Source: Alphaproteobacteria bacterium (GTDB lineage Bacteria > Pseudomonadota > Alphaproteobacteria > Sphingomonadales > Sphingomonadaceae). From it: a stretch of 47,217 nucleotides of DNA. The notes beneath the pieces were generated by a model. That model was not told the DNA's origin, ran no database searches, and saw only the letters and a list, made by a program, of their open reading frames with translations. The DNA lies in the NCBI GenBank assembly GCA_018823905.1, contig JAHJHL010000211.1, positions 1-47,217 of the forward strand, in the 5' to 3' direction. Shown in pieces: positions 1-47,217 of this stretch. Numbering within the stretch: the first letter of the stretch is position 1; each line of letters opens with the position of its first letter. Made by a program: the position numbers and the translations under genes.

Positions 1-68
1 CGCTGCCCCTCCACCATCGCCTGCGGCGACGGTCCCCCTCCCCATCACTCCGCGACAGGGAGGAGCAA

Positions 69-1241
69 TCAGCTCAACCGCGTCTTGAAATCCTCATAGC
101 CGAATTCGCGGATCAGCTTCAGTTCGTCGGTTTCGCTATCCCACAGCCAGATCGACGGCAGCGGGACGCCGTTGAAGGTGTTAGTTTTCACCATCGAATA
201 ATGCGCCTGGTCGAGAAAGGCGAAGCGCTGGCCGATGCGGGCGCCGCCAGGGAGCCGGTAGTCGCCAATGACGTCGCCCGCGAGGCAGGAGGGGCCGCCG
301 AGGCGGGTCGGCATGCCCTCATCGCCATCGCCGAGCATCGCCGGGCGATACGGCGCCTCGATCACGTCAGGCATATGGCAGGTCGCCGAAATATCGGTGA
401 TCCCGATCGGCATGCCATTGTCGAACAGGTCGAGGATCTCGCCGACGAGAATGCCTGCGTCGAGCGCGATCGCTTCGCCGGGTTCGATCATCACGTCGCA
501 GTCGGTCGCGGCGCGTACCTGTTTGAGGAAGGCGATGAGGTCATCGACCTGATAATCGGCGCGGGTGACGTGATGACCGCCGCCGAAGTTGATCCATTTG
601 AGCTGGCCGAAGAAGGGGCGCAGCATCGGCTGGACCGCCCCCCAAGTGCGTGCCAGCGGCGGGAAATCCTGTTCGCACAGGCTGTGCATGTGGATGCCGT
701 CGATGCCCGCCATATGGTCGGGCAGCAGCTGGGTGACCGGAAAGCCGAGGCGGCTGCACGGCGCGGCGGGATCATATTTGGCGACCTCACCCTCGCTGTG
801 CATCGGGTTGATGCGCAGGCCGATATCGAACGCCGCACCCTGCGCGCGAAGGTCGTCGAGCAACGGACGGAAGCGCGCGATCTGGCCTGGGGAGTTGAAG
901 ATCAGATGATCGGACAGCGCCGCGATCTCGGGCAGATCGGCTTCCTTATAGCCCGCGCAATAGGTGGCAACCTCTCCGCCATATTCTGCGCGCCCAAGCT
1001 TGGCTTCATAGAGTCCGGAGGCGCAGACGCCGTCGAGATATTGGGCGACCGTCGGGCCGAGCGACCACATCGAAAATGCCTTGAGCGCCGCCAGCACGCG
1101 AGCGCCCGATGCGTCGCCGATATGGCGGAGCACCTCCAGATTGGCGCGCACCTTGGCGGCATCGACGACAAAGGCGGGCGAGGGGACGCGGCTGAGGTCG
1201 AAGCTCGCGAAAGCTCCGGGATCGCCGGCACGGGTTTCCAT
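69..1241 (-). CDS. nspC: Carboxynorspermidine/carboxyspermidine decarboxylase
   Basis: This PLP enzyme of the alanine-racemase-fold decarboxylase class removes CO2 from carboxynorspermidine or carboxyspermidine, the last step of the alternative spermidine pathway. The 390-residue protein is full length. The motif VLAALKAFSMW places the PLP lysine at K54, and a GPSCLAGD motif near the C-terminus matches the catalytic cysteine region of this family. I chose the ATG at 1241 (METRAGD) over the longer frame to 1313 because it has an AGGAA upstream and avoids overlap with the gene before it. It lies 13 bases after the DMT-like gene and is the last gene of the operon. The family call is firm; whether the product is spermidine or norspermidine cannot be read from sequence. 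Confidence 0.93.
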   Translation of the reverse strand: METRAGDPGAFASFDLSRVPSPAFVVDAAKVRANLEVLRHIGDASGARVLAALKAFSMWSLGPTVAQYLDGVCASGLYEAKLGRAEYGGEVATYCAGYKEADLPEIAALSDHLIFNSPGQIARFRPLLDDLRAQGAAFDIGLRINPMHSEGEVAKYDPAAPCSRLGFPVTQLLPDHMAGIDGIHMHSLCEQDFPPLARTWGAVQPMLRPFFGQLKWINFGGGHHVTRADYQVDDLIAFLKQVRAATDCDVMIEPGEAIALDAGILVGEILDLFDNGMPIGITDISATCHMPDVIEAPYRPAMLGDGDEGMPTRLGGPSCLAGDVIGDYRLPGGARIGQRFAFLDQAHYSMVKTNTFNGVPLPSIWLWDSETDELKLIREFGYEDFKTRLS

Positions 1242-1254
1242 GGTTTGCTGGTTC

Positions 1255-1608
1255 CTATGAGGCCGTAATCGGCCCCTTGAAGATGAAGAAGGCCCCCGCC
1301 GCGATAAAGCCAAAGCCGACGAGATGGTTCACGGTCAGCTTCTCACCGAGCCAGAAGACCGCAAACCCGGCGAATATGACCAGTGTGATCACTTCCTGCA
1401 AGGTCTTGAGTTCGGCTGCGGTGTAAACGCCGTAACCGATGCGGTTGGCGGGGACCGCGAGGCAATATTCGAAAAAGGCGATGCCCCACGCGATCAATAC
1501 CGCAAGCCACAGCGGCCGCGACATATCGCCGAGGTGTCCGTACCAGGCGATGGTCATGAAAATGTTCGAGATGATGAGCAGCCCGATGGGCGCGAGATAG
1601 GCGGTCAT
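1255..1608 (-). CDS. Small DMT-superfamily membrane protein (DUF486-like)
   Basis: This 117-residue protein is almost wholly hydrophobic, with four predicted membrane segments (about residues 5-22, 30-50, 65-85, 93-112). The AWGIAFFEYCLAVPANRIGY segment is typical of the DUF486 family, which belongs to the drug/metabolite transporter fold. The ATG at 1608 has a GAGGGA ribosome site upstream; the longer frame to 1701 would run into the previous gene. It sits between the two enzymes of carboxyspermidine synthesis, 13 bases before nspC and 53 bases after the dehydrogenase, so it is probably co-transcribed with both. Small DMT relatives such as MdtIJ export spermidine, so a polyamine-export role is a reasonable but unproven inference from context. 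Confidence 0.85.
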   Translation of the reverse strand: MTAYLAPIGLLIISNIFMTIAWYGHLGDMSRPLWLAVLIAWGIAFFEYCLAVPANRIGYGVYTAAELKTLQEVITLVIFAGFAVFWLGEKLTVNHLVGFGFIAAGAFFIFKGPITAS

Positions 1609-1625
1609 AAATTCCCTCGCTGGCA

Positions 1626-1653
1626 CGTAGCGCCGACAGGCGCCGACGCTACG
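1626..1653 (-). other. Intercistronic hairpin ahead of the DMT-like gene
   Basis: The arms CGTAGCG (1626-1632) and CGCTACG (1647-1653) are perfectly complementary around a 14-base GC-rich loop. The hairpin lies between the dehydrogenase stop and the next start. It has no T-run, so it may be an mRNA processing or attenuation element, or have no function. Confidence 0.3.
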
Positions 1654-1661
1654 CGCAGCAA

Positions 1662-2870
<1,209 letters not shown>

Positions 2871-2934
2871 CGAAAAATCTCCTGCGCCTACCTATGCGGC
2901 TTGTCATGTATGCCCGGCCCTATAGGACGAAGCC

Positions 2935-3936
2935 ATGACACAGCAAAGCCCCGATCCCTTGCTCGATACCCTGTTGGATGCCGGCCGCACGCCCACGCTT
3001 GCGGGCGTTGAACGCGCCGCGGCGAAAGTCGCTGCATTGCTCCCGCAAACACCGCTGCTGCCGCTCGAAGCCGATGGCAAGACGTTCTGGTGCAAGGCCG
3101 AATGCCTGCAACCCGTCGGAGCGTTCAAGATCCGCGGCGCCTGGCACCGGCTGACCGACTTGACGCCCGAGCAAGCGGCGGCGGGGGTGGTCGGCGTATC
3201 GAGCGGCAACCACGCGCAGGGCGTCGCTTGGGCTGCGAAACGGCTTGGCATCCAGGCGACGATCGTGATGCCGAGCAATGCGCCGAAGATGAAGTTGGCG
3301 GCGACGCGCGCGCTCGGCGCCGAGGTGGTGCTGTACGACCGGGTGACCGAATCGCGTGATGCCGTCGCGGCGAAACTGCTCGAAGCGAGCGGCGGGACGC
3401 TCGTCCATGCCTATGGCGATCCGTGGATCATCGAGGGGCAGGGGAGCGCGGGGATCGAGGCGCGGGCGCAACTGGCCGTGTGCGGGCTCGCCGGACCCGA
3501 CAAGGTGATCGCGTGCTGCGGCGGCGGCGGATTGTCGGCGGGGCTGGCGCTGGCGTGTCCCGATGCCGAGATCATCGCGGTCGAACCCGAGGGGTGGGAC
3601 GATGTGACGCGCTCGCTGGCGGCGGGCGAAATCCTGTCGGTCGAGGATCTGGCCTATCCGACCGAATGCGACGCGCTGCAAACACCGCAGACCTGGCCGA
3701 TCAATTTCGCAGTGCTGCAGGCGCGCGGCGTGCGCGGCGTGGTGGTGACGCGCGAGGAAGTGCGCCACGCGATGCGCGTCGCGTTCGAGCGCCTGCATAT
3801 GGTGGTCGAACCCGGCGGCGCGGCGGCGTTGGCGGCGGTGCTGGCGGGCAAGGTCGAACTGGGCGCCGCAACGCTGGTCACCCTGTCGGGGGGCAATGTC
3901 GATCCTGAGCTTTATGCGGAGATAATCGCCGGGTGA
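2935..3936 (+). CDS. Threonine/serine dehydratase-like PLP enzyme
   Basis: This fold-type II PLP enzyme probably deaminates threonine or serine to a 2-oxo acid and ammonia. The protein has 333 residues, the length of a catabolic or serine-racemase-like member with no C-terminal ACT regulatory domain, so it is unlikely to be the allosteric biosynthetic IlvA. The PLP lysine is K65 in GAFKIRGAW. The substrate loop is SGNHAQG and the phosphate-binding glycine loop is CCGGGGLSAG. The ATG at 2935 follows AGGACGAAGCC. It is divergent from the polyamine operon and is followed by a lipoprotein gene. Serine racemase or 3-hydroxyaspartate dehydratase remain possible substrate assignments. Confidence 0.88.
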   Translation: MTQQSPDPLLDTLLDAGRTPTLAGVERAAAKVAALLPQTPLLPLEADGKTFWCKAECLQPVGAFKIRGAWHRLTDLTPEQAAAGVVGVSSGNHAQGVAWAAKRLGIQATIVMPSNAPKMKLAATRALGAEVVLYDRVTESRDAVAAKLLEASGGTLVHAYGDPWIIEGQGSAGIEARAQLAVCGLAGPDKVIACCGGGGLSAGLALACPDAEIIAVEPEGWDDVTRSLAAGEILSVEDLAYPTECDALQTPQTWPINFAVLQARGVRGVVVTREEVRHAMRVAFERLHMVVEPGGAAALAAVLAGKVELGAATLVTLSGGNVDPELYAEIIAG

Positions 3937-3992
3937 CGCCGGGCGGGATATCTGCTTCACTTGATGCGTTGGGACGGCGAAGGAGAAGCGAG

Positions 3993-4430
3993 ATGCAAAA
4001 GAGCGTGATTCTGGCTGGTGCGGCTGCGTTGGTGTTGCTGACCGGTTGCGAAAAGGCCGAGGCGCCAGCGCCTGCCGATACGACCACAACCGAAGTGCCG
4101 GCCGAGACTGCGCCGTCCGAAGGCGCTGAAGCCACCGCTGCCGCGGCGCACCGCTATGCGGCGTGGGCGGGCAAGTGGACCGGGGTCGAGGGCATGTATG
4201 TCACGATCACCGCGGCTGAGCCCGGCAAGTACAAGCTGGAGATGCAGTCGGACCTCGACACCAAGGGCACCTATGACGGCAGCGACGGTGAGGGCGGCAT
4301 CCAGTTCCAGCGCGGCGGTGAAACGCTTACTCTGGCGGCGTCGACCGGCGACGCGACCGGCCTCAAATATCTGGCGGGCAAGAAGGATTGCTTGAAGGTC
4401 AAAGATGGCGAGGGTTATTGCCGCGATTGA
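3993..4430 (+). CDS. Small lipoprotein of unknown function
   Basis: This 145-residue protein has a lipoprotein signal: basic MQKS, a hydrophobic stretch, then LVLLTGC with the lipidated cysteine at C19. An Ala/Pro/Thr-rich linker (about 20-50) leads into a roughly 90-residue globular domain beginning WAGKWTGVEGMYV, which may be a small beta domain that recurs in sphingomonad lipoproteins. The ATG at 3993 is preceded by AAGGAGAAGCGAG; the in-frame start at 3933 would overlap the dehydratase and lacks such a site. It should be membrane-anchored in the periplasm. I do not recognise a function. Confidence 0.82.
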   Translation: MQKSVILAGAAALVLLTGCEKAEAPAPADTTTTEVPAETAPSEGAEATAAAAHRYAAWAGKWTGVEGMYVTITAAEPGKYKLEMQSDLDTKGTYDGSDGEGGIQFQRGGETLTLAASTGDATGLKYLAGKKDCLKVKDGEGYCRD

Positions 4431-4440
4431 CGACGACAAT

Positions 4441-4471
4441 CCGGCGATAGTTTATTTAGCGCTGTCGCCGG
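4441..4471 (+). terminator. Hairpin after the lipoprotein gene
   Basis: CCGGCGATAG (4441-4450) pairs with CTGTCGCCGG (4462-4471) with one G-U pair around an AT-rich loop. It follows the lipoprotein stop by 10 bases. The stem has no clear T-run, so termination is only likely. Its right arm overlaps the Pho-box-like repeat. Confidence 0.4.
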
Positions 4472-4479
4472 AATGTCAC
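4462..4479 (+). promoter_or_regulatory. Candidate Pho box upstream of btaA
   Basis: CTGTCGC and ATGTCAC are separated by four bases, giving an 11-base period. This matches the PhoB consensus of two CTGTCAT-type repeats spaced by four at 5 of 7 positions each. A third, perfect CTGTCAT lies at 4508-4514 but is not in phase. A GAAAAT hexamer that could serve as a -10 follows about 12 bases downstream. Phosphate-starvation control of betaine-lipid genes is known in other alphaproteobacteria. Confidence 0.5.
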
Positions 4480-4552
4480 CAATTCTTCGCGAAAATCGCA
4501 CGAACTGCTGTCATCGGCGACCGGGATCAACCTTGACCCGGGAGTCCCGTGC

Positions 4553-5770
4553 ATGGCCAGCCTGCCCAATCAGAAAATCGCCGCCGCTGTCGTCCGCGAG
4601 GATGCTGCGCAGAAACAGCGCCTGCTCGACCGTGCCTTCGCGTTCGCGTTCAAGGGATTGGTCTATGCCCAGATATGGGAAGACCCGGTCGTCGATATGG
4701 AGGCGCTGGCGATCGAGCCGGGCAATCGAATCGCTACGATCGCCAGCGGCGGTTGCAACGTCTTTTCCTATCTGACGGCCGATCCGGCGGAGATTGTTGC
4801 GGTCGATCTGAACACCGCGCATGTGGCGCTGAACCATCTCAAGCGCATCGCGATCCAGCGGCTCCCCGACCACGACAGCCTGCATCGCTTTTTTGCCGAC
4901 GCCGACAGCGCAGCCAATATCGCCGCCTATCGCACGTTTGTCCGCCCGCATCTCGACGAGGTCAGCCGCCGCTATTGGGAGGGCCGCGATATGGTCGGGC
5001 GTCGCCGGATCAACGGCTTTGCGCACGGCCTATACAAGCGCGGGCTGCTCGGCAGCTTCATCGGTCTGGCGCATCTGGTAGCGCGGATGCACCGGATCGA
5101 TCTGCGCCAATTCCTCGAAGCAAAGACGATCGAGGAGCAGCGGGTGATTTTCGAAACGAAGTTGGCCCCGTTTTTCGACCGCAAGTTCATTCGCTGGATC
5201 ACCGAACAGCGCTCGTCGCTGTTCGGGCTGGGCATTCCGCCTGCGCAATATGACGCGCTGGCCGGGGGCAGGCCGATGGCCGACGTGCTGCGCGGGCGGC
5301 TTGAGAAACTCGCCTGCGATTTCCCTCTCGAAGACAATTATTTTGCCTGGCAGGCATTCGGGCGCGGCTATGGCAAAGGCTCGGCGGCGTCGCTGCCACC
5401 CTATTTGCAGCCCGGCCATTATGACGCGGTCAAGGGCCGAGCGGCGCGTGTGACGATGCTGCACGCGAACATGACCGACATGCTTGCCGCCGCCGATGCG
5501 GCAAGCTTCGACCGCTATATCTTCCTCGATGCGCAGGACTGGATGAGCGATGCGCAGCTCACCGCGCTGTGGGCCGAGGTCACGCGCACCGCCCGGCCCG
5601 GCGCGCGCGTGCTGTTCCGCACCGCCGCCGAACCCAGCCTGCTGCCCGGACGCCTGCCGGAGACGCTGCTCGACCGCTGGGACTATCGCGCCGCCGAATC
5701 GCAGGACTACACCCGGCGCGACCGGTCGGCCATTTACGGCGGAGTGCATCTCTACATCCTGAAAGCCTGA
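4553..5770 (+). CDS. btaA: S-adenosylmethionine:diacylglycerol 3-amino-3-carboxypropyltransferase (BtaA, DUF3419)
   Basis: BtaA moves the 3-amino-3-carboxypropyl group of S-adenosylmethionine onto diacylglycerol, giving diacylglycerylhomoserine, the precursor of the phosphorus-free betaine lipid DGTS. The 405-residue protein has the usual family length. Recognisable segments are KGLVYAQIWEDPVVD (about 35-49), the SAM-binding loop IATIASGGCNVFSYL (about 63-77) and VAVDLNTAHVAL, with IFLDAQDWM near residue 325. The ATG at 4553 has GGAG eight bases upstream. The methyltransferase btaB starts two bases after its stop. A direct repeat resembling a Pho box lies about 75 bases upstream of the start. 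The assignment is strengthened by the pairing with btaB. Confidence 0.9.
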   Translation: MASLPNQKIAAAVVREDAAQKQRLLDRAFAFAFKGLVYAQIWEDPVVDMEALAIEPGNRIATIASGGCNVFSYLTADPAEIVAVDLNTAHVALNHLKRIAIQRLPDHDSLHRFFADADSAANIAAYRTFVRPHLDEVSRRYWEGRDMVGRRRINGFAHGLYKRGLLGSFIGLAHLVARMHRIDLRQFLEAKTIEEQRVIFETKLAPFFDRKFIRWITEQRSSLFGLGIPPAQYDALAGGRPMADVLRGRLEKLACDFPLEDNYFAWQAFGRGYGKGSAASLPPYLQPGHYDAVKGRAARVTMLHANMTDMLAAADAASFDRYIFLDAQDWMSDAQLTALWAEVTRTARPGARVLFRTAAEPSLLPGRLPETLLDRWDYRAAESQDYTRRDRSAIYGGVHLYILKA

Positions 5771-5772
5771 CC

Positions 5773-6432
5773 GTGGCGACGGGGGAGGGGCACGCCGCGC
5801 GGATGGACGGCGTCTATCGCGGGCAGCGCCATATCTATGACCTGACGCGCAAATATTATTTGCTCGGCCGCGACCGGTTGATCGATGAACTGGCACCGCA
5901 GCCGGGCGCGCATGTGCTCGAAATCGGCTGTGGCACCGGGCGCAACCTGATCGCCGCCGCGCGCTGTTGGCCCGGGGCGAATTTCTACGGCATCGATATT
6001 TCCGAAGAGATGCTCAAAACCGCGCGCGCCTCGATCGCTCGCGCCGGGCTGAGCCGAAGGGTCCGTGTTGCGCGGGGCGACGCCACGGATTTCGATCCGA
6101 AAACCCTGTTTCGCATCGCCGGCTTCGACAGGATTTTCCAAAGCTATACACTGTCCATGATCCCCGACTGGCGGGGCGCGATCCATGAGGCGGTGAGTCA
6201 TTTGTCGACCTGCGGCGCGCTCCATATCGTCGACTTCGGCCAGCAGGAGGAAATGCCGACATGGTTCCGTGCCGCGCTGTTCGGCTGGCTGGCGCGTTTT
6301 CATGTCGCGCCGCGCGCGCTGTTGGTCGAGGCGGCGCGCGAGGTCGCCAACGATGTCGGTGGGCAGTTGACAGTGGCCCGGCTCTACCGGGACTATGCCT
6401 GGTCGCTGCGGCTGGAAAAGCGGCCGCGCTAA
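5773..6432 (+). CDS. btaB: Diacylglycerylhomoserine N-methyltransferase (BtaB)
   Basis: This class I SAM methyltransferase is expected to add three methyl groups to diacylglycerylhomoserine to give DGTS. The SAM motif I is VLEIGCGTGRNLI, and MDGVYRGQRHIYDLTRKYYLLGRD just upstream resembles the N-terminal signature of BtaB proteins. The GTG at 5773 (219 residues) lies two bases after btaA, suggesting translational coupling. The ATG at 5803, behind GGGGGAGGGG, is an alternative that would cut ten residues and sits inside the conserved N-terminal region. A gene of this type beside btaA is the standard bacterial arrangement. Confidence 0.87.
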   Translation: MATGEGHAARMDGVYRGQRHIYDLTRKYYLLGRDRLIDELAPQPGAHVLEIGCGTGRNLIAAARCWPGANFYGIDISEEMLKTARASIARAGLSRRVRVARGDATDFDPKTLFRIAGFDRIFQSYTLSMIPDWRGAIHEAVSHLSTCGALHIVDFGQQEEMPTWFRAALFGWLARFHVAPRALLVEAAREVANDVGGQLTVARLYRDYAWSLRLEKRPR

Positions 6433-6480
6433 GCCTTGCCAAATGATGTACCGCCTGCTTCGCTGAAGACTGGAGGCGCG

Positions 6481-7077
6481 ATGATTGACCCTATCCTGCC
6501 GACGCGAACCGCCGATGCGACACCCGTCGTCGAAACGCTGGCACATGCGTTCCAGACCGACCCGGCGCTGTCGTGGATATTGCCGGATGCCGCCCACCGC
6601 GCACGCGCGCTGCGGAGCCTGTTCCGTACCCTCGTCCCCGCCGACATGCGCGCCGGGGTTGCGCTTCGCTCCGCTGGCGACGAAGCGGCGGCGCTGTGGC
6701 GTGCGCCGGGGCAGGCGCATGGCGGGACGCTGGAATTCCTGCGCACCGTCCTGCCGCTGATCACCACCTTTGGCACCACCTTGCCGCGGGGGCTGAAAGT
6801 CCAAAGCGGCATCGACGCGCACCGTCCGACGAGCCGCTTCTGGTATCTCCATTATGTCGGGGTGCGCACCGCGCATCAGGGCAAAGGTCATGGCGGGCGG
6901 ATCATCCGCGCGCAAACTGTGGTAGCCGACGCCGCAGGACTGCCGTGCTGGCTGGAAACCGCGACCCCGAAAAATGTGCCGCTTTATGAGCGGCTGGGCT
7001 TCGTCACACAGGTCGAATGGGATGTGCCGGGCGGCGGGCCGCATTTCTGGGGGATGATGCGGGCGCCCGCCGCTTGA
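6481..7077 (+). CDS. GNAT-family N-acetyltransferase
   Basis: This 198-residue protein has the GNAT fold. The acetyl-CoA loop is seen as LHYVGVRTAHQGKGHGGRII (about residues 122-141, with the Q-x-x-G-x-G/A motif as HQGKGHG), followed by NVPLYERLGF, the usual motif near the C-terminus. CTGGAGGCGCG lies before the ATG at 6481, which favours it over the in-frame ATG at 6436. The substrate cannot be told from sequence. It lies between the betaine-lipid pair and the sigma-factor cassette, and its stop overlaps the region where the sigma factor begins, so read-through into that cassette is possible. Confidence 0.87.
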   Translation: MIDPILPTRTADATPVVETLAHAFQTDPALSWILPDAAHRARALRSLFRTLVPADMRAGVALRSAGDEAAALWRAPGQAHGGTLEFLRTVLPLITTFGTTLPRGLKVQSGIDAHRPTSRFWYLHYVGVRTAHQGKGHGGRIIRAQTVVADAAGLPCWLETATPKNVPLYERLGFVTQVEWDVPGGGPHFWGMMRAPAA

Positions 7078-7085
7078 ATATTCCC

Positions 7086-7697
7086 GTGACCTCTCTACGA
7101 CTTGACGGCGTGGACGGCACCCAATGGTCATCAGGCGCGGACGAGGCGCGCGCACAGCTGACGGCGGCGTTGACCGCGGTCGGGCGCGGCGACCGCGCGG
7201 CGCTGCGCCAAGTCTATGACATGACCGCCGCGAAACTATTTGGAATCTGTCTCCGTATCTGTGGCGAGAGGGCCAGCGCGGAGGATGTTTTGCAGACCGT
7301 CTATATCAAGGTGTGGGAGCGGGCGGGGCAGTTCGATGCCGCGCGCGCCAGTCCGATCACCTGGCTGGCGACGATCGCGCGCAATGGCGCGATCGACTGG
7401 CGGCGGTCAGTTGCCGGGCGGATGGTGCGCGACACCTTGCCCGAACAGGCGGCCTTTGCGGTGGCCGACGACAGTCCGCTCGCGGACCAGTCGCTGGTCG
7501 TGGCAGAGGAGGGTGAGCAGCTGCACCGCTGTATGGGCGAACTCGAGGATCGGACCCGCTTGTGCATCCGCGCCGCCTTTTTCGACGGGTCGACCTATGC
7601 CGAGCTTGCCGAACGTGAAAATGTCCCGCTGGGAACAATGAAAAGCTGGATACGGCGCGGGTTGCTGCGCCTGAAGGATTGTCTTGGCGATGGATGA
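7086..7697 (+). CDS. ECF RNA polymerase sigma factor (SigK-like)
   Basis: This is a group IV sigma factor with region 2 (LRQVYDMTAAKLFGICLRIC through ITWLATIARNGAIDWRR) and region 4 (RTRLCIRAAFFDGSTYAELAERENVPLGTMKSWIRRGLLRLK), and no other domain. The start is uncertain: the GTG at 7086 gives 203 residues; TTG at 7074 and GTG at 7110 are also in frame and none has a clear ribosome site, which suggests coupling to the GNAT gene. The next gene, an RskA-like anti-sigma factor, overlaps its 3' end by eight bases, and a fasciclin-domain gene follows. That order matches the mycobacterial SigK-RskA-MPT70/83 group. Confidence 0.9.
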   Translation: MTSLRLDGVDGTQWSSGADEARAQLTAALTAVGRGDRAALRQVYDMTAAKLFGICLRICGERASAEDVLQTVYIKVWERAGQFDAARASPITWLATIARNGAIDWRRSVAGRMVRDTLPEQAAFAVADDSPLADQSLVVAEEGEQLHRCMGELEDRTRLCIRAAFFDGSTYAELAERENVPLGTMKSWIRRGLLRLKDCLGDG

Positions 7698-8397
7698 CCA
7701 TCTGACGCCCGCTGAAGAGCGCGACGCGCTCGCCGCCGAACTGGCGCTCGGCCTGCTCGAAGGGCAGGCGCGCGCGGATGCGCTGCGGCTGTCGCTGAGC
7801 GATCCCGAATTTGCGGCGCAGGTCGCGGCATGGGAGGCGAAGCTGGCGCCGCTGCATGACGAGTGGACCGATGCGCAGCCCGGCGCCGCTGTTTGGAGCG
7901 GCATCGAACGGCAGCTGGCGGATGCGCCCGCCGACAAGGTCACTGCGATCGAAACGCGTCTGCGCCGGTGGCGCGCCGGGGCGCTGCTGTCGGGGGCCGT
8001 CGCGGCGGCGCTGGCGTTCGTGCTGATTACCCAGCCTGTGCCGACACCTAAGCCTGCCGCACCGCAGCTCGCGGTCGCGCGGATCGAAAGCGATGCCGCG
8101 GGGCCGCTGGTGCTCGCGCGTTACAACCAGAGCAATGGTTTGATGCAGCTGCGCATCCATGGCTTCGAGCCCGGAACGCTGGCGCCCGAGCTCTGGGTGA
8201 TTCCCGAGGGCGGCACGCCCGTCTCGCTGGGGCAGATTGGCCATGCGGGCGAAGCCGAAATGACGATGCCGCCGCCGCACCGCCTGCTCATGACTGAAGG
8301 CGCGACGCTGGCGATCACGATGGAGCCGGTGTCGAAGACCCCGCACCCGGCGCCGAGCAGCGTCGCGGTCGCGTCCGGAAAAATCATCACAATCTGA
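7690..8397 (+). CDS. RskA-type anti-sigma factor
   Basis: This 235-residue protein has a cytoplasmic N-terminal part (1-94) with the small helical anti-sigma region (ELALGLLEGQ near 18-26 and WEAKLAPLHDEW), one transmembrane helix (about 95-116), and a periplasmic domain (about 125-235) with the ELWVIPEGGTPVSLG motif typical of the RskA/anti-sigma-K C-terminal domain. It should hold the ECF factor at the membrane until regulated proteolysis releases it. The ATG at 7690 overlaps the sigma gene; a TTG at 7684 is also possible. The signal sensed is unknown. Confidence 0.9.
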   Translation: MDDHLTPAEERDALAAELALGLLEGQARADALRLSLSDPEFAAQVAAWEAKLAPLHDEWTDAQPGAAVWSGIERQLADAPADKVTAIETRLRRWRAGALLSGAVAAALAFVLITQPVPTPKPAAPQLAVARIESDAAGPLVLARYNQSNGLMQLRIHGFEPGTLAPELWVIPEGGTPVSLGQIGHAGEAEMTMPPPHRLLMTEGATLAITMEPVSKTPHPAPSSVAVASGKIITI

Positions 8398-8406
8398 GGT
8401 TGCTGT

Positions 8407-8434
8407 GCATCCGTTAGCGGGTCGGTGCCGTAGC
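8407..8434 (+). promoter_or_regulatory. Candidate ECF promoter of the fasciclin gene
   Basis: GCATCC (8407-8412) and CGTAGC (8429-8434) are separated by 16 bases, about 45 bases before the fasciclin start. The elements resemble an ECF-type -35 (CATCC) and -10 (CGTA). I base this on recollection of SigK-type promoters, and no second copy was found in the window to test it. Confidence 0.35.
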
Positions 8435-8480
8435 TGCGCCGCATTCCGCATTTCCGGGGTGCCAGAAACCAGAGGATCGT

Positions 8481-9035
8481 ATGATGAAACTTTCCAAACT
8501 CTCCGCGTCGCTCGCTGCTTTGATGATGGTTGCCGGTGGCGGCGTTGCACTCGCCAACCCGATGGTCGGCGGTGCTGCGATGTACGAAACCAAGAATATC
8601 GTCGAAAATGCCATCAATTCAAAGGATCACACGACGCTGGTCGCCGCCGTCAAGGCCACTGGCCTGGTCGACACGCTCGCCAGCCCGGGTCCGTTCACCG
8701 TTTTTGCCCCGACCAACGCCGCGTTCGGCAAGCTGCCCGCCGGCACCGTCGACACGCTGCTGAAGCCCGAGAGCAAGGGGATGCTGACCGCGGTGCTGAC
8801 CTATCATGTCGTGCCCGGCACGCTAACCGCCGCCGATCTGGCCGCCAGTGCCAAGGCGAACGGCGGCAAGGCCGTGCTGACGACCGTGCAGGGCGCCAAG
8901 CTCACCGTGTGGGGCAAGGATGGCAAATGGTATGTCAGCGACGCCAAGGGCGGTCAGGCGCAGATCACCATCGCCGACGTCAAGCAATCGAACGGCGTGA
9001 TCCACGTCGTCGATGGCGTTTTGCTGCCGGGCTGA
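8481..9035 (+). CDS. Secreted fasciclin (FAS1) domain protein
   Basis: This 184-residue protein has a signal peptide (about 1-26, ending GGVALA-NP) and a single FAS1 domain (about 35-183). The two hallmark regions are present: TVFAPTNAAFGKLP (H1 region) and VLTYHVVPGTL, with GVIHVVDGVLLPG at the C-terminus. FAS1 domains act in adhesion or surface contact. The start is ATG 8481 or the next ATG, 8484, behind AGAGGAT. It lies 83 bases after the anti-sigma gene, so it may have its own promoter as well as read-through. It is the likely target of the ECF factor encoded two genes upstream. The gene is followed by a strong hairpin. Confidence 0.92.
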   Translation: MMKLSKLSASLAALMMVAGGGVALANPMVGGAAMYETKNIVENAINSKDHTTLVAAVKATGLVDTLASPGPFTVFAPTNAAFGKLPAGTVDTLLKPESKGMLTAVLTYHVVPGTLTAADLAASAKANGGKAVLTTVQGAKLTVWGKDGKWYVSDAKGGQAQITIADVKQSNGVIHVVDGVLLPG

Positions 9036-9055
9036 CCCCTTCGTCCGGTAACAGG

Positions 9056-9091
9056 TGCGGTCCGTCCACTTCCCTCCCGGGACGGACCGCA
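9056..9091. terminator. Bidirectional hairpin between fasciclin and nitroreductase genes
   Basis: TGCGGTCCGTCC (9056-9067) and GGACGGACCGCA (9080-9091) form a perfect 12-bp stem with a 12-base loop. It lies between two convergent genes and probably ends both transcripts, though it has no long T-run. Confidence 0.65.
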
Positions 9092-9110
9092 TTGCCGGAC
9101 ACCAATTGGA

Positions 9111-9800
9111 TTAGTCGTCAAACCCCACGAACCGCGCAGCGTCTGCGACGCTCTTGCGGTTCGACACCACCGCATTGGCGGGGAAATCCTCGTCGGGCCA
9201 GCCGAGCGCGACGCAGATCATGATCACCTGATCGTCGGGAATTTTCGCATGCTCGCGCACCACCGGGCTTTGCATAATGCCCTGGCTGTTGATGACGCAG
9301 CCCAATCCGCGCGACCAGGCGGCGTTGACCAGCGCATTGGTGACCGCGCCGCAATCGAAGGGCGCAATGTCGCTGCCGAGCAGGACGCGGTCGTAGGTAA
9401 CGACGATGCTGACCGGTGCGTCGAACTGGCGAAAGCCGCGCAGCACCCAATCCTGCCGCCCGTCCTTGTTGTCGCGCTCGATGCCCATGGCGCCGAACAA
9501 TTGTTTGGCGACTTCGATCTGGCGACCGCGATGTTCATCGGGAACGACGTTGAATGTCCGAAATTCGCGGCTGTCGGGTTTGCCCGCCAAAATGCCCTCG
9601 GTGTTGCTGCGGCGGATCGCGTCGAGCGGGGCGCCGGTGACGACCGAGAAATTCCAGCACTGATTGTTGTAGGATGAAGGCGCGCGCATCGCGACCTCGA
9701 TGATCTCGGCGATCAGTTCCTTGGGGACAGGCTTGTCGAGGAAGCCGCGGATCGAGCGGCGTCCCAGCACGACATCGTCGAAACCGATAGCGCCCGTCAC
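9111..9800 (-). CDS. Nitroreductase family FMN oxidoreductase
   Basis: This 229-residue protein has the nitroreductase fold. [17 protein letters not shown] (about 14-30) is the N-terminal FMN-contacting signature, followed by [18 protein letters not shown]. Near the C-terminus [17 protein letters not shown] is the usual end motif. It should reduce a quinone, flavin or nitro compound with NAD(P)H; the true substrate is unknown. Its ATG overlaps the hemA stop by four bases (ATGA), so the two are translated from one message. Confidence 0.88.
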
Positions 9801-11017
9801 GCGGCCTTCGCCAGCTCCAGCTCCAACCGGCCCCAGATCTCAACGAGTGCGTCAGTGAGTTCGCGCATCATCGCTTCGCCATGCGCCGGCCCGGGGGTGA
9901 AGCGCAGGCGTTCGGTACCGCGCGGGACGGTCGGGAAATTGATCGGTTGGACGTAAACGCCATATTCGGCGAGCAGGATGTCGCTGATCTTCTTGGCGCG
10001 CACCGGATCGCCGACCATCAGCGGCACGATGTGCGTCGTCGAATCCATCACCGGCAGGCCGGCGTTGCGGAAACAGGCCTTGAGGTACGCGGCGTTGGCC
10101 TGCTGTGCTTCGCGCTCGACGCTCGACGATTTCAGGTGGCGAACGCTGGCGAGCACCCCGGCGACGAGCACCGGCGACAGGCTGGTGGTGAAGATGAAGC
10201 CCGGCGCATAGCTGCGGATCACATCGATGATATTCTTGTCGGCGGCGATATAGCCGCCCATCACGCCGAACGCCTTGCCGAGCGTGCCTTCAATAATCGT
10301 CACGCGATCGGCCGCTTCGTCGCGGTCGGTGATGCCGCCGCCGCGCGGGCCGTACATGCCGACGGCATGGACTTCGTCGCAATAGGTCAGCGCGTTATAT
10401 TTGTCGGCCAGGTCGCAGATCGCGTGGATCGGAGCAACGTCGCCGTCCATCGAATAAACGCTTTCGAACGCGATCAGCTTGGCGGCTTCGGGATCATCCT
10501 GCGCCATCAATTCTTCGAGATGCGCGAGGTCGTTGTGGCGCCACACGCGCTTTTCACAGCCCGAGTTGCGGATGCCCGCGATCATCGACGCGTGGTTGAG
10601 CTCGTCCGAATAGATGATGCAGTTCGGCAGCAACTTGCCGAGCGTACCCAGCGTCGCCTCGTTCGAAATATAGCCCGAGGTGAACAGCAGTGCGCCATCC
10701 TTGCTGTGCAGGTCGGCCAGCTCATGCTCCAGGTCGATGTGATAATGGGTGTTTCCGCCGATGTTGCGGGTGCCGCCCGAACCGGCGCCGACGTCGTGCA
10801 ACGCCGATTCCATCGCTTCGACGACCTTGGGGTGCTGGCCCATCGCGAGATAGTCGTTCGAGCACCAGACGGTGATCGGTTTCGGCCCGTTATGGCCAGC
10901 AAAGCAGCGGGCGTTGGGGAACGAGCCGCGGTTGCGCAAAATGTCGATAAAGACGCGGTAGCGCCCTTCTTCGTGCAGCCGGTCGATCGCGCGAGCGAAG
11001 ATATCGTTATAATTCAC
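9797..11017 (-). CDS. hemA: 5-aminolevulinate synthase (C4 pathway)
   Basis: This PLP enzyme condenses glycine with succinyl-CoA to 5-aminolevulinate, the first committed step of heme synthesis in alphaproteobacteria. The 406-residue protein has the normal family length. The PLP lysine is K248 in [17 protein letters not shown], and the [20 protein letters not shown] motif lies at 78-97. The best start is GTG at 11017 ([21 protein letters not shown]), where family similarity begins; the longer frame to 11257 adds no recognisable sequence. A palindrome resembling a Fur box lies about 105 bases upstream. The nitroreductase gene is coupled downstream. Confidence 0.95.
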
Positions 11018-11121
11018 GTTCCAGCCCCGCAGTCCAGGTGCCAAATCCAGGCATGCTTGCCGCGCGTTCCGGGCGGCACTTAACAGGCGGGCCAATAACG
11101 GTGAATTGGGCTGAAATCCAG

Positions 11122-11136
11122 TGCGAACGATTCGCA
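11122..11136. promoter_or_regulatory. Candidate Fur-type operator upstream of hemA
   Basis: TGCGAACGATTCGCA is a 15-base inverted repeat with arms TGCGAA/TTCGCA. It has the 7-1-7 layout of a Fur box (TGANAAT-N-ATTNTCA). It lies between the divergent hemA and a secreted-protein gene, so it could serve either. A single copy with no co-regulated gene in view keeps confidence low. Confidence 0.4.
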
Positions 11137-11234
11137 AGTCATTGCGTCGATCAGTGTGATCAAATGCACCGGTATGTTGACCGCGAGCGGTTAAGCCGCG
11201 AACCAACAAGCGCCAAAAAAGGAGCAAGGTCAAA

Positions 11235-11759
11235 ATGCGCCTCCCGACCATTGTCATATTGTCGATCGTCGCTGGAATATCGGTGTCGGCACCCGCACCG
11301 GCGTCGGCGCCGGCACCGTTCGACGGGGCGTGGATGTCCTGCGAAACCTATCGCGGGGCCGAGATATGCACGTACAAGTTGCTGGCGCAGCGTGGGAACC
11401 GCGTTTGCGGCCTCCAGCGCTATTTTGCGACCAGCGCTTATTACGAGCAGCGGTTTGTCGGCACCGTGACGGGCCATGTCGCGCAAATCGAGAAGATGTG
11501 CGGTGACCCGGGATCGGAGACCGACACCTATTGTGCTGGTCGGGCGCCGCGCGATGCCGCGAAGATCGGGTGGGGTACGTCCAGCGAACGCTTGTTCCAG
11601 TGCCGCGGCCGGTTGTTCAGTACGTCGAGGGATGCCCCCGTGAGTTGTAAGGGCGTGACGTCCGGCATGGGGATGCCGCGCGTTCGTAGCTTGGGCGAGC
11701 AAGGACCGCAGCAGGAGGATCGCGCCTGGCTGGCGTCCTGCACGGCCGGACGCGAATGA
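11235..11759 (+). CDS. Secreted protein of unknown function
   Basis: This 174-residue protein has a signal peptide ([21 protein letters not shown], cleavage near 22-26) and a mature domain with about seven cysteines (including [25 protein letters not shown] and [17 protein letters not shown]), suggesting disulfides in the periplasm. The ATG at 11235 is preceded by AAAAGGAGCAAGGTCAAA. It is convergent with murI, with four bases between stops, and divergent from hemA. I do not recognise the family. Confidence 0.8.
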
Positions 11760-11763
11760 AGCG

Positions 11764-12567
11764 TCAGATCGTTTCGATCCGGTTGATTCCATAGGGCGCC
11801 AGCGTCGCGAGGGGCGGCGACGGTCGCTCGGCGCTGCGGGTGAACACCGCGAGGCCGGAAGTCGCTGCCGCTGGCCATTGTTGCCCCCGCGTCAGGTCGG
11901 CGATCCGACGCGCAATGCCCTCCGCGCCATCGATCAGTGTCACGCGCGGACCCGCCGCGGCCTGTAATTCATCGGCCAGCAACGGGAAATGGGTGCAGGC
12001 GAGGACGATGACGTCGATCGCGTCGCCGCCCGGTTGATCGCGCAGGCCCGCAATCGCGCGGGCAATAACCGCGGAATCGACGGGTCCGCCGCGCAGCTTG
12101 GCCTCGGCGCCGGTGACGAGGCCGGGGCTGCCGTGGCGCAGCACGGTCTTGCCGCCCGCAAAGCGCGCGCTGAGGTCGTCGACATAGGGCTGGCGCACCG
12201 TTGCCTCGGTCCCGAGCACCCCGATGACGCCGCTTTTGGTGAGTGCCGCGGCGGGCTTGATGGCGGGGACGGTGCCGACGATCGGCAGGTCAAGCGCGGC
12301 GCGGACATGCGCGAGCGCGATCGTCGAGGCGGTGTTGCAGGCGATGACCGCAAGCCGCGGCTGATAGCGTTCGACAAGGCGGCCGAGCAGGGCGGGGACG
12401 CGCGCCGCAAGCTCTGCCTCGCTTTTCTGGCCATAGGGCAGCCCGGCATAGTCGGCGGCATAAACGATCGGCGCGGTCGGCAGCAGCGCGCGGGTCGGGC
12501 CGAGGACGGTGAGGCCGCCAAGGCCGGAGTCGAAGAACAGGATGGGGGCGTCGGGGGCGGGGTTCAT
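11764..12567 (-). CDS. murI: Glutamate racemase
   Basis: This enzyme interconverts L- and D-glutamate and supplies D-glutamate for peptidoglycan. The 267-residue protein has the usual length. The two catalytic cysteines are C77 (IACNTAST) and C191 (LACTHFPLL). The N-terminal FFDSGLGGLTVL motif is characteristic. The ATG at 12567 (MNPAPDAPILFFDSG) was chosen because family similarity starts there; the open frame runs further up to 12795 through a palindromic repeat. The gene is divergent from plsY. Confidence 0.94.
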   Translation of the reverse strand: MNPAPDAPILFFDSGLGGLTVLGPTRALLPTAPIVYAADYAGLPYGQKSEAELAARVPALLGRLVERYQPRLAVIACNTASTIALAHVRAALDLPIVGTVPAIKPAAALTKSGVIGVLGTEATVRQPYVDDLSARFAGGKTVLRHGSPGLVTGAEAKLRGGPVDSAVIARAIAGLRDQPGGDAIDVIVLACTHFPLLADELQAAAGPRVTLIDGAEGIARRIADLTRGQQWPAAATSGLAVFTRSAERPSPPLATLAPYGINRIETI

Positions 12568-12608
12568 GCGCGGCGAGTAGCAGGGCGGCGAATGACGCTC
12601 AATCACCT

Positions 12609-12712
12609 CCGTCGCCCCCGCGCAGGCGGGGGCCGCTAGCAACGTGACGCAAGGCCGATAGCGGCCGCGTGCAGAGGCACGTGACTCTGTACGCCCTGCG
12701 CGGGGGTGACGG
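12609..12712. repeat. Cloverleaf-like palindrome, family C variant
   Basis: An outer stem pairs 12609-12626 with 12694-12712 (18 bp, one G-U). Inside are two smaller hairpins: GGCCGCTA/TAGCGGCC (12631-12638 with 12659-12666) and CGTGC/GCACG (12668-12672 with 12677-12681). The outer sequence CGTCGCCCCCGCGCAGGCGG matches the family C repeats near 44.7 and 45.6 kb. It fills much of the murI-plsY divergent gap. Confidence 0.7.
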
Positions 12713-12803
12713 TAATTGTCCATTCTGGCCGTATCGGTATCCGAATCCGTTGATTGCACTCGCCAACTTCGCCAGTATCGCCGCGAACGGAGCAAGGATT
12801 GCC

Positions 12804-13406
12804 ATGACGAATTTATTGCTGATCGCCATGGGCTATTTGCTCGGTTCGATCCCCTTTGGTGTCATCCTGACCCGCCTGTTTGGCGCGGGTGACCTCCGCC
12901 AGATCGGGTCGGGCAATATCGGCGCCACCAATGTGCTGCGCACCGGGCGCAAGGGGCTGGCGGCGGCGACGCTGGTTCTCGATGGCGCAAAGGGCGCGGT
13001 CGCGGTGCTGCTGGCGCGGCATTTCGTGCCCGAACTCGGTGATCAGGGCGCGATGATCGCGGGCGCGGCGGCGATGATCGGACATTGCTATCCGGTGTGG
13101 CTGAAATTCCGCGGCGGCAAGGGGGTGGCGACCTTGCTCGGCCTCGCGCTCGCGCTCGCCTGGCCGATTGGGCTGGTCTTTGCCGCAGTTTGGATCGGCG
13201 CGGTGCTGCTGCTGCGCATTTCGTCGCTCGGCGGGATGCTGGGCGCGATCGCAGCGCCGATCGCGGCGCTGGCGCTAGGTTATCCGGTCTATGCGATCGG
13301 TCTCGCGGGGCTGGCGGTCATCGTGCTGTGGCGGCACCGCGAGAATATCGCGCGGCTGCGCGCCGGGACCGAGCCGCGGATTGGCGGCAAGAAAGACGCT
13401 GTATGA
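12804..13406 (+). CDS. plsY: Glycerol-3-phosphate acyltransferase (acyl-phosphate dependent)
   Basis: PlsY transfers an acyl group from acyl-phosphate to glycerol-3-phosphate, the first step of membrane phospholipid synthesis. The 200-residue protein has several membrane segments and the conserved loops GYLLGSIPFG (about 9-18), GSGNIGATNVLR (about 38-49) and KFRGGKGVAT (about 99-108). The ATG at 12804 follows GAGCAAGGATTGCC. Its stop overlaps the dprA start by four bases (ATGA). A structured repeat lies between it and murI. Confidence 0.94.
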   Translation: MTNLLLIAMGYLLGSIPFGVILTRLFGAGDLRQIGSGNIGATNVLRTGRKGLAAATLVLDGAKGAVAVLLARHFVPELGDQGAMIAGAAAMIGHCYPVWLKFRGGKGVATLLGLALALAWPIGLVFAAVWIGAVLLLRISSLGGMLGAIAAPIAALALGYPVYAIGLAGLAVIVLWRHRENIARLRAGTEPRIGGKKDAV

Positions 13407-14500
13407 CCCACGCTGAACGGCTGGCGCGGCTGCGGCTGATCCGCACTTCGCATGTCGGCCCGGTCAGCTGGCACCAGCTGATGCAGCGGTTCGGATCGGG
13501 CGAGGCGGCGCTCGAAGCGCTGCCCGATCTGGTGTTGCGGGGCGGGGCAGGGAAAGCGCGGATTGCGCCGGTCGAACTCGCCGAGCGCGAGCTCGAACGC
13601 GCCGCAGCGCTCGGCGCGCGCCATATTTTCAGCGACGAACCCGACTATTCGGCAATGCTGCGGGAGGTTGAAGGCGCGCCCCCAGTCGTGGTCGTGCGCG
13701 GCGACACCGCAATGCTGCGCCGCCCGTGCGTCGCAATGGTCGGCGCGCGCAATGCCTCGGCAATCGCATGCCGCTTTGCGCGCCAGCTGGCAGGCGACCT
13801 GGCGGCGCGCGATGTCACGGTGGTCAGCGGGCTGGCGCGCGGGGTCGATACCGCAGCGCATATCGGCGCGCTCGGCGGATCGACGGTGGGGGTGATCGCC
13901 AGCGGCATCGACATCGCCTTTCCGCCCGAAAATGCCGCGCTGCAGGAAAAGATCGCCACCGACCAGCTGCTGATCGCCGAGCAACCGCCAGGCAGCGAGC
14001 CGCTGGCGCGCCATTTCCCGTCGCGCAACCGCATCATCGCCGGGCTGGCGCATGGCACGGTGGTAATCGAGGCGGCGCCGCGGTCGGGATCGCTGATCAC
14101 CGCGCGCCGTGCGGGCGATTATGGGCGCGAGGTGATGGCGGTACCCGGCTCGCCGCTCGACCCGCGCGCGCAGGGCTGCAACCTGCTGATCCGGGAGGGC
14201 GCGACCTTGATCCAGACGGTCGAGGATGTGCTGGAGGCGGTTGGGCCGATCGATCTGCGGATGGTGCGCGAACCGGCGCCTGCGCCGGTCAAGCCTCCGA
14301 TGCCATCGGACACGTGGAGCGCGCTGGATGACAGCGACCGCCATAGGGTTGCGGACCTGCTCGGCCCGACGCCGGTTCCCGTGGACGAAATTATCCGCCA
14401 GTCGGGGTGTCCCGCGTCGGCGGTGCAACTGGTTCTGCTCGAACTCGAACTGGCAGGGCGGATCGAGCGCCATGCCGGCGCACGGATCAGCGCCGCCTGA
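13403..14500 (+). CDS. dprA: DNA-processing protein DprA
   Basis: DprA binds single-stranded DNA and loads RecA during natural transformation. The 365-residue protein has an N-terminal helical region (1-80), the Rossmann-like DprA domain (about 85-295: VAMVGARNAS, VSGLARGVDTAAH, FPSRNRIIAGLA, RSGSLITAR, VMAVPGSPLDPRAQGCN) and a C-terminal winged-helix DML1-like region (about 310-365). It overlaps plsY by four bases and so is translationally coupled. In related bacteria topA usually follows directly; here three other genes intervene. Confidence 0.94.
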   Translation: MTHAERLARLRLIRTSHVGPVSWHQLMQRFGSGEAALEALPDLVLRGGAGKARIAPVELAERELERAAALGARHIFSDEPDYSAMLREVEGAPPVVVVRGDTAMLRRPCVAMVGARNASAIACRFARQLAGDLAARDVTVVSGLARGVDTAAHIGALGGSTVGVIASGIDIAFPPENAALQEKIATDQLLIAEQPPGSEPLARHFPSRNRIIAGLAHGTVVIEAAPRSGSLITARRAGDYGREVMAVPGSPLDPRAQGCNLLIREGATLIQTVEDVLEAVGPIDLRMVREPAPAPVKPPMPSDTWSALDDSDRHRVADLLGPTPVPVDEIIRQSGCPASAVQLVLLELELAGRIERHAGARISAA

Positions 14501-14509
14501 CCGACCTGT

Positions 14510-15490
14510 TCAGGGCGCGAACCGACGTTCGCGGATCCAGCGCGATGCAATATATTTGGTCCCGCTGACGACGGGCATCCCGCAATGCTCCGATGCCGGA
14601 TCGACCGAGCCATCGGGCAGCGTGTTGCGGAACAACAGCAAGTCGCCCTTGCGACCCTTGAACTTCAACGGGGTTTTGACGAAATTTGTCTCGCCGCCCT
14701 TATAGTCGTGATTGAGGTAGATCAGCGCGGTCGTGACCCGCTGATTGTCGAGCTGCGGATTATAGTCATAGTGTGAGCGATATTGCTGGCCGGGGCGATA
14801 GCGCAGCAACTGGATCGCTTCGCCGCGATCGGCGTCGCTCTCCGCCACGGCGGCAATCCGGCGATTGATGGCGTGCACGACGGGATCTTCGATCAACCAG
14901 TGCAGCGTGAACTCATCGCTGTTTCGAATGGGGTCAAGCCGCGTCCCGCCGCGGCCGTCGTTGATCTGCGCCGGGCGATAGTTTTTGCCGCCCGATTCGA
15001 GCAGATAGGCGCACTCGGCCGCGGTCGCAAAACCCGGAAACCGCAAAACATCGGGGGCATCGGACAGGCGTTCGGGTTTGCGGCACGTTTCGGGATTGCC
15101 CGCTGGGGTCAGCGCCATTTTTGCGAGCAGATCGATCTGTACTTTTCGGCGCGGGTCGATGGTCGCTTCGCCGGGCATTCGGGCGAGCGCGGCCAGCCAG
15201 TCGCGCGGCCCGGCGATGCCACTGGCCAGCAGGTTCGTGCTGACGATCCGGGCCGGGCCATGTCCCGCCTTTGCCGCAAGGTCGAACTGGACGCGGGCTG
15301 CGACGGGGTCGGAGGCGAGGGCGCCGCCGCCCCACAGGTTGCGCGCCAGCACGAACAAAGCATCGGGGTGGCCCTGGGCGGCAAGCTGGCGAATGAGGAG
15401 CATCGCCTCCTCGGGCCGTCCGGCGCCCGCGAGCGCTTCGGCGCGGGCCATGAGGGGATGCTTTTGCTGGGGGCTGTACTGCGATGCCAT
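14510..15490 (-). CDS. Sel1-like repeat / prolyl 4-hydroxylase-type 2OG-Fe(II) oxygenase
   Basis: This 326-residue protein has an N-terminal helical repeat region (about 10-115, with LIRQLAAQGHPDALFVLARNL and AARVQFDLAAKAGHGPA, Sel1/TPR-like) and a C-terminal prolyl 4-hydroxylase alpha-subunit-like domain (about 140-326). The iron ligands are visible as H240 and D242 (YRSHYDYN) and H302 (SEHCGMPV), and K312 (GTKYIASRW) is placed to bind 2-oxoglutarate. No signal peptide is seen, so it should act in the cytoplasm. Its target is unknown. It is convergent with dprA and divergent from a gene for a proline-rich secreted protein. Confidence 0.87.
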   Translation of the reverse strand: MASQYSPQQKHPLMARAEALAGAGRPEEAMLLIRQLAAQGHPDALFVLARNLWGGGALASDPVAARVQFDLAAKAGHGPARIVSTNLLASGIAGPRDWLAALARMPGEATIDPRRKVQIDLLAKMALTPAGNPETCRKPERLSDAPDVLRFPGFATAAECAYLLESGGKNYRPAQINDGRGGTRLDPIRNSDEFTLHWLIEDPVVHAINRRIAAVAESDADRGEAIQLLRYRPGQQYRSHYDYNPQLDNQRVTTALIYLNHDYKGGETNFVKTPLKFKGRKGDLLLFRNTLPDGSVDPASEHCGMPVVSGTKYIASRWIRERRFAP

Positions 15491-15638
15491 GCGCCGCTCC
15501 TTAGCTCAGCCCGATGCGCGATGACAATGTGATCGCGGGCATAGTCGGTTCGGCGCAATTCACCCATGGTTCACCGCAGCGGTCGCAGTTCAAGAGCGGG
15601 TTCGCATCAACCGTAACGGCGAGGGCCGGGGAGCGTTC

Positions 15639-17255
15639 ATGAAAAGCAAATTTCTGACATCGGCGACATTGTTTGCGGTTTTGGCGACGGGCGCCGGACC
15701 GGTACCGGTTGCGGCGATCCATGCGAGGGAAGCGTCAGGGCAGGGTTTCTGCCGTACCGCCGATCCACTGCCGCGGCTCGATCCCGAAGTTCAGCCGCAG
15801 CAGCAGCCATCGAACGGCAGCATCAAGACCAAGGGCGGCAGCAAGCACGATCGCGAGACCAGCATGGCTTCGGAGCCGATGCCACCTCCGCCGCCACCGC
15901 CACCGCCTCCTCCGCCGCCCGCTTATGCCGGCGGAGCGGATGAAGCGGCGATCGCTGTCACCGGCTCGCGAATCTCAAGACCCGATCTGGAATCGGCCAG
16001 TCCGGTAACCGTCATCGGATCGGATATGTTGGGAGAACTGCCCGCTTCTGCGCCGCCCGTTCCGGGATCGAGCACGGATTCGCGCGTGATGCCACCACGC
16101 CCCTATCCGCGACCGCAACCGCAACCGCAACCGCAGTCGGGCATCCTGACCGCGGGCGAGCATGACGATTTGCTCAACCCAGAGCTTTACGCAGCCTATG
16201 TGAACCGCAGCGCTAACTTGGGGCAGGAGGTGCGTAGCTTGCCGCGCGTCGACACGACACGGGTCGTGACGGTGAAGGTCAACGACCGCAGCGGCCAGCC
16301 GATCCCCTTCGCTGACGTCGTCGTGACGTGCAGCGACGGCAACAGCATCACCATGGCGACGCAGGCCGACGGCAGCGCGGTGTTCTTTCCCGGCCTCGAC
16401 CGGTTGAGCGATCGGATCACGGTGACGGCGCGCAAGGCGGGGCGGACGATTGCCGACGCGCGCCCGGTGCTGGTTACCAATGCGGCGGGGGGGCAGCTAG
16501 TTGGGCTGACCGCCAATCAGGCGGCGACGAAAGTGACCAAGCTCGACCTGATGCTCGTCGTCGATACGACGGGCAGCACGGGCGACGAGATCAACTATTT
16601 GCAGTCCGAACTGCGGTCGATCATTTCGTCGATCACCGCCAAGCATCGCAACCTCGACATCCGCATCGGCTTCGTTTTCTACCGCGACCTTGGCGACGAA
16701 TATGTCACGCGCACGGTCGTTTTCGATCGCGATATCGGGCGGGTGCAGGGCGCGCTTGCGCGCCAGAATGCCAATGGCGGCGGCGATCATCCCGAGGCGA
16801 TGGATCAGGCGATGATCCGCGCCGTCGGGCAGGACTGGCGCCCCGATGCGGTGAAATCGCTTTTGCTGGTGGCCGACGCGCCGCCGCACGACCAGCTGTT
16901 CGGGCGCACCTGGCAAGCCGCCGAAGCAGCGCGCGCCAAGCGCATCCACATCACCCCGGTCGCGGCATCGGGGGTCGCCGACAAGGCCGAATATGCGATG
17001 CGCGCGATGGCGGCGGCAACCCAGTCGCGCTACCTGTTCCTGACCGACGACAGCGGCGTCGGCAATCCGCACGCCCCGCCGGCGATCGATTGCTATCTGG
17101 TGACCAAGCTCGACGCGCTCGTCCGCCGCGTGATAGACACTCAGATCAGCGGCCGACGCATCGAGCCCGAGGATCAGGAGATCATCCGCAGCGTCGGCAA
17201 ATATGACGCGGGCAAATGCATCCTGCCCGCCGACTTCAAATGGCAGAACGGCTAA
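15639..17255 (+). CDS. Secreted proline-rich vWA domain protein with TonB-plug-like segment
   Basis: This 538-residue protein has a signal peptide (about 1-30), a low-complexity region with 13 consecutive prolines (82-94), a short segment AAIAVTGSRISRPDLES followed by SPVTVIGSDML (about 103-131) that reads like the TonB box and plug start of a sphingomonad TonB-dependent receptor, a PRPQPQPQPQ stretch (about 155-165), an Ig-like or carboxypeptidase-regulatory-like domain (about 203-290), and a von Willebrand A domain (about 304-510). The MIDAS motif is D309-T-T-G-S313. There is no receptor barrel. The ATG at 15639 follows GGGGAGCGTTC. The function is unknown; a metal-dependent binding role in the periplasm or at the surface is likely. 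Confidence 0.85.
   Translation: MKSKFLTSATLFAVLATGAGPVPVAAIHAREASGQGFCRTADPLPRLDPEVQPQQQPSNGSIKTKGGSKHDRETSMASEPMPPPPPPPPPPPPPAYAGGADEAAIAVTGSRISRPDLESASPVTVIGSDMLGELPASAPPVPGSSTDSRVMPPRPYPRPQPQPQPQSGILTAGEHDDLLNPELYAAYVNRSANLGQEVRSLPRVDTTRVVTVKVNDRSGQPIPFADVVVTCSDGNSITMATQADGSAVFFPGLDRLSDRITVTARKAGRTIADARPVLVTNAAGGQLVGLTANQAATKVTKLDLMLVVDTTGSTGDEINYLQSELRSIISSITAKHRNLDIRIGFVFYRDLGDEYVTRTVVFDRDIGRVQGALARQNANGGGDHPEAMDQAMIRAVGQDWRPDAVKSLLLVADAPPHDQLFGRTWQAAEAARAKRIHITPVAASGVADKAEYAMRAMAAATQSRYLFLTDDSGVGNPHAPPAIDCYLVTKLDALVRRVIDTQISGRRIEPEDQEIIRSVGKYDAGKCILPADFKWQNG
16115..16138 (+). repeat. Short tandem repeat coding for Pro-Gln
   Basis: Four near-identical copies of CCGCAA/CCGCAG lie in tandem inside the vWA protein gene and encode (PQ)4. 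Such tracts are prone to length change. Confidence 0.8.
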
Positions 17256-17281
17256 CGCGTTGAGGTCACAGCCTTGACATT

Positions 17282-17309
17282 GCCCCCGCATCTGGTCGAT
17301 GCGGGGGGC
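17282..17309 (+). terminator. Hairpin after the vWA gene
   Basis: CCCCCGCAT (17283-17291) and ATGCGGGGG (17299-17307) form a nine-bp GC-rich stem with a seven-base loop. It lies 27 bases after the vWA stop and about 80 bases before the next start, and probably separates the two transcripts. Confidence 0.55.
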
Positions 17310-17387
17310 GTGGGTTGCTTCGATAACTCCCTTTTCCGGTCGGGCGGGTCGACCGGCGGAACGGGGGAGTTAGGAGAGAGAAGACCC

Positions 17388-18386
17388 ATGAGAAAATTAT
17401 CAGCGGGTATCGCCGTGGTTGCGATGCTGGCACAGCCTGCCGCCATTGCCGCCAAAGAAAAGGAACCGGTCAAGATTTCCGGGCCGTCGAACGCCAAGGG
17501 TGTAACGACGGTCGCAATTGGTGCGTTTAACATCGGCTTCATCTTTGAATCGACCGACAGCAAGGCCGCTACCGGCGGGTTGATGGGCGCGTTTGGCGGG
17601 GCGACCAAGGCGAAGAGTGAACTGGTCGGCGTGACGCCATCGATGATGCAATCGATCGCCGATGCAGCCTATGCCGACTTTGTCGGGCAATTGTCGGCGC
17701 AAGGCTATGCCGTGCAGCAGCCCGACGCCTTGTTTGGCCACTCCGCTTTAGCAAAAACTAAATCGCTCGACGTGCCGCTGGAGCTTTCAGTCCAGTTGGA
17801 AAAGGGCAGCAAAGGCGAGGCTACGTACTTCAAACCTTCAGCGCTGCCTTCGCTATTGATGATCCCGGGCGACCATTCGGGTGGAGGCGGCTTTGGCGGG
17901 ATCGGCATGAACATGTCGATCGGGCAGGCAAGCATGGCGCTGACCAAATATGCCAGGGATGCGGGAGTCGGCGTGATCGATGTGACCTACCTTATCGATT
18001 TTTCGAACCAGAAACGTCCCGGCGCCTTCAGTTTCGGAGGTGGGATCGAGGTCAACAGCGGTCTGTCGGTCACCGCCGATTATTCGCGTGTGACGCTGAT
18101 TGCTCCGAACGGGAAGCAATCGACTCTCACGGTCAAAACGCCCGTCGCGGTCGAGGGCGAGTTTGTCGAAAAGGCCGACGCCTCAACCGGCACTGAGAAG
18201 GCGGTGCAATCGACGGCGAATGTGGTTGGCGGACTCGCGGCGGCGGCTAATATCGGGCTGCCGCGCTTCGGAAAGACGCGCAAATTCCAGTTCACCGCCA
18301 AGCCCGAGGCGTATGAAGCGGGTGCGGTGAAGGCAGCGAGTCTGGCAAATACATTGCTGGTGGGGCGGCTCGGAACGCTTCGCTGA
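17388..18386 (+). CDS. Secreted protein of unknown function
   Basis: This 332-residue protein has a signal peptide (MRKLSAGIAVVAMLAQPAAIA, cleavage near residue 22). The mature part is glycine- and serine-rich without cysteines, with GVTTVAIGAFNIGFIFES near the start and a Gly-rich turn SGGGGFGGIGMN near 167-178. A strong ribosome site, TAGGAGAGAG, precedes the ATG at 17388. It follows the vWA gene on the same strand behind a hairpin and precedes topA. I do not recognise the family; envelope location is the only safe inference. Confidence 0.8.
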   Translation: MRKLSAGIAVVAMLAQPAAIAAKEKEPVKISGPSNAKGVTTVAIGAFNIGFIFESTDSKAATGGLMGAFGGATKAKSELVGVTPSMMQSIADAAYADFVGQLSAQGYAVQQPDALFGHSALAKTKSLDVPLELSVQLEKGSKGEATYFKPSALPSLLMIPGDHSGGGGFGGIGMNMSIGQASMALTKYARDAGVGVIDVTYLIDFSNQKRPGAFSFGGGIEVNSGLSVTADYSRVTLIAPNGKQSTLTVKTPVAVEGEFVEKADASTGTEKAVQSTANVVGGLAAAANIGLPRFGKTRKFQFTAKPEAYEAGAVKAASLANTLLVGRLGTLR

Positions 18387-18396
18387 AATCCACTGC

Positions 18397-18440
18397 GCGG
18401 GCGCCCCGATACCCTCTTGACGGAAGGGTGGGGCGCCCGC
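18397..18440 (+). terminator. Hairpin upstream of topA
   Basis: GCGGGCGCCCC with ACCCT (18397-18415) pairs with AGGGT and GGGGCGCCCGC (18425-18440). It begins 11 bases after the secreted-protein stop and ends about 50 bases before topA. It has no T-run; either a terminator or a leader structure of topA. Confidence 0.55.
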
Positions 18441-18488
18441 CACCCTCGCGCGTACGTACGTGAGGTTTATCGGGGAACGAATTTTTCC

Positions 18489-21041
18489 ATGCAATTGGTA
18501 ATAGTGGAATCGCCCGCAAAGGCGAAGACGATCGAGAAATATCTGGGGCGCGATTTCAAGGTTCTGGCCAGCTATGGCCATGTCCGCGATCTGCCGCCCA
18601 AGGACGGGTCGGTCGATCCCGAGGATGGCTTTGCGATGCAGTGGCTGCTGTATCCCGACAAGGCCAAGCGGATGAAGGAAATCCAGGACGCCGCCAAAGG
18701 CGCCGACCGCCTGATCCTCGCGACCGACCCTGATCGCGAAGGCGAGGCGATCAGCTGGCATGTGCAGGAATTGCTGCGCAGCAAAAAGGCGCTGCCGGCC
18801 ACGGTCGACCGGGTGACGTTCAACGCGATTACCAAGGACGCGGTGCTGACCGCGATGGCCAGTCCGCGTGCGCTCGACGAGGATCTGATCGACGCGTATC
18901 GCGCCCGCCGCGCGCTCGATTATCTGGTCGGCTTCACACTGTCCCCGGTGCTGTGGCGCAAGCTACCCGGTGCCAAATCGGCCGGGCGTGTCCAGTCGGT
19001 GACGCTGCGCATGATCGTCGAACGCGAGCGCGAGATCGAAGCTTTTGTTGCGCAGCAATATTGGTCGATCACCGGGTTGTTCGAAATGTCGGGGACGCCG
19101 TTCAAGGCGCGGCTGGCGCGCTGGCGCGGCGACAAGATCGAGCGGCTGACGATCACCAACGAAGCCGATGCGCGCGCCGCTGAGGCCGATGTGAAGGCGG
19201 GCCATTTCACCGTCGATGTCGTCGAAACCAAACCGCTGACGCGCAATCCGCCGCCGCCGTTCACGACCTCGACCCTACAGCAGGAAGCGGCACGCAAGCT
19301 TGGCTTTTCGGCCAGCCACACGATGCGCATCGCGCAGGGGCTCTATGAGGACGGCGCGATCACCTATATGCGAACCGATGGCGTCCAGATGGACGGCAGC
19401 GCGATCAGCGCGGCGCGAAAAGCAATAGCGACCCGATACGACGGCGGCTATGTTCCCGATCAGCCGCGGCAATATCAGACCAAGGCGAAGAATGCGCAGG
19501 AAGCGCATGAGGCGATCCGCCCGACGGATTTTTCGAAGGACAAGGTCGGCGGCGGCGATCATGCGCGGCTGTACGAGCTGATATGGAAGCGCGCGATGGC
19601 GAGCCAGATGGCGTCGGCGCGGCTGGAACGCACCAGTATCGACCTGACCGACGGCACCGGCAAGACGATGCTGCGCGCGACGGGGCAGGTGATCAAATTC
19701 CCCGGCTTCCTGGCGCTCTACGATGAAGGCCGCGACGACAGCGAGGACGAGGATGCGCGCCTGCTGCCCGCGATGGCCAAAGGCGACGCGCCGGCCAAGA
19801 CCGGCGTCGAGACCGAAAGCCACGAAACGCAGCCGCCGCCGCGCTATTCGGAAGCAAGCTTGGTCAAGAAGATGGAAGAGCTCGGCATCGGGCGCCCGTC
19901 GACCTATGCCTCGATCCTGCAGGTGCTGAAGGACCGCGAATATGTGACGGTCGAGAAGAACCGGTTCATGCCGGAGGAGAGCGGTCGCCTGCTGACGGCG
20001 TTCCTCGAACGCTTCTTCACCCGCTATGTGCAATATGACTACACCGCCGGGCTCGAGGAAGAACTCGACGATGTGTCGGGGGGCCGCGCGCAGTGGCAGG
20101 CGGTGCTCGAACGCTTCTGGCGCGATTTCAAGCCGCGCACCGGCGAGGTGATGGAGCAGAAACCGTCGGAGATCACTGCGGAACTCGACATATTTCTCGG
20201 CCCCTATCTCTTCCCCGACAAGGGCGACGGCAGCGACCCGCGCATCTGCCCCAATTGCGGCACCGGCAAGCTGGCGCTGCGCGGCGGCAAGTTCGGGCCG
20301 TTCATTGCGTGCAGCAATTATCCCGACTGCAAATTCACGCGCAAATTCGCGCAGCCGGGTGGCAGCGACGGCGCCGACACCGGGCCTGAGACGATGGGCA
20401 ATGATCCAGAGAGCGGGCTGGAAGTGACGAAGCGCAGCGGGCGCTTTGGTCCCTATATCCAGCTCGGCGATGGCAAGGAGGCGAAACGCTCGTCGATTCC
20501 CAAGGACATTCCGGGCGAGGATTTCGATCTCGACTATGCGCTGCGGCTGCTCAGCCTGCCGCGTGAAGTCGGGACGCATCCCGAAAGCGGCAAGGTCATC
20601 ATGGCGGGGCTGGGGCGTTATGGCCCGTACCTCCTCCACGACGGAAAATATGCCAAGCTGACCGGGACTGCCGAAATCTTCGACATCGGCATGAACGCCG
20701 CGGTCGTGCGCATTGCCGAAGCTGCGGCGGGCGGCGGGCGCGGGCGGACCAAGGCCGAACCGCTCAACACCTTCGGTCCGCACCCGACGAGCGGCGGCGA
20801 GATGAAGCTGATGGAGGGACGCTTTGGCCCCTACGTCACCGACGGCACCACCAATGCGACCTTGCCCAAGTCGATGGAACCCGCCGCCCTGACGCTGGAG
20901 GAAGCGATTGCGCTGATCGACGCGCGCGCCGCGAAGGGACCGGCGAAGGGCAAGAAGAAGGCGGCGCCGAAAAAGGCTGCGGCGAAAAAGGCGCCTGCGA
21001 AGAAGAAAGCTCCAGCGAAAAAGGCGGCGGCGAAGGAATAG
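18489..21041 (+). CDS. topA: DNA topoisomerase I
   Basis: This type IA topoisomerase relaxes negative supercoils. The 850-residue protein has the Toprim domain (LVIVESPAKAKTIEKYLG at 3-20 and TDPDREGEAISWH), the active-site tyrosine Y293 (GAITYMRTDG), one intact four-cysteine zinc finger (CPNCGTGKLAL through CSNYPDC, about 590-615), several zinc-less topo C-terminal repeats (FGPYIQLGDG, YGPYLLHDGKYAKL, FGPYVTDGTTN), and a Lys/Ala/Pro tail (about 816-850) resembling histone H1 tails. The ATG at 18489 was chosen because the conserved MQLVIVESPAKAK start lies there. A palindrome follows the stop. Confidence 0.97.
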   Translation: MQLVIVESPAKAKTIEKYLGRDFKVLASYGHVRDLPPKDGSVDPEDGFAMQWLLYPDKAKRMKEIQDAAKGADRLILATDPDREGEAISWHVQELLRSKKALPATVDRVTFNAITKDAVLTAMASPRALDEDLIDAYRARRALDYLVGFTLSPVLWRKLPGAKSAGRVQSVTLRMIVEREREIEAFVAQQYWSITGLFEMSGTPFKARLARWRGDKIERLTITNEADARAAEADVKAGHFTVDVVETKPLTRNPPPPFTTSTLQQEAARKLGFSASHTMRIAQGLYEDGAITYMRTDGVQMDGSAISAARKAIATRYDGGYVPDQPRQYQTKAKNAQEAHEAIRPTDFSKDKVGGGDHARLYELIWKRAMASQMASARLERTSIDLTDGTGKTMLRATGQVIKFPGFLALYDEGRDDSEDEDARLLPAMAKGDAPAKTGVETESHETQPPPRYSEASLVKKMEELGIGRPSTYASILQVLKDREYVTVEKNRFMPEESGRLLTAFLERFFTRYVQYDYTAGLEEELDDVSGGRAQWQAVLERFWRDFKPRTGEVMEQKPSEITAELDIFLGPYLFPDKGDGSDPRICPNCGTGKLALRGGKFGPFIACSNYPDCKFTRKFAQPGGSDGADTGPETMGNDPESGLEVTKRSGRFGPYIQLGDGKEAKRSSIPKDIPGEDFDLDYALRLLSLPREVGTHPESGKVIMAGLGRYGPYLLHDGKYAKLTGTAEIFDIGMNAAVVRIAEAAAGGGRGRTKAEPLNTFGPHPTSGGEMKLMEGRFGPYVTDGTTNATLPKSMEPAALTLEEAIALIDARAAKGPAKGKKKAAPKKAAAKKAPAKKKAPAKKAAAKE

Positions 21042-21056
21042 ACCGCCGACAAATAT

Positions 21057-21134
21057 CGTCATCCCGGCGCAGGCCGGGATCTCACCCTCGCTTCATAATG
21101 CACCGGTGGGATCCCGGCCTGCGCCGGGATGACG
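21057..21134. repeat. REP-like palindrome, family A
   Basis: The 24-base arms at 21057-21080 and 21111-21134 are perfect inverted complements; each contains ATCCCGGC and GCCGGGAT. The spacer is 30 bases. The same arm (with one change) appears at 47158-47180. It lies between topA and a lipase gene on the same strand and may also act as a terminator. Confidence 0.85.
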
Positions 21135-21179
21135 CTTCTAGTTCTGTGTGATAGCAAGGCGCATCCGGGGAGACTGTCC

Positions 21180-22304
21180 ATGCGCCACCTGCTTGCCGCC
21201 GTCCTGCTCACAATCTTCTCAGCGTTGTCGCAACCAGCCGCGGCGCAGCAGGCGGGGCGCCTGATCTCGGCCGAACCGATCGTCGATACGCCAGCCGGGG
21301 TGCAAGCGTGGCGCGTCCGCTATTGGACCACGAACCAATATGGCCAGCCGCTTGCCGTCACCGGCATCGTCGCCGCGCCGCGCGAGGCGATCCCGCCGCG
21401 CCCGCGCCGCGTCATCGCGTGGACCCACGGGGCGTGGGGCGTCGCCGAAAAATGCGCGCCGTCGCTCAGCCCGAATTTCTTCTCCGCCACCGCCGGGATC
21501 GATGCGGTCAGCCGCGGTTATGTCGTCGTCGCGCCCGACTATATCGGCCTCGCCAGTCCGACGATGCACCCGTTCCTCGTCGGCCCGGATACCGCCCACT
21601 CTGTGCTCGACGGGGTGCGCGCGGCGCGCGAGATTTCGGGTGCTGCGGTGGGCAGCGACTTTGCCGTGTGGGGCGAATCGCAGGGCGGCCATGCCGCGCT
21701 GTGGACCGCGACCGCCGCGCGATCCTATGCGCCCGACCTGACGCTGATTGCCACCGCCGCCGCCGCGCCGCCTACTGACCTTGCTGCAAATCTGCGCGAG
21801 GGTAGCGACAAGAATGCCCGTGCGCTGTTGCTGTCCTTCACGCTGCACAGCTGGTCGAGGCTGTACGGCTTTTCGATGGACGGCGTTGCCAACAGCGCCA
21901 ATCAGGGGATCATCACCCGGCTGGCGCAGAATAATTGCGTCAGCCTCGACAAGAAGCCCAAGCTCGGTACGATCCTGGGCATCCTGACCATCGTCCGCGC
22001 GACGAAGAACAAGGATATCGGCAAGATCGAACCCTTCGGCAGCTTCGCGCGCGCCAACAGCGTCGATGCCGCGCGGGTTCCGGGACCGCTGCTGATCGCG
22101 CAGAGCCGCAACGACACGATCGTCGCGCCATCGGTGACGCGCAAGTTCGCCAAGGCAGTGTGTCGCCGCGGGACGGGTGTCCGCTGGATCGATATGACCG
22201 GCGACCATGGCAACAGCGCGCGAGAAAGCGCGCAGGAAACGATTGGGTGGATCACCTCACGCTTCGACGGCAACCCAGCGCCGAATGATTGTCGGCGGTT
22301 TTAG
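21180..22304 (+). CDS. Secreted alpha/beta-hydrolase (LIP-type secretory lipase)
   Basis: This 374-residue protein has a signal peptide (about 1-23, SQPAAA-QQ) and an alpha/beta-hydrolase fold. The nucleophile serine is S167 in VWGESQGGHAAL; the acid is probably in AQSRNDTIVAP and the histidine in TGDHGNSA. The VIAWTHGAWG segment forms the oxyanion-hole region. The layout matches the secretory lipase family first described in Candida and found in many bacteria. The ATG at 21180 is the only start that gives a clean signal peptide. Substrate chain length is unknown. Confidence 0.85.
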   Translation: MRHLLAAVLLTIFSALSQPAAAQQAGRLISAEPIVDTPAGVQAWRVRYWTTNQYGQPLAVTGIVAAPREAIPPRPRRVIAWTHGAWGVAEKCAPSLSPNFFSATAGIDAVSRGYVVVAPDYIGLASPTMHPFLVGPDTAHSVLDGVRAAREISGAAVGSDFAVWGESQGGHAALWTATAARSYAPDLTLIATAAAAPPTDLAANLREGSDKNARALLLSFTLHSWSRLYGFSMDGVANSANQGIITRLAQNNCVSLDKKPKLGTILGILTIVRATKNKDIGKIEPFGSFARANSVDAARVPGPLLIAQSRNDTIVAPSVTRKFAKAVCRRGTGVRWIDMTGDHGNSARESAQETIGWITSRFDGNPAPNDCRRF

Positions 22305-22307
22305 TCA

Positions 22308-22748
22308 CTAGCGGAAGGTTGTCGGATCGACCTTGTGAGTACCCTTGAACCAATTGGCCGCATCAGCGCGAAACAGGCAAAAAATGGAAAATGCTGTTAG
22401 CGCAGATGAGCCAAGGTTGGCGATCAACAAAACGCCCTTTGGCGCCGTTGGGCCGTTGAGCGACAAAAGTGTCATCAATATACCCACGCTCATCAGCACA
22501 GCGTAGATCCATTTGGTTATGTTGCTGCCTCTGCGTGCGATCATGAACCAGAAGAGAAGCATGAAGGCAAAGGAGATGAGCCACATCGCAATCATGAAAC
22601 CGCTGCCCAACCCTAAAGCCGCCATAGAAGGCTCGCTTTGGTAGATTTCGAGGATGTCATTCCAAGCGAGTATTCCTCCAACTAATCCGACGGAGAAAGA
22701 CGCCCAAAGTGACCACTCAAATGCGATAATCGATTTCGGGCGTTCCAT
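22308..22748 (-). CDS. Four-helix membrane protein, low GC, unknown function
   Basis: This 146-residue protein has four likely membrane segments (about residues 10-30, 44-70, 78-96 and 103-125). The ATG at 22748 has GGGGAGACAAGT upstream. Two sampled 60-base lines are 45 and 52 percent GC, well below the surrounding genes, and codons ending in A or T are common, which suggests acquisition by transfer. It is convergent with the lipase gene (three bases apart) and lies just downstream of era. I do not recognise a family. Confidence 0.78.
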   Translation of the reverse strand: MERPKSIIAFEWSLWASFSVGLVGGILAWNDILEIYQSEPSMAALGLGSGFMIAMWLISFAFMLLFWFMIARRGSNITKWIYAVLMSVGILMTLLSLNGPTAPKGVLLIANLGSSALTAFSIFCLFRADAANWFKGTHKVDPTTFR

Positions 22749-22774
22749 ACTTGTCTCCCCTGCAGTTTTCCGAC

Positions 22775-23668
22775 TCAATCCACCCAATCAAGTCCCATAT
22801 CCCGATACACGCCACGGTCTTCGTCCCAGTTTGCCTTGACCTTCACATGCAGGAACAGGTGGACCGGGCGGCCCAGCAATTCGCCAAGCTCCGCGCGCGC
22901 CTTGCTGCCGATGTCCTTGATCCGTTCGCCCTTGTGACCGAGGATGATCGCGCGCTGGTTGTCGCGGGCGACCAGGATCTGCTGGTGGATTTCGGCGCTG
23001 CCGTCCTTGCGCGTCGTGAATTTCTCGGTCTCGACGGTCGACTGATACGGCAGCTCTTCATGGAGCTGGCGAAAGAGCTGCTCGCGGGTGATCTCGGCGG
23101 CGAGCATGCGTTCGGGGGCGTCACTCACCTCGTCTTCGGGGAAGTGCCATGGCCCTTCGGGCATCAGCTTCGCGAGCGTCGCCTTGAGTTCGGGAACGCC
23201 ATCGCCGGTGCTCGCCGACACGAAGAAGGTCTCGTCAAACGCGACGCGCTCGTTGAGCGTCGTGGCGGTCGTCAGCAGCTTGTCCTTGCGGGTCAGGTCG
23301 ACCTTGTTGAGCACGAGGAACTTCTTTTCGGGCCGCCCCTCGATCCCCTGCAGCACGCGTTCGGCGCGCTCGCCAAGCTTCGCGGCGGCGTCGATCATGA
23401 CGAGGATTGCTTCGGCCTGATCGAGGCTGTTCCACGCCGCTGCGACCATGGCGCGGTCGAGGCGGCGGGTGGGGGCGAAGATGCCGGGGGTGTCGATCAG
23501 CACGATCTGCGTCTCGCCATCCATCGCGACGCCCATCAGGCGGGTGCGCGTCGTCTGCGCCTTGGGGCTGACGATCGCGACCTTCTGGCCGACGAGTGCG
23601 TTGACGATGGTCGATTTGCCCGCGTTGGGCGCGCCGACAACGGCGACGAATCCACAGCGGTGGGTCAT
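22775..23668 (-). CDS. era: GTPase Era
   Basis: Era is an essential GTPase that binds 16S rRNA near the 3' end and helps assemble the 30S subunit. The 297-residue protein has the P-loop GAPNAGKS (about 12-19), the switch II region [12 protein letters not shown] for guanine recognition, and a C-terminal KH domain (about 205-297, with [24 protein letters not shown]). Its start overlaps the rnc stop by four bases. It is the last of three genes in lepB-rnc-era. Confidence 0.96.
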
Positions 23669-24345
23669 ATTTTCATTCCTTCGAGTTCGGCGAGCAGCGC
23701 CGTCGCGGCAGCCTTTTCGGCCGCCTGTTTGCTTGTGCCTTCGGCCTCGGCGCGGGCGAGCTTGCCGATGCTGACCGCGACGCGGAAGCGCGGCGCGTGG
23801 TCCGGCCCCTCGCGCGCGACGATTTCATATTCGGGCGGGCGGCGCTTGCGCGCCAATGCCCATTCTTGCAGCGCCGCCTTGGGATGCTTGGGCGCCTCCA
23901 CCTGCCCGTCGACCATATCGCCCCAATGGGCAAGAATGAAGGCGCGGGCGGCGTCGATGCCTTGGTCGAGATAGAGCGCGCCGATCAGCGCCTCGATCGC
24001 GTCAGCGGCGATATTATCGCTGTAGCGGCCACCGTCATTGCGCGCCTGCGCGCCAAAGCGGATCAGGTCGGTCAGGTTCAGGCGCTGCGCGATCGCGGCG
24101 CAGGTCGCGCCCGACGCCAGCACATGCAGCCGCGACGACATCTCGCCCTCGCTGGCGGTCGGATAACGCGTGTAGAGTTCGGACGCGATGACAAGGCCGA
24201 GCACGCGGTCGCCCAGAAATTCCAGCCGCTGATAATCGGCGCGCCCGGTGCTGCCATGGGTCAGCGCCAGTTCGTACAGCGCCAGATCGTCCGGGGTGCT
24301 GCCGAGGATTTCGGCGAGCGCCCCGGTGTCGAGCTTATCGGTCAA
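23665..24345 (-). CDS. rnc: Ribonuclease III
   Basis: RNase III cuts double-stranded RNA and processes rRNA precursors. The 226-residue protein has the catalytic signature [13 protein letters not shown] (about 40-52), the metal-binding [16 protein letters not shown] (about 115-130) and a C-terminal double-stranded RNA-binding domain (about 157-222, with [19 protein letters not shown]). It overlaps both lepB and era by four bases. Confidence 0.96.
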
Positions 24346-25226
24346 AAACCATCCCCGATGCGGCTCCAGCGCGCCGCGGTGAACCAGCTGATCGGGTTGA
24401 TCCAGCTCGCCGATCCGTCGGTCGAGAACATCCCGACCAGCGCCTTCCCAACCAGATTTTCTTCGGGAACCAGACCGATTCCCTGATTTTCCATCGCGGG
24501 GAAACGGCTGTCGGCGCTGCGGTCGCGGTTGTCGCCCATCATGAACAAATGGCCCTCGGGGACCACGACGAGGGGGGTATTGTCCTCAGCGATCGGGGCG
24601 ATGTCGAGGATAGCGTAGCTTTTGCCGCTGGGCAGCGTTTCGCGAAATTGCTTGTAGCGGCACTGACGCTGGCCGTCGGCGGCGACTTCCTCAAATTCCA
24701 TCGAGTAACAGGGCAGGGTGCCCATCGCGCGCGACGCTTCGACCATGTTGGCGGTCACCGGGATGACGAAATCGGGCATGGTTTCGCGCTTCAGCGGCTT
24801 GCCGTTGAGCCACACGATGCCGTCCTTCACTTGCACGCTGTCGCCCGGAACACCGATGACGCGCTTGATATAGTCATTGTCGGCGCTTGGCGGTGCCTTG
24901 AACACCGCGACGTCACCGCGTTCGGGGGTGCGCGCGAAAACCCGGCCCGGGATCAGCGGGATGCTGAACGGCAGGCTGTATTTCGAATAGCCATAAGCCA
25001 TCTTGTTCACGAGCAGATAGTCGCCGATCAGCAGCCGCGGCTGCATCGATTCCGATGGAATGTTGAACGGCGACAGGAAAAAGCTGCGGAAAATCAGCAC
25101 CGCGATCGCGAGCAGCGCGAGGAAGCGGACGGTGTCGACCGCCTCTTCCTTTGCCGACACCGGCGCAGGGGTCGGAGCGGACGGGCTGGCGGGCGCGTTA
25201 TCGGCGGTAAAGCTGGCTTCAGTCAT
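24342..25226 (-). CDS. lepB: Signal peptidase I
   Basis: LepB removes signal peptides of Sec- and Tat-exported proteins at the inner membrane. The 294-residue protein has an Ala/Pro-rich cytoplasmic start, one membrane helix (about 33-52), the catalytic serine S60 ([10 protein letters not shown]) and the general base lysine K121 ([14 protein letters not shown]), and the [11 protein letters not shown] box. I chose the ATG at 25226 ([10 protein letters not shown]); the open frame to 25871 runs antisense through pgi. It is the first gene of lepB-rnc-era and divergent from pgi. Confidence 0.95.
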
Positions 25227-25348
25227 GCCGCGGCATTGGCGATGAATAGGTTGCCACGTCAAGCAAATATCGGCGGATGACGCTGGTGTAATGACGGGTG
25301 CGGACGTAGAGGAAAGCCAACATCTGTCCCCCTCCGGAGTTCTTGTGC

Positions 25349-26854
25349 ATGACGACAGCCGATCAAGCCTGGCAGGCGTTCGCCGACTGGCAACCCCAGA
25401 AACTGGCCGATCTGATTGCCGCCGATCCGGACGCACGGTTGCAGGCGCTGGTGCGCAGCGTAGCGAACATCCGCTTCGATTTTGCCAAGACGCATCTGGA
25501 TGACGCGGCGGTCGCAATCCTCTCCGACCTTGCCGCAGCGCAGGATTTCGACGGTCGGCGCAAAACCTTGTTCTCTGGCGGCATCGCCAATCCGACCGAG
25601 AACCGCGCCGCCGAACATAGCGCCGAGCGCGGCGACGGCGCCCCCGACTCGGTCCACGCCGCGCAGGCGCTGCACCAGCGGATGCGGATGATGATCGATG
25701 CGATCGAGGCAGGCGCGTTCGGCGAGATCCGCCACCTGCTTCATATCGGCATCGGCGGATCGGCGCTCGGCCCCGACCTGCTCGTCGATGCGCTGGGGCG
25801 CCACAGCAATCGCTATGATGTCGCGGTGGTGTCGAACGTCGATGGCGCGGCGCTCGATGAGGTGTTCGCAAAGTTCAGCCCCGAACATACGCTGGTCGCG
25901 GTGGCGTCGAAAACCTTCACAACCACCGAAACGCTGATGAACGCCAATTCGGCGTTGCAGTGCCTCGACGAGGCCGGGGTCGACGATCCGCTCGGCCGCT
26001 TCATCGCGCTGACCGCAATGCCCGAACGCGCGATCGAATGGGGGATCGACGAAACGCGCATCCTGCCGTTCAACGAGAGCGTCGGCGGGCGCTATTCGCT
26101 GTGGTCGTCGATCGGCTTTCCCGCCGCGCTCGCGCTCGGCTGGGATGCGTTCGAAGATATGCTCGAAGGCGCCGCGGAGATGGACCGGCATTTCCGCCTT
26201 GCCAATGGCGCGGACAATATCGGCCTGCTCGCCGCCTTTGCCGATCAGCTTTATGCCAACCGGCTGGGGTGCCAGACGCGCGCGGTGTTTGCCTATGACG
26301 AGCGGCTGCGGCTGCTGCCAAGCTATTTGCAACAGCTAGAGATGGAATCGAACGGCAAGTCGGTGACCTTCGATGGCAAGCCGCTGACCCAGCATAGCGC
26401 GCCGATCACCTGGGGCGGGGTCGGTACCGACGCGCAGCATGCGGTGTTCCAGCTGCTCCATCAAGGGACCAATCTGGTTCCGGTCGAATTTGTCGTCGCG
26501 CGCGAGCCCGATCATTTGCTCGATGACGCGCATCACGAAACGCTCGTCGCCAATTGCATCGCGCAGGGCGCGGCGCTGATGGCGGGGCGGGCGAGCACCG
26601 ATGGGGCACGCAACTATCCGGGCGATCGGCCGTCAACGACGATCCTGCTCGATCAGGTGACCCCGCACGCGCTGGGGGCGCTGATCGCCTTTTACGAGCA
26701 TCGCGTGTTCGCCAATGCGGTGCTGCTGGGGATCAACCCGTTCGACCAGTTCGGGGTCGAGCTGGGCAAGGAAATGGCGAAGGGGCTGGCCGAGGGAACG
26801 GTCGAGTTCGACCCGGCGACGCAGGCATTGATGGTGGCGGCGCTGGGCGAATAG
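25349..26854 (+). CDS. pgi: Glucose-6-phosphate isomerase
   Basis: Pgi interconverts glucose-6-phosphate and fructose-6-phosphate. The 501-residue protein carries the sugar-phosphate loop HIGIGGSALGPDL (about 133-145), SKTFTTTET (about 190-198), the active-site region NESVGGRYSLWSSIG (about 235-250), the helix-capping QLEMESNGKSV and GVGTDAQHAVFQLLHQG, and a C-terminal ILLDQVTPHALGALIAFYEHR. The ATG at 25349 is preceded by CCGGAG; a TTG two codons upstream is less likely. A family B repeat follows the stop. Confidence 0.97.
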   Translation: MTTADQAWQAFADWQPQKLADLIAADPDARLQALVRSVANIRFDFAKTHLDDAAVAILSDLAAAQDFDGRRKTLFSGGIANPTENRAAEHSAERGDGAPDSVHAAQALHQRMRMMIDAIEAGAFGEIRHLLHIGIGGSALGPDLLVDALGRHSNRYDVAVVSNVDGAALDEVFAKFSPEHTLVAVASKTFTTTETLMNANSALQCLDEAGVDDPLGRFIALTAMPERAIEWGIDETRILPFNESVGGRYSLWSSIGFPAALALGWDAFEDMLEGAAEMDRHFRLANGADNIGLLAAFADQLYANRLGCQTRAVFAYDERLRLLPSYLQQLEMESNGKSVTFDGKPLTQHSAPITWGGVGTDAQHAVFQLLHQGTNLVPVEFVVAREPDHLLDDAHHETLVANCIAQGAALMAGRASTDGARNYPGDRPSTTILLDQVTPHALGALIAFYEHRVFANAVLLGINPFDQFGVELGKEMAKGLAEGTVEFDPATQALMVAALGE

Positions 26855-26859
26855 ATCTT

Positions 26860-26945
26860 CGTCATTGCGAGGAGCCGAAGGCGCCGCGGCAATCCAGAGC
26901 GGTGCAAGGCCGCCCCTGGATTGCTTCGCTTTGCTCGCAATGACG
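26860..26945. repeat. REP-like palindrome, family B
   Basis: CGTCATTGCGAGGAGCCGAA on the left and the complementary end TTGCTCGCAATGACG on the right bracket about 85 bases. The left arm is the long arm. Close copies lie at 33582-33676 and 37812-37894. It starts six bases after pgi. Confidence 0.85.
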
Positions 26946-27064
26946 AGGGATTGCGGCAATGCACCATCACTGTAAGCGCAAAAATCGATTGGCATCGCGG
27001 CACCGCGTAACCACATAGGCGCGGGCTGCGAATGCCAGCCAATTCTATTTCAGGGGTCTCCCAC

Positions 27065-28411
27065 ATGAGCAATTTCGACTTCGACCTGTTTGTCATCGGT
27101 GCCGGGTCGGGCGGGGTCCGCGCCTCGCGCGTCGCCGCTTCCTATGGCGCGCGCGTCGCGGTGGCAGAGGAGCATCGGGTCGGCGGCACCTGCGTTATCC
27201 GCGGCTGCGTGCCCAAGAAGCTGCTCGTTTACGGCGCGCATTTTGCCGAAGACCTGAAGGACGCGCGCCATTTCGGCTGGGACGTTCCCGACTGCAAGTT
27301 CGACTGGGACCGGCTGCGCGACAATGTGCTGGCGGAGGTGACCCGGCTCGAAGGGCTCTACGGTCAAACGCTCGAAAACCACAAAGTCACGCTGTTCAAG
27401 ACGCGCGCGACGATTATCGGTCCGCAGAAAGTGCGGCTGGCCGACGGTCAGGAAATCAGCGCCGAACGCATCTTGATCGCGACCGGCGGCTGGCCGTTTG
27501 TGCCGGAATTTCCGGGCAGCGAGCATGCGATCACCTCGAACGAAGTGTTCCATCTCGACAAACTGCCAAGGCGCGTCGTGATCGCGGGCGGCGGCTATAT
27601 CGCCAACGAGTTCGCAGGCATCTTTAACGAATTCGGCAGCAAGGTGACGATCGTCAACCGCGGTGACACGATCCTGCGCGGCTATGACGAGCAGATCCGC
27701 GACCGGCTGCTGCAAATTTCGATGACCAAGGGCATCGAGTTCAAGTTCAACGCGCCGTTCGAGTCGATCGAAAAGAAGGAAGACGGTTCGCTGACCGTCC
27801 ATCTGGGCAATTGCGATCCGATCGATGCCGACATCGTGCTCGTCGCCGCTGGCCGCGTGCCCAACACCAAGGGGCTGGGGCTGGAGGAAGTCGGGGTCGA
27901 GCTCGACAAGGAAGGCGCGATCAAGGTTGACGAGACCAACCAGTCGTCGGTGCCGAGCATCTATGCCGTCGGCGACGTCACCAACCGCATCCAGTTGACC
28001 CCCGTTGCGATCCGCGAGGGGCAGGCCTTTGCCGACAGCGTGTTCGGCGGCAAGCCGACGGTCGTCGACTATGCCAATGTCCCGAGCGCGGTGTTCAGCC
28101 ACCCGCCGATCGGCGCGGTCGGAATGACCGAGGCCGAGGCGCGCAACAAGCTGGGTACGGTGCGCGTATATACGAGCGATTTCCGTGCGATGAAGAATGT
28201 CCTCGCGGGACGCAATGAGCGCGCGCTGTACAAGATGATCGTCAATGAGGCGACCGATCAGGTCGTGGGGCTGCACATGATCGGCCCCGACGCGCCGGAG
28301 ATTCTACAGGCGGCGGCGGTGGCGGTGAAGGCCGGTCTGACCAAAGCCGATTTCGACGCGACCGTAGCGCTGCACCCGAGCATGGCGGAAGAGCTGGTTT
28401 TGCTGAAATAA
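27065..28411 (+). CDS. gor: Glutathione-disulfide reductase
   Basis: This FAD-dependent NADPH oxidoreductase keeps glutathione reduced. The 448-residue protein has the N-terminal FAD loop VIGAGSGGVRAS (about 10-21), the redox-active pair C43/C48 (GGTCVIRGCVPKK), the NADPH-binding VVIAGGGYIANEFAGIF (about 176-192), and the C-terminal interface with VALHPSMAEELV carrying the catalytic histidine. The ATG at 27065 was chosen because the family start (MSNFDFDLFVIGAG) lies there, though no strong ribosome site is visible. Confidence 0.95.
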   Translation: MSNFDFDLFVIGAGSGGVRASRVAASYGARVAVAEEHRVGGTCVIRGCVPKKLLVYGAHFAEDLKDARHFGWDVPDCKFDWDRLRDNVLAEVTRLEGLYGQTLENHKVTLFKTRATIIGPQKVRLADGQEISAERILIATGGWPFVPEFPGSEHAITSNEVFHLDKLPRRVVIAGGGYIANEFAGIFNEFGSKVTIVNRGDTILRGYDEQIRDRLLQISMTKGIEFKFNAPFESIEKKEDGSLTVHLGNCDPIDADIVLVAAGRVPNTKGLGLEEVGVELDKEGAIKVDETNQSSVPSIYAVGDVTNRIQLTPVAIREGQAFADSVFGGKPTVVDYANVPSAVFSHPPIGAVGMTEAEARNKLGTVRVYTSDFRAMKNVLAGRNERALYKMIVNEATDQVVGLHMIGPDAPEILQAAAVAVKAGLTKADFDATVALHPSMAEELVLLK

Positions 28412-28450
28412 CATCCCCGTCGCGCAGTCCTCGCGGGGCGAAGGTCTCTA

Positions 28451-29449
28451 TCAGGCCCACCCCTCCAGCACCTGATCCTGCGGGCGGTGGCCGTCGCACC
28501 AGGCGCGGATGTTGGCGATGACCTTTTCGCCCGACGCCTCGCGGCCCTCGATCGTTGCCGAGCCCAGGTGCGGGAGCAGCACGACATTGTCGAGCGCGAG
28601 CAGCGCCGGGTCGACTGCGGGTTCATGGGTGTAAACGTCGAGTCCGGCGCCCGCAATGCGGCCGGTCTGGAGCGCGGCGATCAGCGCCTTTTCGTCGACG
28701 ATTTCGCCGCGCGCGGTGTTGATGAGGTACGCGGTGGGCTTCATCGACCCGATGCGCGCGGCGCTCACCATCTCATGCGTTTCGGCGGTGTGCGGGCAGT
28801 GCAGCGTCACGATGTCGCTGATCCGCAGCAGGGTGTCGACGCTGGCGTGATAGCTTGCGCCCAATTCCTCCTCGATCGCTTCGGGGAGTCTCCGCCGGTT
28901 ATGGTAATGGATCGACAGTCCGAACGCACGCGCGCGGCGCGCCACAGCCAGCCCGATCCGCCCCATGCCGATGATGCCGAGCAATTTGCCGCCGACCCGG
29001 TGGCCGAGCATCGCGCTGGGCGCCCAGCCGGCCCATTGGCCCGACCGCATCAGCTTCTCGCCCTCGGCCAGTCGCCGCGGCACCGACAGGATCAACGCCA
29101 TCGTCATGTCGGCGGTGTCTTCGGTAAACACCCCCGGCGTGTTCGACACCATGATCCCCTTGGCGCGCGCGGCGGCCAGATCGATATGATCGACCCCGGC
29201 GCCGAAATTGGCGATCAGTTTCAGCCGTTCGCTCGCTGCCGCCAGCACCTCGGCGTCGATCTCGTCGGTCACCGTCGGCACGAAAACGTCGCAATCGGCG
29301 ACCGCGGCCTTCAACTCGTCCTTGGTAAAGGCCTGATCATTGGCCGACAGCGCGACGTCGAACAATTCGGCCATGCGCGCCTCGACATGCGGCATCAATT
29401 GGCGGGTGACGATGACGCGCGGGCGTTTGGGGCGGGATGAATCGGGCAT
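28451..29449 (-). CDS. D-2-hydroxyacid dehydrogenase (glyoxylate/hydroxypyruvate reductase-like)
   Basis: This NAD(P)-dependent enzyme reduces a 2-oxo acid, probably glyoxylate or hydroxypyruvate. The 332-residue protein has the substrate loop ANFGAGVDHIDL, the Rossmann motif LGIIGMGRIGLAVARRA (about 162-178), NTARGEIVDEKAL carrying the catalytic arginine, a glutamate in GLDVYTHEP, and the catalytic histidine in LLPHLGSAT. The ATG at 29449 (MPDSSRPKRPRV) is best; the in-frame upstream extension has no family similarity. It is convergent with gor. Confidence 0.9.
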   Translation of the reverse strand: MPDSSRPKRPRVIVTRQLMPHVEARMAELFDVALSANDQAFTKDELKAAVADCDVFVPTVTDEIDAEVLAAASERLKLIANFGAGVDHIDLAAARAKGIMVSNTPGVFTEDTADMTMALILSVPRRLAEGEKLMRSGQWAGWAPSAMLGHRVGGKLLGIIGMGRIGLAVARRARAFGLSIHYHNRRRLPEAIEEELGASYHASVDTLLRISDIVTLHCPHTAETHEMVSAARIGSMKPTAYLINTARGEIVDEKALIAALQTGRIAGAGLDVYTHEPAVDPALLALDNVVLLPHLGSATIEGREASGEKVIANIRAWCDGHRPQDQVLEGWA

Positions 29450-29582
29450 GGCCGCCGATAGAGCGCGCCGCCGCGCGCCGGTCAAGAGCATGGACCCGAA
29501 AGACGCGCGAAAAGACTGGGGATGAACGCAGCCTTTTGCGCGGCGAACGGTTGAACATCCGACCCGATTTTGACAAGGCAAT

Positions 29583-30047
29583 ATGATGACCAGCCGCCTG
29601 ATACTCGCAGCCGCCGCGCTGACCGCCGTCGTGGGACCGGCCGCCGCGCAATCCGACCCCGTAAAATTGCCCTATTGGGCGTCGATCAGCGTCGATGAGG
29701 CGCGGATGCGCAAAGGACCGTCGCCCGACGTGCCGGTGATCTGGGAATATCGGCGCAAGGATTTGCCGGTCAAGGTCGTCGCCCGCCACGAGACCTGGCG
29801 TAAGATCGAGGACCCCGACGGGACGCAGGGCTGGATGGCGGCGCGATTGCTGAGCCGCACCCGCACCGCGATCGTCACCGGCGACATCCGTGCGATGCGC
29901 GACGAACCCAGTCTGTCGGCCGCCGTCGCCTATCGCGCCGAACCCGGTGTCGTCGGGCGGATCACTGATTGCGCCGACGGCTGGTGCCGCTTTGACGTAA
30001 AGGGCCGTAAGGGCTGGATCCAGACCGATCATATCTGGGGCGATTGA
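29583..30047 (+). CDS. Secreted SH3-like domain protein
   Basis: This 154-residue protein has a signal peptide (about 1-23, AAAQ-SDP) and two bacterial SH3-like regions (about 35-90 and 95-154). The first has ARMRKGPSPDVPVIWEYRRKDLPVKVV and GTQGWMAARLL, the second RAMRDEPSLSAAVAYRAEPGVVGRI and GRKGWIQTDHIWGD. This matches the family often linked to peptidoglycan binding. It is divergent from the hydroxyacid dehydrogenase and convergent with the RcnB-like gene. The start may be ATG 29583 or 29586. Confidence 0.87.
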   Translation: MMTSRLILAAAALTAVVGPAAAQSDPVKLPYWASISVDEARMRKGPSPDVPVIWEYRRKDLPVKVVARHETWRKIEDPDGTQGWMAARLLSRTRTAIVTGDIRAMRDEPSLSAAVAYRAEPGVVGRITDCADGWCRFDVKGRKGWIQTDHIWGD

Positions 30048-30062
30048 TCGGGCGCACGAAAA

Positions 30063-30090
30063 AGGGCCGGACGGTTTCCCGCCCGGCCCT
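30063..30090. terminator. Bidirectional Rho-independent terminator
   Basis: AGGGCCGG (30063-30070) pairs with CCGGCCCT (30083-30090), with extra pairs in the inner stem. Read on the minus strand it is followed by TTTTTCG, a classic terminator of the RcnB-like gene. It also follows the SH3 gene on the plus strand. Confidence 0.85.
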
Positions 30091-30106
30091 CTTGATAATT
30101 TATCGG

Positions 30107-30577
30107 TTAGCGCCGCCAGTTGAAGTGGTTGCGGTACACCTTCACCACCCGGCCGTTGCGCTCGTTGACGAGCAGCAGGTCGTTGTAGTGACGCACATAG
30201 GTCAGGTTGCGACCGGCGCGCGGCACGCCCCAGCGGCTGTCGTAGCTCGGACGATACGCCGGTGCGTAATAGTTCGAACGGAGCGTCGAACCGACGCGGA
30301 ACTGCTGATAACGGAACGGCGCGCGATAATTCTGGTAGCGACTTTCCTGACGCCAGTCGCGACGGTCTTCGCGCAGTTCCTGACGCGCCTTGCGAACATC
30401 GCGGCGCTCTTCGCGCACGTCGTCACGATCGCCATAGCGCTGGGCCTGACGCAACTCGCGCTGCTCTTCGCGAACGTCCTGACGGCTTTCGCGAACTTCG
30501 CCGCGGGTCTGGGCCAAGGCCGCGCCCGGGACCGTCAGGGCTGCGATCAGCCCGGCGGTGAGAAATCTGGTCTTCAT
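30107..30577 (-). CDS. RcnB-like periplasmic protein
   Basis: This 156-residue protein has a signal peptide (about 1-22, GAALA-QT), a long charged Arg/Glu/Gln segment (about 25-80) likely to be helical or coiled, and a C-terminal domain ending YVRHYNDLLLVNERNGRVVKVYRNHFNWRR, the usual C-terminus of RcnB-family proteins. RcnB acts in nickel/cobalt homeostasis in E. coli, but the many sphingomonad paralogues have no proven role. It ends at a strong terminator shared with the SH3 gene. Confidence 0.85.
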   Translation of the reverse strand: MKTRFLTAGLIAALTVPGAALAQTRGEVRESRQDVREEQRELRQAQRYGDRDDVREERRDVRKARQELREDRRDWRQESRYQNYRAPFRYQQFRVGSTLRSNYYAPAYRPSYDSRWGVPRAGRNLTYVRHYNDLLLVNERNGRVVKVYRNHFNWRR

Positions 30578-30720
30578 TGGTCTATCCTTTCAATCCGTCA
30601 GGGGGAGGGGACTGCCCGATGACACATGAAGGATTAGGCGATTCGATTTGAACGAGGCCGGAATGCGCCGTTTATTTTCAGGACATTAGTGTCGCAATTT
30701 GTCGCGGCGAAAACGACGAA

Positions 30721-30746
30721 ACGGCGCCGTCGTGCGACGGCGCCGT
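30721..30746 (-). terminator. Terminator of the thiolase gene
   Basis: ACGGCGCCGTCG (30721-30732) and CGACGGCGCCGT (30735-30746) form a perfect 12-bp stem with a two-base spacer. On the minus strand the stem is followed by TTCGTCGTTTT, fitting termination of the thiolase message. Confidence 0.75.
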
Positions 30747-30768
30747 GCAACCTTCCAAGATGAGTGAT

Positions 30769-31956
30769 TTAGGCCAGCTCGATCGCCACTGCGGTCGCTT
30801 CGCCGCCGCCGATGCACAGGCTGGCGATGCCGCGCGTCTTGCCATGGCGTTGCAGCGCCGCGATCAGCGTCGTGATGATCCGCGTTCCGCTGGCGCCGAT
30901 CGGGTGACCGAGCGCGGTCGCGCCGCCGTGGACGTTGATCTTGTCGTGCGGGATGCCGAGGTCGTGCATCGCGAACATCGCAACGCAGGCAAAGGCTTCG
31001 TTGACCTCGAACAGGTCGACGTCGCCGATGGTCCAGCCCGCCTTGGCCAGCACCTTGTTGATCGCGCCGACCGGGGCGATCGTGAAGTCCTTCGGCTCCT
31101 GCGCGTGCGCGGCGTGCGCGACGAGGCGCGCGACGGGCTTGGCGCCCTTCGCATCGGCGACCGACTGGCGGGTCAGTACCACGGCGGCGGCGCCGTCCGA
31201 AATCGAGCTGCTCGTCGCGGCAGTGATCGTGCCGTCCTTGGCAAAGGCGGGTTTCAGTGTCGGGATCTTGTCGGGCATCGCCTTGCCGGGCGCTTCGTCG
31301 GTGTCGACGATCGTGTCGCCCTTGCGACCCGCGATCGTCACCGGCGCAATTTCGGCGGCAAAAGCACCGTCCGTGATCGCCGCCTTGGCGCGGCTCAGCG
31401 AGGTCAGCGTGTAATCGTCTTGCGCCTGACGCGACAGCTGGTACGCATCGGCAGTATCCTGCGCAAAAGTGCCCATCGCGCGGCCCGCCTCATAGGCATC
31501 TTCCAGCCCGTCGAGGAACATATGGTCATAGGCGGTGTCATGGCCGATGCGGGCGCCGCCGCGATGCTTTTTGAGCAGGTAGGGCGCGTTGGTCATCGAT
31601 TCCATGCCGCCCGCGATGATCAGGTCGACGCTGCCCGCGGCGAGCGCTTCGGCGCCCATGATCACCGTCTGCATGCCCGAACCGCACACCTTGTTGACGG
31701 TGGTCGCCTGCACCGATTTGGGCAGGCCCGCCTTGATCGCCGCCTGGCGCGCCGGCGCCTGGCCCAGCCCGGCGGGGAGCACGCAGCCCATGTAAATGCG
31801 CTCGATATCGTCGCCCGACACGCCCGCGCGCTCGACCGCGGCCTTGACCGCGGTCGCGCCGAGATCGGTCGCGCTCGCATCCGACAGGCTGCCCTGCATG
31901 CTGCCCATCGGGGTGCGGGCATAGGACAGAAAGACAACGGGATCGGTGGCGGTCAT
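30769..31956 (-). CDS. Acetyl-CoA C-acyltransferase (thiolase)
   Basis: This enzyme either condenses two acetyl-CoA units to acetoacetyl-CoA or cleaves 3-oxoacyl-CoA. The 395-residue protein has the nucleophilic cysteine C91 (VNKVCGSGMQTVIMG), the NVHGGATALGHPIGASG histidine box and the second cysteine in ASLCIGGGEATA. These features and the length fit a biosynthetic-type acetyl-CoA acetyltransferase. The ATG at 31956 (MTATDPVVFLSYARTP) is where similarity begins. It is divergent from the aldehyde dehydrogenase gene. Which thiolase subtype it is cannot be settled by eye. Confidence 0.92.
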   Translation of the reverse strand: MTATDPVVFLSYARTPMGSMQGSLSDASATDLGATAVKAAVERAGVSGDDIERIYMGCVLPAGLGQAPARQAAIKAGLPKSVQATTVNKVCGSGMQTVIMGAEALAAGSVDLIIAGGMESMTNAPYLLKKHRGGARIGHDTAYDHMFLDGLEDAYEAGRAMGTFAQDTADAYQLSRQAQDDYTLTSLSRAKAAITDGAFAAEIAPVTIAGRKGDTIVDTDEAPGKAMPDKIPTLKPAFAKDGTITAATSSSISDGAAAVVLTRQSVADAKGAKPVARLVAHAAHAQEPKDFTIAPVGAINKVLAKAGWTIGDVDLFEVNEAFACVAMFAMHDLGIPHDKINVHGGATALGHPIGASGTRIITTLIAALQRHGKTRGIASLCIGGGEATAVAIELA

Positions 31957-32113
31957 GGGACAAGACTCCGTAAGGGAAAACTGGATCGGCGGGTCGAATA
32001 GCGGATATGCTGCAACTGCGAAAGGGGCTGAACCGAGATAAGCAGCCGGTTTCATCTTGCAACCCGCCGCGGCTCATGATCAAACACGCGCCATCAAAAC
32101 AGGGAGACGGGCA

Positions 32114-33565
32114 ATGGCAACGGTCGCAAGCAATATCACCGGGGAAACGCAGCGGATGAGCCAAGTGCTCGCCGCGCAAAAGGCGAGCTTTACCGCGGCG
32201 ATGCCCGAGAGCCTTGCGGTGCGGACCGATCGCATCGACCGAGCCACCGCGCTGCTCGTCGATCATGCCGAGGAATTCGCCAAGGCAGTCAGCGAGGATT
32301 TCGGGCATCGCAGCCGCGAGCAGACGCTGATGACCGACATCATGCCGTCGGTCAGCGCGCTCAAACATGCGAAGAAGCATATGGCGAGCTGGGCGAAGGG
32401 GGAAAAGCGCAAGCCGACATTCCCGCTCGGACTGCTCGGCGCCAAAGCCGAGGTGCAGTTTCAGCCCAAAGGTGTCGTCGGTGTTGTCGCGCCGTGGAAT
32501 TTCCCGGTCGGGATGGTCTTTGTGCCGATGGCGGGCATCCTTGCCGCGGGGAACCGCGCGATGATCAAGCCGAGCGAGTTTACCGAGAATGTCTCAGCGC
32601 TGATCGCGCGGCTGGTGCCCGAATATTTCGACGAGACCGAAATGGCGGTGTTCACCGGCGATGCCGATGTCGGCGTGGCGTTCTCGAAGCTCGCGTTCGA
32701 CCATATGATCTTTACCGGCGCGACGAGCGTCGGGCGCCATATCATGCGCGCCGCGGCGGATAATCTGGTGCCGGTGACGCTGGAGCTGGGCGGCAAGTCA
32801 CCGACCTTTATCGGGCGCAGCGCGAACAAGGATCTGGTCGGGCAGCGCGTCGCGCTGGGCAAGATGATGAATGCGGGGCAGATCTGCCTCGCCCCCGATT
32901 ATCTGCTTGTTGCCGAAGATCAGGAAGGCGAGGTGATCGACAGCGTCACCAAGGGCGCGACCGCGCTCTATCCGACGTTGCTGGCGAACGACGACTACAC
33001 ATCGGTCGTCAACACGCGCAATTACGACCGGCTACAATCCTATCTGACCGACGCGCGCGAAAAGGGTGCCGAGGTGATCGAGGTCAATCCGGGCGGTGAA
33101 GATTTTGCCAGCTCGAACGGCCACAAGATGCCGCTGCACATCGTCCGCAACCCGACCGACGACATGAAGGTGATGCAGGAGGAAATCTTTGGCCCGATCC
33201 TGCCGGTCAAGACGTACAAGACGATCGATGACGCGATCGACTATGTGAACGCGAACGACCGCCCGCTCGGCCTCTATTATTTCGGGCAGGACAAGAGCGA
33301 GGAGGACCGCGTGCTGACGCGGACGATCTCGGGCGGGGTGACAGTCAACGACGTGCTGTTCCACAATGCGATGGAGGATTTGCCGTTCGGCGGGGTCGGG
33401 CCGTCGGGGATGGGCAATTATCATGGGGTCGACGGGTTCCGCACCTTCAGCCACGCCCGCGCGGTGTATCGGCAGCCGAAGCTGGATGTTGCCGGGCTGG
33501 CGGGGTTCAAGCCGCCCTATGGCAAGGCGACGGCGAAGACGCTGGCGAAGGAATTGAAGAAGTAG
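32114..33565 (+). CDS. Aldehyde dehydrogenase (coniferyl-aldehyde dehydrogenase-like)
   Basis: This 483-residue NAD(P)-dependent enzyme oxidises an aldehyde to an acid. The catalytic cysteine is C258 (NAGQICLAPDYLL), the general base glutamate E224 (TLELGGKSP), and the cofactor loop FTGATSVGRHI lies at 200-210. APWNFPVGM and the C-terminal DLPFGGVGPSGMGNYHG are typical. The overall length and motif context resemble coniferyl-aldehyde dehydrogenases, but substrate assignment is an inference. The ATG at 32114 follows AGGGAGACGGGCA. A family B repeat follows. Confidence 0.92.
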   Translation: MATVASNITGETQRMSQVLAAQKASFTAAMPESLAVRTDRIDRATALLVDHAEEFAKAVSEDFGHRSREQTLMTDIMPSVSALKHAKKHMASWAKGEKRKPTFPLGLLGAKAEVQFQPKGVVGVVAPWNFPVGMVFVPMAGILAAGNRAMIKPSEFTENVSALIARLVPEYFDETEMAVFTGDADVGVAFSKLAFDHMIFTGATSVGRHIMRAAADNLVPVTLELGGKSPTFIGRSANKDLVGQRVALGKMMNAGQICLAPDYLLVAEDQEGEVIDSVTKGATALYPTLLANDDYTSVVNTRNYDRLQSYLTDAREKGAEVIEVNPGGEDFASSNGHKMPLHIVRNPTDDMKVMQEEIFGPILPVKTYKTIDDAIDYVNANDRPLGLYYFGQDKSEEDRVLTRTISGGVTVNDVLFHNAMEDLPFGGVGPSGMGNYHGVDGFRTFSHARAVYRQPKLDVAGLAGFKPPYGKATAKTLAKELKK

Positions 33566-33581
33566 GGAGTATCCCGCGTCT

Positions 33582-33676
33582 CGTCATTGCGAGGAGCGAA
33601 GCGACGCGGCAATCCCCAGTCATCGGGATGCGCTAGCACGATATCTGGAGATTGCTTCGCTTCGCTCGCAATGACG
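33582..33676. repeat. REP-like palindrome, family B
   Basis: The left arm CGTCATTGCGAGGAGCGAAG and the right arm CTTCGCTCGCAATGACG are complementary over much of their length, with a central spacer. It lies between convergent aldehyde dehydrogenase and AI-2E-type permease genes. Same orientation as 26860-26945. Confidence 0.85.
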
Positions 33677-33695
33677 CGGTATTACGCAGTTGGCC

Positions 33696-34793
33696 TCAGT
33701 CCGCCCCAGCGATCTTGATGTCCTTGCCCAGCAGCGTCTTCACATACACCCGTTGCACCAGCACATAGACCACAACGGTCAGCGGCGCCGCCAGCAGCAC
33801 GCCGAGGAAGCCGAACAGCACCCCCGCCGCGACCACCGCGAACAACAGCACCGCGGGCGGGACGTCGACCGCCTGTTTCTGGATCATCGGTTGCAGGAAG
33901 TTGCCCTGAAGCTGCTGGATGACGAGGAATAGCACGAGCGTCCACAGCGCGGTAGCAGGCGAGACGGTGAAGGCGAGCAGCACCGCGGGAATTCCCGCGA
34001 TGATCGGGCCGATCATCGGGATCACGTCGAGCAGCCCGGCGATCAACCCCAGCCCGCCCGCCGCCGGAACGCCGAGCAGCGCCAGCCCGGCGCCGGTCAG
34101 CGCGGCGACAACGAGCGACGACACGGCTTGTCCGACCATCCAGCCCTTCAACCCGCGTGCGGCATCGTCGAGCGCCAATTCTGCGGTATTCTCGGCCTTG
34201 GCGGGCATCAGCAGGAGCAGCCCGCGGCGGTAGGTTGCGGGATCGCTGGCGAGGAAGATTGCGGCGACCAGCACCAGCACGAAATCGGCAATGCCGCTGC
34301 CCGCCGCCAGCGCATAACCGCCGGCTTGCGATACCAGCTGCGAAATATCGTTGCCGCCAACTTCGGCCAGTTCGCGGACGCGGGTGCCCAGCCCGTAGCG
34401 GTCGAGAAACGCCTCGACCCCTTGCAGCGCGCGCGGCACCTGCTCGCGGATCGTATCGACTTCGCTGGCAAGCTGCGATCCGAACAGCACGAACGCGCCG
34501 GTAAAGATCGCGATGATCCCGACGACTGAACCGGCGAGCGCGAAACCGCGCTTCATCTTTGTCCGGCCAACCAGCCAGCCCGCAATCGCATCAAAGATCG
34601 CGCCGAGTACGATCGCGGCGAACACCAGCATGAAAAAGCGCGTCAGGGTGACGGCCAGCCACGCGACCCCGATGATCGCGATGACGACCACCGCCGCCAT
34701 CGCGATCTTGCCTGGGCTGAACGTAGCCGGGGCGGCGGGCTTGGCGCGCGTGGTCGCGGTCGGGATGGGCGACGCCTTGGTCTTTTCGGTCAT
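33696..34793 (-). CDS. AI-2E family transporter (PerM-like permease)
   Basis: This 365-residue membrane protein has about eight predicted transmembrane helices: two near 30-75, one near 85-105, a soluble loop (about 110-150), then helices through about 155-345. VVFAAIVLGAIFDAIAG-type hydrophobic stretches and the PMIGPIIAGIPAVLLAF segment are typical of the AI-2E/UPF0118 family. Members have been tied to autoinducer-2 export or Na+/H+ exchange; the role here is unknown. It is divergent from the tRNA-Leu gene. Confidence 0.9.
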   Translation of the reverse strand: MTEKTKASPIPTATTRAKPAAPATFSPGKIAMAAVVVIAIIGVAWLAVTLTRFFMLVFAAIVLGAIFDAIAGWLVGRTKMKRGFALAGSVVGIIAIFTGAFVLFGSQLASEVDTIREQVPRALQGVEAFLDRYGLGTRVRELAEVGGNDISQLVSQAGGYALAAGSGIADFVLVLVAAIFLASDPATYRRGLLLLMPAKAENTAELALDDAARGLKGWMVGQAVSSLVVAALTGAGLALLGVPAAGGLGLIAGLLDVIPMIGPIIAGIPAVLLAFTVSPATALWTLVLFLVIQQLQGNFLQPMIQKQAVDVPPAVLLFAVVAAGVLFGFLGVLLAAPLTVVVYVLVQRVYVKTLLGKDIKIAGAD

Positions 34794-34913
34794 ATCGTCC
34801 TATTAGGCACCATGCCGCTTATCCACTAGACTAAAACCACCTTTCTGTGGCAACGGCACCTCCGCAGCGGTCGCCAACCGGGAATCATGTTCCGGTTCGT
34901 CGGCCGCCCACAG

Positions 34914-34998
34914 GCCCCTGTGGTGAAATTGGTAGACGCGCCGCACTCAAAATGCGGTTCCGCAAGGAGTGCTGGTTCGAGTCCGGCCAGGGGCACCA
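34914..34998 (+). tRNA. tRNA-Leu (anticodon CAA)
   Basis: The acceptor stem is GCCCCTG (34914-34920) with CAGGGGC (34988-34994), then A and an encoded CCA (34996-34998). The D arm GGTAGACGC, the anticodon stem CCGCA/TGCGG with loop CTCAAAA (anticodon CAA at 34948-34950), a long variable arm (class II, as expected for leucine) and the GTTCGAGTCC T-arm are all present. It reads UUG codons. Confidence 0.97.
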
Positions 34999-35289
34999 TC
35001 CGTATTTTCGTCATCGGACGAACCCGATCCGCGATCGGCACGCGCTTCAGGCGCGATATCGCCAGTCTGGCGCTTAATGTCGCCGCGCTGGCACCGTTAA
35101 AACATGCAAATTACGAAATTTATTCATGGTTAGCGACCAAGCTTGGCCAAGGGTTCAGTCGCTTTCACCGCGACTGCATTAACTACGATCTGCACGGGCG
35201 TTGAAAAATAATGAAAAATACGATATCAGGGTCCTACAGATTTTACAGCATTTGCTGCGACGTATCGCTTGTTTCTGACCCGCTCCAAC
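34999..35289. other. AT-rich leader between tRNA-Leu and the PilZ gene
   Basis: This gap has no convincing gene. The first part has short hairpins (for example CGCCAG-T-CTGGCG near 35060); the second half (about 35095-35270) is clearly AT-richer than the neighbourhood and may hold the PilZ promoter or a long leader. I see no recognised operator in it. Confidence 0.6.
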
Positions 35290-35925
35290 ATGGTGGATGA
35301 CCTGAATCAACATCGCGTCCCCGAACCCAGTTCCGAGCAGGACTTTTCTGCCGCCGACAGCGACCGCCGCGGCGCCGATCGCTATCGTACCGTGTGGCGT
35401 ATCGCAAAGATCATGCGCAACGGTGATGCAGGCCTGTGGCGCGTCCGCAACATATCCGACCGGGGGATGATGCTCGCCGCCGATGTGCCGATCAGCGTCG
35501 GCGAACAGCTTAAAATCGCGCTGTCCGATACGGTGCAGCTGCGCGGCAAAGTCGTGTGGTCGGACGAGGGACGCTGCGGCGTTGCGTTCGACAAGGAAGT
35601 CGATGTCGCCGATGTGCTCAAACAACTGGCCGCCGAACAGCGCGCCACCGGTTATCGCCAACCACGCCTGCCGGTGCATAGCCGCGCGCAAGCGGTGACC
35701 GACGAGGGGACGGGCAGCATCGAACTCGTCGATCTGTCGCAGCACGGTGCGGGTTTCCTCCACGACGGGCATTTCGAGGTTGGCAAGGAGCTTGACCTGA
35801 TTCTGCCCGGCGGGGTCAAGCGCCGTGCCATCGTGCGCTGGTCGCGCGCCGGGCGCGGCGGGCTGTGGCTGACCCAGCCGCTCGATCGTGCCGATCTGGA
35901 AAGCATCCGCCGCTTCGAAAGCTGA
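35290..35925 (+). CDS. Tandem PilZ domain protein
   Basis: This 211-residue protein has two PilZ-like units. The first (about 25-110) has the c-di-GMP motifs R27-x-x-x-R31 (RRGADR) and N54-I-S-D-R-G59. The second (about 120-205) keeps DLSQHG (148-153) but its N-terminal arginine pair (YRQPRLPV) is altered, so only the first unit is likely to bind c-di-GMP. No other domain is present, and no flagellar or cellulose genes are nearby. The ATG at 35290 is preferred over a TTG at 35269. It is convergent with aguB. Confidence 0.87.
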   Translation: MVDDLNQHRVPEPSSEQDFSAADSDRRGADRYRTVWRIAKIMRNGDAGLWRVRNISDRGMMLAADVPISVGEQLKIALSDTVQLRGKVVWSDEGRCGVAFDKEVDVADVLKQLAAEQRATGYRQPRLPVHSRAQAVTDEGTGSIELVDLSQHGAGFLHDGHFEVGKELDLILPGGVKRRAIVRWSRAGRGGLWLTQPLDRADLESIRRFES

Positions 35926-35940
35926 ACGCGTTTTGCGGCG

Positions 35941-36792
35941 TCAGATGTCTTCGACCAACCGTCCGTAAAGCTGCGGGCGGCGATCGCGGAAAAAGCCCAT
36001 TCCGGCACGGTGCTTTGCGGCGCGATCAAGGTCGATCGTTTCGATCAGCACCCCAGTTTCGCTGGCGCCGAACGCCTGCGTCAAATCGCCCCATTCGTCG
36101 CTGATGAAGCTGTGGCCATAGAAATTCGCGTCGCCCTCGGTGCCGATGCGGTTCGCGGCGATCACCGGCATACAGTTCGACACCGCATGCCCCTGCATTG
36201 CGCGGCGCCACATACGGCTGGTGTCGAGGTCGGCGTCATAGGGCTCGCTGCCGATCGCGGTCGGATAGAACAGCAGTTCGGCGCCCATCAGCGCCATCGC
36301 GCGCGCGCATTCGGGATACCATTGGTCCCAGCACACCCCGACGCCGATCCGCGCGCCGAACACCTCCCACACCTTGAAACCCGTGTTGCCGGGGCGGAAA
36401 TAATATTTCTCTTCATAGCCCGGGCCGTCGGGGATGTGGCTCTTGCGGTACGTCCCCATGATCGCGCCGTCGGGGCCGATCATCGCGAGCGTGTTGTAAT
36501 AATGCGGCCCGTCGCGCTCGAAAAAGCTGGTCGGGATCGCGACCTTCAGCTTGGCGGCGAGCGCCTGCATCGCGACGACGCTTGGATGCTCGGCGGTCGG
36601 GCGCGCCGAGGCGAACAGCGCCTCATCCTCGACCTGGCAGAAATACGGCCCTTCGAAAAGCTCAGGCGGCAGGATCACCTGCGCGCCCTCGGCGGCCGCT
36701 TGCTCAACGAGCGCCGAGACGGCGTCGATATTGGGCTGGACGGGGCCGGGCAGGGGAAGCTGCAAGGCGGCGACGGTGATGGTGCGGGTCAT
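35941..36792 (-). CDS. aguB: N-carbamoylputrescine amidase
   Basis: This nitrilase-superfamily enzyme hydrolyses N-carbamoylputrescine to putrescine, CO2 and ammonia. The 283-residue protein has the catalytic triad E44 (LPPELFEG), K117 (TYRKSHIP) and C154 (GVCWDQWYPE). RPGNTGFKVWEV and the C-terminal DRRPQLYGRLVEDI match the AguB subfamily. The ATG at 36792 (MTRTITVAALQLPLPG) is where similarity begins. It follows aguA by seven bases, so the two form one operon that turns agmatine into putrescine. Confidence 0.93.
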   Translation of the reverse strand: MTRTITVAALQLPLPGPVQPNIDAVSALVEQAAAEGAQVILPPELFEGPYFCQVEDEALFASARPTAEHPSVVAMQALAAKLKVAIPTSFFERDGPHYYNTLAMIGPDGAIMGTYRKSHIPDGPGYEEKYYFRPGNTGFKVWEVFGARIGVGVCWDQWYPECARAMALMGAELLFYPTAIGSEPYDADLDTSRMWRRAMQGHAVSNCMPVIAANRIGTEGDANFYGHSFISDEWGDLTQAFGASETGVLIETIDLDRAAKHRAGMGFFRDRRPQLYGRLVEDI

Positions 36793-36799
36793 GGGTGCG

Positions 36800-37783
36800 C
36801 TATGCCGGAAGCTGCTGGCTCGAGCAATGGAAGCTGCCGCCGCCGGCGATGATGCCGAGCGCGGGCACGCCCACAGCGCGGCGGTCGGGGAAGAGGGCAG
36901 CGAGCGCGTCAACCGCGGCCTGATCGTTCGGGGCGCCATAGGTCGGCACGACCACGACGCTGTTGCCGATGTAGAAGTTCATATAGCTCGCCGCGGCAAC
37001 CTCGCCGTCGATCTCGATCCGACCGGGCGAGGGGAGGTCGACGATTTCGATACCGCCGAACGCCGCGGTGCGCGCGCGCGCGTCGGCATAGATATGCGCA
37101 TTGGGATCGTCGTCGCCCGCCGCGACGGGCAGCGCCAGCCGCCCTTCGCCGACAAAGCGCGCCAGATTGTCGACATGGCCGTCGGTGTGGTCGCCGACGA
37201 GCCCGTTGCCCAGCCACAGCAATCGGTCGATGCCGAGCGACTGGTGCAGCCGCGCCGCTATGTCCTCGCGCGTCAGCGTCGGGTTGCGGTTGGGGTTGAG
37301 CAGGCACTCCTCGGTGGTGACGCACAGGCCGGTGCCATCGACGTCGATGCCGCCGCCTTCGAGCACCCAATCAAGGTGCTGGGTCGGCAGGTTCGCGTGC
37401 GCGGCGAGGATTGCCCCGATTTCCCGGTCGCCGGGCATCACGAACTTGTTGCCCCACCAGTTGAAGTCGAAATTGCGCGCCTCGCGCCTGGTGCCGGTGC
37501 CGACGATGATCGGCCCTGTGTCGCGCAGCCAGATATCGCCGAAGGGAGCGACAAAAAGCTGCGTACCCTCATCGACAAGCGTCTCGGCAACGTCGGCGTT
37601 GGCATGATCACGCACGAGCAGATGCACCGTCTCGCCGCGCCCGCCGTCATGCACGGCGTTGGCAAAGGCCGCGACATCGCGCCGCGCCGCGTCGATCTGC
37701 CCCGACCATTCGTCGGCCAGATGGGGGAAGCCGATCCACACCGCTTCGTGCGGCGCCCATTCGGCGGGCATTTTTGGGGTCAT
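36800..37783 (-). CDS. aguA: Agmatine deiminase
   Basis: Agmatine deiminase converts agmatine to N-carbamoylputrescine. The 327-residue protein belongs to the guanidino-group-modifying family. The catalytic cysteine is C320 in GGGSFHCSSQQ; other hallmarks are WIGFPHLADEW, DIWLRDTGPI, LEGGGIDVDGTG and GDHTDGHVDNLARF. Together with aguB, seven bases downstream, it forms the agmatine route to putrescine. A family B repeat lies just upstream of its start. Confidence 0.95.
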   Translation of the reverse strand: MTPKMPAEWAPHEAVWIGFPHLADEWSGQIDAARRDVAAFANAVHDGGRGETVHLLVRDHANADVAETLVDEGTQLFVAPFGDIWLRDTGPIIVGTGTRREARNFDFNWWGNKFVMPGDREIGAILAAHANLPTQHLDWVLEGGGIDVDGTGLCVTTEECLLNPNRNPTLTREDIAARLHQSLGIDRLLWLGNGLVGDHTDGHVDNLARFVGEGRLALPVAAGDDDPNAHIYADARARTAAFGGIEIVDLPSPGRIEIDGEVAAASYMNFYIGNSVVVVPTYGAPNDQAAVDALAALFPDRRAVGVPALGIIAGGGSFHCSSQQLPA

Positions 37784-37811
37784 GCGGTCGAAATCCTCAA
37801 TTTCTCTGTAC

Positions 37812-37894
37812 CGTCATTGCGAGCGAAGCGAAGCAATCCAGGGCGGTTTACGCCACCTCTGGATTGCCGCGTCGCTTCGCTCCTCGCAATGACG
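37812..37894. repeat. REP-like palindrome, family B, inverted copy
   Basis: The left end CGTCATTGCGAGCGAAGCGA is the short arm and the right end is the long arm, the reverse of the copies at 26860 and 33582. It lies between the M28 peptidase stop and the aguA start, both on the minus strand. Confidence 0.85.
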
Positions 37895-37904
37895 CGCGCA
37901 GGAC

Positions 37905-39593
37905 CTATTTCGCCGCGCCACGCGACTTGTCGCGGGCAGCGCGGAATTCGTCGCCTTCGACCCAGTTCGGCCATGCCTCGGTCATCGCCAGCATCCGGCC
38001 TGCGGCGTAATAGAGGCGCAGGTCGGCCATCATGCCGCCCCAGTTGGTGATCGCCTCATATTCATCGCCCGGCGCGTGATAGCGGTTCTTTTCATAATCT
38101 TCGGACGCTTTCTGGCCCGCTTCGACGCCGCCCTCGACCAGATCGTCGCCGCTGCCGAAGTTGAACATCGGCACGCCGAGCTTGGCAAAGCTGAAGTGAT
38201 CCGACCGGTAGTAGAAGCCCTTTTCGGGGGTGGGTTCGGCCTTGACCGTGCGTCCCTCCATCTGGGCGAGCTTTTCGACATAGGCGTCGAGTTCGGATTT
38301 GCCGCCGCCAACGACGACGATGTCCTTCGCCGGGCCGACCGAGTTGAGCGCGTCCATATTGACCCCACCGACGGTCTGCGACAGCGGGAAGACCGGGTTT
38401 TCGGCATAAAATTTCGACCCGAGCAGCCCCGATTCCTCGGCGGTCACCGCCAGGAACACGATGCTGCGGTCGGGCGCGCCCGCCTTGTTGAACGCCTGCG
38501 CCAGCGTGACCAGACCCGCGATGCCCGTCGCATTGTCGACCGCGCCATTGCAGATGTCGTCGCCCGCGACCGGAGTGCAGCGGCCAAGGTGATCCCAATG
38601 ACCGGTGTAGAGAACATATTCGTCGGGACGCTTGGCCCCCGGCAACACGCCGATGACGTTGCGCGACATCTTCTTGGCGATCTCGTTGTCAAAGCTGAAG
38701 TTGGCCTTCACGCCGGTCAGCGCGACGGGTTTGAAGCCCTTTTTCTTCGCCGCATCGCGCAGCGCGTCGAAATCTTGCCCCGCGCTGGCGAATAGCTCCT
38801 GCGCTTTGGGCAGCTGGATCCAACCGTTGGCGACGGTCTGGCTCGCGCCGCCGTCCTTGCTCTCGGCCAGATATTGGGTGCCGGTGTTGCTCGATTCGAC
38901 GACGTTCCACCCGTAAGCCGCGGGTTCGGTGTCGTGGACGATCAGCACCGCGGCGGCGCCCTGCCGCGCCGCTTCTTCATATTTATACGACCAGCGGCCA
39001 TAATAGGTCATCGCGCGGCCGTTGAATTCGCCCTTGGCTTCGGCGGTCTGCCAGTCGGGATCGTTGACGAGGACGACGACGGTCTTCCCCTTCACATCCA
39101 TCCCGGCATAGTCGTTCCAGCCCTTTTCGGGGGCGTTGATGCCGTAACCGACAAACACCACATCGCTGTCCTTGACCGTAGTCGTCGGCTGCACGCGATA
39201 GCTGAACGCCACATAGTCCTTCGCATATTGCGCGGTGACGGGCGTCTTGCCGCCGGTAAAGGTCAGCGGCGTCGCGTTCTTCGCGGTGATCTCGACCAGC
39301 GGCACATCTTGCGTCCAGCTGCCGTTATTGCCGGGCTTCAGCCCCGCTTCCTGATATTTCTTGATCAGATAAGCGACGGTCTTTTCCTCGCCCGGGGTGC
39401 CGGGGGCGCGGCCTTCATAGGCGTCGAGCGACAGCTCCTTTGTCACCTCCTGCAGCGTCGCGAGCGACAGTTCGGGAATTTCGACGCCGGGGATGGTGGT
39501 GGCGGCGGGTGCGGCGACTTTGTCCGACGCATTGCATGCGGCAACGGTCAAAAGCACCGCGACGGCGGCGGTCGTTCGGGGGAAACGGAGCAT
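37905..39593 (-). CDS. M28 family metallopeptidase lipoprotein
   Basis: This 562-residue zinc peptidase has a lipoprotein signal (LLTVAAC, lipidated C20), a protease-associated domain (about 150-255, with AVLIVHDTEPAAYGW), and an M28 catalytic domain with metal-binding motifs TGHWDHLG, NGAVDNATG, TAEESGLLGS, GGVNMDAL and NRYHAPGDEY. It should be an aminopeptidase or carboxypeptidase anchored in the periplasm. The ATG at 39593 (MLRFPRTT) gives a clean lipoprotein start. A family B repeat follows its stop. Confidence 0.92.
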   Translation of the reverse strand: MLRFPRTTAAVAVLLTVAACNASDKVAAPAATTIPGVEIPELSLATLQEVTKELSLDAYEGRAPGTPGEEKTVAYLIKKYQEAGLKPGNNGSWTQDVPLVEITAKNATPLTFTGGKTPVTAQYAKDYVAFSYRVQPTTTVKDSDVVFVGYGINAPEKGWNDYAGMDVKGKTVVVLVNDPDWQTAEAKGEFNGRAMTYYGRWSYKYEEAARQGAAAVLIVHDTEPAAYGWNVVESSNTGTQYLAESKDGGASQTVANGWIQLPKAQELFASAGQDFDALRDAAKKKGFKPVALTGVKANFSFDNEIAKKMSRNVIGVLPGAKRPDEYVLYTGHWDHLGRCTPVAGDDICNGAVDNATGIAGLVTLAQAFNKAGAPDRSIVFLAVTAEESGLLGSKFYAENPVFPLSQTVGGVNMDALNSVGPAKDIVVVGGGKSELDAYVEKLAQMEGRTVKAEPTPEKGFYYRSDHFSFAKLGVPMFNFGSGDDLVEGGVEAGQKASEDYEKNRYHAPGDEYEAITNWGGMMADLRLYYAAGRMLAMTEAWPNWVEGDEFRAARDKSRGAAK

Positions 39594-39657
39594 GAAATGT
39601 CCTTGGGGTTTGTTCGTGATGAACCGGCTTGTGCCAGCCGGAACGCGCGCATGCAAG

Positions 39658-39683
39658 AAGGGCGGCCCTTGCGGACCGCCCTT
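39658..39683 (-). terminator. Terminator of rpsD
   Basis: AAGGGCGG (39658-39665) pairs with CCGCCCTT (39676-39683) around a ten-base loop, 27 bases after the rpsD stop. The minus-strand continuation is CTTGC; the stem is strong, the T-run weak. Confidence 0.6.
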
Positions 39684-39710
39684 GATGAAGTCGTTTCGGT
39701 GGAAACCGGA

Positions 39711-40322
39711 TCAGCGCGAATAGAATTCGACGACCAGGTTCGGTTCCATCTTCACCGGATAGGGTACTTCGTCGAGCGTCGGGACGCGAACGTAAGTGGC
39801 CTTGGTACCGTCGATTGCCAGATATTCGGGCAGGTCGCGCTCGGGCAGGCTCTGTGCTTCGGCGACCAGCGCCATTTCCTGCGCCTTTTTGCCGAGTGTG
39901 ATTTCGTCACCTGGCTTCACCAGGCGGCTGGCGACGTTGCACTTCACGCCGTTCACATAAACGTGACCGTGGCTGACCAGCTGACGGGCCGAGAAGATCG
40001 TCGGGGTGAACTTCGAGCGGTAAACGACCGCGTCGAGGCGGCGTTCGAGCAGACCGATCAGGTTCTGGCCGGTGTCGCCCTTCATGCGCGACGCTTCGAA
40101 ATAGTTCTTCTTGAACTGCTTTTCGGTGATGTCGCCGTAATAGCCCTTCAGCTTCTGCTTGGCGCGGAGCTGGATGCCGAAATCCGACACCTTGCCCTTG
40201 CGGCGCTGACCGTGCTGGCCGGGGCCATATTCGCGGCGGTTGACCGGGCTCTTCGGGCGACCCCAGATGTTTTCACCCATCCGGCGGTCGAGTTTATACT
40301 TGGCGCTATGACGCTTCGACAT
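39711..40322 (-). CDS. rpsD: 30S ribosomal protein S4
   Basis: S4 is a primary 16S rRNA-binding protein that starts 30S assembly. The 203-residue protein has the N-terminal [21 protein letters not shown] and the S4 RNA-binding domain (about 93-155, [14 protein letters not shown] through HGHVYVNG), ending VVEFYSR. The ATG at 40322 has TTGGAGACGACA upstream. It is a stand-alone gene here, divergent from chorismate mutase. Its leader contains an imperfect long hairpin that could be an autoregulatory site. Confidence 0.97.
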
Positions 40323-40370
40323 TTGTCGTCTCCAACTTGCTGTGTGCCGAGAAATTTCGGCGTGTCCCGG

Positions 40371-40415
40371 GTCGCACCATATGGGTATCGAGACAGGCTC
40401 GACACCATATGCGAC
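40371..40415 (-). promoter_or_regulatory. Imperfect hairpin in the rpsD leader
   Basis: GTCGCA (40371-40376) pairs with TGCGAC (40410-40415), then after a three-base bulge TATGG and TCGAG segments pair further in, giving about 16 pairs in all. It lies 50 bases before the rpsD start on the minus strand. S4 autoregulates its own message in several bacteria, so a leader site is plausible. Confidence 0.35.
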
Positions 40416-40548
40416 CGCCGCTTCACCGGGGTGCGGGGTCCATTGCGAAGGCGCGCGATTAGAGGGGGAGGGTCGCAAAGTCAAGTGCAGCGGCGCCGTT
40501 TGGTTGCGCGCCTCGACAGCATCGCAAAAACCGCTAAAGGCAGCGCGC

Positions 40549-40866
40549 ATGACCGCTGCCAAATCTCCCGAAGCCTGCGAATCGATGACCGATGTCCGTG
40601 CCGGGGTCGATCAGGTCGACCGCGAACTCGTCGCGCTGCTCGTCCGCCGCTTCGGCTATATGGACGCCGCCGCGCGGATCAAGTCCGACCGCGGCACCGT
40701 GCGTGATGAAGCGCGCAAAGCGCAGGTGTTAGACAATGTCGCGCACGAAGCTGCAGCCGCCGGACTTTCGCCCGAACGGCTGCGTGCAGTTTGGAATGAG
40801 TTGGTTGAGCAGTCGATCGCCCATGAAATGATCCGATGGGATCAGATCAGGACGGCGGGTCGCTAA
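40549..40866 (+). CDS. Chorismate mutase (AroQ type)
   Basis: This enzyme rearranges chorismate to prephenate at the start of phenylalanine and tyrosine synthesis. The 105-residue, all-helical protein fits the AroQ fold: [28 protein letters not shown] (helix 1), [21 protein letters not shown], and [16 protein letters not shown] at the C-terminus. The ATG at 40549 has AAAGG eight bases upstream; the ATG at 40585 (MTDVRAG) is an alternative. It is divergent from rpsD and stands alone. Confidence 0.87.
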
Positions 40867-40901
40867 AGCCGCAAATCGAAAAGCTCTCGCCGTCGCCGCG
40901 G

Positions 40902-41174
40902 TCAGTCGACAGCGCCGTTTCCGGCTGTCGCCTTGAAGCTTTGGTCAACGACGTCAAGCGATTGCATCCCATCAGCGGCCATGTCGTTCCATTCGTCCGC
41001 CGTTTTGCAAACACGCCTGCCAATTGAGCTGCCGGTCATTTTGGTTGTCTTGCAAATCTTTTTTGGCTTCGCAGGGCGCGCCGTCTGGGTGGAACCGGTC
41101 GGATCGTTCGCTGCGCGCGATTCGGCGGGTGCGGTCGCTGCGGCAAGGGCCAGGGCGAGAGTCAGGGTGAACAT
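40902..41174 (-). CDS. Small secreted two-cysteine protein
   Basis: This 90-residue protein has a signal peptide (MFTLTLALALAAATAPAESRA) and a mature part with KKICKTTKMTGSSIGRRVCKTADEWNDM, where the two cysteines could form a disulfide. I believe similar motifs occur in other small sphingomonad exported proteins but cannot check. The ATG at 41174 has AGGAG nine bases upstream, which favours it over 41210. It lies after the trmJ-nrdR-glyA operon and reads the same way. Function unknown. Confidence 0.8.
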   Translation of the reverse strand: MFTLTLALALAAATAPAESRAANDPTGSTQTARPAKPKKICKTTKMTGSSIGRRVCKTADEWNDMAADGMQSLDVVDQSFKATAGNGAVD

Positions 41175-41211
41175 TGTGAGAGGACTCCTAATATTGTCGT
41201 TGTAAGCCACT

Positions 41212-41964
41212 CTATTTTATTTCTTTCGTTCGGCCAAGTGCGGTAATGACCCCGTGCATCATTCTGATATCATTATGCGACCAGCCGGTCTTGGTGAGCG
41301 CGGTGCGCAGCGTGCGGAGCGTCGCCTCGGTGCGTTCGGGCGGTACGAAATAGCCGCTGGCGTCGAGGTCGCGCACCAGATGCTGGATCAGCTCTTCCAG
41401 TTCGGCATGCGGCGCGACGGGGTCGAGCGGCACCGTCGGCGGACTCGCCAGCGCCACGCCCCCCTCGGCTTCGCTCGGGGCATGTTTCGACCACTCATAG
41501 GCGAGCAGGATCACCGCCTGCGCGAGGTTCAGTGACGCAAATTTGGGATTGATCGGGACCGTCACGATAGCGTGCGCCAGCGCGACGTCGTCGGTGTTGA
41601 GGCCCGAGCGTTCGGCGCCGAAGATATACGCCGAGCGTCCGGCATCGGCATGCACCGCGCGCGCTGCGGCCTCTGGCGTCAGCACCGGTTTCATAACGCC
41701 GCGTTTGCGCACCGTGGTGGCGTAGATGGTGGTGCAGTCGGCAACCGCTTCGGCAAGGCTGCCAAATACCTTGGCTTCGGCGAGTACGATGTCAGCGCCC
41801 GCCGCCGCCGGACCGGCATCGGGATTGGGCCAGCCATCGCGCGGGGCCACCAGCCGCAATTCGGTCAGGCCGAAATTGAGCATCGCCCGCGCCGCCTTGC
41901 CGATATTTTCACCCAGCTGCGGACGGACGAGGACGATGACCGGGGGCGGGGCCGCGGTAGTCAA
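41212..41964 (-). CDS. tRNA (cytidine/uridine-2'-O-)-methyltransferase TrmJ-like
   Basis: This SPOUT-class enzyme probably methylates the 2'-O of nucleotide 32 in tRNA. The 250-residue protein has the three SpoU motifs: [22 protein letters not shown] (about 11-32), [15 protein letters not shown] (about 112-126) and [25 protein letters not shown] (about 134-158). The C-terminal extension (about 180-250) is typical of TrmJ. It overlaps nrdR by four bases and ends the rpiB-glyA-nrdR operon. Confidence 0.9.
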
Positions 41965-42425
41965 CTCTTGTGCGCCGCCTCGGTCACCGACGAGGCAAAT
42001 TCCTCGAAATCGCGGGCCTCGGTGAATTCGCGATAGACGCTGGCGAAGCGGATATAGGCGACGCTGTCGAAGCCCTTGAGCGCTTCCATCACCATCGCGC
42101 CGATCTGCGCCGCCTGCACTTCATTCTCGCCCGAAGTTTCGAGCTGGCGCTGGATGCCTGATACCAGCCGTTCGATGCGCGCGCCGTCGATCGGGCGCTT
42201 GCGGCACGCGATCTGGATGCTGCGCATCAGCTTTTCGCGGTCGAACGGCTCGCGTCCGCCGCCAGCCTTGAGCACCGACACTTCGCGCAGCTGGATGCGC
42301 TCGAAGGTCGTAAAGCGCGCGCCGCAATCCTCGCACTGACGGCGGCGGCGAATGGCCGCGCCGTCCTCGGTCGGACGGCTGTCCTTCACCTGGCTGTCTT
42401 CATGGCCGCAATAAGGGCAACGCAT
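41961..42425 (-). CDS. nrdR: Transcriptional repressor NrdR
   Basis: NrdR senses ATP/dATP and represses ribonucleotide reductase genes. The 154-residue protein has a zinc ribbon with C3, C6, C31 and C34 ([10 protein letters not shown] and QCEDCGARF) and an ATP-cone (about 47-137, [20 protein letters not shown]). Its place downstream of glyA is widely conserved. It overlaps trmJ and follows a small membrane protein gene by three bases. Confidence 0.96.
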
Positions 42426-42428
42426 CGG

Positions 42429-42647
42429 TTAGCGTTTCACCCGCGAATAGAGCGCGATCGCGGCGCCCGCGAGCAGCCCGACGGGCCAGCTGACCACCGG
42501 CAGGACAAGCCCGGCGACAGCGCCAATCGCGCCGCCGGTGAGCACCGGCTTGGTCGATGGATGCGCCAGACCTTGCTTGCCCATCGCCTTGACCTCTTCG
42601 ATCGTGACTTCGGCGAGGGTCGGTTCTTCGGGATGTTGGCGTGCCAT
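42429..42647 (-). CDS. Small membrane protein between glyA and nrdR
   Basis: This 72-residue protein has a charged N-terminal half (MARQHPEEPTLAEVTIEEVK) and a glycine-rich hydrophobic C-terminal half (VLTGGAIGAVAGLVLPVVSW and GLLAGAAIALYSRVKR) that could form one hairpin or two helices. It starts four bases after the glyA stop and ends three bases before nrdR, so it is surely co-transcribed. It has no recognised family or function. Confidence 0.8.
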   Translation of the reverse strand: MARQHPEEPTLAEVTIEEVKAMGKQGLAHPSTKPVLTGGAIGAVAGLVLPVVSWPVGLLAGAAIALYSRVKR

Positions 42648-42651
42648 CGGA

Positions 42652-43959
42652 TCAGCCCTGATAAATCGGGAAACGTTCGCACAGCGCCCGGACGCGGCCG
42701 CGCACATCGGCTTCGACATCGGCGTCGCCATGTTCGCCCTTGTCGCGCAGCGCCTCAAGGACGTCGGCGACCATATCGCCGATCTGCTCGAACTCGGCGA
42801 TGCCGAAACCGCGCGTCGTACCGGCGGGCGACCCGACGCGGATGCCGCTGGTCTTGACGGGCGGCAGCGGATCGAACGGGATGCCGTTCTTGTTGCAGGT
42901 GATCGCGCTGCGCTCGAGCGCCTCATCGGCGTCGCGGCCGGTGACGCCGAGCGGACGCAGGTCGATGAGGGCAAGGTGCGTATCGGTGCCGCCCGCCACG
43001 ACATCGGCGCCGCGTGCCTTGAGGCGACCGGCGAGAGCCTGCGCATTGGCGACGGTGGCCTTGGCATAATCTTTGAAATCGGGACGCAGCGCTTCGCCGA
43101 AGGCGACCGCCTTGGCGGCGATGACATGCATCAGCGGGCCGCCCTGCAGGCCGGGGAAGACCGCCGAGTTGATACGCTTGGCGATCGCTTCGTCATTGGT
43201 CAGGATCATGCCGCCGCGCGGGCCGCGCAGCGTCTTGTGCGTCGTCGTGGTGACGACATGGGCGTGCTCGATCGGCGAGGGGTGGACGCCGCCCGCGACG
43301 AGACCAGCGAAATGCGCCATGTCGACCATCAGCAGCGCGCCGACATCGTCGGCAATCGCGCGGAAGCGCGCGAAGTCGAGCGTGCGCGGATAGGCCGAGC
43401 CGCCCGCGATGATGAGGGCAGGGCGATGCTCCTTCGCCAGCGCCTCGACCTGATCGAAATCGACCAGATGGTCGTCGGCGCGCACACCATACTGAATGGC
43501 ATTGAACCATTTACCCGACATCGCGGGCGGGGCGCCATGGGTCAGGTGACCACCGGCGTCGAGGCTCATGCCCAGGATCGTCGCGCCGGGTTTGGTCAGC
43601 GCCAGCATCACCGCGCCATTCGCCTGCGCGCCCGAATGCGGCTGGACGTTGGCATAGCCGCAGTCGAAAAGCTGCTTGGCGCGGTCGATCGCGAGCGTTT
43701 CGACCTCGTCCGACGGGGCGCAGCCCTGATAATAGCGGCGACCCGGATAGCCCTCGGCATATTTGTTGGTGAAGACGCTACCCTGCGCTTCGAGGACCGC
43801 CTTCGACACGATATTCTCGCTGGCGATCAGTTCGATCTGATAGCGTTCGCGTTCCAGCTCATGCTTCATCGCCGCCGCGACCGCAGGGTCGACGGTGCCG
43901 ACGCCGTCGGTGAAGTAGCCGGCCGATTTGATGGGCTTGTCGAGCGTGTTGGTCGTCAT
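42652..43959 (-). CDS. glyA: Serine hydroxymethyltransferase
   Basis: GlyA converts serine and tetrahydrofolate to glycine and 5,10-methylene-tetrahydrofolate, the main source of one-carbon units. The 435-residue protein has the PLP lysine K242 ([15 protein letters not shown]), the [10 protein letters not shown] start motif, [13 protein letters not shown] and [12 protein letters not shown]. The ATG at 43959 ([10 protein letters not shown]) was chosen over longer in-frame extensions. It overlaps rpiB by four bases. Confidence 0.97.
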
Positions 43960-44408
43960 CGGCTGGTCTCCAGTTGGGGCGGATTGGAAAGCTTGTCGAC
44001 ACGGCGCGCATGGCGGTCGCCGGCGAATTCGGTGGTCAAAAAGGCGGCGAGACACGCCTTGGCCATGTCGATGCCGGTCAGGCGCGCGCCCATTGCGATC
44101 ACATTGGCGTCATTATGCTCGCGCGACAGCTTCGCCGACAGCGGTTCGGACACCAGCGCGCAGCGCGCCGCGGGGTTGCGATTGACCGAAATCGAAATGC
44201 CGATCCCCGACCCGCACAGCGCCACGCCGCGCTCGGCGCGGCCCGCCGCCATCGCTTCGCCCAGCGCATAGCCAAAATCGGGGTAATCGACGCTGTCGGG
44301 GCCGTTGGTGCCGAGATCCTCGACGTCATGTCCCTCAGCGCGTAGCCAGTCCGCAAGCAGCGCCTTCAGCTCGTAAGCGGCATGGTCAGAGGCAATGGCG
44401 ATGCGCAT
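43956..44408 (-). CDS. rpiB: Ribose-5-phosphate isomerase B
   Basis: RpiB interconverts ribulose-5-phosphate and ribose-5-phosphate in the pentose phosphate pathway. The 150-residue protein has [10 protein letters not shown] with D8 and H9, the catalytic cysteine C65 ([13 protein letters not shown]), and [14 protein letters not shown]. The layout is that of LacA/RpiB-type isomerases. It is the first gene of the operon running through glyA, the small membrane protein, nrdR and trmJ. Confidence 0.95.
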
Positions 44409-44520
44409 CGGCGCGGCTCCCGCTGGAGGAAGGGAATCGATGTCGGCCCTTTAGGCGACGCCGCCCGATTTGGCCATAAGCGAGGTGGCAAATTTGTGAC
44501 GCGGCCGATAAAGCTGCGCC

Positions 44521-44685
44521 ATGTCAGATACCGTCATATCCGTGCTGATGCTCACCGGGATCGCTCTGACCGGCGGCGCTGCCTATGTCTTTCGCCAGGG
44601 CGACCGGCGCCGCGCGCTGCTGATGCTGGTCGCGGCGCTGGTGATGTTCGCCAATGTCGCGGTGTGGCTGGTGCCGGTGAAATAG
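44521..44685 (+). CDS. 54-residue membrane protein
   Basis: This short gene encodes MSDTVISVLMLTGIALTGGA with a first membrane helix, a basic turn (RQGDRRR), and a second helix ending VAVWLVPVK. It has a start, a stop at 44683-44685 and codon use like its neighbours. It lies in a region otherwise free of genes, convergent with the hydrolase. Two-helix proteins of this size are easy to miss. Function unknown. Confidence 0.7.
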   Translation: MSDTVISVLMLTGIALTGGAAYVFRQGDRRRALLMLVAALVMFANVAVWLVPVK

Positions 44686-44690
44686 CTTTG

Positions 44691-44778
44691 GTCGCCCTCG
44701 CGAAGGCGGGGGCCGCCGTCGGCCGCGTCCAGCATTGCTGCATAAACCGCCAGCGGCCCCCGCCTTCGCGGGGGCGAC
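44691..44778. repeat. REPIN-like palindrome, family C
   Basis: GTCGCCCTCGCGAAGGCGGG (start 44691) pairs with the mirror at 44753-44778, with one mismatch over 26 bases. The inner spacer resembles that of the copy at 45586. It sits six bases after the small membrane gene, between convergent genes. Confidence 0.85.
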
Positions 44779-44786
44779 GGCCTTGC

Positions 44787-45443
44787 TCAGCGAATCGGCG
44801 AATCCGGCGCCAACCGCATATCCAGATAGTTATCGAGCGACTTCATCAGCTGGTCGAGCTCATGCTCGAAGAAGTGATTGGCGCGCGGGATCTCATCGTG
44901 ATGGATCGTGATGCCCTTTTGCGTGCGCAGCTTGTCGACCAGCTTCTGCACCGCCGATGGCGGCACGATCTCGTCCTGTCCGCCCGCGACGATGATGCCC
45001 GACGAGGGGCAGGGGGCGAGGAAGCTGAAATCGTACATGTTCGCCGGCGGCGCGACCGACAGGAAGCCGCGAATCTCGGGGCGGCGCATCAGCAGCTGCA
45101 TGCCGATCCACGCGCCAAAGCTGAAGCCCGCGATCCACGTCGTCTGCGCTTCGGGATGGATCGACTGCACCCAGTCGAGCGCCGAAGCGGCATCGCTCAG
45201 TTCGCCGATGCCATTGTCGAACGTGCCCTGGCTGCGTCCGACGCCGCGGAAGTTGAAGCGCAGCACGGCAAAGCCGCGCGCGACGAAGCTTTTGTACATC
45301 GCCTGCGTGATGCGGTCGTTCATCGTGCCGCCGCCCTGCGGATGCGGGTGCAGGATCATCGCAACGGGCGCGCGCGGGCGCGGCGGGGGCGAGAAACGGC
45401 CTTCGATACGGCCCTCGGGGCCGGGGAAAATCACGTCGGGCAT
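44787..45443 (-). CDS. Alpha/beta-hydrolase
   Basis: This 218-residue protein has a short-chain alpha/beta-hydrolase fold. The nucleophile is S108 (WIAGFSFGAWIGM). LHPHPQGGGTMNDR near residue 31 is the strand-3 loop, and GGQDEIVPP with RANHFFE near the C-terminus carry the likely acid and histidine. It resembles the YcjY/CocE-like small hydrolases, with unknown substrate. The ATG at 45443 (MPDVIFPGPEG) is where similarity begins. It is divergent from the cysteine desulfurase gene. Confidence 0.9.
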   Translation of the reverse strand: MPDVIFPGPEGRIEGRFSPPPRPRAPVAMILHPHPQGGGTMNDRITQAMYKSFVARGFAVLRFNFRGVGRSQGTFDNGIGELSDAASALDWVQSIHPEAQTTWIAGFSFGAWIGMQLLMRRPEIRGFLSVAPPANMYDFSFLAPCPSSGIIVAGGQDEIVPPSAVQKLVDKLRTQKGITIHHDEIPRANHFFEHELDQLMKSLDNYLDMRLAPDSPIR

Positions 45444-45585
45444 GGGAGCACCTCTTATCTTTTGTGGCTGACCGCCGAATCGCCGGAGTGGCAGAGTGGC
45501 GGAGCGAAGGTGGCGCCTATACAGATAGTGCGTTGCAAGATGCAACTTTTGCGAATCGCTCGCAATAAGGGGTTGAAGGATGCCG

Positions 45586-45672
45586 TCGCCCCCGCGAAGG
45601 CGGGGGCCGCCATCGTTAGCACACGGCCTCGCTGCATAGACATCTAGCGGCCCCCGCCTTCGCGGGGGCGAC
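45586..45672. repeat. REPIN-like palindrome, family C
   Basis: The left end GTCGCCCCCGCGAAGCGGGG lacks one G of the family arm; the right arm ending GCGGGGGCGAC is intact. Both arms and the spacer match 44691-44778. It lies in the divergent gap between the hydrolase and cysteine desulfurase genes. Confidence 0.85.
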
Positions 45673-45711
45673 AACTATGGATCGCTCGACACGAACGGGA
45701 TTTCGGGGCAG

Positions 45712-46812
45712 ATGCCGCGCATGATATATCTCGATTATCAGGCCACGACCCCGCTCGCCCCCGAAGCGCGCGAAGCGATGCTGCGCTGGCTGGAAGGGCC
45801 GGGCGAGGGCGATGGCTTCGCCAACCCGTCGAGCACGCATAAAGGCGGCCGCGCCGCGGCTGCTGCGGTCGAGGTGGCGCGCGATCAGGTCGCAGCGCTG
45901 CTTCCAAAGGGCGGTCGCGTCTTTTTCACCTCGGGCGCGACCGAGGCGCTCAACTGGGCGCTGCTGCGCGGCGCCGAAATCATGCCCGGCGGCGTCGCGG
46001 GGCTGAGCATCGAACATGCAGCTTCGCTGCAATGTCTGGAGCGACTGCACGCAACCGTTCTGCCCGTCGACAGTGACGGCGTCGCTCTGCCCCCCGACCC
46101 CGCACTGATCCCTGAAAATGGCATCGTGGCGACAATGCTGGTCAATAACGAGGTCGGGACGATCCAGCCGGTCGCCGACTTCGCAGCCGCCGTGCATGCG
46201 AAGAACAGCCTGCTGCTCTGCGATGCGGTGCAAGGCTATGGCCGCGTCACTGTCCCTGATGGCGCCGACCTGATCGCGATCTCGGCGCACAAGGTCCATG
46301 GACCCAAGGGGATTGGCGCGCTGTGGATTCGCGATGGCATCGACCTGCCGCCGCTGATGTTCGGCGGCGCGCAGGAACAGGGGATGCGGTCGGGCACCGT
46401 CTCGCCCGCGCTGTGTGCCGGGTTCGGCGCCGCCGCGGCGCTCGCGGCCGAGCGGTTCGACAGTGACACCGCGCATGTGGAACGGCTGTGGTCAATGGCG
46501 CGCGACATGCTGCCCGAATGGACGATCAATGGCGCCGTCGATGCGCGCTATCATGGCAATCTCAACATCCGGCGCGCGGGCGTGAACGGACTGCGCTTGA
46601 TGTCGGACGCCCGCAACATCGCCTTCTCGCTCGGTAGCGCCTGCGGCAGCGGGTCGGGCAAGGTCAGCCACGTCCTGCGCGCGATGGGGGTAAGCGAGGC
46701 CGATGCCCGCGCCTCGATCCGCCTTGGCTGGGGGCGCTATACCAGCGAGCAGGAACTGCGCGACGGACTAACCGCGATCAAGGACGCCGCGCGGTTGCAG
46801 GGGGTCAATTGA
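45712..46812 (+). CDS. Cysteine desulfurase (NifS/IscS family)
   Basis: This PLP enzyme takes sulfur from cysteine for iron-sulfur clusters or thio-modification. The 366-residue protein has the PLP lysine K194 (SAHKVHGPKG) and the persulfide cysteine C311 (LGSACGSGSGK) in a class I (NifS/IscS-like) active-site loop. The start may be the ATG at 45712 or 45721 (MIYLDYQATTPL). Its stop shares an A with the ferredoxin start (TGATG), so the two are coupled. The family C repeat lies just upstream. Confidence 0.93.
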   Translation: MPRMIYLDYQATTPLAPEAREAMLRWLEGPGEGDGFANPSSTHKGGRAAAAAVEVARDQVAALLPKGGRVFFTSGATEALNWALLRGAEIMPGGVAGLSIEHAASLQCLERLHATVLPVDSDGVALPPDPALIPENGIVATMLVNNEVGTIQPVADFAAAVHAKNSLLLCDAVQGYGRVTVPDGADLIAISAHKVHGPKGIGALWIRDGIDLPPLMFGGAQEQGMRSGTVSPALCAGFGAAAALAAERFDSDTAHVERLWSMARDMLPEWTINGAVDARYHGNLNIRRAGVNGLRLMSDARNIAFSLGSACGSGSGKVSHVLRAMGVSEADARASIRLGWGRYTSEQELRDGLTAIKDAARLQGVN

Positions 46813-47147
46813 TGCGCGTCACCTTCATCCACGCCGATGGCAAGGGGCGCACCGAGGCCGAGGCGGAACCCGGCAGCATCCTGCTCGATGTCGCGCAGGC
46901 GCATATGATGCCGCTTGAAGGAACGTGCGAGGGCCAGATGGCCTGTTCGACCTGTCATGTCATTGTCGGCAAAGAGGATTTCGACCGCCTGCCGCCCGCG
47001 AGCGAGATGGAAGAGGACATGCTCGACCTCGCCGCCGGGGTACGCCGAACGAGCCGCCTTGCGTGCCAGATACTGCTGACCGAGGCGATGGATGGGCTGA
47101 CCGTGTCCATCCCGGGCGAAAGCCGGAACATGCAGGGGCCGCGCTGA
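46812..47147 (+). CDS. 2Fe-2S ferredoxin (adrenodoxin type)
   Basis: This 111-residue electron carrier has the cluster ligands C39-x5-C45-x2-C48-x36-C85 (GTCEGQMACSTC and RLACQ), the arrangement of adrenodoxin/ISC-type ferredoxins, and an acidic helix (EMEEDMLDL) for partner binding. It is coupled to the cysteine desulfurase through TGATG. This fits iron-sulfur cluster assembly, where such ferredoxins feed electrons to persulfide reduction, but a role with a monooxygenase cannot be excluded. Confidence 0.94.
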   Translation: MRVTFIHADGKGRTEAEAEPGSILLDVAQAHMMPLEGTCEGQMACSTCHVIVGKEDFDRLPPASEMEEDMLDLAAGVRRTSRLACQILLTEAMDGLTVSIPGESRNMQGPR

Positions 47148-47157
47148 ACCCAACCTC

Positions 47158-47217
47158 CGTCATCCCGGCGAAGGCCGGGATCTCGCCGGTGCGTAAGGAC
47201 GCGAGGTCAAGATCCCG
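47158..47217. repeat. REP-like palindrome, family A, cut by the window end
   Basis: CGTCATCCCGGCGAAGGCCG opens the repeat and matches the left arm at 21057 with one change. The second arm appears to begin again at GATCCCG at the very end. It follows the ferredoxin gene. Confidence 0.75.

Follow-up and report, generated by a model that had tools for sequence, protein, structure and literature searches.

What is a sequence that resembles the start of a TonB-dependent receptor doing in a secreted protein that has no barrel? The question arises from a gene at 15639..17255 (+) of the window, by which we mean the whole 47,217-nucleotide stretch analysed here (contig JAHJHL010000211.1 of assembly GCA_018823905.1, Sphingomonadaceae). 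The reading frame, matches to the Pfam families VWA_4 and VWA, and the relatives of its product point to a 538-residue von Willebrand factor A (vWA) protein, probably secreted, with what appears to be a free TonB box. The initial annotation had seen a TonB-box- or plug-like segment in this protein and offered two explanations: that a gene fragment was recruited, or that such proteins contact TonB through a free box. Judging from sequence comparison, our preferred reading is that the segment serves this non-receptor protein as a functional, free TonB box and binds TonB, to which we assign a probability of about 0.6.

A receptor-like box on a proline-rich arm

The protein, whose features all lie on the forward strand, starts with a segment that on inspection is signal-peptide-like (about residues 1-29, 15639..15725; cleavage site judged by eye), and from this start the protein is predicted to be exported. 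A short, conserved element around Cys38, a proline-rich linker, the receptor-like segment, a second linker rich in Pro and Gln, the TAGEHDDLLNPELY stretch, an Ig-like domain and the vWA domain follow in that order. The proline-rich linker, delimited by composition and pLDDT, covers residues 54-168 (15798..16142), with 29 prolines in 115 residues, and includes a run of 13 prolines, P82-P94 (15882..15920). The core of the TonB box, IAVTGSR (residues 105-111, 15951..15971), is identified from the sequence, its HMM score and motif counts. Ten residues, A95-A104, lie between run and box, so the placing of the segment "directly after" 13 prolines in the initial annotation is correct as to the prolines and only approximate as to the distance. 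A plug-start-like SPVTVI at residues 121-126 (15999..16016) is clear mainly in the Sphingopyxis relatives.

The folded part begins at the conserved TAGEHDDLLNPELYAAYV (residues 171-188, 16149..16202), where columns are invariant and model confidence rises; the TAGEHDDLLNPELY stretch, between the second Pro/Gln linker and the Ig-like domain, is conserved. The Ig-like domain (residues 210-281, 16266..16481) resembles CarboxypepD_reg at 23 bits, below the Pfam cut-off, and has modelled beta strands. The match to VWA_4 and VWA at residues 304-473 (16548..17057, with DTTGS at 309-313) exceeds the Pfam cut-off (41.4 bits for VWA_4), and vWA and integrin I domains are among the best Foldseek matches to the AlphaFold2 model. 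That model, made with 25 sequences, has a mean pLDDT of 71.0 and falls below 50 at residues 1-33, 54-80, 92-168, 471-483 and 535-538; the low values around the box, at 54-80 and 92-168, probably reflect a disordered arm. Cysteines 38, 231, 485 and 527 (15750-15752, 16329-16331, 17091-17093 and 17217-17219) are invariant or nearly so in an alignment of relatives, A4. The short element near residue 38 is modelled with confidence and may dock on the folded part, in which case the arm that carries the box would be a closed loop. The only match in a sequence search of the PDB, interleukin-11, runs through the proline-run stretch and was set aside.

The Pfam plug family PF07715, which has 52 matches in the protein's own genome, served as an independent guide for choosing receptors. 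The region around the TonB box was cut from 29 of 30 receptor loci of the same genome (L119 left out) and made into a profile, A3, from which the vWA protein was excluded. When all six frames of the 3.69-Mb genome were searched, A3 found residues 100-131 of the vWA protein (15936..16031, TonB box plus plug start) with an E-value of 3.1e-8 and 35.5 bits. Forty places in this genome fell below E 1e-3, the 29 source receptors matching by construction; 39 of the forty have a PF07715 match, and the exception is the vWA protein. An HMM of receptor N-termini, built from the same receptors as A3 and anchored on the plug, scored the window linker at 32.7 bits; the 3700 shuffled linkers peaked at 8.6 bits (99th percentile 2.4 bits), and the 218 other frames of at least 100 residues in the window at 3.9 bits. 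The boxes of the genome's own receptors read DIVVTGSRI, EIIVTGTR, DIIVTATKR and similar.

Searches for the rest of a receptor were negative. The vWA protein is absent from the genome's PF07715 matches at E 0.001 and has no plug or barrel family in Pfam at E 10; an 81-residue piece (15921-16163) has no Pfam family at E 10, and the segment alone has no match in Pfam or NCBIfam. Pfam and the AlphaFold2 model place the vWA domain, and no beta barrel, at the C-terminal side, in agreement with the earlier remark that no barrel follows the segment and that Ig-like and vWA domains do. Of the marks of a receptor, the protein thus appears to carry the TonB box and neither plug nor barrel. Without the latter two it is not a receptor, and it is not a receptor leftover in any simple sense. 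The "TonB-box/plug-like" label given earlier holds for the TonB box; "plug" was too strong a word, as there is no Pfam plug match and homologues keep mostly the box.

Distribution of the box in homologues and in other families

A full-length search of 397 genomes from the family found relatives of the vWA protein in 26, its own genome included; a scan of genome contigs confirmed relatives when alignment A4 was the query, and none with the protein sequence alone. Of the first 37 vWA linkers, 30 contain a loose motif and 19 a strict one, where shuffles predict 0.8 and 0.0, and 27 linkers scored above the 99th percentile of shuffles, counts in which 13 of the 37 (L035, L037, L040, L085, L087-L090, L092, L094, L096, L098 and the window) are biased by the box profile or by the finding itself. 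A cleaner sample was formed by the best 80 of 431 loci, ranked by match to the window protein and obtained via peptides outside the box. The closest relatives among its named records are from Sphingopyxis. In the 77 linkers read from these 80 loci (L245, L275 and L292 left out), the motif occurs 54 times, where 2.58 are expected from shuffled linkers; 55 linkers exceed the 99th percentile of their own shuffles and 37 exceed the maximum. A relaxed motif, counted without a shuffle control, is present in 63, and 14 lack it. On the homologue tree, the presence of the box needs 13 state changes. Given these changes and the 14 linkers without even the relaxed motif, the box seems dispensable in some lineages, where it comes and goes.

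Most homologues retain little past the box. Resemblance to receptors extends to ISRPDLESASPVTVI; this stretch stands out mostly in members from Sphingopyxis, with a few cases elsewhere, and some Sphingopyxis members retain about 20 residues beyond the box. Across the box positions, codons vary more than amino acids in both the vWA rows and the DUF4139-like rows discussed below; for the vWA rows the low amino-acid entropy is in part built in by the choice of rows on the motif (28 of 37). At one locus, L249, on a contig labelled Gemmatimonadaceae, what looks by eye like a transposase sequence replaces the linker before TAGEHDD, and the box is missing.

The full-length search and a search with the vWA arm and box (profile A2) also brought up other protein families. 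At 1e-6, A2 passes only in the protein's own genome and in G522 among 385 genomes of the class, and most of the other matches listed in the A2 search fall in receptor-sized frames. One of these is DUF4139-like (26.5 bits to DUF4139, below cut-off); 103 of the 199 genomes searched from the bacterial family contain relatives. In these proteins the box lies within one loop, usually behind a proline run. All 33 proteins read carry the motif (0.57 expected), 29 of them being top matches to a full-length query that contains the box (of 30; L207 left out) and four coming via the box profile or through similarity to the window arm (L086, a copy of L184, is not counted). At box positions 1-5 of the 33, amino-acid entropies are 0.33-1.57 bits and codon entropies 1.51-2.92 bits, a contrast that is not built in, as all rows matched the motif. 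A neighbouring DUF4139-like paralogue also has this loop, but lacks the box, in all 23 loci in which its frame could be read (32 tried, from L184-L214 and L143), with a best HMM score of 1.8 bits; in the L198 and L212 paralogues the proline run is present and the box absent. The DUF4139-like protein of the vWA protein's own genome has a diverged box, EVTVTANRR, which has no A3 match at E 10. In one frame (L099:51-2192) a DUF4139-like protein continues a receptor N-terminus; this fusion, from a contig of 3.2 kb in a draft of about 550 contigs, is probably an assembly chimera and was left out of the counts.

YfbK-type proteins belong to a vWA family different from that of the window protein. The box was found in 6 of the 34 N-termini read (25 plus 9, from 35 loci tried; L163 left out), some with a proline arm; two of the six, L135 and L153, came via box profiles, and the frames of L177, L178 and L180 start at the end of their loci, so that their N-termini may be cut. 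The six score 41.6 (L135), 19.6 (L153), 12.6 (L171), 11.0 (L145), 6.5 (L182) and 3.5 bits (L158). L164, at 2.9 bits, shows no box on inspection and is not among the six. By inspection, L135, L158, L171 and L182 are lipoprotein-like. The L153 protein (L153:1-1848, -), from another alphaproteobacterial family, has the box and by eye about 55 receptor-start-like residues, with no PF07715 match at E 1. The box is also present in six of the seven membrane-anchored tetratricopeptide repeat (TPR) proteins found, three of which carry two; the search query included the boxes, and one of the seven, L295, is the query itself. Two other matches of that search, L302 and L303, are receptors, and the short frames L136, L137 and L141 were read as cut or truncated receptors. 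In one genome, G324, an ECF sigma factor, a YfbK-type vWA protein and a membrane TPR protein lie in a row (L135:1739-5356), the last two with boxes and the TPR protein with two.

Six box-bearing non-receptor proteins from these other families have no plug match in Pfam at E 1. Across the four families the box itself recurs and the plug-start part is variable. The observation is thus broader than the initial annotation saw, as it includes other protein families. Its central claim, a receptor-start-like segment in a secreted vWA protein, agrees with the A3 match, the HMM score and the 54 of 77 homologues; the outcome that it named as speaking against the claim, namely no score as plug or TonB box together with absence from homologues, did not occur. 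The A3 match in the genome, the 54 of 77 homologues, the DUF4139-like set and its contrast with the paralogue stand independently of the data with the caveats given above.

TonB partners and competing explanations

Known carriers of TonB boxes are receptors of the outer membrane and bacteriocins that enter the cell; the receptor box pairs with the C-terminal domain of TonB by adding a beta strand to it, while colicins contact TonB by a box of their own (PMC11658791). Like receptors, the window protein has a box of the (D/E)-I-V-V-T-G-S-R type in a flexible N-terminal part and is predicted to be exported, and the protein and some relatives keep the plug-start spacing and SPVTV after the box. 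Unlike receptors, with their PF07715 plug and barrel, it has Ig-like and vWA domains, and its box lies on a proline-rich arm. With the group B (TonB-dependent) colicins (PMC11658791) it shares being a non-receptor with its box in a region that is disordered, in the window protein as judged by low pLDDT. In contrast to colicins, no toxin family is among its Pfam matches at E 10, dprA and topA recur in most related loci (counts below), and it is apparently resident rather than imported. Another parallel is the phosphotriesterase of the Sphingobium fuliginis TonB complex, reported to be in physical association with TonB-ExbBD (PMC7142613); it too is a non-receptor protein of a sphingomonad, but unlike the window protein it is an enzyme.

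Some vWA proteins have themselves been proposed as motor-driven force transducers that stand in for TonB; they are TonB/TolA-like, with a membrane helix with SHLS, and a TPR gene adjoins some of them (PMC12204202). The window protein likewise joins a vWA domain to a proline-rich disordered linker. The SHLS motif is absent from all of its 538 residues, and the main text of PMC12204202 has no mention of a "TonB box". With a signal-peptide-like start, no SHLS and a TonB box, the window protein would be a client of TonB and not a transducer. It shares the vWA domain with YfbK-type proteins (PF12034/PF12450), a minority of which have the box; YfbK_C (PF12034) has no match in the window protein at E 10 and none in its own genome at 1e-10.

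At the sequence level there is a strong case that the segment works like a TonB box, and the match to receptor boxes suggests that it would bind TonB. The Ig-like and vWA domains of the exported protein would fold in the periplasm or envelope, and the disordered proline-rich arm would present a (D/E)-V/I-V-V-T-G-S-R-type peptide. The C-terminal domain of TonB could then add this peptide as an extra beta strand, as with receptor boxes, so that TonB-ExbBD would be recruited to, or would pull on, the partner of the vWA domain. The same contact would also let the vWA protein compete with receptors for TonB. TonB binding is favoured, since a flexible proline-rich arm suits such a contact and the genome encodes five TonB_C proteins. 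Whether force is transmitted or TonB is competed for, and what the vWA domain holds, are matters of speculation.

Four other explanations have to be weighed against a functional TonB box. That the segment is a product of chance or of the composition of a linker rich in Pro, Ala and Val is hardly credible: such linkers are low in complexity, and the interleukin-11 match passes through the proline run, but the shuffle controls contradict it, with none of the 3700 shuffled linkers above 8.6 bits against 32.7 for the window, and 54 homologues with the motif are far from the 2.58 expected and paralogue loops reach at most 1.8 bits. A functionless relic, left when a receptor-gene fragment recombined into a tolerant linker, is improbable. 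It could draw on the DNA alignment of the segment with one of the genome's own receptors, L120, whose local score of 47 exceeds all of 200 segment shuffles (30 or less), though shared amino acids and codon usage could account for part of it, and also on the residues past the box in some Sphingopyxis members and in the L153 protein. The motif is nevertheless found in most vWA homologues and, spelled by varying codons, in all 33 DUF4139-like proteins read, and four families would require repeated splicing and retention; this recurrence, together with presence in homologues, makes a stray gene fragment unlikely. Of the two explanations offered earlier, the free box is accordingly the better supported, being kept in most homologues and recurring in other families, and a mere leftover fits the conservation poorly. 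The L120 alignment leaves room for a receptor-gene origin of the segment, and a recruited receptor fragment may be where the box came from, most of all in those Sphingopyxis members in which ISRPDLESASPVTV is retained as well.

The remaining two explanations accept that the strand is bound. A short beta-strand motif could bind a partner other than TonB, and the segment might be read by another partner of receptor N-termini, such as a receptor signalling domain or an assembly or sorting factor. The signalling domain of FpvA pairs in a sheet with the receptor's own TonB box (PMC11658791), and beta-strand addition can be unspecific; what recurs in four families, however, is the box itself, with a variable plug start, which makes this explanation doubtful, even if some other reader of the box would fit. 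There is a somewhat better, still minor, chance that the proteins are a sink or brake, which would bind TonB solely to restrict or time its availability to the many receptors and pass no force to the vWA domain. The genome has 52 plug matches against five TonB_C genes over the cut-off, and the title of Tuckman and Osburne (1992), cited in PMC7142613, reports in vivo inhibition of TonB-dependent processes by a TonB-box pentapeptide. A sink leaves unexplained why the arm is joined to vWA, TPR and DUF4139-like domains and why the box is absent in some lineages.

Wider meaning and genomic neighbourhood

The recurrence of the box in three families besides that of the window protein raises the possibility that TonB acts on proteins other than receptors. 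We tentatively propose, as a little short of an even bet, that in sphingomonads and some other Alphaproteobacteria the TonB box is a portable docking tag, carried mostly on proline arms by at least four envelope families (vWA, YfbK-type vWA, DUF4139-like and TPR). The Ton motor would then have non-receptor clients that it drives or that regulate it. We found no report in the open-access literature of a TonB box with a vWA domain or of DUF4139 with TonB, which does not establish absence from print. If resident non-receptor proteins carry boxes, the Ton motor has clients that searches for plugs and barrels miss, the competition of many receptors for few TonB molecules could be tested with defined proteins, and there would be a handle on uncharacterised DUF4139-like and envelope vWA proteins.

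In the window the vWA gene sits between dprA and topA, and among the best 80 of 431 related loci dprA is matched in 68 and topA in 71. A functional link to neighbours was sought in these 80 loci and not found; the identified neighbours, dprA and topA, give no pointer to iron or transport. Divergently adjoining the vWA gene is a gene for a prolyl-hydroxylase-like 2OG-Fe(II) oxygenase (PF13640; 14510-15490, -), matched in 5 of the 80 loci. The idea that this enzyme hydroxylates the prolines of the arm was dropped on account of its rarity. The vWA gene is followed by a gene for a 331-residue protein without a Pfam match (17391-18386, +), which has a signal-peptide-like start and is present in 25 of the 80 related loci.
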